Of a stretch of DNA of 39,435 bases, positions 1 to 39,435 are shown one piece after another. The notes under the pieces were generated by a model. It made no database searches. It had not been told where the DNA came from and saw nothing but the letters and a program-made list of their open reading frames with translations. The translations under genes were made by a program, and so were the position numbers. The DNA lies in assembly GCA_945787885.1 (NCBI GenBank), contig CALZJF010000019.1:1-39435 (forward strand). Direction: 5' to 3'. This DNA comes from an uncultured Bacteroidales bacterium (GTDB lineage: Bacteria > Bacteroidota > Bacteroidia > Bacteroidales > Bacteroidaceae). Position 1 is the first letter of the stretch; the number at the start of each line of letters is the position of its first letter.

Positions 1-50
1 ACGGCACGATAGTCGCAAATACATCGCAAGCTAATTTATAGAACCTACCT
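1..50 (+). repeat. Right end of a second copy of the 191-bp inverted-repeat element
   Basis: These 50 bases match positions 14445-14494 with one difference (T at 37, G at 14481). The last 20 bases, CTAATTTATAGAACCTACCT, are the exact reverse complement of the left end of the element at 14304. The window therefore opens inside a second copy of that element, whose body lies outside the window. Two copies at unlinked sites support mobility. Confidence 0.85.
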
Positions 51-78
51 AAAAAAAAATACGTCTCAGCAGAACACA

Positions 79-109
79 GTAACCGAGGGCCATGCTCTCG
101 GTTACTTTT
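79..109 (+). terminator. Rho-independent terminator upstream of prfA
   Basis: GTAACCGAG (79-87) pairs perfectly with CTCGGTTAC (97-105) around a 9-base loop, followed by TTTT. It probably ends a transcript entering from the left, which separates prfA from it. Confidence 0.7.
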
Positions 110-162
110 CGCCCTTTTTCAAAACCCCGTAACGCGAAAACCACAACGCGAAAACCACAACG

Positions 163-1266
163 ATGAACACACTACTCGAAAAACTCGATGCCCTCGAACC
201 GCGCTTCCACGAAGTCGCCACGCTCATCACAGACCCCTCCGTCATCGCCGACCAGCAACGCTACGTCCGCCTGACGAAGGAATATAAAGACCTGGAGGAA
301 CTGATGGCGGTGCGCCGCGAATATTCCCTCCTGCTGAAGAATCTGGAAGAGAGCAAGGACATCCTGGTCAATGAATCCGACCCCGAGATGCGCGAGATGG
401 CCCGCGATGAAGTGGCTACCTGCGAACGGCGCATCCCGGAGATGGAGGAAGCCATCAAACTCCTGCTCGTGCCGAAGGACCCCGAAGATGCCAAGAACGT
501 CGTCCTCGAAATCCGTGGTGGAACGGGCGGCGACGAGGCGGCACTCTTCGCCGGCGACCTCTTCCGCATGTACAGCAAATATTGCGAATCGAAAGGCTGG
601 AAACTCGAAGTCAGCTCCTTCAGCGAGGGTGCTGCCGGCGGCTACAAGGAAATCGTCTGCTCCGTCACGGGGGCTGACGTCTATGGCACGCTGAAATACG
701 AAAGCGGCGTACACCGCGTGCAGCGCGTGCCAGCCACTGAGACGCAGGGCCGCGTACATACTTCTGCCGCCACGGTGGCTGTGCTGCCGGAAGCCGATGC
801 CTTTGAGGTGAGCATCAACGAGGGCGAAATCAAATGGGACACTTTCCGCTCCAGTGGTGCCGGCGGACAGAACGTCAATAAGGTGGAGTCGGGCGTACGT
901 CTGCGCTACAACTGGAAGAACCCCGTGACGGGGAGCGTCGAAGAGATTCTCATCGAATGTACCGAGACGCGCGACCAGCCAAAGAACAAGGAGCGGGCAT
1001 TGGCGCGCCTGCGAACCTTCATCTACGACCGCGAGCATCAGAAGTACGTCGATGACATTGCATCGCGACGCAAAAGCCTCGTCAGCACGGGCGACCGCAG
1101 TGCCAAGATTCGCACGTACAACTATCCGCAGGGACGCATCACCGACCACCGCATCAACTACACCATCTACAATCTTGCCGCCTTCATGGACGGCGACATC
1201 CAGGACTGCATTGACCATCTCATCGTGGCAGAGAACGCCGAACGACTGAAAGAGGCCGAGCTGTAA
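163..1266 (+). CDS. prfA: Peptide chain release factor 1
   Basis: Class I release factor. It recognises UAA/UAG in the ribosomal A site and triggers hydrolysis of peptidyl-tRNA in the cytoplasm. At 367 aa it has the usual length. The PAT codon-recognition tripeptide lies at residues 190-192 in the context RVPATETQGR, which marks RF1 rather than RF2. The catalytic GGQ is at residues 234-236 within SSGAGGQNVNK; its glutamine is the usual methylation target. An ATG at 163 follows a short direct repeat (AACGCGAAAACCAC twice, about 130-157). No programmed frameshift is seen, as expected for RF1. It is a single-gene unit, bounded by hairpins at 79-109 and 1305-1355. Confidence 0.97.
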   Translation: MNTLLEKLDALEPRFHEVATLITDPSVIADQQRYVRLTKEYKDLEELMAVRREYSLLLKNLEESKDILVNESDPEMREMARDEVATCERRIPEMEEAIKLLLVPKDPEDAKNVVLEIRGGTGGDEAALFAGDLFRMYSKYCESKGWKLEVSSFSEGAAGGYKEIVCSVTGADVYGTLKYESGVHRVQRVPATETQGRVHTSAATVAVLPEADAFEVSINEGEIKWDTFRSSGAGGQNVNKVESGVRLRYNWKNPVTGSVEEILIECTETRDQPKNKERALARLRTFIYDREHQKYVDDIASRRKSLVSTGDRSAKIRTYNYPQGRITDHRINYTIYNLAAFMDGDIQDCIDHLIVAENAERLKEAEL

Positions 1267-1304
1267 GCGAGTGGGGGCAGGCAGACACTGACGAACACAC
1301 GAAA

Positions 1305-1355
1305 CATGGGCTTTCACGGCAGACTCTTTTACTGCTGTGGAAGCCCACGTTTTTT
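1305..1355 (+). terminator. Terminator of prfA
   Basis: An 18-base arm (1305-1322) pairs with 1332-1349, allowing G-U pairs, and is followed by six T. It lies about 40 bases after the prfA stop. Confidence 0.8.
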
Positions 1356-1404
1356 ATATTTATATTTTTGCCTCTACCTACTGCCATAGCAGTCGAGCAG
1401 GAGC

Positions 1405-1469
1405 CAGAAAAATCCCAGCGGCAGCACGCTCTCCCTCAAAAACACATGGGAGGACGGGCTGCCGCTGGG
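1405..1469 (-). terminator. Terminator of the 1495-2850 gene
   Basis: CCCAGCGGCAGC (1414-1425) pairs with GCTGCCGCTGGG (1458-1469), with an inner CTCCC/GGGAG stem. On the minus strand the hairpin is followed by ATTTTTC, correct polarity for the upstream minus-strand gene. Confidence 0.75.
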
Positions 1470-1494
1470 GAAATGCGGCTATGCAATCACCATC

Positions 1495-2850
1495 TTAGCG
1501 GAGCGTGATGCGATGGGGCTTCATGCCGCGGCGCACCATGCCACCGTTGTCCTTGACGACGGACGAGGGGCTGACGCGGTTAGGCAGGCTGCGAACACCG
1601 CACGAGGGCCGCACTACGGAAGCCGAAGGAGCGAATGCCGGAGCCGATGCAGCCTTGGCAGGAGTGGTGAAGCGCACGATGGTAGGCTCGCCCCATTCAT
1701 TCTTGCCATTCTTGCCCACGGCGATGGCCACACACTCAGAATTGGGGTCAATCTGGAAGTCGGTGGTGAGGGGCTCATAGTTGAACCAGTATGCCATGCC
1801 AGCCATGGGAGGTTCGGAGCACAGCTCGGCAAGCGTCTCTTCCTCATGGCCGTCGTAGCCCTGCAGTTCGCCATGGTCCTGCGCGTAGCAAACGGTGTAG
1901 CGGTAGGCACCAGTTTGGTCGTTTGGCGTGAAGGTGATGAACTGCGAGGGGAGCATCTCGCCCCACCAGTCCTGAAGTTTATATTCGCCAAGCTGGATAT
2001 CAACGACGGCAGCCCCCTCGCCACCCTTCGCCAAGGTGTGGACGGGGATAGTATCGCAGTCGATGAAGTTGCCATTGGCATCCCAAGCCTGCACGAAGAC
2101 CTCATAGTCCATGTCGGGCCCCATGTCGTTCCAGGTATGCGAGAAGTCGGCAGCAGGCTCGACGGTCAGACCCCAAGCCTTGACGAGATCGCCGAAGTTG
2201 GCAAATCCGAATGCCGTGCAATACATCTGGCACAGCCCCTTCTCGCCCGTCACGACGGCATAGCCTGCCACGTCGGCGTTCGGCTTGCAATTGACGGTGA
2301 AGCCATAGTTGCCTACATCGGTGATGGAGGTGTTCACCATAGGGTTGCCCACGATGTCAGGGTTCGACGTGCGGAAATCTGCGCGCGAGATGCCGCAAGG
2401 AATCTCATACTGGTCGTACCCGACGGTGACCACGCTGTAGGACGTAGAAGGTTCGAGCTCGATGCCGCTCAGCTTTCCTTCGGGGAAATCCTGATAGAGC
2501 AGTTCGGTGCCCTCTGCCTCCACCTTATTGATGAGGTGTTCGGGGTTTCCGTCATAGGCTTCAACGATGTTTTTGGGGAAGAGCGCCAGACGGAAAGCCT
2601 GGCAAGCCTCTGAACGCTGCACATTGACGGTCAGCTCGCCCTCACCGATGTTCAGCACTTCTACGGAGGCCTTCACCTCGCCTTCTACCTTGGCAAAAGA
2701 GAGGTCTTCCACTCGCTCCACGAGATAGCCCTTCTGTCCGGTAGCGGTCTTTACGAGCAGGCGGTTAGGGTTGGTCTGCGCCATGCCTGCCGCTGCCGTG
2801 GCAAAGAGGAGGAGGGCAAGGCTGGCTGTCTTGGTAAATTGTCGTATCAT
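1495..2850 (-). CDS. Secreted protein of unknown function
   Basis: A 451-aa protein with a clear signal peptide (MIRQFTKTASLALLLFATAAAG, cleavage likely after AGMA before Q25). The mature part has repeated beta-rich stretches, such as PSTSYSVVTVGYD and GPDMDYEVFVQAWDANG, that resemble fibronectin type III-like modules. The N-terminal LLVKTATGQKGYLVERVEDLSF resembles the start of other Prevotella-type secreted proteins. I see no convincing type IX sorting domain; the tail is basic (RRGMKPHRITLR). It sits alone between a hairpin terminator and a repeat-rich upstream region. An AAGTAGGT repeat is flush with the start codon, so the 5' leader may be formed largely by that repeat. The function is not recognised. 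Confidence 0.8.
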   Translation of the reverse strand: MIRQFTKTASLALLLFATAAAGMAQTNPNRLLVKTATGQKGYLVERVEDLSFAKVEGEVKASVEVLNIGEGELTVNVQRSEACQAFRLALFPKNIVEAYDGNPEHLINKVEAEGTELLYQDFPEGKLSGIELEPSTSYSVVTVGYDQYEIPCGISRADFRTSNPDIVGNPMVNTSITDVGNYGFTVNCKPNADVAGYAVVTGEKGLCQMYCTAFGFANFGDLVKAWGLTVEPAADFSHTWNDMGPDMDYEVFVQAWDANGNFIDCDTIPVHTLAKGGEGAAVVDIQLGEYKLQDWWGEMLPSQFITFTPNDQTGAYRYTVCYAQDHGELQGYDGHEEETLAELCSEPPMAGMAYWFNYEPLTTDFQIDPNSECVAIAVGKNGKNEWGEPTIVRFTTPAKAASAPAFAPSASVVRPSCGVRSLPNRVSPSSVVKDNGGMVRRGMKPHRITLR

Positions 2851-2910
2851 AAGTAGGTAACAGAAATTATAGTATAGTAGGAATGATTATGGTTTGTAGG
2901 TTTGTAGGTT
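2851..2910 (-). repeat. AAGTAGGT-type short repeat, copy A
   Basis: It begins AAGTAGGTAACAG at 2851, directly against the start codon of the minus-strand gene. On the minus strand it reads TAATCATTCCTACTAT followed by TTACCTACTT. This matches copy B (8254-8329) and shares ACAAACCnTAATCATTC with copy C (21652-21759). No second AAGTAGGT end is visible here, so the right boundary is uncertain. Confidence 0.6.
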
Positions 2911-2976
2911 TGAACGTAGTATTTGGGGAGAAATTCCAGAATGCTCCCCACTTCTGCATGGCTTCAGCTTTCCAAG

Positions 2977-3067
2977 TGATTGCTTTCACCCCTTGAAATG
3001 ATTACTTTGACGCTTCAAAATGACCATTTTGACCCTTCAGAACGGTCAGTCTGAGCAGCAACGTGCC
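2977..3067 (+). repeat. Array of 22-bp units, locus 1
   Basis: Three consecutive 22-bp units at 2977-2998, 2999-3020 and 3021-3042 share the pattern TGAnnAnTTTnACnCnTnnAAA. A diverged end unit from 3043 starts GGTCAGT and ends GTGCC. The same layout occurs at 14978 and 24648. Just beyond, at 3089-3132, a different pair of 22-bp tandem units (AAGGAGCAATGA core) follows. With copy A of the AAGTAGGT repeat, these fill most of the 306-bp gap 2851-3156; no gene is seen there. Confidence 0.8.
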
Positions 3068-3156
3068 TTTGAAGCCGTGAGTTTTGCCATAAGGAGCAAT
3101 GATTCTTGCTACAAGGAGCAATGAATCCTGCTATAAAATCATTTTCAATCTCAGGC

Positions 3157-3663
3157 CTACTGCACCTTGAACTTCAGCGTCTGTCCGGCGGCTTTGAGGA
3201 TATACGCTCCCGCCGTGAAGGCGGCGATGTTCAGCTGTCCGCCTGAAGTCAGGGATGCCTGTGCCACGCGACGCCCCGCAGCATCATAGACCTCCACGGG
3301 CGTAGGCGTTTCGCCGTCAAGGCCATAGACGCGGAGATGGCTGTCAGAGGTCTCCAAGCGAAGGTTCTCCTGAAAATGTACGGGCAGACTGATGCCCGAG
3401 GTGGTGAGCCGGAAGGAAATTTTCTCCACCTCGTCGTAGCGGAAAGTGCGAAGGGCGGTTTCATTCGCATCGTTCAGGCTGAAGCTTTCTTCGCCAAGCA
3501 GAATGCGCCCGATGCCATCGATGGGCATCTCCCAAGTCTGGGCATCCGTCGTCAGCACCTGCAGATTGTCGGCGTCGCTCTGGGCAAAGGCGCAGAACGG
3601 CAGGGCGGCAAGCAGCAGGCAGAAATGGCGTGCCTTTTTGTTTATGCAAACCTGTCTTGTCAT
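3157..3663 (-). CDS. Small secreted protein with type IX sorting-like C-terminal domain
   Basis: A 168-aa protein. Residues 1-28 form a signal peptide (hydrophobic CLLLAALPFCAFA, cleavage before Q). The middle (about 30-90) contains WEMPIDGIGRILLGE and EVEKISFRL, a pattern seen at the start of many Bacteroidales secreted proteins. The last ~75 residues look like a type A sorting domain: VEVYDAAGRRVAQ, then a loop, AGAYILKAAGQTLKFKVQ. Such domains direct export through the type IX system and surface attachment. There is almost nothing between signal and sorting domain, so this may be a remnant or a carrier of the sorting domain alone. It has its own probable promoter at 3758-3788. Confidence 0.75.
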   Translation of the reverse strand: MTRQVCINKKARHFCLLLAALPFCAFAQSDADNLQVLTTDAQTWEMPIDGIGRILLGEESFSLNDANETALRTFRYDEVEKISFRLTTSGISLPVHFQENLRLETSDSHLRVYGLDGETPTPVEVYDAAGRRVAQASLTSGGQLNIAAFTAGAYILKAAGQTLKFKVQ

Positions 3664-3757
3664 GTTCTTGTCTTTTTAATATTTATAGATAGGCCTCCCC
3701 CCAACGAATGGGCGGATGAGAAGGGGGAAGAGGCAAAATGTGCCAAAATTTGCGCTG

Positions 3758-3788
3758 CAAAATTACGACAATAATCAAGTATAACAAG
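3758..3788 (-). promoter_or_regulatory. Bacteroidales-type promoter for the 3157-3663 gene
   Basis: On the minus strand TAATTTTG (plus 3758-3765) matches the TAnnTTTG -7 box. CTTG (plus 3785-3788), 19 bases upstream, is a weak match to the TTTG -33 box. Confidence 0.5.
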
Positions 3789-3834
3789 AAAACCATGTTG
3801 TTTTTCGATTTTCGACGCCTTTTTTTGACGTTTG

Positions 3835-3866
3835 TTTGGGTAATCTTCTGATTTTGGGTACTTTTG
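3835..3866 (+). promoter_or_regulatory. Bacteroidales-type promoter for the WYL regulator
   Basis: TTTG (3835-3838), a 20-base spacer and TACTTTTG (3859-3866) match the TTTG-N19-21-TAnnTTTG consensus exactly, 19 bases before the ATG at 3886. It is divergent from the promoter at 3758-3788. Confidence 0.75.
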
Positions 3867-3885
3867 CCATGTTATAACGACTCGT

Positions 3886-4824
3886 ATGAAAACATCATTC
3901 ATCTTCCGCGAATATCTCTGGATCATAGAAACTTTGCGGCGTGAAGGGAAGGTTTCGCTCAAGCAGCTCAGCGAACGCTGGCAAACGCATGGCTTCGGCG
4001 GCGGGCAACCGCTCTCGCGCTCCTCATTCACGCGCTACCGCGAAGCCATCCTTGAGATTTTTGGCATCGACATCACCTGCACCCGTGGCACGGGCTTTGA
4101 ATATTATATCCGCAACATCGACCAGCTGGAGGGCAACACCGCACAGAGCTGGATGGTCAGCGCACTGAGCATCGGCAACATCGTCAGCGACCGCCTGCCG
4201 CTGCAAGACCGCGTCGTGCTTGAGCGCATACCGGCGCACAGCGAATACCTCAACACCGTCTTCGAGGCCATGTCGTCCTGCATGAGCCTCAACATTCGCT
4301 ATCGGAAATATGGCTCCGACGCCGACCATCACTACGAAATCGAGCCTTACTGCCTGAAGCTCTTCAGGCAGCGTTGGTATGTGCTGGGGAAATATTCCGT
4401 CCTCGACCCTGACCTTCTCTTTGCCAAGCCCGAGGAGCGGCTGCATCTCTTCTGCTTCGACCGCATCAAGGAGATGAGCATCAGCGACCGCTTCTTCATC
4501 TACGACACGGCGTTCAATGCCGAGACCTTCTTCAAGCATGCCTTCGGCGTATATATCGACCCCACGATGGAGCCCGAACGCATCCTGCTGCGCGCCTACG
4601 GCATGGAAAAATGCTATCTCGACGAAGTGCCGATACACGAGTCGCAGCAAAAAGTAGAGGAGGGAACGGGGTATGCCGACTATGAAGTCGTGCTGCGCCC
4701 CACTCCCGACTTCTTCCATGAACTGCTCGCCCACGGCAATCGCCTGAAGGTGCTCGAACCTTCGTGGGTGGCGGACGAGATGCACCACCTCATCCGCGGC
4801 ATGCTCCGGCTTTACGAGTCATGA
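3886..4824 (+). CDS. WYL-domain transcriptional regulator
   Basis: A 312-aa protein. Residues ~1-75 form an N-terminal helix-turn-helix-like part (EYLWIIETLRREGKVSLKQLSERW, then SRSSFTRYREAILEIFGID). Residues ~130-215 are a WYL domain, with RYRKYGSD, EPYCLKLFRQRWYVLGKY and a later FCFDRIKEM. A C-terminal extension ends in a WCX-like segment (LAHGNRLKVLEPSWVADEM). WYL proteins usually sense a ligand or nucleic acid and control nearby or stress genes. Its stop overlaps the ATG of the next gene, so the two are probably translationally coupled. A well-matched promoter lies at 3835-3866. The regulatory target is unknown; the coupled lipoprotein is the obvious candidate partner. Confidence 0.9.
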   Translation: MKTSFIFREYLWIIETLRREGKVSLKQLSERWQTHGFGGGQPLSRSSFTRYREAILEIFGIDITCTRGTGFEYYIRNIDQLEGNTAQSWMVSALSIGNIVSDRLPLQDRVVLERIPAHSEYLNTVFEAMSSCMSLNIRYRKYGSDADHHYEIEPYCLKLFRQRWYVLGKYSVLDPDLLFAKPEERLHLFCFDRIKEMSISDRFFIYDTAFNAETFFKHAFGVYIDPTMEPERILLRAYGMEKCYLDEVPIHESQQKVEEGTGYADYEVVLRPTPDFFHELLAHGNRLKVLEPSWVADEMHHLIRGMLRLYES

Positions 4825-5771
4825 TGCGCTGCCGACCGTTAGCCTGCCTCCCACACTGGCGGAGGCTCTGCCCGCTGATTCTCCTGCTCGGCAGCCTTGC
4901 GGCTTGCACGGGGAAAGGCGCTGCCCACGCCGATGCTCAGGCAGACTGCCCGGGCGAACCGCTGCAAAAGGCACTGGCAGAGGTGGACACCGTGGGGAAT
5001 ATGCTCATCGAGGCCAGCATGGCAGAGAATCGGGCCACCGAAGCTCCCCTCGGATTTCAGTTGGGAGCCTCCCACGCCATGTTCAGAAAGCGCATGGAGG
5101 CCATAGCGAAGGAGGGACACGGGCGAACGGACGGCGAACGGCTCACGTATTTCACTGACCATTCTGCCGTCAATGCTGACCTCATCGTGACGAACCGCTC
5201 GCTCTTCTCCATCGGCATGCCCATTCCCGACACGCTCCGAGTCAGCAAGATAGAATATGCCTACCATCTGCCCGATGCTGACAGCCTGCAGGCGATGAAC
5301 ATCGTCCGCCATCTGATGGACGCCACCTCGAACGGAAAGTTTCAGGCCTCGCCCGTGATTGCCATGCAAGGGCATTTCGAACAACTCTGGACGCGGCAGA
5401 ATCTGGCAGTGAAGGTCTGCTTCAACCGTTCGAACTCCACGCTCTATTTCTATGCCTTCGATGCTGCCAGCCTCAGCCGCGACGAGCTGCTCGGCATCAT
5501 TGCCACCTTCAAGGCGGAAGCGGCAAAATGCCACATCAGCCTCCACGACCTGAAGCAGCGCATATACGCCTTCATCCGGCAACATCATAAGAACTACATC
5601 GGACAGGGAGGCTGGAAGGTGGACTGGTACACGACAGACATCGTCGTACGGCATCGCTATCAATTCACTGACAAATCGGGGCAAAAGATTTTCAGACGCT
5701 CCGTGTTCCACCTCGACTATCGCCTGCAGGGCATCCGCGAGTTCGTCAGCCACGAGCATGTCATCGACTGA
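4821..5771 (+). CDS. Lipoprotein of unknown function
   Basis: A 316-aa protein. The start is placed at ATG 4821, overlapping the WYL stop as ATGA; an upstream in-frame start at 4764 would bury the signal peptide. The N-terminus has a lipoprotein signal, LILLLGSLAAC, with the lipid-carrying Cys at about residue 28. The mature protein is mixed alpha/beta and has no recognised motif; visible stretches include KIEYAYHLPDADSLQAMNIV, GHFEQLWTRQNLAVKVCF and WKVDWYTTDIVVRHRYQF. It is probably anchored in the outer or inner membrane. It sits between the WYL gene and a secreted-protein gene 52 bp downstream, so the three may form one transcript. Confidence 0.8.
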   Translation: MMRCRPLACLPHWRRLCPLILLLGSLAACTGKGAAHADAQADCPGEPLQKALAEVDTVGNMLIEASMAENRATEAPLGFQLGASHAMFRKRMEAIAKEGHGRTDGERLTYFTDHSAVNADLIVTNRSLFSIGMPIPDTLRVSKIEYAYHLPDADSLQAMNIVRHLMDATSNGKFQASPVIAMQGHFEQLWTRQNLAVKVCFNRSNSTLYFYAFDAASLSRDELLGIIATFKAEAAKCHISLHDLKQRIYAFIRQHHKNYIGQGGWKVDWYTTDIVVRHRYQFTDKSGQKIFRRSVFHLDYRLQGIREFVSHEHVID

Positions 5772-5823
5772 TGCCCCCTCTTCATACTGAACATCATTTT
5801 ACAACACAAAACAAAACACCATT

Positions 5824-8181
5824 ATGCAAGCGACTAAACTACTCCGGTGTCTTGCAGCCCTGATGCTCGCCATGGGGCCTGCCGCCACTGCTGCCGCGCA
5901 AAGCGACAACACCTTTGAAATTTCTCAGAACTTCGACAAATCCACCGACTTTTCGGGTGGCAAGGCCGTACCCGACGGATGGCGGTCGATAGGACAATTC
6001 GCCTTCAGCCGTATGCGCGCAAGCGACAATGGAACGCGGGCGCACTCCGGGTCGTACGTCTTGGGCACCATCAGCAACACCACCACTGCCAACCGCAATG
6101 AGAAGGTCTATACGCCGATGATGCACTTGGACAAAGGTCAGCCCTGCGAAATCTCCTTCTATCTCTATGCCCCCGGCGGCACGCCCTCCTTCGCGCGAAA
6201 GAATCAGATCGTGGTGAATGCCAAAACGGCGCAGGAGGAGGATGCTGCCTCCTTCTATGTCGGAGAAACTGAGATGGGAATCTTCGATGCCTATGCTCCC
6301 TGCACCTTCACCTTCACTCCCAAGACTGCCGGCGACTATTGCTTCGAGCTCTCGCTCGTAGCAGCACTGGCTTCGTGTGGCGCGGTTTCCATCGATGATA
6401 TTTGCATCAAGGGTTTGCTGGGCGGCGGCGAGGAGCCTGAGCCTGACGAACCGACGCTGAAGCCTGACCCCGACAACGCGGAAAACGCCATCGCACTGCC
6501 CTATCTCGAATCGTTCGACAATGAGAACGACAACTATCTGGGCGACAGCTATCTGCCGCAATACTGGTATGCCACGGGCACCGCGCCTTTCGTCACTGCC
6601 AATATCGACGGGCTGCCCGCCCACACGGGCACTTACTACGCCATTGCCGTGGGCGACGGGCAGACCGAACGCGATGAGCGGCTTTACACGCCCTTCTTCA
6701 TCCTCGAAGCTGGCAGGGAATATGAGATGAGCACCTTCGTACACATGGAGAAGGGCTCCACGGATGCCTGCCCCACTCTCCAAGTCAGCGTCGGAACGCA
6801 GCAGGAGGCTGACTTCCAGATTCCCCTGCTCCATCTGGCAGAATATACCAATGAGGGCTGGGAACCTGTCAGTGTGAAGTTTACGCCCGAGCTGAGCGGC
6901 CCCTACTGCTTCTCATTCGCACTGACGGGCGCGGCTGACATGACGGGATTCGTGGCTATCGACGATGTCTTCGTCACCTCTGAGGGCATGATGCTCCAGC
7001 CGCGCGCCGACTTCCGCATCAGTCATCTCTACGACTTTGCCGATGGCGGCATGATTGCCTTCAAGGATGAGCCCGTCAGGATGCACAACTTCTCAGAGTA
7101 TGCCACTGCCTACGAATGGAGCGTCGATGGCGGAAAATGCAGCATCAGCGATGCCACTGCCAAGGAGCCGCTGATTTTCTTTGAGGAATCAGGCAATTTC
7201 AACATCACCCTCACGGCGAAGAATGCCGCCGGCGAACGCTCGGCATCGCAACTCGTCAGCATCGACTTCATTGACTACAACAAGGACAACTATGGCATCA
7301 CCTCTTGCCCGCAGGAAGACTCCTATCTGAACCGCGAGAATCTGCCTGCATTCGACACCGATGAGCAGGACTACATAACGGGGCCGAACCACTACTATCG
7401 CCGCATTGCCGAACGCTTTGCGCTGGGCGAAGGCGTGACGACGCAGATTCAGAACATCAACGTCGTGCTGACCCACCTGAATTTCAAGGTGAAGGACAAT
7501 AGCCGCGAGGAACAGCTGGCAGCCAAATTCAGCGTCGTGGTCTATGGCGAGACGGACGATAAGCTCGACGAGACCATCATCTACGGCAGATATGACAGCA
7601 CGCTCTCTGAAGTCTTCGGCACGAGCGGCATCGGCATTGGCTATGGAGAATCGCGCAACATCAGTCTGCCCACGCCGATTCCCGTCAGTGGCCCGTGCTA
7701 CATAGCCTTTGAATATGGCGACGACATTGACATCAGCATTGACGATCCCTACGCCGGACGCACCTACGCCGGATTCCAGGCTGTAAGCCATGCTTCTGAA
7801 TGCACCACTCTCTATGTCAAGCCCGACAGTTTGCCTGAGGCTTCCGCCGCCACCGTAGGCGAATGGTGCCTGCTCGACGAGCTTGCGCCGGAATATAAGG
7901 GCACGGGCCTCTGGATGCTCATTTGGGTTTCGAGCAAGAAATCTACTGCCATCGCTCTGAACAGCATGGGCGAAACCGTGTTGGCAGTGCGCCCCGCACA
8001 GAATGGTCTGGAAATCTGCGGCACGCAGCCTGGCGAGACGGTGGCCATCTACAACGCTGCTGGACAACTGGTGCAGACAACGACGGCCACTGAAGGCTCC
8101 ACCCTCGTCAGTCTGAGCGATGCGCTGCGCGGCGTGCTCATGGTTAAGACGACTGCGGGATGCGTGAAGATGGTGAGATAA
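5824..8181 (+). CDS. Secreted protein with two choice-of-anchor J-like domains, a PKD-like domain and a type IX sorting domain
   Basis: A 785-aa protein with a signal peptide (MQATKLLRCLAALMLAMGPA, cleavage near AAAQ25). Two related beta-sandwich modules lie at about 30-195 and 225-395. Each starts with a phrase like QNFDKSTDFSGGKAVPDGW or YLESFDNENDN and has LYTPFF/VYTPMM and ..DDICIKG/DDVFVTS motifs, typical of choice-of-anchor J or MAM-like domains. A PKD-like segment follows (about 398-485: YEWSVDGGKCSISDATAKEP, FEESGNFNITLTAKNAAG). The end (about 715-785: VAIYNAAGQLVQTTTATEG, LRGVLMVKT) is a type A sorting domain. It is probably a cell-surface adhesin or binding protein; its ligand is unknown. 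A hairpin at 8215-8243 closes the unit. Confidence 0.85.
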   Translation: MQATKLLRCLAALMLAMGPAATAAAQSDNTFEISQNFDKSTDFSGGKAVPDGWRSIGQFAFSRMRASDNGTRAHSGSYVLGTISNTTTANRNEKVYTPMMHLDKGQPCEISFYLYAPGGTPSFARKNQIVVNAKTAQEEDAASFYVGETEMGIFDAYAPCTFTFTPKTAGDYCFELSLVAALASCGAVSIDDICIKGLLGGGEEPEPDEPTLKPDPDNAENAIALPYLESFDNENDNYLGDSYLPQYWYATGTAPFVTANIDGLPAHTGTYYAIAVGDGQTERDERLYTPFFILEAGREYEMSTFVHMEKGSTDACPTLQVSVGTQQEADFQIPLLHLAEYTNEGWEPVSVKFTPELSGPYCFSFALTGAADMTGFVAIDDVFVTSEGMMLQPRADFRISHLYDFADGGMIAFKDEPVRMHNFSEYATAYEWSVDGGKCSISDATAKEPLIFFEESGNFNITLTAKNAAGERSASQLVSIDFIDYNKDNYGITSCPQEDSYLNRENLPAFDTDEQDYITGPNHYYRRIAERFALGEGVTTQIQNINVVLTHLNFKVKDNSREEQLAAKFSVVVYGETDDKLDETIIYGRYDSTLSEVFGTSGIGIGYGESRNISLPTPIPVSGPCYIAFEYGDDIDISIDDPYAGRTYAGFQAVSHASECTTLYVKPDSLPEASAATVGEWCLLDELAPEYKGTGLWMLIWVSSKKSTAIALNSMGETVLAVRPAQNGLEICGTQPGETVAIYNAAGQLVQTTTATEGSTLVSLSDALRGVLMVKTTAGCVKMVR

Positions 8182-8214
8182 TACATCGCCCCTGAGGCAT
8201 ATATTTATAATAAG

Positions 8215-8243
8215 GAGGGGGCGTGCTCAGAGCACACCCCCTC
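8215..8243 (+). terminator. Hairpin after the 5824-8181 gene
   Basis: GAGGGGGCGTGCT (8215-8227) pairs with AGCACACCCCCTC (8231-8243) with one mismatch and a 3-base loop. The T-run behind it is weak (CTCTTAAT), so termination efficiency is uncertain. Confidence 0.6.
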
Positions 8244-8253
8244 TTAATCAGAT

Positions 8254-8329
8254 AAGTAGGTAATGAAAATTTGTTCTACACTTGTATGCTATCATCATTC
8301 CTACTATGAACTGATTTTATCACCTACTT
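8254..8329 (+). repeat. AAGTAGGT-type short repeat, copy B
   Basis: A 76-bp unit bounded by AAGTAGGT (8254) and its exact inverse ACCTACTT (ending 8329), upstream of the metalloprotease start. It contains ATCATTCCTACTATGAACTG, as in copy A. It is the only copy of the three whose 8-bp ends pair perfectly. Confidence 0.7.
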
Positions 8330-8345
8330 AAAACCTTTGCTTTTC

Positions 8346-11237
8346 ATGACACTCACTACACGAACTGCACTCTCCACATTGCTGCTCGCTGCTCTCACCG
8401 CAGGAACAGCACGGGCGGTGCCTGCATATCCTGACAGCATCAGCGTGCTGCAGCCCGACGGCACACGGGTGAGCCTCTGCCTGCGGGGAGATGAATATCT
8501 GCATTGGGCTGTATCGCCTGATGGCTTCACCCTCCTTCAGGACGAAGCGGGATTCTGGACCTTTGCCACGCACGACAACGACGGACGACTCGCCCCTTCT
8601 TCGCTGCGCTACAGCAACTCGTCAGAGCCCGCCCGCCTTCAGGGCATTGCGCCCGGACTCACCTTCTGCCCGGAGCAACTGGCCGAGAAGTACCAGCGTG
8701 CTGCGCTGCCGCAGGTGTGGAAGCAGGCCGACCGCGGCTCTCTGCCACAGCGTGCTGCCGACAAAAGCCTGCAACTGGAGGAATCGTTCCCCACAACGGG
8801 AAAACACAAGTTGCTCGTATTGCTGGTGAACTTCTCCGACACGGAGACCACCTACACGCAGGAGGAAATCAGCGAGATGATGAATGGGGTGGCGTATGGC
8901 GGCAACGGCAGCTTCCGCGACTATTATCTGGCGGAATCCTACGGTCAGCTCGACATTGACGTCACCGTCAGCCGATGGGTGCAACTGCCATATTCCAAAA
9001 GCCTTTACGGCACTGACGGCGCCATCTACATCATTGGCGATGCGCTGGAGGCCTTAGACGAAGAGATTGACCTGACTGAATTTGACAACGACCACGACGG
9101 CATTCTCGACGGCCTCGCCGTCATACATCAGGGTGCCGGACAGGAGACTACGGGCAGCAGCAGTGATATTTGGTCGCACTCCAGCACCATCACGGGTATG
9201 GCGTTCGATGGCATTCAGGTGCGCCGCTATACCATCGAGCCTGAGATATTAGGCACCACGGGCGAACTCTCGCCCATCGGCGTCATCTGCCATGAGTTTG
9301 GCCACAACCTCGGTGCTCCCGACTTCTACGACACGGACTATTCCGTCTCCGGAGGCGAATATTGCGGCACGGGAAAATGGGACTTGCTGGGCTCCGGCGC
9401 ATGGAATGGGAACTACGGCGACTGTCCGGCTCCCATAAATGCCTGGCAGAAAATTCAGATGGGATGGCTCTCCCCCACCCTCCTCGATACTTCGCAGCGC
9501 ATTGATGCCATGCCCTCCATTGCTACGTCTCCCGTAGCTTACCGCATGAACACCACTGTGCCGGGGGAATATTTCATCTTGGAGAATCGTCAGCAAGCCG
9601 ACAATGCCTTCCATGGTGCCACGCCGGGCAGCGGCCTCATCGTCTATCACGTCGATGAAGGCATCATCCGCGATAATATCTATTGGAACACGCTGAACAT
9701 CACCTATCCCCAAGGCATCTACACCGTCTGCGCCGACGCCACGGAAGATGCCGGACAGCGCGTATCGTCATACGGCGACATCAACGTGGCATCAGCCTTA
9801 TTCGGAGGCGAGGGGGACCACCATGCCTTCAGCGATGCCACCACGCCCTCCTCGCGCTCGCGCTCAGGGCGTTATTCCTACAAATCGCTCTCGAACATCG
9901 TCACCGACAAGGAGGGACGCATCAGTTTCGACTTTACGCAAAATGCTGTGCCTGATGCTCCGACGGGTCTGACAGCAAAAACCATTGGCAAAGCCGTCAG
10001 CCTCACATGGGATGCCCCTGCCGCCGACCATGAAGGCTTCGGCGTGCCCGCACGCTATAATATCTACCGTCAGGACGAATGGATTGCCCACACCACGGAA
10101 TGCAGCTTCGTTGATGAAGAGCCTGACGATGGGGCCACCCTCGTCTATCAGGTAGATGCCGAATATGATTCCGGCCTCGTCTCTCCCTACGTCGAAACTG
10201 CCATACGTCTGCCGAAGAACATCATCGCCACCACACAGGCCGTAGTAGCAGAGGGAGACGATGCCCCCGAGGTTAAACTGACATGGACGCTTCCCACCAC
10301 GCTGACGCGCATGAGCGAGGTGGATTTGTATGAGTCTGCCACATACAACTGCGAGAGCATCGAGTATGTCCACCGCTTCACCGCCGACGATTTGGCAGCC
10401 TACCGCGGCTACAAAATCCGCCGTGTGGGCTTCCTGCCCTTCTCCGGACCGCAGGAAGTGAGCATCACCCTCCGCGTTTGGCAGGCAGAGGCCGACGGTT
10501 CGAGCCCTACCATCCTTTCCGAACGCACTATCAAGGAGTTTGGCAAGTACATGTGGAACGACATTCTCCTGACGAAGGCGGTAGAGATTCAGGATCAGCC
10601 GCAACTGTGGATAGGCATTCAGGCAAAAACGCTGAAGGGCGTTGCTGAAATTGCCAACGACCATTCGGGCGAAGGCATGGGCATGGGCAACTATCTGCGC
10701 CTCAACGACGGCGAATGGCATGCCGACGACAAGACTTCCGGCAACTTTGCCCTGCGCTTCACGCTCGCTGCTCCCTCAGCCCCTGATGCTGCGTGCAGCA
10801 TCTTCGCCGACGATGAGCTGACCGACCCCACGCTCGACCTGCTGTTCCCCATCGGCTTCGGCATCTATCGCGACGGCGAACTGCTGGGATATACGGGCAA
10901 CACCTGCTTTATCGACCGTATGCCCGTGGGCGCACAGCCAACGTATGGCATTACGAATGTCTATAAGGGCTACAACGAGTCTGAACCTACCTTGGTCAAG
11001 GTCAGCCTGCAAACGAACGGACTGACGACGGCATCCACCACCGATGTGGCAGACTGCATCCGCCCCTACGCCGGCGGCATCTCCCTGCAGACCGACGGTG
11101 CCTGGGCCATCTACGATGCCGGCGGCCGCCTGATGAATAAAGGTGGCGGCACGAGCGGCAGCAAGATTCCTCTGCCCGACGGCTTCTACATCGTACGCAC
11201 TCCCCACAGCCAGACAAAGGTTTTGCTGACGCGCTAA
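8346..11237 (+). CDS. M6-family secreted metalloprotease with type IX sorting domain
   Basis: A 963-aa protein. The start is ATG 8346, because the alternative TTG at 8337 adds three residues ahead of a normal signal peptide (MTLTTRTALSTLLLAALTAGTARA). Next comes the usual M6 N-terminal region (VPAYPDSISVLQPDGTRV..LRGDEYLHWAVSPDGFTL). The peptidase domain starts near residue 158 (HKLLVLLVNFSDTE). The zinc site is HEFGHNLGAPDFYD, with His316, Glu317 and His320. Two fibronectin type III-like parts (about 535-640 and in the 700s-800s) precede a C-terminal sorting domain (AWAIYDAGGRLMNKG, GFYIVRTPHSQTKVLLTR). Likely a surface or released protease acting on host or dietary protein. All catalytic residues are intact. 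A perfect hairpin terminator follows 23 bases after the stop. Confidence 0.93.
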   Translation: MTLTTRTALSTLLLAALTAGTARAVPAYPDSISVLQPDGTRVSLCLRGDEYLHWAVSPDGFTLLQDEAGFWTFATHDNDGRLAPSSLRYSNSSEPARLQGIAPGLTFCPEQLAEKYQRAALPQVWKQADRGSLPQRAADKSLQLEESFPTTGKHKLLVLLVNFSDTETTYTQEEISEMMNGVAYGGNGSFRDYYLAESYGQLDIDVTVSRWVQLPYSKSLYGTDGAIYIIGDALEALDEEIDLTEFDNDHDGILDGLAVIHQGAGQETTGSSSDIWSHSSTITGMAFDGIQVRRYTIEPEILGTTGELSPIGVICHEFGHNLGAPDFYDTDYSVSGGEYCGTGKWDLLGSGAWNGNYGDCPAPINAWQKIQMGWLSPTLLDTSQRIDAMPSIATSPVAYRMNTTVPGEYFILENRQQADNAFHGATPGSGLIVYHVDEGIIRDNIYWNTLNITYPQGIYTVCADATEDAGQRVSSYGDINVASALFGGEGDHHAFSDATTPSSRSRSGRYSYKSLSNIVTDKEGRISFDFTQNAVPDAPTGLTAKTIGKAVSLTWDAPAADHEGFGVPARYNIYRQDEWIAHTTECSFVDEEPDDGATLVYQVDAEYDSGLVSPYVETAIRLPKNIIATTQAVVAEGDDAPEVKLTWTLPTTLTRMSEVDLYESATYNCESIEYVHRFTADDLAAYRGYKIRRVGFLPFSGPQEVSITLRVWQAEADGSSPTILSERTIKEFGKYMWNDILLTKAVEIQDQPQLWIGIQAKTLKGVAEIANDHSGEGMGMGNYLRLNDGEWHADDKTSGNFALRFTLAAPSAPDAACSIFADDELTDPTLDLLFPIGFGIYRDGELLGYTGNTCFIDRMPVGAQPTYGITNVYKGYNESEPTLVKVSLQTNGLTTASTTDVADCIRPYAGGISLQTDGAWAIYDAGGRLMNKGGGTSGSKIPLPDGFYIVRTPHSQTKVLLTR

Positions 11238-11260
11238 CCCTCTCCCTGCTGATGCCTATA

Positions 11261-11301
11261 GAAAAGCTCCCTGATTGCCAGCTGCAATCAGGGAGCTTTT
11301 C
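11261..11301. terminator. Strong bidirectional terminator
   Basis: A perfect 17-bp stem: GAAAAGCTCCCTGATTG (11261-11277) with CAATCAGGGAGCTTTTC (11285-11301), 7-base loop and A/T tracts at both ends. It serves the metalloprotease from the left and the truncated Crp-like gene from the right. Confidence 0.9.
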
Positions 11302-11314
11302 TGTGTTTTCCGTA

Positions 11315-11548
11315 TCAACGACTGAGGTGTCGGCTCAGGGCTTCAGGCGTCACGCCGATGTATGCCGCCACATCCCGACGACTCAGGCGCAGCAAAATGT
11401 CGGGCACGCGCTCAAGCAGGTCGTCAAGACGCTGCCACGGACTGAGCCTCGACTCTGAAATATAGTGCATGAGATGCGTATGGGCAATATATTCTGTGAA
11501 GGCGCGCACATACCTCTGTTCTTCCACGCAATGCTCGAAGAAAGCCAT
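11315..11548 (-). pseudogene. Truncated Crp/Fnr-type regulator, C-terminal HTH part only
   Basis: A 77-aa reading frame. It matches only the last third of a Bacteroidales Crp/Fnr regulator: a helical linker (MAFFEHCVEEQRYVRAF) and the DNA-binding end (RLDDLLERVPDILLRLSRRD, VAAYIGVTPEALSRHLSR). The usual cyclic-nucleotide-binding beta-roll of about 120 residues is absent, and I see no matching code upstream in other frames. A promoter-like pair (11559-11590) sits right at its 5' end, which would give a nearly leaderless transcript. It could be a decayed gene or a short stand-alone DNA-binding protein. The family assignment rests on the terminal HTH pattern. Confidence 0.6.
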
Positions 11549-11558
11549 ACGCTGTCGG

Positions 11559-11590
11559 CAAATTTACGAAATGGCGGGCGGAGACACAAA
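11559..11590 (-). promoter_or_regulatory. Promoter-like pair before the truncated Crp-like gene
   Basis: On the minus strand TTTG (plus 11587-11590), 20 bases, then TAAATTTG (plus 11559-11566), a full match to the Bacteroidales consensus. The box ends 10 bases before the ATG, so the leader would be only a few bases long. Confidence 0.5.
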
Positions 11591-11653
11591 TAAACGACAC
11601 GGATGCTCCCTCAGAATATCAGACAGCCCTCTGAAAACATCGTGGCATTTTAC

Positions 11654-11697
11654 GCAAAAAGCCCGGAGCATTCCTCCTGAACGCTCCGGGCTTTTGC
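11654..11697 (-). terminator. Terminator of the GH35 gene
   Basis: GCTCCGGGCTTTTGC (11683-11697) pairs with GCAAAAAGCCCGGAGC (11654-11669), 13-base loop, with TTTTT on the minus strand. It lies about 35 bases past the GH35 stop. Confidence 0.85.
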
Positions 11698-11732
11698 TCA
11701 TGATGTCTGCTTTTCAGCGTGCATGGCAATGA

Positions 11733-14099
11733 TTAGAACACATACACTTCGCATTCCCGAACGCAGCCCGTGCTCTTATTGCCCATCTGCGGCATATATT
11801 CCAGTCCGCCAATCGTCGTTTCCTCGCCCAAGTCGATGACGAGCATCGTGGGCGCAGCCTCTTCGCCGGCGGGGAGTGCCTGCCAGTGGGTAGATTCCTG
11901 AAGGTCGAAGGCCTTGTCGGCAGTATGATTGCCCTGCAGCGTCTCGCTGCTCACATACATGGCATGCCAGTTCGTACGATTCACGCGCTTGCCCTCTCCG
12001 TCCTGCAGATAAAGTTCGGCTATCGTGGCGGGCTTGCCGTCGTGGGTAGAGGTCATGAGGAATGCCACGTAGCGTCCGCGGGCCGGCTGTCCGAAGCGCA
12101 ACGTCTGATAGGTGCTGGCATTGCGTTGCAGTGTGCCGCGCAGGCAGGGCGTTTGGCTGCTCAGGTCGGGGCGTTGCCGCATGCCGTCGCCATCGCTGCG
12201 CTTGGAAGGCTGGAGCTGATCGAGGATAGGATGACTTTCGCCCCATACGATGGCTTGGCTCGGTCCTTCCACGTCGAGCACAATGACCTCGTTGCGCCCC
12301 TTCTTCAGCCAGCATCCAGGCAGATAGAGCGTCTGCTGCGGACCGATATTCCAGAATCTTCCTATCGCATGGCCATTCACATACACCTGCCCCTTGCCCC
12401 AAAGTTCCATGTTGAGGAAGGTGTCGCCAGGCTTCTTCACGTTGAAGTAGCCCCGATAGTAGCCCGCCTTGGTGGGCAGCGTAGTCGCTGCCTTCGGTTT
12501 CCCGCTCTCCAAGGCTCGGAGTGCATCTTCGTAAGCATCGGGCAGCGTGGCGCAGGTCCAGACTTTCGGAGTCAGCGTGAGCTCGGCCTGCGCAGAGGCT
12601 GCCTTGAGCGTCAAGGGCGAAACGATGCCCTTATAGTCCTTGATGCCCCATCCGAAGTTGATGCGCCCCATGCCTTCTACGAGAATCTCCAGCTTGTCGC
12701 CTGCCTTCACCGCGGGCATGCTGAGCGTCGTCTCGTTCTTCACGCGATTGATGATGCCCGTCTGCCTGCCGTTGAGGAAGACGATGCCATAGTCGTGAAC
12801 CTCCGCCTCCAGCGTCGAAGCAGGAAAGTCGGCAGGCAGCGTGGTGGCATAGAGCATACTGCCCCACCCCATGTCCATATCTTCAAAGGTGAGGAGAGGC
12901 CCCGATGCCGAAATGCTGTCAATGCCCAGCGTGATGGGCGCATACTCTTCGAGCTCCATGCGAGGCAATGTGATGAGAGGCGCGGGGAGCGAGGGCACGG
13001 CAGGGAGCGGGGCGGAGGTGTAGTGGCTCAGGCATTCCCGCAGCAAATGGTACTTCGGCGTGGCCTGCCCATATTCGCCGATGGGGGCATCGTAGTCGTA
13101 GGAAGTGACGTCGGGGGCGATGCCCGGCGAGTTTGCCCCTGCCCAGTGGCCGAAGCTCGTGCCGCCGTGGGTCATGTAGAGGGAGAAGGAGATGCCCTTG
13201 TCGAGCATTTCGCTGATGCCTGCCACCATATCTTCTGCCGCACGAGTCTCATGGGCAGTGCCCCACTTGTCGAACCATCCGCTCCAAAATTCCGAACACA
13301 TGAGCGGCGTGTCGGGACGCACCTCTTTCAGACGGCGAAACTGGTCGTCGATGTTGGAGCCTGTGCCGAAGTTCATCGTCCAGACCAAATCGTCGAGCCC
13401 ATTCACCTCGAAGGTCGATGCCCAATCGCATTGGAAGAGCACGACATCCTGCCCCCAATGCTTGCGGAGCATATCGCGAATGGCAGCCACGTGCTCCTTA
13501 TTGCGGGCGTAGGCACCATACTCGTTCTCCACTTGCACCATGATGATGGGGCCGCCCTTGTCGATGGTCAGCGGTGCGAGCTGTTCTGCCACCTTTTCTT
13601 CAAATATTCCCACTCGTTCCAGATAGTAGGCATCGTTGTCGCGCAGCTTGATGTCCTTCTTCTTCAGCAGCCACCAGGGCAGTCCGCCCATCTCCCATTC
13701 CGCACAGACATAGGGGCCGGGGCGCACGATGACGTACATGCCGTGCTTCTGCGCCAGACGGCAGAAGGCTGCCACATCATTGTTGCCCGTGAAGTCAAAC
13801 TCGCCTTCGCGCTGCTCATGGATATTCCAGAAGACATAGAGGCAGATGGTGTTCATGCCCAGGGCTTTACACATTTTTATGCGGTGTTCCCAGTAGTCGC
13901 GTGGTATGCGGGGATAGTGCAGTTCGGCAGCTTTCACCGTGAAGGGCTGTCCTTTCAGGAGGAAGGTGCCCTTGCCGATGGCGAAGCTGGCATCAGCGGT
14001 TTCTGCCGCTGTCGGCAGGGCGGCTGCGGCGGGCGCAGGATTTCCCAACGCCAAGAGGGAGGCGAGACTGAGGAGAAGATGGGTGTGACGGAGTTTCAT
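11733..14099 (-). CDS. GH35 beta-galactosidase, secreted
   Basis: A 788-aa glycoside hydrolase family 35 enzyme that releases terminal beta-galactose from glycans. A signal peptide (about 1-27) suggests a periplasmic or surface location. The catalytic TIM barrel spans about 40-355. The acid/base Glu193 lies in MVQVENEYG and the nucleophile Glu270 in LMCSEFWSGW; GPYVCAEWEMGGLPWWL (about 128-144) is the family hallmark. Beta-sandwich modules follow (GKGQVYVNGHAIGRFWNIGPQ at about 565-585). The end (about 675-788: TLRFGQPARGRYVAFLMTST, IGGLEYMPQMGNKSTGCV) resembles an F5/8 type C (discoidin) carbohydrate-binding domain. It is 17 bp downstream of the broken lipocalin-like gene and probably shared the promoter at 14736-14767. 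Confidence 0.95.
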   Translation of the reverse strand: MKLRHTHLLLSLASLLALGNPAPAAAALPTAAETADASFAIGKGTFLLKGQPFTVKAAELHYPRIPRDYWEHRIKMCKALGMNTICLYVFWNIHEQREGEFDFTGNNDVAAFCRLAQKHGMYVIVRPGPYVCAEWEMGGLPWWLLKKKDIKLRDNDAYYLERVGIFEEKVAEQLAPLTIDKGGPIIMVQVENEYGAYARNKEHVAAIRDMLRKHWGQDVVLFQCDWASTFEVNGLDDLVWTMNFGTGSNIDDQFRRLKEVRPDTPLMCSEFWSGWFDKWGTAHETRAAEDMVAGISEMLDKGISFSLYMTHGGTSFGHWAGANSPGIAPDVTSYDYDAPIGEYGQATPKYHLLRECLSHYTSAPLPAVPSLPAPLITLPRMELEEYAPITLGIDSISASGPLLTFEDMDMGWGSMLYATTLPADFPASTLEAEVHDYGIVFLNGRQTGIINRVKNETTLSMPAVKAGDKLEILVEGMGRINFGWGIKDYKGIVSPLTLKAASAQAELTLTPKVWTCATLPDAYEDALRALESGKPKAATTLPTKAGYYRGYFNVKKPGDTFLNMELWGKGQVYVNGHAIGRFWNIGPQQTLYLPGCWLKKGRNEVIVLDVEGPSQAIVWGESHPILDQLQPSKRSDGDGMRQRPDLSSQTPCLRGTLQRNASTYQTLRFGQPARGRYVAFLMTSTHDGKPATIAELYLQDGEGKRVNRTNWHAMYVSSETLQGNHTADKAFDLQESTHWQALPAGEEAAPTMLVIDLGEETTIGGLEYMPQMGNKSTGCVRECEVYVF

Positions 14100-14116
14100 G
14101 ATATATTTCTTTTTGA

Positions 14117-14675
14117 TTATCCACGTGTATAGGTGATGTCCATGCTGCCGCGGCGCAGTTGCAGGCTGTCAGTTGTCTGGCGCACCACACGGAGCGTATC
14201 GGAGAAGGGCGCGCTGACGCCATTGCCTATGCTCATACCGTCCAGCACGAGCACATCGTGCGCAGGCTGACTCCAGCCTTTATACTTCAGCGTAGCCATG
14301 TTCAGGTAGGTTCTATAAATTAGTTTCCAATGTAAGGCAGTGTTTCTGTTTTACTTGGATGTCTTCACGCCTCTCGCACCATATCTTTTTGTCTTTCATT
14401 CAGTCACGTAGCCCGCTACGCTCCCTCGTGAAAAACAAAAACCTACGGCACGATAGTCGCAAATACATCGCAAGCTAATTGATAGAACCTACCTTCACTG
14501 ATTCTGCACTGCCGTCGGCATACAGCGTGAAGCCCTGACGGGAATCGGGCTGACCGGGGATGGGCTGCGTCCAAGTGCCTTCGAGGCTGAGAGGGGCTGA
14601 ATTAGTGCAAGATGACATGCCAAGACCGGCAAGGAGAATGCCGAGGGCGGCAGAGGTCTGAATAGTTTTCTTCAT
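14117..14675 (-). pseudogene. Lipocalin-like lipoprotein gene, split by a 191-bp element
   Basis: The N-terminal part (14675 down to about 14495) encodes a lipoprotein signal, MKKTIQTSAALGILLAGLGMSSC, and the first lipocalin-like strand (LEGTWTQPIPGQPDSRQGFT). The element then adds a few foreign codons and a TAG stop. The remainder continues after the element (MATLKYKGWSQPAHDVLVLD, SDTLRVVRQTTDSLQLRRGS, ending DITYTRG). Removing the element and one copy of the short target duplication gives ..AESV-NMATLKYKGW.. in one frame, matching the usual single-domain layout of about 120 residues. The break therefore looks recent and clean. It lies just upstream of the GH35 gene and probably headed the same operon. 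Without excision the product would be a short lipidated fragment. Confidence 0.85.
14304..14494. mobile_element. 191-bp element with terminal inverted repeats (MITE-like)
   Basis: The left end AGGTAGGTTCTATAAATTAG (14304-14323) is the inverse of the right end at 14475-14494 apart from one base. The flanks are TTC (14301-14303) and TC or TTC (to 14496), so the target duplication is 2 or 3 bp. No coding frame of useful size is present, so it must have been moved by a transposase supplied elsewhere. An inner palindrome CGTAGCCCGCTACG lies near 14405. A second copy end lies at 1-50. Confidence 0.85.
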
Positions 14676-14735
14676 TTCTAATAGGTGTTTTTTTGTGTGT
14701 ATGGGGGAAAAATATCTGCGTCAGGGCGATTTCGG

Positions 14736-14767
14736 CAAAATTAAGCACTTTACGATGAACCAACAAA
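14736..14767 (-). promoter_or_regulatory. Bacteroidales-type promoter for the lipocalin-GH35 unit
   Basis: On the minus strand TTTG (plus 14764-14767), exactly 20 bases, then TAATTTTG (plus 14736-14743). It matches the consensus fully and lies about 60 bases before the lipocalin ATG. The split gene may now have polar effects on the GH35 gene behind it. Confidence 0.75.
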
Positions 14768-14977
14768 GAAAATGGCCACAAAGCATGAAAACCTTGATTC
14801 AAGTCATTGAGTGCTGACTTTCCTTCGCCATTCAGCCGCGCCCTGACTTCCTTCCTTTTATCCTTGCCCACAGCACGCTCTTGCCTGCTTTCGTGCAGAA
14901 GCTCCACGCCACGCCATTGCTTGGCGCTGCCCGCACAGCAGGCAAGGGGGCGTTCTGCTGGGCTCCGGCTCCGCAAG

Positions 14978-15068
14978 TGGTCATTTCCGCCCCTCAGAGT
15001 GCTCACTTTCTGCCCTTTAAGCAATCACTTTCGCCCCTCAAAATGGCCACTTGGGGACGAAATGTGCC
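14978..15068 (+). repeat. Array of 22-bp units, locus 2
   Basis: Three 22-bp units (14978-14999, 15000-15021, 15022-15043) on the pattern TnnTCAnTTTCnGCCC, then a 25-base end unit (TGGCCACTT..GTGCC). Layout and unit number equal loci 1 and 3. It lies in the 533-bp divergent gap 14676-15208, which otherwise holds the two promoters described and no supported gene. Confidence 0.8.
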
Positions 15069-15176
15069 GTCGGAAGTTGAATCTTCATAGTCGGCAAAAC
15101 GGCAAAATGGGGGCTAACTGGCAAATAGCAAGCCTATTCGGGGGGAATATGAGGGGGCTGTTTGGAAGAAAATGCG

Positions 15177-15184
15177 TATTTTTG
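15177..15184 (+). promoter_or_regulatory. -7 box before the acidic membrane protein
   Basis: TATTTTTG matches TAnnTTTG, 24 bases before the ATG. No TTTG at the expected -33 spacing is present; the nearest one is only 12 bases upstream. Confidence 0.4.
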
Positions 15185-15208
15185 CCCCATTGAAACACGG
15201 AAAAAAAC

Positions 15209-15631
15209 ATGAGCGAAGAATACTACGAAGACGAATATGAGGAACTGGCTGACGAATCTGCCGACGACTTCGATGCCGGCTATGCCGACGAGGTGGAAGA
15301 CGCCTTGGCAGACATAGAGGCTTACGAGGATGCTGCGTACGAGGATGCTGAAGATGTCGGCGAACATGCTGACGCTTCGGGCAGGCATACGCCTGACGAT
15401 GGCCACGGCGCGCAGCACTTCGCCCACGGCGCACTGCCGGGAGCTGCTGCGGGCCATGCGGCTGCGCGGGCGCGCAGAAGCCGCGTGCATGAATACACCG
15501 AAGGCGAACGCCAAAACGAACGCATCCGGCGCAGGCGGCAGGCTGAAGCGGGGGAAGACGACACTGCGGCAGGCTGCATGGCCCTATCGCTCATACTCCT
15601 CTTCATTGTGCTGTTCTTCGTCTGCTGCTGA
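15209..15631 (+). CDS. Acidic tail-anchored membrane protein, unknown function
   Basis: A 140-aa protein. Residues 1-58 are extremely acidic (MSEEYYEDEYEELADESADD and similar, with runs of Ala/Glu/Asp/Tyr). Residues 59-90 are Gly/Ala/His-rich, and 91-112 are strongly basic (RARRSR..RIRRRRQ). The last ~20 residues form one hydrophobic helix ending VLFFVCC. This suggests a cytoplasmic acidic domain held at the inner membrane by a C-terminal anchor, with the basic part on the inner face. The start is supported by the -7 box and the absence of a better ATG. The low-complexity sequence makes the middle of the frame less certain. It ends at a bidirectional terminator. No family is recognised. Confidence 0.6.
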   Translation: MSEEYYEDEYEELADESADDFDAGYADEVEDALADIEAYEDAAYEDAEDVGEHADASGRHTPDDGHGAQHFAHGALPGAAAGHAAARARRSRVHEYTEGERQNERIRRRRQAEAGEDDTAAGCMALSLILLFIVLFFVCC

Positions 15632-15640
15632 GAAATGACG

Positions 15641-15702
15641 AAAAAAAGCAATCCGTGCTGTTCAGACACACTCACGTCTGAATGGCACGGATTGCTTTTT
15701 TC
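15641..15702. terminator. Bidirectional terminator between convergent genes
   Basis: AAAAAAAGCAATCCGTGC (15641-15658) pairs with GCACGGATTGCTTTTTT (15685-15701), with an inner TTCAGAC/GTCTGAA stem. It separates the acidic protein gene from the end of the glycine cleavage unit. Confidence 0.9.
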
Positions 15703-15731
15703 GTTCAGCTGACTGGGCGAGGGGCGCAGCC

Positions 15732-16787
15732 TTACTGCTCGCAGAACACGAGGCAGACGGGCCGCGGAGTAGCTATGCGCTTGCCCGTGTCGGCGAGGAG
15801 ACCCGTAGCGGCATCGCGATCATAGATTTCCACGGCATCGGCATCGCGGCACGCCACGAGCAGATAGCGCCCATCGGGGGTGAGGGCGAAATTGCGGGGA
15901 TGTGAGCCCGTAGGCTGATAGCCCACGGGAGACAGCCGCCCGTCGGCCCCCACGGAGAAGATGCTCACGCCATCGCCGCGAAGACGATGGGAGGCGTAGA
16001 GGAAACGCCCGTCGGGCGAAAGATGGATGTCGGCACTGCCCTGCCCGTCGTAACGGTCGGCCTTCACGCGCTGCACCTCCTTCAACGGCTGGGAATCGCC
16101 GGGCTGATAGGACAGGACGGCTATCTCGCCGCTTATCTCGCCAAGCAGATAGGCATACTGACCGCGGGCATCGAAACAAAGATGGCGGGGCCCCATGCCG
16201 CTTGCCACGGGGAACGACTGGGTGGAACGGGGGTAGGAGCCATCGGCGGCCTGCGGGAAGAGATGAATCTGGTCTGTCCCCAAATCGTTTGCCAGCATCC
16301 ATTTGCCATCGCGCGTGAAGTTGATGGCGTGGAGATGGGGCTGGCTCTGCCGTTCGGGAGTGGGGCCGTGGCCGTCGAACTGCGTCAGCTGCCCTGCCGA
16401 CAGGCTGCCATTGGCATCGCGGCGGAACATCGTCACGCTGCCGCCGAGATAGTTGGCGGTATAGAGGCTGCCGCCGTCGGGCGACAACGCCACATAGCAC
16501 GGCGCACCGCCTTTTGTCAGACGCGCGCCCAGCAGTTCAAGGCGGGAGGCCTCGGGCTGGAAGACGAGATGATGGAGCATGGAGCGCTCGTCGGCATACT
16601 CGCTGACGCAATAGACATGGCGGGCATCGGGGGTGAGGCAGAGGAAGGAGGGATTTTCTATGCCCGAAGCCTGACAGCGGAGAGTGGCGGAAGCCTCGGC
16701 GGGATTGAAAGCATAGACCTTCACGCCGGGGTCGGCAGAGGAGCAATAGCTGCCTATCAGCAGGAACAGGGAAGAAAGGAATTGCAT
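15732..16787 (-). CDS. Beta-propeller lactonase (6-phosphogluconolactonase-like)
   Basis: A 351-aa protein of the seven-bladed lactonase family. Each blade carries a phrase of the LTPDARHVYCVSEY, LSPDGGSLYTANY, LSPDGRFLYASHR or LTPDGRYLLVACR type. The hallmark QPHLHAINFTRDGKWMLANDLGTDQ and GMGPRHLCFD segments are intact. Family members hydrolyse 6-phosphogluconolactone, but some act on other lactones, so the substrate is inferred. A short hydrophobic N-terminus (MQFLSSLFLLIGSYCSS) is part of the first strand rather than a sure signal peptide. It lies 54 bp behind lpdA on the same strand and probably rides on that transcript. A functional link with glycine cleavage is not evident. Confidence 0.85.
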   Translation of the reverse strand: MQFLSSLFLLIGSYCSSADPGVKVYAFNPAEASATLRCQASGIENPSFLCLTPDARHVYCVSEYADERSMLHHLVFQPEASRLELLGARLTKGGAPCYVALSPDGGSLYTANYLGGSVTMFRRDANGSLSAGQLTQFDGHGPTPERQSQPHLHAINFTRDGKWMLANDLGTDQIHLFPQAADGSYPRSTQSFPVASGMGPRHLCFDARGQYAYLLGEISGEIAVLSYQPGDSQPLKEVQRVKADRYDGQGSADIHLSPDGRFLYASHRLRGDGVSIFSVGADGRLSPVGYQPTGSHPRNFALTPDGRYLLVACRDADAVEIYDRDAATGLLADTGKRIATPRPVCLVFCEQ

Positions 16788-16841
16788 GGGGACGTTGGGC
16801 TTTTTCGGGGGGAGAGGGGAAGCGGAGACGACGGACGTTCC

Positions 16842-18182
16842 TCAATGGCGTGCCGCCGCCAGGACTATCTCGCTCAGTGAGGGATGGGCATGCACCATCG
16901 AGACGACTTCGCTGATGTTGCCATCATGCTGCATGACCATCGCCAACTCATGGATGAGATCGGCAGCATGGGCTCCGAGGAGGTGTGCGCCGAGTATGCG
17001 CCCACTGGCATCGGTGAGGATTTTTGCAAAGCCATCTTCTGCAGCCATAGTCAGTGCCTTGCCGTTGGCACGGTAGAAGGATTTGTGTGCCACGTATGCC
17101 ACGCCCTCCTCCGCAAGCTGCTCCTCGGTCTTGCCTACCATGGCGGCCTCGGGCACAGTGAAGACGGCGGCGGGCATCACCTCCAGACGATAGGGCGAGG
17201 GCTCGCCGAGGATGTGGGCGAGGGCGGCGAAACCCTGGAACGTGGCAGCATGGGCCAACTGGCAGAGGCCGTTGATGTCGCCCACGGCATAAACGCCGGG
17301 GACGCTGGTCTGGAAATGCTCATCGACCACGACGCCGCGCTTCGACACCTCTATGCCTGCATCGGCAAAGTTCAGGCTTTCGAGGTTCGCCCCGCGTCCT
17401 ACTGCCATCAGCACAATGTCGGCCTCCACACTGCGGAGCTTGCCTTTCTCTTCATAATCTATCGTCAGGCTCTCGCCCTCATGGATGGCCTTGGCGGCGG
17501 CCCCCACGTGGAAGTCGATGCCCTGACGCTTCAGGCTGGTGCGCAGGCGCTTTGCCAAATCGCGGTCGAAGAAGGGAAGCACCTCCTTGCAAAATTCCAC
17601 CACCGTCACCTCCGAACCGAAGGTGCGGAATATGGCGGCAAACTCCAGTCCGATGACGCCGCCGCCGATGATGGTCAGACGGCGCGGCACTTCCTGCAGC
17701 CGGAGCATCTCCGTGCTGGTGAGCACGCCGCGGGCGTGGGCTCCTTCGATGGGCAGGAACTTCGATGTGCTGCCCGTGGCGATGATGATATGGGGGGCGG
17801 TGTAGGTGGTTTCGCCCACGGCGACGGTGTGGGCATCGACGAAGTGTGCTTCTCCGCGGACGAGCGTGATGCCGGGCGTCTGCATCAGGGCGTCAATGGC
17901 TCCCTGAAGCTGGCTGACGATGGCGTCCTTGCGAGCCATTGCCTGCGACAGACTGAACTGCACATCGCCGGCAGTGATGCCCAAGGCTTCAGAATGACGT
18001 GTGGATTCGAGCACTTCGGCAGTATGGCAGAGGCATTTCGTAGGGATGCAGCCTGCATTGAGGCAGGTTCCGCCCAAAGGTCCGCGTTCGATGACCACGG
18101 TCTGCAGTCCTGCCTTTGCAGCATGTACGGCGGTTTCATAGCCTCCGGGGCCTGCACCAATAATTATCAGTTGTGTTTGCAT
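16842..18182 (-). CDS. lpdA: Dihydrolipoyl dehydrogenase (L protein)
   Basis: A 446-aa flavoenzyme that reoxidises the dihydrolipoyl arm of H protein with NAD+. FAD binding: GAGPGGYETA at residues 9-18. The redox disulfide is Cys40-Cys45 in GGTCLNAGCIPTK. The NAD-binding glycines are at GGGVIGLEFA (about 174-183). The C-terminal interface has the catalytic His433-Glu438 pair in HAHPSLSE. It is slightly shorter than many family members (about 460-475) but all motifs are present. It is last of the glycine cleavage enzymes in the run. A terminator-like hairpin lies between it and gcvPB, so its level may be partly uncoupled; it could also serve other 2-oxoacid dehydrogenases. Confidence 0.95.
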   Translation of the reverse strand: MQTQLIIIGAGPGGYETAVHAAKAGLQTVVIERGPLGGTCLNAGCIPTKCLCHTAEVLESTRHSEALGITAGDVQFSLSQAMARKDAIVSQLQGAIDALMQTPGITLVRGEAHFVDAHTVAVGETTYTAPHIIIATGSTSKFLPIEGAHARGVLTSTEMLRLQEVPRRLTIIGGGVIGLEFAAIFRTFGSEVTVVEFCKEVLPFFDRDLAKRLRTSLKRQGIDFHVGAAAKAIHEGESLTIDYEEKGKLRSVEADIVLMAVGRGANLESLNFADAGIEVSKRGVVVDEHFQTSVPGVYAVGDINGLCQLAHAATFQGFAALAHILGEPSPYRLEVMPAAVFTVPEAAMVGKTEEQLAEEGVAYVAHKSFYRANGKALTMAAEDGFAKILTDASGRILGAHLLGAHAADLIHELAMVMQHDGNISEVVSMVHAHPSLSEIVLAAARH

Positions 18183-18194
18183 GGATTATGATTA

Positions 18195-18295
18195 GGGAAA
18201 AAGAAAAGCCTTGCAGGGGCAGCACACCGCAGCCCTGAGCCGTCGAACGGAAACGAGCGACACTCCGGGCCATGATGTATTGCCCCTACAAGGCT
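18195..18295 (-). terminator. Terminator-like hairpin between gcvPB and lpdA
   Basis: On the minus strand AGCCTTGTAGGGGCA (plus 18281-18295) pairs with TGCCCCTGCAAGGCT (plus 18207-18221), one mismatch, followed by TTTTCTTTTT. The 59-base loop holds a further GGCCC/GGGCT arm. In the gene order it sits between gcvPB and lpdA, where it could attenuate transcription. Confidence 0.7.
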
Positions 18296-18349
18296 CTCCC
18301 CTCAGAAAATTCCGGGGGGATTAAACATTCGTCGGGGGCACTCTGTATG

Positions 18350-19831
18350 CTAAAGTGCTTTATAAGTGAACTTGGGCTCCTTCACAGCCTTCACATCGTC
18401 AAGGCGGCGTATCGGCGTGTTGTGCGGAGCCGTCTTAAGCAGCTGCGGGTCGGCCTTTGCCTCCTCGGCTATGCGCTTCATCACCTCGATGAAGGCATCG
18501 AGGGTCTGCTTGCTCTCTGTCTCCGTCGGCTCTATCATCAGTGCCTCGTGGAAAAGGAGGGGGAAATAGATGGTGGGAGCATGGTAGCCATAGTCGAGCA
18601 AGCGCTTGGCGACATCGAGGGTCGTGACGTGGGCGGGGTCATGATGGTCACCGCCGTACTCCTCGCGCAGACCGTCGAAGACGAACTCATGCTTGCAGAG
18701 CCCGTCGATGGGCAACTTGTAGTGGCTGCGCAGGCATTCCTTGATATAATTGGCATTGAGCACGCTCAGACGTCCAGCCATCGGCACATTTTCACGGCCG
18801 AGGCTGAGCAGATAGGCATAGGCGCGGACAATAATGCCAAAGTTGCCGAGGAAGCCCGACACACTGCCTAACGATTCCGCCTCGCAGTGCTGCTCGAAGC
18901 GTCCCTTCTCTTCGTTATAGACCACTTGCGGATTGGGCAGGCAGTGCTCCAGTCCGGCCCGCACACCTACGGGACCGCTACCCGGTCCGCCTCCGCCGTG
19001 AGGCGTGGAGAAGGTCTTGTGGAGATTGATGTGCATGACGTCGAATCCCATATCACCCGGACGGCAAACGCCGAGCATGGGGTTGAGGTTGGCACCATCA
19101 TAGTACATCAGACCGCCGCATTCGTGTACCAGACGTGCGATGTCAGGAATCTGCGTCTCGAATATACCCAGCGTATTGGGATTGGTCATCATCATGCCAG
19201 CCACGTCTGGGCCGAGCAGGGGCTTCAGGTCTTCCATATCCACGGTGCCACCTGGCGTGCTCTTCACCTGCACAATCTGAAATCCTGCCACGGCTGCCGA
19301 AGCGGGATTAGTGCCGTGGGCAGAATCGGGCACGATGATTTTCGTGCGCGCCACATCGCCACGCTGACGATGATACGTGGCGATGACCATCAGTCCCGTC
19401 AGCTCGCCGTGGGCTCCGGCATAGGGATTGAGGGTGAAACGCTGCAAGCCGGATATTTCTGCCAGCGTCTTCTGCACTTCGTCATAGAGACGGAGCGCAC
19501 CCTGCGCAGTACAGTCGGGCGTGGCGGGGTGGATGTTAAATCCGGGCAATGCTGCCATTTCCTCATTGACCTTCGGATTGTACTTCATCGTACAGGAACC
19601 GAGAGGATAGAACCCCGTATCTACGCCGAAGTTATTGTTCGACATATTGGTGTAATGGCGCACGGCTGTGAGCTCATCGACCTCGGGCAGGAGCGTCGGG
19701 CGCTCTCTGCGCAGAGCAGTAGGAAGTTCGGCGAGCGCATACTCAGGGAAAGCATTTGTGGGGAGAGAATATCCCTTTCTACCGGGCTTGGAAAGTTCAA
19801 ACACCAACTTTCCGTAATAGACGTTATTCAT
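18350..19831 (-). CDS. gcvPB: Glycine dehydrogenase (decarboxylating) subunit 2
   Basis: A 493-aa PLP-binding half of the split P protein. With subunit 1 it decarboxylates glycine and passes the aminomethyl group to the lipoyl arm of H protein. The PLP lysine is Lys272 in INLHKTFSTPHGGGGPGSGP, with the glycine-rich loop right behind it. Other family signatures are PLGSCTMKYNP (76-86), DSAHGTNPASAA (169-180) and YYDGANLNPMLG (243-254). The start follows gcvPA by 11 bp, consistent with coupled translation. The two-subunit form is normal in Bacteroidetes and many Firmicutes; E. coli has a fused P protein. Confidence 0.97.
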   Translation of the reverse strand: MNNVYYGKLVFELSKPGRKGYSLPTNAFPEYALAELPTALRRERPTLLPEVDELTAVRHYTNMSNNNFGVDTGFYPLGSCTMKYNPKVNEEMAALPGFNIHPATPDCTAQGALRLYDEVQKTLAEISGLQRFTLNPYAGAHGELTGLMVIATYHRQRGDVARTKIIVPDSAHGTNPASAAVAGFQIVQVKSTPGGTVDMEDLKPLLGPDVAGMMMTNPNTLGIFETQIPDIARLVHECGGLMYYDGANLNPMLGVCRPGDMGFDVMHINLHKTFSTPHGGGGPGSGPVGVRAGLEHCLPNPQVVYNEEKGRFEQHCEAESLGSVSGFLGNFGIIVRAYAYLLSLGRENVPMAGRLSVLNANYIKECLRSHYKLPIDGLCKHEFVFDGLREEYGGDHHDPAHVTTLDVAKRLLDYGYHAPTIYFPLLFHEALMIEPTETESKQTLDAFIEVMKRIAEEAKADPQLLKTAPHNTPIRRLDDVKAVKEPKFTYKAL

Positions 19832-19842
19832 TCAATGAGGAA

Positions 19843-21180
19843 TTAGCAGGATTTGAGACTTACCAAACTTACAAAGGCATCGATTTCCTCGCGGGTGCGG
19901 GTCTCGGTAGCAGCAAAGGTCAGGCAATTGTCCATGCCTTCGGTGCAGATGCCTGCCAGATAGCCCGCTTTTGCCATCCGTGCGCGCAGTTCGCATGGGA
20001 GGCCGTCATAGCGGAGTGTGAACTCGTTGAGGAAGGGCTGTCCGGGGAACACTTCGGCAAACATTCCCGTCTGGAGGAGCCGGGCATGGAGATAGTGGGC
20101 TGCGCCGTAGCTCTGTTCGTTCACCTCGCGCAGTCCGCTCTCGCCCATCAGGCTGAGATAGGCTGCCACATAGAGGCACATGAATCCCTGTGCGGTGCAG
20201 ATGTTCGACGTGGCTTTCTCACGCCGTATATGCTGTTCGCGTGCCTGCATGGTGAGCACAAAGGCGCGGCGTCCGTCAGCATCCGTGGTGGCGCCGACGA
20301 GACGTCCGGGCATCTTCCTCACAAGGGCTTCCGTGGTGCAGAGGTAGCCGATGTATGGGCCGCCATATCCCATCGGAACGCCCAGGCTCTGGGCATCGCC
20401 GCAGGCTATGTCGGCACCCCATTCGCCTGGCGTTTTCAGCACGCCGAGGGCAGAGGCCACCGTATTGATGGCGAGCAGGGCTTTATGGGCATGACACAAT
20501 GCTGCAAGCCCCGTGAAGTCCTCAATGATGCCATAGCGGTTGGGCTGCGCGACGATGACGCCCGCCACATTGTCGGCTTCGACGAGGGTCTGCAGGGCAG
20601 CGCGGTCCGTCACGCCCTCTGACGTTGCGGGAACTACCACGAGGTCAACGCCGTGGAACTTCGCATACGTCTCCACCACGCGGAGGACATTCGGCTGGAA
20701 AGTGCCACTGATCAGCACGCGGTTACGCTTCTTCGCGGCAGCCACACACATGAGCATGGCCTCTGCCGTAGCGGTCGTGCCGTCGTACATAGAAGCATTG
20801 GAGATGTCCATCCCTGTGAGGTCGGCCATCATGGTCTGATATTCGAAAATATACTGGAGCGTTCCCTGCGATATCTCTGCCTGATAGGGCGTATAGCTGG
20901 TGCTAAATTCTGAACGTGCAGCAATGTAGGGCACGACGCTTGGGGTATAATGGTCATAGCAGCCACCTCCGGCGAAGCACACCAGTCGCTGATTCTCGGC
21001 AGCAAGGCCTTCGATGATGCGGCGCACCTCCATCTCGCTCTTTTCAGAGGGGATTTGAAGCTCGCGATGGAGTTTCAGCTCTTCAGGCACCTCGCCATAG
21101 AGGTCGTCGAGGCTCGAAACTCCGATGACATCCAGCATAGCCTGAATGTCGTCAGGGGTATGGGGGAAATATTTGAACAT
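19843..21180 (-). CDS. gcvPA: Glycine dehydrogenase (decarboxylating) subunit 1
   Basis: A 445-aa protein, the N-terminal-type half of the P protein, forming a heterotetramer with GcvPB. Family signatures include the start (MFKYFPHTPDDIQAML), CFAGGGCYDHYTPSVV, FSTSYTPYQAEISQGTLQ, YDGTTATAEAMLM and GGPYIGYLCT. Length is normal (about 440-450). It has the PLP-transferase fold but no PLP lysine, as expected. It lies between gcvH (31 bp upstream) and gcvPB (11 bp downstream). Confidence 0.97.
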   Translation of the reverse strand: MFKYFPHTPDDIQAMLDVIGVSSLDDLYGEVPEELKLHRELQIPSEKSEMEVRRIIEGLAAENQRLVCFAGGGCYDHYTPSVVPYIAARSEFSTSYTPYQAEISQGTLQYIFEYQTMMADLTGMDISNASMYDGTTATAEAMLMCVAAAKKRNRVLISGTFQPNVLRVVETYAKFHGVDLVVVPATSEGVTDRAALQTLVEADNVAGVIVAQPNRYGIIEDFTGLAALCHAHKALLAINTVASALGVLKTPGEWGADIACGDAQSLGVPMGYGGPYIGYLCTTEALVRKMPGRLVGATTDADGRRAFVLTMQAREQHIRREKATSNICTAQGFMCLYVAAYLSLMGESGLREVNEQSYGAAHYLHARLLQTGMFAEVFPGQPFLNEFTLRYDGLPCELRARMAKAGYLAGICTEGMDNCLTFAATETRTREEIDAFVSLVSLKSC

Positions 21181-21211
21181 AGTCCGCGTATGATGCCTGT
21201 TCCTCGTCCGT

Positions 21212-21589
21212 TTATTCGCAAATCTTGGCGTAAGCCTCAGCGTCGAGCAGATTCTCCAGCTCTGAGGAATCGCTCAGGCGCACCTTCATAATCCAATTTT
21301 CAAAGGCATCCTGGTTGATGAGTTCGGGCTCATCCTCCAGCGCGCTGTTCACTTCTACCACGGTGCCGCTGACGGGCGAGAAGAGGTCGCTGGCAGCCTT
21401 CACGCTTTCCACTGCGCCAAACTCTTCGCCTGCAGTCACTTCATCGTCTTCTTCGGGCATATCCACGTAAACCACATTGCCGAGTTGGCTCTGTGCATAA
21501 TCCGTGATGCCTACATATCCATATTCGCCTTCTACGCGTACATACTCGTGGCTCTCGCTGTAGTAGAGACCTTCAATTACTTTTGCCAT
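21212..21589 (-). CDS. gcvH: Glycine cleavage system H protein
   Basis: A 125-aa lipoyl carrier. The lipoylated residue is Lys64 in AVESVKAASDLFSPVSG. The N-terminal YYSESHEYVRVEG and GITDYAQSQLGNVVYVD segments are typical. It shuttles the aminomethyl arm among the P, T and L proteins. Lipoate could be supplied by LplA, encoded two genes upstream. A repeat (copy C) fills most of the 168-bp gap to gcvT. Confidence 0.97.
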   Translation of the reverse strand: MAKVIEGLYYSESHEYVRVEGEYGYVGITDYAQSQLGNVVYVDMPEEDDEVTAGEEFGAVESVKAASDLFSPVSGTVVEVNSALEDEPELINQDAFENWIMKVRLSDSSELENLLDAEAYAKICE

Positions 21590-21651
21590 AATGTTTCGAT
21601 TTATTGTTGTTTAAGATTTTTCTTTAGGGGAATGAGGGGGAGGGGAATGTC

Positions 21652-21759
21652 AAGTAGGTAAGGTGAATTAGTGTTATATGCGCCAAAGAGAGCATTCCAA
21701 CATACAAACCTTAATCATTCTTGCGATACCCATTATAAAATAATCATCATCGCCTACTT
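21652..21759 (+). repeat. AAGTAGGT-type short repeat, copy C
   Basis: A 108-bp unit from AAGTAGGT (21652) to GCCTACTT (ending 21759), with ACAAACCTTAATCATTC inside. Its right end overlaps the gcvT stop codon (TAA = 21760-21758), so the element is flush with the gene end, as copy A is flush with a gene start. Confidence 0.65.
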
Positions 21760-22849
21760 ATTTCTTGTAGCTCTTATCGTAGAAACGCTTCTTCGTGACC
21801 ACGCCATTGTGGAGCTTGCGGTGGATGCGCACCTGAACGGGAGTGCCGAGCTTGGCATACGCTATATCGACGAGTGCCATGCAGACGCTCTTGCCCGTGC
21901 TGATGCTGTTGTAGCCCGTGGTGACAGTGCCCACCACTTCATCGCCGACTACGACATCGTAGCCATGACGTGGGATGGCGCGGCCTTCAAGCTCGATGCC
22001 CACGATTTTGCGCGTCAGGCCTTCTGCCTTCTGCCGCAGGAGGGCTTCCTTGCCTATGAACTCTTCCTTGTCGAGTTTGGCAAACATGCCCAGCCCTGCC
22101 TCCAAGGGGCTCAAATCGTCAGTCAGCTCATCACCATAGAGGGGGAGTCCGACCTCGAAGCGCAGTGTGTCGCGGCAGCCCAGACCGCAGGGTTTGGCCT
22201 CGCCGCTTGCCATGAGCTTGTCCCAACTGCGCTGCGTGAAGGCGTGGCTACCGTAGATTTCAAAACCATCTTCGCCCGTATAGCCCGTGCGACTCAGAAT
22301 GATGGTCTCACCATCTACGTCCAACTTCTTGAACGTATAGAACACGAGTTCCTGACAGGGAAGTCCGAGCACTTTCTCCACCACTTCTTCCGCCTTCGGC
22401 CCTTGCACCGCCAGCTGCCCATAATATTCGCTCTGATTCTCCGTCTTCACATCGAAACCGGCCGCTTGCTCTTCAATCCAGGCATAGTCCTTGTCAATAT
22501 TTGCAGCATTGATGACGAGGAAGAAACGCTCGTCGGACTCTTTATAGACCAGCAGGTCATCCACGGTGCCTCCGTGGGGGTGTAGCATCATGCCATAGAA
22601 AATCTTGCCTTCGGGTGCGCCTGCCACATCGTTGGTAAAGATGTGCTGCACGAAACGTTCGGCTTCGCGCCCCTCGACGAGCACTTCGCCCATGTGGCTA
22701 ACGTCGAACACACCGCACGCCTTGCGAACGGCATTGTGCTCATCGGCAATGTCTGAATACTGGATAGGCATTTCAAAACCTCCGAACGAAACCATCTTGG
22801 CCTTCAGTTCGAGATGACGCTCATAGAGGCAGGTTCTCTTATCGCTCAT
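21758..22849 (-). CDS. gcvT: Aminomethyltransferase (glycine cleavage T protein)
   Basis: A 363-aa tetrahydrofolate-dependent enzyme that releases ammonia from aminomethyl-lipoyl H protein and forms methylene-THF. The folate-pocket HGGTVDDLLVYK motif holds the conserved Asp pair 97-98. The start (CLYERHLELKAKMVSFGGFEMPIQY), VFDVSHMGEV and RTGYTGEDGFEIY are family signatures. Length is normal. The gene starts a close run gcvT-H-PA-PB. A 42-bp tandem array lies in the 275-bp gap to lplA and may carry its control region; I found no full promoter match there. Confidence 0.97.
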   Translation of the reverse strand: MSDKRTCLYERHLELKAKMVSFGGFEMPIQYSDIADEHNAVRKACGVFDVSHMGEVLVEGREAERFVQHIFTNDVAGAPEGKIFYGMMLHPHGGTVDDLLVYKESDERFFLVINAANIDKDYAWIEEQAAGFDVKTENQSEYYGQLAVQGPKAEEVVEKVLGLPCQELVFYTFKKLDVDGETIILSRTGYTGEDGFEIYGSHAFTQRSWDKLMASGEAKPCGLGCRDTLRFEVGLPLYGDELTDDLSPLEAGLGMFAKLDKEEFIGKEALLRQKAEGLTRKIVGIELEGRAIPRHGYDVVVGDEVVGTVTTGYNSISTGKSVCMALVDIAYAKLGTPVQVRIHRKLHNGVVTKKRFYDKSYKK

Positions 22850-22940
22850 AGTTAGTAGATAAAGGTTGTAGATAAAAGTTATTAAGGAAATTCGTTATTT
22901 GGCTGTTTCTGAGGAGAGACGGAAAAATGGCCTTGCCGCT

Positions 22941-23097
22941 CCCGTCCATACACATATATATATAATAGAGGAGCATATATATCCCGCCCTTACACATATA
23001 TATATAATAGAGGAGTATATACAATTCCCGCCTACACACATATATATAATAGAGGAGCATATATAATTCCCGCCCACACATATATATAATAGAGGAG
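22941..23097 (-). repeat. AT-rich 42-bp tandem array upstream of gcvT
   Basis: Three and a half units starting at 22941, 22983, 23027 and 23069 (42, 44, 42 and 29 bases). Each has CCCGCC/CCCGTCC, then CACATATATATA and TAATAGAGGAG. The number of TA steps and the 3' half vary between units, as in a slipping array. It fills most of the gap between lplA and gcvT. The long frames across it encode only repeated Tyr/Cys-rich peptides and are not credible genes. Confidence 0.85.
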
Positions 23098-23124
23098 GCA
23101 ATGTACGGCAGACAATCAAGCCGC

Positions 23125-24147
23125 TCACTTCAGAATTTGCAGCAAGCCTTCAGCAGAGAGTCCGCGTATGCTTCGCTCAGGATGCCGCTGCGCCACGGCT
23201 TCTGCCAGCGCATCGGGCGTGAAGGCCACATCGGCAAACGCCGTCTGGAAGGCTGCTGCCGCATCCGCCAGCTCGAAGTAGTCGCCGCGAAGCTCTACAC
23301 TCCTCACCAGACTGCCGCGCAACTGGAAGTGAAGCTCTATTTTGCCGCAGCCCTGTATGCGTCCCTCGCGCACCACCTCGGCGCGGGCTGACGACCCTAA
23401 CAGGTAAGCCGGGTCATAATACCCCGCCTCTATGGCCTCTATGGCACGCACATCCTCGGCAGAAAGCTCCAGCGTCAGGTGGGTCAGGCGTTTGCGGAGT
23501 TCGTCCTGCAGCTGCTCGACGCTGATGCTCAGATAATCCTTGAGCAGCGCCACTCGGCTTCTGACGCTCTTCACGCCTGCCGACTTCAGTTTGCTCACAT
23601 CAGGATGGAGAGCCCCCATCATCAGTTCGGGATTGGTGTCGTAAAGCATCGTGCCGTGTACGATGTTGCAGTCGCTCTGATGATAGAAGGCATTGCCACA
23701 CACCTTGCCGCCCGACAATTCTCCACGCCCTTCCAGCACGATGTCGTTCCGGCCCGCCACGGAGGTGGGGGCACCCAGCGCGCAGAGGCATTCGCTGACG
23801 CGGTGGGCATATTCGGCGAAGAGGTCTTCCACGGGGCCTGCGCCCGTAATGAGACTTACCATGATATTGCGCTCATCGGCAAAGATGGCGCCGCCACCGC
23901 TCTTTCGGCGTATGACGTCAATGCCGTGCTGCCGGCAGAAGTCCATGTCCACCTCTTGGTGAGCCACTTGATTGCGCCCCATGACGACCGTCGGCCGCAA
24001 GCGCCAGGTGAAGAGATAATTGTTTGCTGGGAGCGTCTTTGCCACATACTCTTCTGCCGCCAAATAGAACGCTGCCCGCCGAAATTCGCAGCCTGCAGGC
24101 AATTCTACATAGCAGGCAGGGAAATGCTGTACGTCTGCTATTTCCAT
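23125..24147 (-). CDS. lplA: Lipoate-protein ligase
   Basis: A 340-aa enzyme that activates lipoate with ATP and transfers it to the lysine of lipoyl domains, here probably GcvH Lys64. The core motif RRKSGGGAIFADERNIMVS corresponds to the RRxSGGGxV..GN lipoyl-AMP loop, and GGKVCGNAFYHQ carries the expected lysine. A C-terminal accessory domain (last ~90 residues) is present. The start is set at ATG 24147, because a longer frame from TTG 24237 would begin inside a TATCTTTG promoter box, while GGAAAGA lies in front of 24147. It heads the glycine cleavage run, which makes its partner clear. Confidence 0.9.
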   Translation of the reverse strand: MEIADVQHFPACYVELPAGCEFRRAAFYLAAEEYVAKTLPANNYLFTWRLRPTVVMGRNQVAHQEVDMDFCRQHGIDVIRRKSGGGAIFADERNIMVSLITGAGPVEDLFAEYAHRVSECLCALGAPTSVAGRNDIVLEGRGELSGGKVCGNAFYHQSDCNIVHGTMLYDTNPELMMGALHPDVSKLKSAGVKSVRSRVALLKDYLSISVEQLQDELRKRLTHLTLELSAEDVRAIEAIEAGYYDPAYLLGSSARAEVVREGRIQGCGKIELHFQLRGSLVRSVELRGDYFELADAAAAFQTAFADVAFTPDALAEAVAQRHPERSIRGLSAEGLLQILK

Positions 24148-24234
24148 GCTGTCTTTCCGTGATGATGTTTTATCTGACAGGGCGAACACGGCTTTCAGCC
24201 CGTCTGCCGTCTGTCTTCTGCTTGCTTTTGCGGG

Positions 24235-24242
24235 CAAAGATA
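24235..24242 (-). promoter_or_regulatory. -7 box for lplA and the glycine cleavage run
   Basis: On the minus strand TATCTTTG matches TAnnTTTG, about 88 bases before the chosen lplA start. A TTTG at correct -33 spacing was not found. Its position decides against the longer lplA start. Confidence 0.5.
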
Positions 24243-25282
24243 CAACAAAAAAACTGAGAATAAGGGAGGAATAAGAGAAAAATGATGAAAAAATCGATGT
24301 GGACGAACGGAATAATTGCTGAGCCGGATGCTCTGCGCAGACTATGGCTATGGCGAAACCGTCTGTTGAAGCAAGACTGCGGATTTCACACTGCGCACTT
24401 GGCCTGCAAGCAATGCCTTGAAGCGAGAGAGGGAGAGGCGATGATTCAAAATGTCAATGCCATCAGCAATCTGCTATGGAGATTGATTTGAGATTCCTTG
24501 GCTTCACCTATCGTAAAAAGCCTGTTTCACCCCTCACCTTGCTATCTGTCGCCCTCGAATATCCCCTTTTCCGGCAGGCTGTGAGCGCACAGCCGGGGTG
24601 ATAATCCTGAGCTTCGCTACCCTTCCGCAGAGCTTCCGCTTCCCATTTGACCACTTCCGCCCCTCAAAATAATCATTTTCGCCCCTCGGAATAATCATTT
24701 TTACCCCAGAAAATGGTCAGTTTGAGCAAACAAATGCCGCCGGAAACAGGAAAACGGCCGTCACAAATCGTGAAAGTCAGGGCATAAGCGGCAAAATTTC
24801 AGCCAAAAATGGCGGGGGGGCAGCCCCAAACGGGGGAAAAGCTCCGCACTTTCGCCTCATAACGCCTGTTCTGCCTCCAAAAACCGACGTTTGCGGCCTT
24901 CTCTTTCTCTATTTGCGGAGGCAAGACCTCCTGAAAGTCTTTCTTGGGGATTTAGATGATTTTAAGGGTTGTTGCGCTATTTTGCATCGCTACGCACACA
25001 GAACATACGTGAGGAAATACGCCCCGGGCGGATGCCGACTACTCTTCTGAAAAGCCGCCGTGACGCATTCCTGAAATTCTCACTCGGCCATGCCCTGTCC
25101 GCCTGCTGACGGCTCCGCCGAGAGCTGCGATGTATGGACTTTGCAGTGCGTGCGGCCATCCTGCGAACGTTGCCCACGCGCAGTCTGCCTGCATAGGTTG
25201 CGCCTTGCAGGAGCAGCACAGGGGAAAACCTGCGGACTAATATAAGAACTGGACACAAACAATTATCAACTTTATAGATTCT
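24243..25282. other. Gene-free gap of about 1 kb between lplA and the recombinase
   Basis: The gap separates minus-strand metabolism from the plus-strand polysaccharide locus. It holds a 22-bp repeat array (24648-24738). A 69-aa frame at 24282-24491, with an AGGGAGG-like site 13 bases upstream, has no recognisable family and unusual composition. Minus-strand frames at 24977-25262 are Arg/Ser-rich and not gene-like. No tRNA or attachment site was seen. Confidence 0.5.
24648..24738 (+). repeat. Array of 22-bp units, locus 3
   Basis: Units at 24648-24669, 24670-24691 and 24692-24713 read TGACCACTTCCGCCCCTC, TAATCATTTTCGCCCCTC and TAATCATTTTTACCCCAG plus four bases. A 25-base end unit (TGGTCAGTTTGAGC..ATGCC) follows. 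Junctions such as AAAATAATCATTTT are near-palindromic. Confidence 0.85.
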
Positions 25283-26494
25283 ATGGCTTCAACAAAGTTC
25301 AAATTCCGTGCCTCTACCGTTCCAGAACGGCAGGGCACTTTGTTTATTCGGGTGATTCATCAGCGCATGGTGCGGCAAATCAGCACGTCGTACAAACTTT
25401 ATCCATGGGAATGGGATGCCGAGAAGCAGTCGGTGGTAATCTCCCAAGAGTCGTTCCCCTTCCGCTCCCCGTATCTCCACGCCGTGCAGGAGGCGCTGCA
25501 ACGCGATGCTGCTCGCCTGCAACTCATCATCCTTGCGCTTGACCATAGTCGCAAGGCGTATCTGGCAAAGGACGTCGTTGAGCGATTCCTGAAGAAAGAG
25601 CCCTCCGACGACTTTCCGCAATTTGCCGAACGACTGATCAGGCAGAAGAAGGAGGAAGGGCATCAGTCGCTGGCCACGAAGTATCAGGCATCGCTCAACA
25701 GTCTCCATCGGTTTCTCAACGGTCGTCCCCTCCCCTTTGAAGAGGTGAACGCCTCTTTGATGCTCAGCTATGAGGCGTATCTGAAAAACCGGGGGCTTTG
25801 TCCGAATACCACCTCTTTCTATATGCGCAACCTGCAGACCATCTACAATCTGGCAGTGAAGCAAGGACTGACCGCACAGTGGCATCCTTTCGCACCCGTA
25901 TATACAGGCGTTGCCAAGACCGTGAAGCGTGCAGTCAATGCTCAGGAGTTCCAGCAAATCAAGTCGGCAGAACTTTCGCCAAACTCTGCTGCTGCCATGT
26001 CGCGCGACATCTTCCTCTTCAGTTTCTACGCCTGCGGCATGTCGCTGATAGACATCGCCAACCTGAAAAAGTCTGACCTGCAAGGCGAATATCTCACTTA
26101 TTGCCGTCAGAAGACGGGGCAGCAGATACGCATACACTGGGAACCGTGTATGCAGCAATTGGTGAACAAGTATCAAAATGATGATTCTCCGTATCTCTTC
26201 TCCCTCATCGCCCGCCCCGGCACTGACGAAAGACGTCAGTATCAAAGCCGGATACGCCTCATCAACCATCATCTGAAGAAATTGGGCGAGCAGTTGCAGC
26301 TCTCCGTCAAGCTCACTTCTTACGTGGCACGCCATTCTTGGGCAAGCATCGCAAAGAGTCAGAATGTGCCCATAGCTGCCATCAGCGAAGCCATGGGGCA
26401 CACCTCAGAGCGAACCACTCGCATTTATCTGAAGTGGTTCGATAACGCCCTTGTTGACAGTGCCAACCGGAAGGTGCTCAGTATTATCGAATAA
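25283..26494 (+). CDS. Tyrosine recombinase beside a probable invertible promoter
   Basis: A 403-aa integrase/recombinase. Arm-binding domain about 1-90 (FKFRASTVPERQGTLFIRVIH..ISTSYKL), SAM-like core-binding domain about 105-200, catalytic domain about 215-400. Visible catalytic residues are Lys277, Arg350 in SYVARHSWA, His373 in MGHTSERTT and the nucleophile Tyr382 in RIYLKWF. The first arginine of the family is replaced by Cys251 (FYACGMSLID), and the HxxR histidine is Tyr347, as in related Bacteroidetes recombinases. It ends 38 bp before an inverted repeat pair and 492 bp before upxY. The likely job is flipping that segment, though the target could lie elsewhere. The preceding ~1 kb gap suggests its own promoter, but no consensus was found. 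Confidence 0.88.
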   Translation: MASTKFKFRASTVPERQGTLFIRVIHQRMVRQISTSYKLYPWEWDAEKQSVVISQESFPFRSPYLHAVQEALQRDAARLQLIILALDHSRKAYLAKDVVERFLKKEPSDDFPQFAERLIRQKKEEGHQSLATKYQASLNSLHRFLNGRPLPFEEVNASLMLSYEAYLKNRGLCPNTTSFYMRNLQTIYNLAVKQGLTAQWHPFAPVYTGVAKTVKRAVNAQEFQQIKSAELSPNSAAAMSRDIFLFSFYACGMSLIDIANLKKSDLQGEYLTYCRQKTGQQIRIHWEPCMQQLVNKYQNDDSPYLFSLIARPGTDERRQYQSRIRLINHHLKKLGEQLQLSVKLTSYVARHSWASIAKSQNVPIAAISEAMGHTSERTTRIYLKWFDNALVDSANRKVLSIIE

Positions 26495-26532
26495 GAAAGG
26501 GGGAGAAAAAAACAATCGCGTTGTGCGAAACG

Positions 26533-26554
26533 CTTCATCTCTTGGCAAGAGATG
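26533..26554 (+). repeat. Left 22-bp inverted repeat of the invertible segment
   Basis: It carries the 19-bp palindrome CATCTCTTGGCAAGAGATG preceded by CTT. It is repeated exactly, inverted, at 26747-26768. The single central base (G here, C there on the plus strand) makes the pair true inverted rather than direct repeats. Confidence 0.88.
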
Positions 26555-26746
26555 TATCTAATCGCAGGCAAAGGTATAGAAAAGTTTTGAAACAACCTAA
26601 AAATTAACGGATTATCTTTGAGAAACCAGCAAAATATTGATTCGACAGCTGTTGAACTGTTCACTGAATTATGAAGCAAATGTTGAGCGAATCTATCAGA
26701 ACTTCTCCGTTTTGCATTGAAAACGTGCGAGTTGCTCCCTCCGCTC
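26555..26746. promoter_or_regulatory. Probable invertible promoter segment of the polysaccharide locus
   Basis: 192 bp between perfect 22-bp inverted repeats, placed between a recombinase gene and upxY. On the minus strand TACCTTTG (plus 26569-26576), just inside the left repeat, points away from the locus. On the plus strand TATCTTTG (26613-26620) points towards it, but its TTTG is 23 bases upstream rather than 19-21. The strongest-looking position, next to a repeat, would face upxY only after inversion, so the sequenced state may be OFF. No other TAnnTTTG box faces upxY between 26769 and 26986. Confidence 0.75.
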
Positions 26747-26768
26747 CATCTCTTGCCAAGAGATGAAG
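26747..26768 (-). repeat. Right 22-bp inverted repeat of the invertible segment
   Basis: Exact reverse complement of 26533-26554. It lies 218 bp upstream of the upxY start. Confidence 0.88.
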
Positions 26769-26888
26769 ATAATCGGAAACAACAAATGTGTAGTATTCAA
26801 TAAGAAAAAGGATGACGGGTTAAGATGAAATTGCAAGCCAATCGGAAGTTTTGCTCCACGAGCCATCTTTTACACACATTATACGTAA

Positions 26889-26923
26889 CTGCCTGTATCT
26901 CAATCACAAAGAGAAGCAGGCAG
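26889..26923 (+). promoter_or_regulatory. Hairpin in the upxY leader
   Basis: CTGCCTG (26889-26895) pairs with CAGGCAG (26917-26923), with an inner TCTC/GAGA stem. It lies about 65 bases before the upxY ATG, in the untranslated leader where UpxY-type proteins are thought to act. No T-run follows. Its role is inferred. Confidence 0.4.
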
Positions 26924-26986
26924 GAATAAAGGAAGTGCCCGCCAGTTTCTATACCCTCTCCTGTAAAGCCTCTTTTTTCCTTATTC

Positions 26987-27547
26987 ATGGCAGCTGAAAT
27001 GATGTTAGAAGACTGTTGGTATGTGTTGCGCGATTTAGCACGTCCGAACGCCAAGAACCCTGCTTACAAGCAGCTGCAGGCGATGCCTGAGATGAAGGAT
27101 TGCGTGTTCGTACCCCTCAAGCAGCAGGTGTTCATAGAATTTGGCAAGCGCGTGGTGCGCTTCGTCCCTTATATGACCGACCTTATCTTCGTGCATAAGT
27201 CAAGGGAAGAGCTCGACCCCATCGTCCGCAAGATTGACCTCCTGCAATATCGCTTCGTGCGTGGCGGCAAGCAATATGAGGCGATGAGTGTGCGCCATAA
27301 GGATTTCGTCGCCTTCCGCCGTGCCGTGGAGGAGACGGACAACGTGGAGTATTTCAGCTACAGCGAGGTCTCTCCCCGAATCTATGGCAAGCAGATACGC
27401 ATCATCGGCGGCCGCCTCAACGGCTTCGAGGGCCGCTTGATGAGCAAGCGGGGCAGCAAGCACAAGCGCCTCCTCATCGACCTCCAGGCCTGCAACCTCT
27501 CCGCCGCCATTCAAGTGGAGACGGAATATATTCAGATAGTGAAATGA
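26987..27547 (+). CDS. UpxY-family transcription antiterminator (NusG-like)
   Basis: A 186-aa protein. N-terminal NusG-like domain (DCWYVLRDLARPNAKNPAY.., KQQVFIEFGKRVVRFVPYM, TDLIFVHKS) and a C-terminal KOW-like segment (GKQIRIIGGRLNGFEGRLMS). In Bacteroides such proteins prevent early termination of their own capsule operon by acting on the leader. Here it is the first gene behind the invertible segment and 30 bp ahead of wecB, exactly the expected place. Its base composition is like the chromosome rather than the AT-rich cassette behind it. No partner UpxZ inhibitor gene is seen in this window. Confidence 0.92.
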   Translation: MAAEMMLEDCWYVLRDLARPNAKNPAYKQLQAMPEMKDCVFVPLKQQVFIEFGKRVVRFVPYMTDLIFVHKSREELDPIVRKIDLLQYRFVRGGKQYEAMSVRHKDFVAFRRAVEETDNVEYFSYSEVSPRIYGKQIRIIGGRLNGFEGRLMSKRGSKHKRLLIDLQACNLSAAIQVETEYIQIVK

Positions 27548-27577
27548 TTACCCCCCCGTATTATAAAAATCAAAGCT

Positions 27578-28816
27578 ATGAAAAAAAGAATATTGTTAGT
27601 GTTCGGAACTCGCCCTGAAGCCATCAAGATGTGTCCGCTGGTGAAGGAATTACAGAAGCGGACAGAAGAGTTCAAAACGATTGTGTGTGTAACTGGTCAG
27701 CATCGTGAAATGCTCGACCAAGTGCTCAAAATTTTTGATGTCAAGCCGGATATTGACTTGAACATCATGAAGCAAGGACAGGATTTGACCGATGTGACTG
27801 TACGTATCCTCAACGGAATGCGTGACGTGCTCAAGGAGTGCAAGCCTGATGTGGTGCTTGTTCATGGCGATACGACCACCTCCACAGCTGCCGCTCTTGC
27901 TGCTTTCTATGCACAGATTCCAGTAGGACACGTGGAGGCAGGACTTCGCACACATAATATATATAGCCCTTGGCCAGAGGAAATGAACCGCCAGATTACT
28001 GGCCGCATCGCCACATACAATTTCTCTCCTACCCCGCTCTCCGAAAAGAACCTTCAGGAAGAGAAAGCGCATGGCAATATCTATGTCACGGGCAATACCG
28101 TCATCGATGCCCTTCACATGGTGGTGGAAAAGTTAAAGAACGACACCGCCCTTGCTGAGGAGCAGAACAAAGTCCTCCTCGAAGCAGGCTATGATGTCTC
28201 AAGACTTGAAACTTTGAACTTGAAACCTGAAACTGCACCAAAGAAGTTGGTGCTGATTACCGGCCATAGAAGAGAGAATTTCGGTAACGGCTTCATCCGC
28301 ATGCTTTCCGCCATGCGTGACCTTTCCATCAAATACCCCAATGTCGATTTCGTCTATCCGATGCACTTGAATCCCAACGTTCGCCGTCCTATACACGAAA
28401 TCTTCACTGATATGGACTCCCTCTCAAAGGGAGAGGGCTGGGGAGAGGCCTCAAATTTCTTCTTCATCGAGCCTCTCCAATACCTCGAATTTGTCCATCT
28501 GATGAGCAAGGCCACCATCGTCCTCACAGATTCGGGCGGCATTCAGGAAGAGGCCCCAGGACTGGGCAAACCCGTTCTCGTCATGCGCGACACAACAGAA
28601 CGCCCAGAAGCTCTCGCAAGCGGTACCGTTCATCTTGTAGGTACGGACTACGAAAAGATTGTAAACGAAGTCAGCACCCTCCTCGATGATGCAGCAGCTT
28701 ATGAAGCCATGAGCAAAGCCGTTAACCCTTATGGTGACGGACAGGCTTGCCGCAGAATTGCTGATGTGCTGGCTGGAAAAGAAGTAGATAAATATTCATA
28801 TAAAACAAACATTTAA
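27578..28816 (+). CDS. wecB: UDP-N-acetylglucosamine 2-epimerase (non-hydrolysing)
   Basis: A 412-aa enzyme converting UDP-GlcNAc to UDP-ManNAc for the polysaccharide repeat unit. Signatures: GTRPEAIKMCPLVKEL (10-25), VGHVEAGLRTHN (116-127), SPWPEEMNRQ, ITGHRRENFG (227-236) and TDSGGIQEEAPGLGKPVLVM. Family members are about 370-385 aa; the extra length is in two places. Residues about 208-221 (SRLETLNLKPETAP) and 279-292 (MDSLSKGEGWGEAS) look like translated dispersed repeats (DNA 28199-28240 and 28415-28453). Both keep the frame and lie in loops away from the motifs above. No UDP-ManNAc dehydrogenase follows in the window, so ManNAc itself may be the building block. Confidence 0.95.
   Translation: MKKRILLVFGTRPEAIKMCPLVKELQKRTEEFKTIVCVTGQHREMLDQVLKIFDVKPDIDLNIMKQGQDLTDVTVRILNGMRDVLKECKPDVVLVHGDTTTSTAAALAAFYAQIPVGHVEAGLRTHNIYSPWPEEMNRQITGRIATYNFSPTPLSEKNLQEEKAHGNIYVTGNTVIDALHMVVEKLKNDTALAEEQNKVLLEAGYDVSRLETLNLKPETAPKKLVLITGHRRENFGNGFIRMLSAMRDLSIKYPNVDFVYPMHLNPNVRRPIHEIFTDMDSLSKGEGWGEASNFFFIEPLQYLEFVHLMSKATIVLTDSGGIQEEAPGLGKPVLVMRDTTERPEALASGTVHLVGTDYEKIVNEVSTLLDDAAAYEAMSKAVNPYGDGQACRRIADVLAGKEVDKYSYKTNI
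28199..28240 (+). repeat. In-frame low-complexity insertion in wecB, first
   Basis: The DNA has the AACTTTGAACTTGAAACCTG pattern, a stuttering of CTTGAAA/CTTTGAA steps common in Bacteroidetes intergenic DNA. It is read here as SRLETLNLKPETAP between the helix ending GYDV and the strand KKLVLITGH. Confidence 0.55.
28415..28453 (+). repeat. In-frame palindromic repeat insertion in wecB, second
   Basis: CCCTCTC pairs with GAGAGGG around AAAGG, followed by CTGGGGAGAGGC. The reverse strand translates to ASPQPSPFERES, a peptide typical of dispersed palindromic repeats in Bacteroidetes genomes. Here it is read as DSLSKGEGWGEAS, between EIFTD and FFFIEPLQY. Confidence 0.7.
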
Positions 28817-28827
28817 GGGATTCAGTT

Positions 28828-29160
28828 ATGGACAATACTATAGAAACTCACAAGAAGGCAATCTTCGCAGCTTTAGAGGCTGTACGTAAACTCAATACGC
28901 CTAAACCCGGTGAATTTGAGTCACTTCCAAGAACAATGGCAAATCATCCTTTGCCTGACATTAGAGCAGCAGTAGATAGTAGCGTAAAACTCGCTGTTCG
29001 TACCCTTAATTACGAATACGTTCCTACTTTATCAAGTAGTGAAGAGATCGTCTTTCTTGATACCACTCCAGTACAGCAGACCTATTTAAATGCTGTTGAT
29101 GTTTTGAAACCTGCTTATGATTATGATAAGGAGCAAGTGGTTTATGTGAAAATTGGATAA
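28828..29160 (+). CDS. Hypothetical protein, 110 aa
   Basis: No family is recognised. The N-terminal half is helical (IETHKKAIFAALEAVRKLN), then PLPDIRAAVDSSVKLAVRTLNY, and the end is mixed (EEIVFLDTTPVQQTYLNAVD, EQVVYVKIG). No signal peptide or membrane segment. It lies 11 bp behind wecB and 36 bp before the HEPN-like gene in the same frame with stop codons between them, so it may pair with that protein. Composition is AT-rich like the following genes. It is not an obvious sugar enzyme, which is odd inside a polysaccharide operon. Confidence 0.6.
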   Translation: MDNTIETHKKAIFAALEAVRKLNTPKPGEFESLPRTMANHPLPDIRAAVDSSVKLAVRTLNYEYVPTLSSSEEIVFLDTTPVQQTYLNAVDVLKPAYDYDKEQVVYVKIG

Positions 29161-29196
29161 ATCCATATCATGTAAGTCTCTTCATAGTAATATTGG

Positions 29197-29634
29197 ATGT
29201 GTATGAAAAGTAAAGGTTATCAAAAGTTTGAAACCTTCAAAATGCAAGCCAACGATGTGTTGAGACTTGCCACAAAAGAGGATGTTATAAAATCGGTTAC
29301 TGATCAAGTCTTCCAGCAATTGGAGTCAGAAAAGAGTACAATAGAGTTGCTCCAGAAAACAAAGAACAAGCTTGGTCTGAATATTGCACAAGAGTTAATT
29401 GATGAATCAATTCCATATCTCAAGTGCCGCCATATCTTTGTACATTCTGATGGCAAGCCTAATGATGAATTTAAGGAAAAATATCCGGATATTAGACTTG
29501 ATTCAAAAGGTAGAATAGCATTGAATATGGAGTTTTTAAACGCAGCTTACAAATCAGTGAATGACTTACTGAAAGCTTATGATGCTGAAATGATCAGCAA
29601 TCATTATATATCTCAAACAGAACTTGTTGGTTAA
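29197..29634 (+). CDS. HEPN-like protein, 145 aa
   Basis: A mostly helical protein. Its centre has KCRHIFVHSDGKPNDEF with an R-x4-H motif (Arg78, His83), the RNase-like signature of HEPN domains, in the usual context of a helix followed by (H)xxG. A second start at 29203 is possible. HEPN proteins often act as RNA-cutting toxins or as parts of defence systems, paired with an antitoxin such as an MNT nucleotidyltransferase. No MNT gene is seen; the 110-aa gene upstream is the only candidate partner. The gap to the flippase gene is 11 bp. The role in this locus is unknown, and the HEPN call rests mainly on one motif. Confidence 0.55.
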   Translation: MCMKSKGYQKFETFKMQANDVLRLATKEDVIKSVTDQVFQQLESEKSTIELLQKTKNKLGLNIAQELIDESIPYLKCRHIFVHSDGKPNDEFKEKYPDIRLDSKGRIALNMEFLNAAYKSVNDLLKAYDAEMISNHYISQTELVG

Positions 29635-29645
29635 CATTCCTATCA

Positions 29646-31196
29646 ATGTCAGATACATCAGCAAATAATAAACGCATAGCGAAGAACACCCTGATGCTCT
29701 ATGTCCGGATGCTCTTCACCATGGCTGTCTCGCTCTTTACGAGTCGAGTCATTTTGAACACCCTTGGAGTAGAAGATTACGGAATACAGAATGTCGTTGG
29801 AGGAGTTGTTGCAATGTTCTCAGTTTTGTCAGGATCCATGTCTTCCTCCATAAGCCGATTCATTACTTTTGAGTTGGGAAGGGGTGAGATTCATAGACTG
29901 AAAACTGTTTTTTCCACAGGGGTAAACATACAATTGGGAATGTCATTGCTGGTCATAGTAGTCGCTGAGGCAGCAGGTGTGTGGTTCTTGAACTGCAAAA
30001 TGAATATTCCTGCAGAACGAATGGTAGCCGCTAATTGGGTATTTCAATGTTCAATATTAACATTTGTGCTTAACCTACTTAGTGTACCCTACAATGCCTC
30101 AATCATCGCTCACGAAAAGATGTCTGCATTTGCATACATTAGCGTGATTGAGGTTACGCTGAAGCTTATCATTGTGTATATGTTGACTGTCTCTCCTTTT
30201 GATCGACTAATAACCTATTCCGTTTTGCTTCTATGCGTTGGAGCATTAATTAGGTTTATATATGGCTATTATTGCAAGAGGCATTTTGAAGAATGCACCT
30301 ATCATTTTGTCTATGATAAGGCAGTATTGAAGTCCATGACAAGTTTCGCAGGTTGGAATTTCTTGGGCAATGGAGCTTATATGCTCAATACTCAAGGAGT
30401 CAACATATTGATGAATATGTATTTTGGAGTAGCTGTTAATGCTGCCCGTGGTGTTGCCACACAAGTGGATGCTGCATTAAAGCAGTTTGTCAACAATTTC
30501 ACGACAGCAGTTAATCCGCAGATAACAAAATCGTATGCGCAAGGCGATCTTGAAAGTATGCACAAACTTGTTTGTAGGAGTGCCAAGTTCTCAGCCTTTC
30601 TGATGATGTTCTTCGCTGTTCCAATAATATTGGAGACAGACACAATCCTCACTTTATGGTTAAAGAATCCTCCTGCTTATGCGTCAATTTTCCTGAAGTG
30701 GATTATCATCTCTTCATTTATGGACACTGTTCTTGCTAACTCGTTGGTGACATCCATGTTTGCCACAGGAAATATCAAGAGATACCAAATAATCGTTACT
30801 ACCGTTGGTTGTCTTGTGTTCCCTCTCAGCTGGTTGGCATTCTATTTGGGATTTGAACCACAAGTAGGCTACATTCTATATTTCATCATATACAGCATCC
30901 TGCTTTTCGTGCGACTATACTTGTTGAGAGATATGGTGAAACTACCCATAATGATGTATGCGCGAGAAGTCCTTTTTAAGGTTTTGCCGACAATGGCAAT
31001 ATGCTTTGCTGTTCCCTCTCTTCTTTTGATTACCATGGGAGAGGGCTTGTTACGTTTTGCTCTCATTGTTGTATCGAGTATGATAGTCACCTCGTTCACA
31101 ACATATAGTATAGGGCTGGATGAAGGAGAGAAAAAATATCTGATTGAACTATCAAAAAAGATACCAATAATACACTCTTTAAAAAATAAGCGATAA
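29646..31196 (+). CDS. Polysaccharide flippase (Wzx-type, MOP superfamily)
   Basis: A 516-aa integral membrane protein with about 12-14 hydrophobic helices. The opening (IAKNTLMLYVRMLFTMAVSL, ILNTLGVEDYGIQNVVGGVV) and SGSMSSSISRFITFELGRGE are typical of Bacteroidales Wzx-like transporters. It moves the lipid-linked repeat unit across the inner membrane for Wzy polymerisation. The gene ends in TAATG, sharing one base with the next start. This is one of the two membrane proteins that define a Wzx/Wzy route here; Wzy is at 36637. Confidence 0.93.
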   Translation: MSDTSANNKRIAKNTLMLYVRMLFTMAVSLFTSRVILNTLGVEDYGIQNVVGGVVAMFSVLSGSMSSSISRFITFELGRGEIHRLKTVFSTGVNIQLGMSLLVIVVAEAAGVWFLNCKMNIPAERMVAANWVFQCSILTFVLNLLSVPYNASIIAHEKMSAFAYISVIEVTLKLIIVYMLTVSPFDRLITYSVLLLCVGALIRFIYGYYCKRHFEECTYHFVYDKAVLKSMTSFAGWNFLGNGAYMLNTQGVNILMNMYFGVAVNAARGVATQVDAALKQFVNNFTTAVNPQITKSYAQGDLESMHKLVCRSAKFSAFLMMFFAVPIILETDTILTLWLKNPPAYASIFLKWIIISSFMDTVLANSLVTSMFATGNIKRYQIIVTTVGCLVFPLSWLAFYLGFEPQVGYILYFIIYSILLFVRLYLLRDMVKLPIMMYAREVLFKVLPTMAICFAVPSLLLITMGEGLLRFALIVVSSMIVTSFTTYSIGLDEGEKKYLIELSKKIPIIHSLKNKR

Positions 31197-32026
31197 TGAG
31201 TTTAAAATCGAAATTGAAACATATCGTGTCTTTCATGCTGCATGGAGAGACTAAGCCTGTATATGCAACTATTTCCTATCTGTCACCCAAAGAAACTCTA
31301 CGTGGAAAGAAGATAATTATTACAGGTGGTGGCCGTGGACTTGGTTTTTCCATGGCAAAGAAATTTGTTGCAGAAGGAGCGGAAGTGCTGATTGCAGGAA
31401 GAAATGAGAAAGTTTTGCAAGAGAGTTCAAAGGCATTGGGATGCAAATATCTCCCATTGGATGTCTCCAATCCCACTGAATTTGACGCTTTCATGGATAA
31501 AGCCGAAAAACAGCTTGGAGGAATGAATGTATTGGTAAACAATGCTGGCATTTCCTTGCATGAGAATACGTTCTTTGATGTTACACCCGAGACATTCAAC
31601 AAGCAAGTCGATACCAATCTCAAAGGAGCATTTTTCCTGACTCAGTCTTTTATTCGTCATATCAAGGAATCAGGCACAAAACCTTGTGTTCTCTTTGTAT
31701 CATCGGAGACAGGCGACACGATGGACTTCCGACCTTACGGCTTTACCAAGGCAGCAATCAACAGTATGGTTCAAGGTTTAGCCTACCTCTTTGCAAAGGA
31801 CGGCATACGCGTCAATGCAGTGGCTCCAGGCATTACAGCTTCTGATATGACAGGATTGTCAACCGAAGGAGACATTAGCTATAGAGGAAATATCTCAGGT
31901 AGAGTATATATGCCCGAAGAGGTAGCAGAAACGGCAGCATTCCTTATCTCAGAAGCCGCTGGATGTGTATCTGGACAGATAATAACATGCAATAATGCAA
32001 AGACCGTTAATGCAAGATGGAAATAA
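31196..32026 (+). CDS. Short-chain dehydrogenase/reductase
   Basis: A 276-aa SDR. Nucleotide-binding TGGGRGLG at 43-50, NNAG at 115-118, and the catalytic set Ser169/170, Tyr181 and Lys185 (YGFTK). It has an extra N-terminal ~35 residues (MSLKSKLKHIVSFMLHGETK) ahead of the usual start. The substrate is unknown. Its place directly before a MenD-like ThDP enzyme suggests it reduces that enzyme's product, perhaps a branched-chain or unusual keto sugar. This is inference from order alone. Confidence 0.85.
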   Translation: MSLKSKLKHIVSFMLHGETKPVYATISYLSPKETLRGKKIIITGGGRGLGFSMAKKFVAEGAEVLIAGRNEKVLQESSKALGCKYLPLDVSNPTEFDAFMDKAEKQLGGMNVLVNNAGISLHENTFFDVTPETFNKQVDTNLKGAFFLTQSFIRHIKESGTKPCVLFVSSETGDTMDFRPYGFTKAAINSMVQGLAYLFAKDGIRVNAVAPGITASDMTGLSTEGDISYRGNISGRVYMPEEVAETAAFLISEAAGCVSGQIITCNNAKTVNARWK

Positions 32027-32051
32027 GTATATAAATCAATAAAATGTAGAT

Positions 32052-33806
32052 ATGGAACAAAAGTTATACTATACAGATGAGCGTAATGTTCAGATTGTCA
32101 TTTCGCTTTTGAAAGCTTATGGAATAAGAAAGATTGTGGCATCTCCAGGAACTACCAACATAACCTTCGTTGGCAGTGTCCAGCAAGACCCATGGTTCGA
32201 GATATATTCTTCAGTTGATGAAAGAAGTGCTGCCTATATTGCATGTGGTCTTTCAGCAGAAAGCGGAGAGCCTGTGGTGTTGACTTGTACGGGAGCAACC
32301 GCTTCTAGAAATTATTACTCAGGACTTACAGAGGCATACTATCGCAAACTACCCATTGTAGCACTTACATCACATCAAGGCAATTATCGAATAGGACATC
32401 TGATAGCTCAGAATATTGACCGCAGGAAATTGCCAAATGACATAGTAAAGATTAGTGTAGAGGCACCTATCATCAAGGATGCCAACGATGAGAAGATGTG
32501 TACCATTGAGGTCAACAAGGCTTTGCTTGAACTGAAACATCATGGGGGAGGCCCAGTTCACATCAATCTGTTCACCAACTACAGCAAGAATTTCTCTGTT
32601 AAGGAGCTTCCGCCTGTGAGAGTCATCCATCGATATACCGCATTTGACTCTCTCCCTTCATTTCCTGAAGGAAAGGTTGCCGTTTTTATCGGCTCTCACA
32701 AGAAGTTCACAGAGCAAGAAACAGAGGCAATAGACATGTTCTGCGGCACTCATGATGCAGTGGTTATATGCGACCATACAAGTGGATATAAAGGAAAATA
32801 TCAGGTGCAGGCATCTCTACCTTTCTCACAGACTCAGTATAATTCTCCGAATAGGAAATACGACTTAATTGTCCATATAGGAGAAGTGTCTGGGGATTAT
32901 AGTGGTATAGGTGTCTATGGTACAAGTGTCTGGCGAGTAAATGAAGATGGAGAACTAAGAGACCTATGGGGCAAGCTTACAGATGTCTTTGAGATGCCAG
33001 AATCTCATTTCTTTAATCATTATTCTGAAGAGGATAAGTCTCTTCATTCTAACTATGATGCTTTCATTGATGAGTTAAATCAACTACATTCCGAATTACC
33101 AGAACTGCCATTTGGCAATATTTGGATGGCACAACAGATGTCGAAAATACTACCCGAAGGTTCGGAACTTCACCTTGGTATATTGAACACATTACGTTCA
33201 TGGAATTTCTTTGAGATTCCCAATAGCGTTGATGGTAACAGTAATGTAGGTGGTTTCGGTATTGATGGAGACATTTCCTCCTTGATTGGAGCGTCACTTT
33301 GTAATCCTAACAGAATTTATGTTGGAATATTCGGTGACCTTGCATTTTTCTATGATATGAATGTGGTTGGCAATCGCCATGTCGGCAACAACGTCCGCAT
33401 TATGCTCATAAACAATGGACGTGGAACAGAATTCCGTAACTACAATCACCCTTGCCATGCTTTTGGGGAAAATGCAGACCCATATATGGCAGCAGCAGGT
33501 CACTATGGCAACAAATCCCAAAACCTAGTACGCCATTATGCTGAGGATTTAGGCTATGAGTACATCACAGCAAGTTGCAAGGAAGACTTTAAGGAGGCAG
33601 TGAAGCGATTCCTGACTCCAGAAATGACCGATAAACCTATGCTGTTTGAGGTGTTTACTGACAGCAAAAACGAGAGTGATGCCATAGAATTTGTCAATAA
33701 TTTTAAAGTAGATACTTCTGCCGTTTTAAAAAGCAAAGTGAAGAAGGTTGTCAAGGAAATTATTGGTGATAAAGGGGTTGAAACTATCAGGAAAATAATC
33801 AAATAG
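32052..33806 (+). CDS. MenD-like thiamine diphosphate-dependent enzyme
   Basis: A 584-aa ThDP enzyme. The N-terminal Pyr domain has VASPGTTNITF (30-39) and the cofactor-activating Glu57 in SVDERSAAYIACG. The C-terminal PP domain has FGDLAFFYDMN (Gly428-Asp429) and Asn454-Asn455 in NNGRGTEF, about the 26-residue spacing of the ThDP-metal motif. GDLAFxxDxN and DERSAA resemble MenD, which joins a C4 unit to isochorismate, more than acetolactate synthase. No menaquinone genes surround it. In a sugar locus it may decarboxylate a 2-oxoacid and attach the fragment to a sugar, as YerE does for branched sugars. That role is inferred. The C-terminal ~60 residues are Lys-rich and helical. Confidence 0.8.
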   Translation: MEQKLYYTDERNVQIVISLLKAYGIRKIVASPGTTNITFVGSVQQDPWFEIYSSVDERSAAYIACGLSAESGEPVVLTCTGATASRNYYSGLTEAYYRKLPIVALTSHQGNYRIGHLIAQNIDRRKLPNDIVKISVEAPIIKDANDEKMCTIEVNKALLELKHHGGGPVHINLFTNYSKNFSVKELPPVRVIHRYTAFDSLPSFPEGKVAVFIGSHKKFTEQETEAIDMFCGTHDAVVICDHTSGYKGKYQVQASLPFSQTQYNSPNRKYDLIVHIGEVSGDYSGIGVYGTSVWRVNEDGELRDLWGKLTDVFEMPESHFFNHYSEEDKSLHSNYDAFIDELNQLHSELPELPFGNIWMAQQMSKILPEGSELHLGILNTLRSWNFFEIPNSVDGNSNVGGFGIDGDISSLIGASLCNPNRIYVGIFGDLAFFYDMNVVGNRHVGNNVRIMLINNGRGTEFRNYNHPCHAFGENADPYMAAAGHYGNKSQNLVRHYAEDLGYEYITASCKEDFKEAVKRFLTPEMTDKPMLFEVFTDSKNESDAIEFVNNFKVDTSAVLKSKVKKVVKEIIGDKGVETIRKIIK

Positions 33807-33980
33807 TTATTCTTAACTATTTATTGTCAGAGGTGGAATAAGGAGCATCAACCACCCAGAACTGATTTCTATCCCTCCAATATCTGAAAACACCTCCGTC
33901 GCTTCCATCTCCTTCCGCAACAAGCAGCAAGGCAGGAAGTCATATCGGATGTAAATCAAGATGAAGTAAAAAAGCAGAAA

Positions 33981-34538
33981 ATGATTACGAGAGATATTAT
34001 TATCAATGACATTCTGGTACCTTCCTTAAAGCGGCTGTATCAAGTGGATTACGACAACATACGTTTTGGCGTTTCTGAAAGAAACATCTGTGCACGATTG
34101 GCTCATCACGTGGAGAATATCATGAGAGAATATGATAGCTCGCATGATACCAATTATTTTATTGGATACTTTGCCGATGTAGAATACAACAGAATGGGCA
34201 ACGGAGATTTGAAACAGTATGAAAATAGTGAGAAGCGACCTCAATATATGGTCAGCGACCTACTCATACAAAGCCGAGGATATGAGCGTAATTATTTGGC
34301 TGTAGAGATGAAGCGTAAAGGCAACAGCCGTCATGTAAAAGAAGACAAGGAACGTTTAGCCTCAATGGTTTCTTCATCAAATCATGAAACAGAGACTCGT
34401 TGCGTACATGATACTATTGTTGGAGCATTCATTGAATATGGGACAGAAGGCGTAAAGATTGAATTGTTTGAGAATGTAAATGGAGAAGGAAAAGGATCCG
34501 ACAAGTTGATTCTCTCTATTCAAGAACTAATGTTTTAA
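33981..34538 (+). CDS. PD-(D/E)XK nuclease-like protein, 185 aa
   Basis: The N-terminal half carries RFGVSERNICARLAHHVENIM and a DVEYNR segment. The centre shows the nuclease-fold core SDLLIQSRG..NYLAVEMKRKGN with Asp93, Glu109 and Lys111, the D-ExK pattern. A C-terminal strand set (IVGAFIEYGTEGVKIELFEN) follows. Similar stand-alone proteins of this size occur widely next to unrelated genes; their job is unknown, perhaps defence-related. A 174-bp gap precedes it and the pyruvyl transferase starts 10 bp behind it, so it is part of the transcript. It is not a sugar enzyme. Confidence 0.65.
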   Translation: MITRDIIINDILVPSLKRLYQVDYDNIRFGVSERNICARLAHHVENIMREYDSSHDTNYFIGYFADVEYNRMGNGDLKQYENSEKRPQYMVSDLLIQSRGYERNYLAVEMKRKGNSRHVKEDKERLASMVSSSNHETETRCVHDTIVGAFIEYGTEGVKIELFENVNGEGKGSDKLILSIQELMF

Positions 34539-34548
34539 AAAAATTATA

Positions 34549-35718
34549 ATGAAAATCGGAATACTTACACAACCACTTCATGCGAACTATGGAGGTCTGT
34601 TGCAGAACTATGCTTTGCAGCAGGTGCTCTTGCGAGCAGGACATGAGGTGGAGACCATTGACTGGTTTTCCCCATCCGTCAATTCTTTGCATGAAAGATT
34701 ATATAGAATCAAAAGGTATGTTCTATCTATTCTTAATCCCGAGAAATATCCGAAGCTAAGGTATCAGATTACAGAAGAAGAAAGGAAGGTAATCCAGCGT
34801 AATACCAACCACTTCATTTCAACGTATATCAATCATACCGAAAAGGTGCGCTCCAAAGAAGGGTTCATTGCGAAGGCCAAGGAAGGAAACTACGATATAT
34901 ATGTCGTTGGTAGTGACCAGTGTTGGCGTCCCAGATACAATGCGTTTCTTTCTTCAATGTTCTTAGATTTTGCAAAGGAAGAAAATGCGAAGCGCATTGC
35001 CTATGCTGCCAGTTTTGGTACCGATCAATGGGAATTTACACAAGAAATGACCTCAATATGCGCGCCTCTTGCTCAAAAGTTCGATTTTGTGTCCGTTCGA
35101 GAAGATTCAGGAGTAAAGCTTTGCAAAGAGCACCTTGGAGTAAATGCCGTTCATGTGCTCGACCCTACCTTATTGCTTACGAAAGAAGACTACATCCGTC
35201 TCATAGAAGCAGAAAAGGAACCCAAGGCCCAAGGCACTCTCTTCAACTATATCCTTGATCCGGATGCAGCAAAATCGGCATTTATCAATAAAATAGAAAA
35301 AGAGAAGGGACTTACAACTTTCCAAGTTCTGCCAAAGTGCCAAGAGGAAACCCGAACAAAGCAAGACGTAAAGAATCGCATTGAAGATTGCGTGTTCCCA
35401 GGGGTTACTTCATGGCTTCGAGCCTTCATGGATGCTGAAATGACCATTGTGGATAGTTTCCATGGTATGGTCTTCTCCATCATTTTCAATAAAACTTTTT
35501 GGGTAATAGGGAATGAAAGCAGAGGAATGAGCCGCTTTACATCGCTCTTGAAAGTCTTTCATCTTGAAGAACGTCTTATTGATGCCGAAAATCTTGATAA
35601 GGTCAATTTCAATAAGCTGATAGATTGGGATGCTGTTAATACTTTATTGGAAACCAAGCGGAACGAATGCATATCACTATTGTTGAACGAAATAAAGCGA
35701 TATAATGTCAAAAGTTAG
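34549..35718 (+). CDS. Polysaccharide pyruvyl transferase family protein
   Basis: A 389-aa protein of the pyruvyl-transferase family (PF04230-like). The start is typical (MKIGILTQPLHANYGGLLQNYALQ), followed by VVGSDQCWRPRYN, KRIAYAASFGT, FVSVREDSG, HVLDPTLLL and VDSFHGMVFSIIF. Members place a pyruvate ketal on sugars from phosphoenolpyruvate, giving acidic polysaccharides; some have other roles. The gene overlaps the next one by 14 bp. Confidence 0.9.
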   Translation: MKIGILTQPLHANYGGLLQNYALQQVLLRAGHEVETIDWFSPSVNSLHERLYRIKRYVLSILNPEKYPKLRYQITEEERKVIQRNTNHFISTYINHTEKVRSKEGFIAKAKEGNYDIYVVGSDQCWRPRYNAFLSSMFLDFAKEENAKRIAYAASFGTDQWEFTQEMTSICAPLAQKFDFVSVREDSGVKLCKEHLGVNAVHVLDPTLLLTKEDYIRLIEAEKEPKAQGTLFNYILDPDAAKSAFINKIEKEKGLTTFQVLPKCQEETRTKQDVKNRIEDCVFPGVTSWLRAFMDAEMTIVDSFHGMVFSIIFNKTFWVIGNESRGMSRFTSLLKVFHLEERLIDAENLDKVNFNKLIDWDAVNTLLETKRNECISLLLNEIKRYNVKS

Positions 35719-36640
35719 TATAATAGTACCAGTATATAAAGTAGAACAATACCTTGCACGCTGCATTGACAGTATTTTAGCACAAACTTATAAGGATTGG
35801 GAACTGCTCCTAATTGATGATGGTTCTCCTGATCGAAGTGGCTTTATCTGCGATGAATATGCTACAAAAGATCCTCGTATTCGAGTATTCCATAAAGAAA
35901 ATGGAGGTGTAAGTATGGCTCGTAACTATGCGCTGGATCATCTTTGTGGTGATTATGTTACTTTTGTTGATTCTGACGACTGGATAGACAAAGAATGCCT
36001 GGAGATGTGTGTAAAGGAGTTTAAGGGGAGCGACTTTGATATGCTTCAATTTGGCTATAGAGATATTTCCTACGATGGGAAAGTGTTAAGAGAAAAGACG
36101 CTCGATTCGCAAACCGCAGACTTGAAGACTTATCTAAAATCCTCTTTCCTCGTAACTGTTTGGGGGACGATTTTTCGAACATCAATAATAAAAGGGAATA
36201 ACATTAGATTTGATACAAGTCTTAAATTGGCAGAAGACCAACTGTTCATTATGCAATACATGGTTGTTGCAAATTCTTTCAAATCAGTAAACAATGTGTA
36301 TTACAACTATTTTAATAATAGTGATGGAGCTGTAAAAAATTCCAAATCAGAGGATATGATCAAATCACTCGGTACTCTTGACAATTTTGTAAGAAGATAT
36401 CCCATATTTGAAATTGTTTGTTTTCCTTTATTTGATAATTTTTTGGCTCTTATATTCCTAAATGGAGATATAGGTACTTCAAAGTATAAATCATTGTATA
36501 AAAGATTCTATAAGAATCAGAAACCAAACTATATTTTGAAGAAGTATTCTAAATTGTCGGCCATTTCATATACTTTAGCATACTTTGTCTGTTACTTAGC
36601 ATATCCTCTACGTTATAAATTAATAGGTAAATTCAGATGA
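35705..36640 (+). CDS. Glycosyltransferase family 2
   Basis: A 311-aa GT-A fold enzyme. VSIIVPVYKVEQYLARCIDSI at the N-terminus, IDDGSPD at 37-43 and the metal-binding DSD at 89-91 (FVDSDDW). It adds one sugar of the repeat unit at the inner face of the membrane; donor and acceptor are unknown. A basic C-terminus (CYLAYPLRYKLIGKFR) could touch the membrane. It overlaps the previous gene by 14 bp and the next by 4 bp. Confidence 0.93.
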   Translation: MSKVSIIVPVYKVEQYLARCIDSILAQTYKDWELLLIDDGSPDRSGFICDEYATKDPRIRVFHKENGGVSMARNYALDHLCGDYVTFVDSDDWIDKECLEMCVKEFKGSDFDMLQFGYRDISYDGKVLREKTLDSQTADLKTYLKSSFLVTVWGTIFRTSIIKGNNIRFDTSLKLAEDQLFIMQYMVVANSFKSVNNVYYNYFNNSDGAVKNSKSEDMIKSLGTLDNFVRRYPIFEIVCFPLFDNFLALIFLNGDIGTSKYKSLYKRFYKNQKPNYILKKYSKLSAISYTLAYFVCYLAYPLRYKLIGKFR

Positions 36641-37992
36641 AAGGTTCTACTAGTTACATCATAATTAATTTTATCATAGTTCTTCTGACATATCTTCTTC
36701 AATCGGAAGTCGTTAGTATAGCTTTATTAAGCTTAATACAGATAGTCTATGTATCTCTACATATTTATAGAATGGCTCCAATAAAGTTGTCTATGGGGTT
36801 ATTATTCCTCATCATATTGTTTTTGTTCCATTCAGGTCATAGTATTTTATATCTTCAAGGTGCAAAAATTACTGATTTTTGGAATATGACTTTCTGTACA
36901 AGTTCTGAATATGCAATTGCCCAGATATATACTCAACTTTCCATCCTGTTTATATCCTTAGGATATATGTATATATATGTTGATTATCAAAGATTTACTG
37001 CATTTGGTGTAGGTCAAATTAAGCGTCTTCCTTTTTTATTGTTCTTTGTATTTACTGTTCCCATCTTCGTTATTTCTAAACTGATGCAGATCGATGTGGC
37101 AGAATCAGAGGGTTATCTGGCTACATATGCACTAGCCAACCATCCGTTGTTTCATTATGGTTATGATTTTATAGAGATTTGTCCATCGTTGGCTGCAATT
37201 TTGTGTGTGTTATATAAAGATAAACCAACAGTTCGGTTTACATTAGCCGCTTTCATTATTGTATTTGGTACGTACTCAATGATTTCTGGTCATAGAATTT
37301 CTGCCCTTATTCAGATAATCACATTTGTAATAGTATACTATGGCGCTATTTCAGATATAACAAAGAAGACTATCGTAGTGTTTCTTTTTGCGGGATTGTT
37401 CTATGTGACTTTTTTGCCGATGGTCTCATATTTACGTACATATGGACAGGTTGACATTGAACATCTGACAGAGCTGTTTCAAGATCAAAGGAGTGGTAGC
37501 CAAGAATCAGAAAATTCTTTCTTAGTGGAATTTGGAGGCACTGTTATTTCATTGATATATCCTATGAAATATGCAGGAGAAACGTATAATTACATGTATG
37601 GAGCAACCTATTTACTTGAACCGATAAATATACTTCCTAAAAAACCAGAATTCATTGTTAAAAATGAATTGTATCAACATGCGAAAGTATATGTAGATAA
37701 TCTACCCAATAGGGTTAGACGGGGGTTGGGTGGTTCTGTATTAGGAGAACTATACTCCAACTTTTCTTGGTTTGGTTGTTTGTTTGCTTTTTTGATAGGC
37801 ATATTTCTAAAGTATATAGATATGGCGATTGTCACTATAAAAAGAAACAGGTGCTTGTCTTATTGGACTATAATGCTAATACTATGGATCCCTCATACCA
37901 TAATGTGGATCCGTGGTTATTTTCAAGGCTATATATCTAGTATGATGATTATAGTGTATGTAATTTGGAGATTGTCACTTAGAAGAAAATGA
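36637..37992 (+). CDS. Oligosaccharide repeat-unit polymerase (Wzy-type)
   Basis: A 451-aa membrane protein with about 10-12 hydrophobic helices and a large outer loop (about 265-370) holding RTYGQVDIEHLTELF, NSFLVEFGGTVISLIYPMKY and RRGLGGSVLGELYSNFSW. This layout is typical of Wzy polymerases, which join repeat units on the outer face of the inner membrane. Such proteins have little sequence conservation, so the call relies on topology and on its place beside flippase and transferases. It is among the most AT-rich genes here: I count 16 G/C in the 60 bases 36661-36720. Confidence 0.85.
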   Translation: MKGSTSYIIINFIIVLLTYLLQSEVVSIALLSLIQIVYVSLHIYRMAPIKLSMGLLFLIILFLFHSGHSILYLQGAKITDFWNMTFCTSSEYAIAQIYTQLSILFISLGYMYIYVDYQRFTAFGVGQIKRLPFLLFFVFTVPIFVISKLMQIDVAESEGYLATYALANHPLFHYGYDFIEICPSLAAILCVLYKDKPTVRFTLAAFIIVFGTYSMISGHRISALIQIITFVIVYYGAISDITKKTIVVFLFAGLFYVTFLPMVSYLRTYGQVDIEHLTELFQDQRSGSQESENSFLVEFGGTVISLIYPMKYAGETYNYMYGATYLLEPINILPKKPEFIVKNELYQHAKVYVDNLPNRVRRGLGGSVLGELYSNFSWFGCLFAFLIGIFLKYIDMAIVTIKRNRCLSYWTIMLILWIPHTIMWIRGYFQGYISSMMIIVYVIWRLSLRRK

Positions 37993-39167
37993 TAATGAAA
38001 AAGATATTATTTGTCATCCCAAGCTCCCAAATAGGCGGGGTTACTACATCTTTGCAGAGTATAATAGATAATCTTAATAATGATGATTATGATATTCGAA
38101 TATTTGCAATTACCCACCACCAAGGGTGTGAAATAACTTATAGGAATATACTACTCCCTGAAGATAAGCTACTGTCTTCATATTGGTGTATCTATAAGCG
38201 TGAACCTTACGGAAGAAGGATTCAATTTTTGGGGATGAAAATTCTCAAACAATTAGCTTTGCGATTTGGTTGGCCTCTTGAAGATTGGCTCTTTGTCAGA
38301 GCTATGAAACGATTAGAGTCTAACTTCGATTTCGACACAATCATTGCTTTTTCAGAAGGGGCAACAACTAAATTTGTCTCGTATACTACATATCCAAAGA
38401 AGATAGCGTGGATACATAGCAATTATAATGTATCATTTCCTGATTATAGCTTTGACGAGAGTACAATATATAATAAATTCGACCGTATCGTCAGTGTTAG
38501 TATGTACACTAATGGTTGTTTCATTTCTCGCTATTCCTCATTAGAAAAGAAGTGTGCCGTCATATATAATTTATTAGACGTAAAAAGGATAATACAACTC
38601 TCAAAAGAGGAGATTGATGATAGCATGTTTGCCAACTCGAAAGATAAATTCGTAATCTTATCTGTTGGAAGAGTCTGTCAAGTTAAGCAATATTCTAAAA
38701 TTCCTGAAATCGTTTCTAAGGTGTTAATTGAACATCCCAACATTAAGTGGTATATCATAGGACCATTAGACTCAGATCCAGTAGAGGTTTCACTGCTTAA
38801 AGAAAACATTGAGAAATATAGCGTTAAGGATAATGTGATCCTATTAGGCGGAAAGAAAAATCCATATCCTTATTTTCTGCAAGCAAATCTATTGGTTTCT
38901 ACATCTTTTTCTGAGGCATGCCCAATGATCTTTAACGAAGCAAAAATATTAGGGCTCCCAATTGTTTCTACAGAATTCGGATCTGCTTATGAGTTTATTA
39001 ATGATGGGGTAGATGGAGTTATAACATCTTTAGATAATATGCCCGTAGTGATCTCTAAAATGATAAATGACGTAGAGTTTTATAAACAAATCAAAGAGTC
39101 TATAAGACCAGATTGTATAATGTCAAACAAAGATATTATCAAACAAATATCAAATCTTTTGGAATGA
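37989..39167 (+). CDS. Glycosyltransferase family 4
   Basis: A 392-aa GT-B fold enzyme. N-terminal MKKILFVIPSSQIGGVTTSL, then KFVILSVGRVCQVKQYSKIPE and the nucleotide-sugar site SFSEACPMIFNEAKILGLPI with the E-x7-E pattern of the family. ATG 37989 overlaps the Wzy stop by 4 bp; an in-frame ATG two codons later gives MKKILF, the more usual opening. It ends overlapping the next start by 4 bp. Confidence 0.93.
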   Translation: MIMKKILFVIPSSQIGGVTTSLQSIIDNLNNDDYDIRIFAITHHQGCEITYRNILLPEDKLLSSYWCIYKREPYGRRIQFLGMKILKQLALRFGWPLEDWLFVRAMKRLESNFDFDTIIAFSEGATTKFVSYTTYPKKIAWIHSNYNVSFPDYSFDESTIYNKFDRIVSVSMYTNGCFISRYSSLEKKCAVIYNLLDVKRIIQLSKEEIDDSMFANSKDKFVILSVGRVCQVKQYSKIPEIVSKVLIEHPNIKWYIIGPLDSDPVEVSLLKENIEKYSVKDNVILLGGKKNPYPYFLQANLLVSTSFSEACPMIFNEAKILGLPIVSTEFGSAYEFINDGVDGVITSLDNMPVVISKMINDVEFYKQIKESIRPDCIMSNKDIIKQISNLLE

Positions 39168-39319
39168 CGGAAATAGAAAATATTATTAGAAAAATATTTA
39201 GACTTACCAAATCCGGTACCATAGAATGGTATAGGCGAAAAGGAGTTAAAATGGGAGATAATTTTGATATAATTTCTAGCCAAATTGACTTGTTATGTCC
39301 AAGCATTAGTGTCCAATAA
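39164..39319 (+). pseudogene. Acyltransferase N-terminal fragment cut by a probable insertion
   Basis: A 51-aa frame starting in the GT4 stop (ATGA overlap). EWYRRKGVKMGDNFDIISSQIDLLCPS matches the opening of left-handed beta-helix acetyltransferases, which continue with many hexapeptide turns. Here the frame ends after ISVQ. The break coincides with TTAGTGTCCAATAAAAATTG, which looks like the end of an insertion sequence. The missing ~120-150 residues would lie beyond the inserted DNA, outside the window. In its intact form it would have O-acetylated the polysaccharide. Confidence 0.65.
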
Positions 39320-39435
39320 AAATTGGACGAGTTTTAACTACGATGATTTCTAAACGGGACAGCAGTGGTACGATTTAATAAATAACCTTAATTCCGCAGT
39401 GTTTTTTCTTGTGAGATAATTTACTGTGCGAAGAT
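39304..39435. mobile_element. Possible end of an insertion sequence
   Basis: From about 39304 the sequence changes to a palindrome GTCCAAT-AAAA-ATTGGAC (39311-39328) and then AT-rich DNA without a coding frame up to the window end. Ends of this style (..AGTGTCC..) occur in several insertion sequence families. No transposase is visible because the window stops here, so family and orientation cannot be given. Confidence 0.45.

Follow-up and report, generated by a model that had tools for sequence, protein, structure and literature searches.

A putative invertible promoter switch next to a tyrosine recombinase gene and upstream of an upxY-like polysaccharide locus in a Prevotella-like bacterium

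In Bacteroides, the polysaccharide locus that encodes a UpxY protein and is read from an invertible promoter is a classical arrangement (PMC12118408, PMC12632263), and the first of these papers describes UpxY-like proteins as preventing termination in the untranslated region. In Bacteroides fragilis, invertible promoters lie before UpxY polysaccharide loci, as at the locus described here, and at least thirteen regions are served by Mpi, a serine recombinase, whereas our candidate switch is adjoined by a tyrosine recombinase gene (PMC12632263, PMC5903667). Bacteroides xylanisolvens and Parabacteroides distasonis share a further likeness with it, since palindromic inverted repeats enclose the promoter, a tyrosine-type invertase or integrase comes before, and UpxY/NusG and capsule genes come after (PMC12118408). 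The repeats reported there, GTTACTTCTTAGGTAACGGA (segments of 289-290 bp) and GCTACTYRGNRAGTAGC (314-345 bp), differ from the TCTCTT/AAGAGA arms and 192-bp segment in the window, by which we mean the whole 39,435-nt stretch of DNA that was analysed. Bacteroides intestinalis (183-186 bp) and B. uniformis (174 bp) also have invertible regions before UpxY-type genes (PMC12118408, PMC12691588), the B. uniformis switch having support from reads and RT-qPCR (PMC12691588). Their repeats, GTTCGTTTAA and CGTCCATTAAACGAACGTTTAAAAAAC, are unlike the TCTCTT-N3-AAGAGA pattern of the window.

The IntCTnDOT subgroup comprises tyrosine recombinases of Bacteroidetes, some of which may lack the first catalytic arginine; the members named in the available text belong to mobile elements, whereas the recombinase of the window lies at a promoter switch (PMC8138268). 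In a survey of the invertons of a gut community, UpxY genes and tyrosine-type invertases are among the neighbours of invertons, and several repeat motifs are reported (PMC11892184). Among the papers listed by our literature searches, none describes a TCTCTT/AAGAGA inversion site, although the motifs in inverton surveys could include it; in the accessible part of one candidate paper the core letters occur in primers only, with no description of a site. The main inverton survey is reportedly that of Jiang et al. 2019, whose repeat motifs could include TCTCTT-N3-AAGAGA. The kind of switch, a capsule phase switch with a tyrosine recombinase, is already known, and the locus of the window appears to operate likewise, with a different site.

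A sequence-only reading of this DNA had proposed that perfect 22-bp inverted repeats with a palindrome enclose 192 bp carrying -7 boxes on both strands, that this segment lies between a tyrosine recombinase gene and upxY, and that no other promoter box faces upxY. We found that this anatomy is exact (Table 1). The two 22-nt repeats are 100% complementary, and each is built on a 19-nt 9-1-9 palindrome with an odd centre (left, CATCTCTTGGCAAGAGATG; right, its reverse complement, with centre GCC) whose core follows the pattern TCTCTT-N3-AAGAGA and not the GTTAC/GTAAC (or GCTAC/GTAGC) arms. When up to three mismatches were allowed, the palindrome motif had two copies in the window, compared with a mean of 0.01 in 100 dinucleotide shuffles, none of which reached two; the remaining genome has one extra copy, with one mismatch, at the end of contig C77. 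The repeats enclose a candidate promoter whose box is identified by motif only. The segment is downstream of the recombinase gene and upstream of the upxY-like gene, whose product matches the UpxY-family profile NF033644 over its full length (E 1.5e-28; 99.8 bits, just under the cut-off of 100) and has no Pfam match at 0.001. The two boxes inside the segment, TACCTTTG and TATCTTTG, both follow the pattern TAnnTTTG. On either side of the switch, the searched intervals 26495-26532 and 26769-26986 contain no TAnnTTTG box.

Table 1. Features of the candidate switch and the adjoining polysaccharide locus (window coordinates)
Feature	Position	Strand	Remarks
Tyrosine recombinase, 403 aa, candidate invertase	25283..26494	+	PF13102 and PF00589 above cut-off; association of family with site
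Left inverted repeat	26533..26554	.	Core site TCTCTTGGCAAGAGA at 26538-26552
Putative invertible segment, 192 bp	26555..26746	.	L017 and L018 have the orientation opposite to the window's
-7 box TACCTTTG	26569..26576	-	Toward recombinase gene, probable OFF state; TACCTTTG in 6/7 aligned loci
TATCTTTG box	26613..26620	+	Toward upxY; probably not the main promoter
Right inverted repeat	26747..26768	.	Core site TCTCTTGCCAAGAGA at 26749-26763
Leader of upxY, not part of the segment	26769..26986	+	Aligned in 7 loci; no TAnnTTTG facing upxY
Conserved hairpin in the leader, where UpxY may act	26889..26923	+	2/11 consensus pairs with two-sided change
upxY-like transcription antiterminator, 186 aa	26987..27547	+	NF033644; PHROG 6386, E 4.8e-05
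UDP-N-acetylglucosamine 2-epimerase	27578..28816	+	PF02350
Flippase-like protein, presumably Wzx type	29646..31196	+	Weak PF01554 (MatE), 22.8 bits against cut-off 24.9
Polysaccharide pyruvyl transferase	34549..35718	+	PF04230
Glycosyltransferase family 2	35705..36640	+	PF00535
Wzy polymerase	36637..37992	+	PF14296
Glycosyltransferase group 1	37989..39167	+	PF00534

Both orientations of the segment occur among close relatives. When named genomes were scanned for the recombinase, two loci emerged, L016 (Prevotella sp. MAG SUG272) and L017 (Prevotellaceae MAG), in which the recombinase gene, switch and upxY follow the window's layout, and genus searches added L018 (genome G052) and L019 (G029). 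In all five clade loci the recombinase is directly beside the switch, and they split 3:2, with the window, L016 and L019 in the presumed OFF arrangement and L017 and L018 in the ON arrangement. The flanks are concordant throughout, while the segments of L017 and L018 are inverted relative to the window and those of L016 and L019 are not. Between L016 and L017, whose recombinases are 95% identical, the segment aligned over 197 bp at 86% when inverted, again between concordant flanks, and blastn gave no match in the direct sense. The opposite orientation, which the sequence-only reading had proposed to look for in other strains, is therefore present in two other genomes. Together with the conservation of the box, these arrangements support, on sequence grounds, an invertible promoter switch of the polysaccharide locus. 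Comparison of segments across the loci returned 14 inverted and 29 same-orientation rows, or 13 and 25 distinct pairs (some of them paralogues) once self and nested rows were removed. A further natural flipped pair with this type of site is formed by L148 and L168 (G291 and G331), closely similar loci from two species whose segments match in inverted sense over 158 bp at 96%.

Three other loci carry parts or variants of the arrangement. Contig C77 of the window's own genome has a window-like recombinase tail (92% over 127 bp) followed by an L016-like segment (95% over 116 bp) in the ON orientation. This fragment (L004, genome G000, 9244-9474) consists of the tail, one site and a partial ON segment, joined to a frame that by eye resembles the end of a dipeptidyl peptidase. 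Because this is another allele, joined here to a peptidase-like frame, the join is likely a product of mixed-strain assembly, and as a sign of both states within one genome it is suggestive only. In L044 (G012, 1180-1280), where upxY is 82% identical to that of the window, the promoter points toward upxY and a decayed site, CATCTCTTATTAAGGGATG, remains; the sequence examined has no recombinase match and no left repeat, and the locus apparently derives from the switch by locking in the ON state. In L045 (G046), both sites are present and the promoter side is the one nearer upxY, but the sequence examined contains no recombinase match.

We compared the boxes over seven aligned loci. The leftward box TACCTTTG, located 16 nt inside one core site, points at upxY in the flipped relatives as well as in the seemingly frozen-ON locus, and faces away from it in the window; only L045 deviates at this place, with CATCTTTG. 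At another fixed place, the rightward box is retained as TAnnTTTG in four loci, namely the window, L016, L045 and L018 (in the version TATATTTG), and is lost in L017, L019 and L044. The sequence-only reading had seen in the leftward box a hint of the OFF state that the rightward box left open. Since TACCTTTG is kept in six of the seven loci and the rightward box in four, OFF is the likelier assignment, and the sequenced state is probably OFF; some doubt remains, because the retained rightward box may act as a weak second promoter and allow a certain level of upxY expression in the orientation sequenced. An alternative is that both orientations express upxY, one from TACCTTTG and the other from TATCTTTG, so that the switch would set the level or timing of expression and not turn it on and off. 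The presence of TATCTTTG facing upxY in the window, and of its counterparts at the same place elsewhere, would fit such a two-level arrangement, but the loss of the box from three loci argues against it, as does the finding that opposite-pointing boxes are not enriched across the site family (6 of 79 pairs, compared with 9.2 expected from single-base shuffles). We therefore regard it as unlikely.

The site defines a wider family. When 399 genomes of the bacterial family were searched for two TCTCTT-N3-AAGAGA sites 150-210 apart, 133 pairs were found in 48 genomes from 14 of the 30 sampled genera, while the backward-read pattern, used as a control in the same genomes, gave 0 pairs. The flanking sequence suggests a longer site, roughly GTnnATCTCTTnnnAAGAGATnnAC, and many other recombinases of the family adjoin inverted repeats with similar arms. 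A scripted comparison covered 97 pairs, those at the loci examined, and the free centre trinucleotide was matched in inverted orientation in 97/97 and in direct orientation in none. These pairs comprise 91 unique sequences, of which 87 were kept after deduplication, corresponding to 85 loci (the window and four relatives, 24 from the genome search and 56 from multi-switch genomes) and two nested third sites. From their frequencies, two centres would agree at random with a probability of about 0.1. Shared ancestry means that the loci are not independent, but the 87 pairs carry 26 different centres, so the matching does not stem from one event. Furthermore, 80 of the 87 pairs have an outward -7 box no more than 45 nt from one end and none at the other (one pair has boxes at both ends, six at neither), and inward boxes within the same distance were found at 0/174 ends. 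For 71 pairs the box is less than or equal to 20 nt away, and in these its distance from the site is 9-16 nt.

Some members of the family are more complex. A third copy of the site is found near one segment end in L031, L091, L095, L135, L136, L142 and L161, which could give rise to several alternative inversion products. In G057, a related switch (L022, 3336-4991) is followed by a 551-aa protein with, by eye, a NusG/UpxY-like start, and behind it by genes that look, also by eye, flippase-like and pyruvyl-transferase-like. In a viral collection, searched for spacings of 150-180 only, six contigs of phage or host DNA carry such pairs, all centre-matched; three of them show no difference along 8 kb or more and share one orientation. 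These viral-collection contigs, and the fact that the neighbouring gene is an integrase by family, would be consistent with the repeats being integration sites of a mobile element, or else a chance pair of hairpins, instead of an inversion switch. However, the conserved place before upxY in the five clade loci, the inverted segments in relatives and the constant box position make this explanation extremely improbable.

The neighbouring recombinase belongs to a family that is associated with this site. Recombinase matches at E<=1e-85 were found in 41 of the 48 genomes with a site pair compared with 63 of the 351 without (Fisher p 2e-20, uncorrected for shared ancestry and with at most four recombinase candidates scored per genome), leaving seven pair-bearing genomes with no match at this threshold. 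Neighbourhoods were analysed for 39 recombinase genes, lower-scoring ones (L006, L007, L034-L040, L042, L043) and duplicates being left out. Of 36 genes, 28 were followed by a matched pair at a distance of up to 900 bp, after exclusion of L025, L028 and L079, which have fewer than 500 bases downstream; with L064-L069, a single identical switch, counted once, the figure is 23 of 31. Upstream, the corresponding control gave 0/39. This control was used in place of a reversed motif, which matched 12/36 and was uninformative; we attribute this to the overlap of the motif with a shifted copy of itself. The sequence-only reading had named the adjacent recombinase as the natural candidate for the invertase; the tie between family and site type supports this candidate, and we infer that it acts on these repeats.

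In the six multi-switch genomes, only 6 of 56 loci have a recombinase relative within the roughly 8 kb examined, which suggests that enzymes probably act at a distance there, and action in trans is probably common in the family. The same could apply to the window if its switch were inverted by a recombinase encoded elsewhere, with the neighbour acting on other sites or on none. L045, with a switch and no recombinase in the sequence examined, provides a precedent, and the window's genome has two further recombinase relatives at 35-37% identity. On the other hand, every one of the five clade loci has the recombinase adjoining the switch, most recombinase genes in the neighbourhood analysis have a matched pair just downstream, and the search of the 399 genomes for site pairs found no second one with this pattern and spacing in the window's genome; we consider an enzyme encoded elsewhere improbable for this locus.

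The PF00589 catalytic domain of the neighbouring recombinase scores 43.5 bits (cut-off 27.1), and K277, R350, H373 and Y382 are invariant in 29/29 aligned recombinases. In an alignment to the XerC-like recombinase 4a8e, the first catalytic Arg corresponds to S254 and the first His to Y347, both invariant in the 29. Position 251 (window numbering), three residues before the first-Arg position, is Arg in 59 of 67 sequences, Cys in seven and Met in one. The cysteine marks the window clade, that is, the window twice, L016, L017 and its copy L060, L018 and L019, which read TCGMS or ACGMS in this region. The segment could be a locked relic in this genome in which inversion has ceased; the cysteine would fit this, and the decayed, apparently frozen L044 is an example of such a fate among relatives. 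The repeats, however, are perfect, the recombinase frame is open, and the other Cys251 members occur in both orientations, so that a relic is very unlikely. That switches of the clade occur either way round also suggests that activity is not abolished by the cysteine.

The matched centres raised the question of whether the trinucleotide is an address label, read by base pairing during strand exchange, that alone sets the direction of an otherwise symmetrical site, so that sites would invert and not delete, and that keeps coexisting switches apart. We regard this as possible but somewhat doubtful. If true, switches with the same arms and related recombinases could coexist in one genome without recombining with each other, and loci sharing one label, such as AGT in G117 and G134, could be shuffled together. 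The diversity of centres within genomes does not support an address code. Same-centre pairs within multi-switch genomes were neither significantly rarer nor commoner than in shuffled data (5/134 against a null mean of 6.0 in genus g22, 2/13 against 0.7 in g20 and 76/155 against 74.1 in g14, with nested third sites uncounted, one of the seven pairs of G406 included and G399, which has one pair, left out), and these counts give no support to selection for distinct labels. In G117 (L154-L162) and G134, the centre is AGT in eight of the nine listed switches each. By eye, the promoters of these AGT switches are very similar, as if copied, and they may recombine mutually.

Collectively, we consider it very probable that the neighbouring recombinase inverts a 192-bp segment with one main promoter and so turns upxY on and off. 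Under this mechanism, the adjacent tyrosine recombinase would bind the palindromic arms of both TCTCTT-N3-AAGAGA sites, and strand exchange across the matched centre would turn the segment round. Since the arms are symmetrical, the direction of a site resides in its centre and flanks alone; where the centres match in inverted orientation, inversion of the segment is the expected outcome, and deletion is not. In the ON state the box would face right and, because it would end 16 nt from the right core site, RNA would start near the right repeat edge and continue through the constant leader into UpxY and the polysaccharide genes. In the presumed OFF state, the one sequenced, the promoter would face the recombinase gene and run antisense into its 3' end. 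Observations that speak against this reading include the Cys251 of the window clade where most sequences have Arg; the pair-bearing genomes that have no recombinase match at the threshold used, with the scarcity of neighbours in multi-switch loci; and the rightward box still facing upxY in four aligned loci.

The leader lies outside the segment, and the same RNA leader would therefore follow the promoter whenever it is ON. Two local hairpins with modest covariation are predicted in it across the seven loci, while the whole leader does not fold significantly more stably than shuffled sequences (z -0.70). UpxY may act on its own operon at these hairpins. The genes behind it encode recognizable polysaccharide functions, interspersed with three open frames, at 28828-29160, 29197-29634 and 33981-34538, that match nothing in Pfam or NCBIfam at 0.001. 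As the contig stops at 39435, the locus may extend further.

The two named relatives are a Prevotella sp. MAG and a Prevotellaceae MAG, which is why we call the organism Prevotella-like, and the findings would tie one of its polysaccharide loci to reversible switching. Such switching is reported to affect phage encounters in related bacteria (PMC12118408, PMC12691588). The always-matched centre makes the requirement for overlap homology testable in natural sites, and the short definition of the site, together with the recombinase family tied to it, finds such switches in nearly half of the genera sampled.
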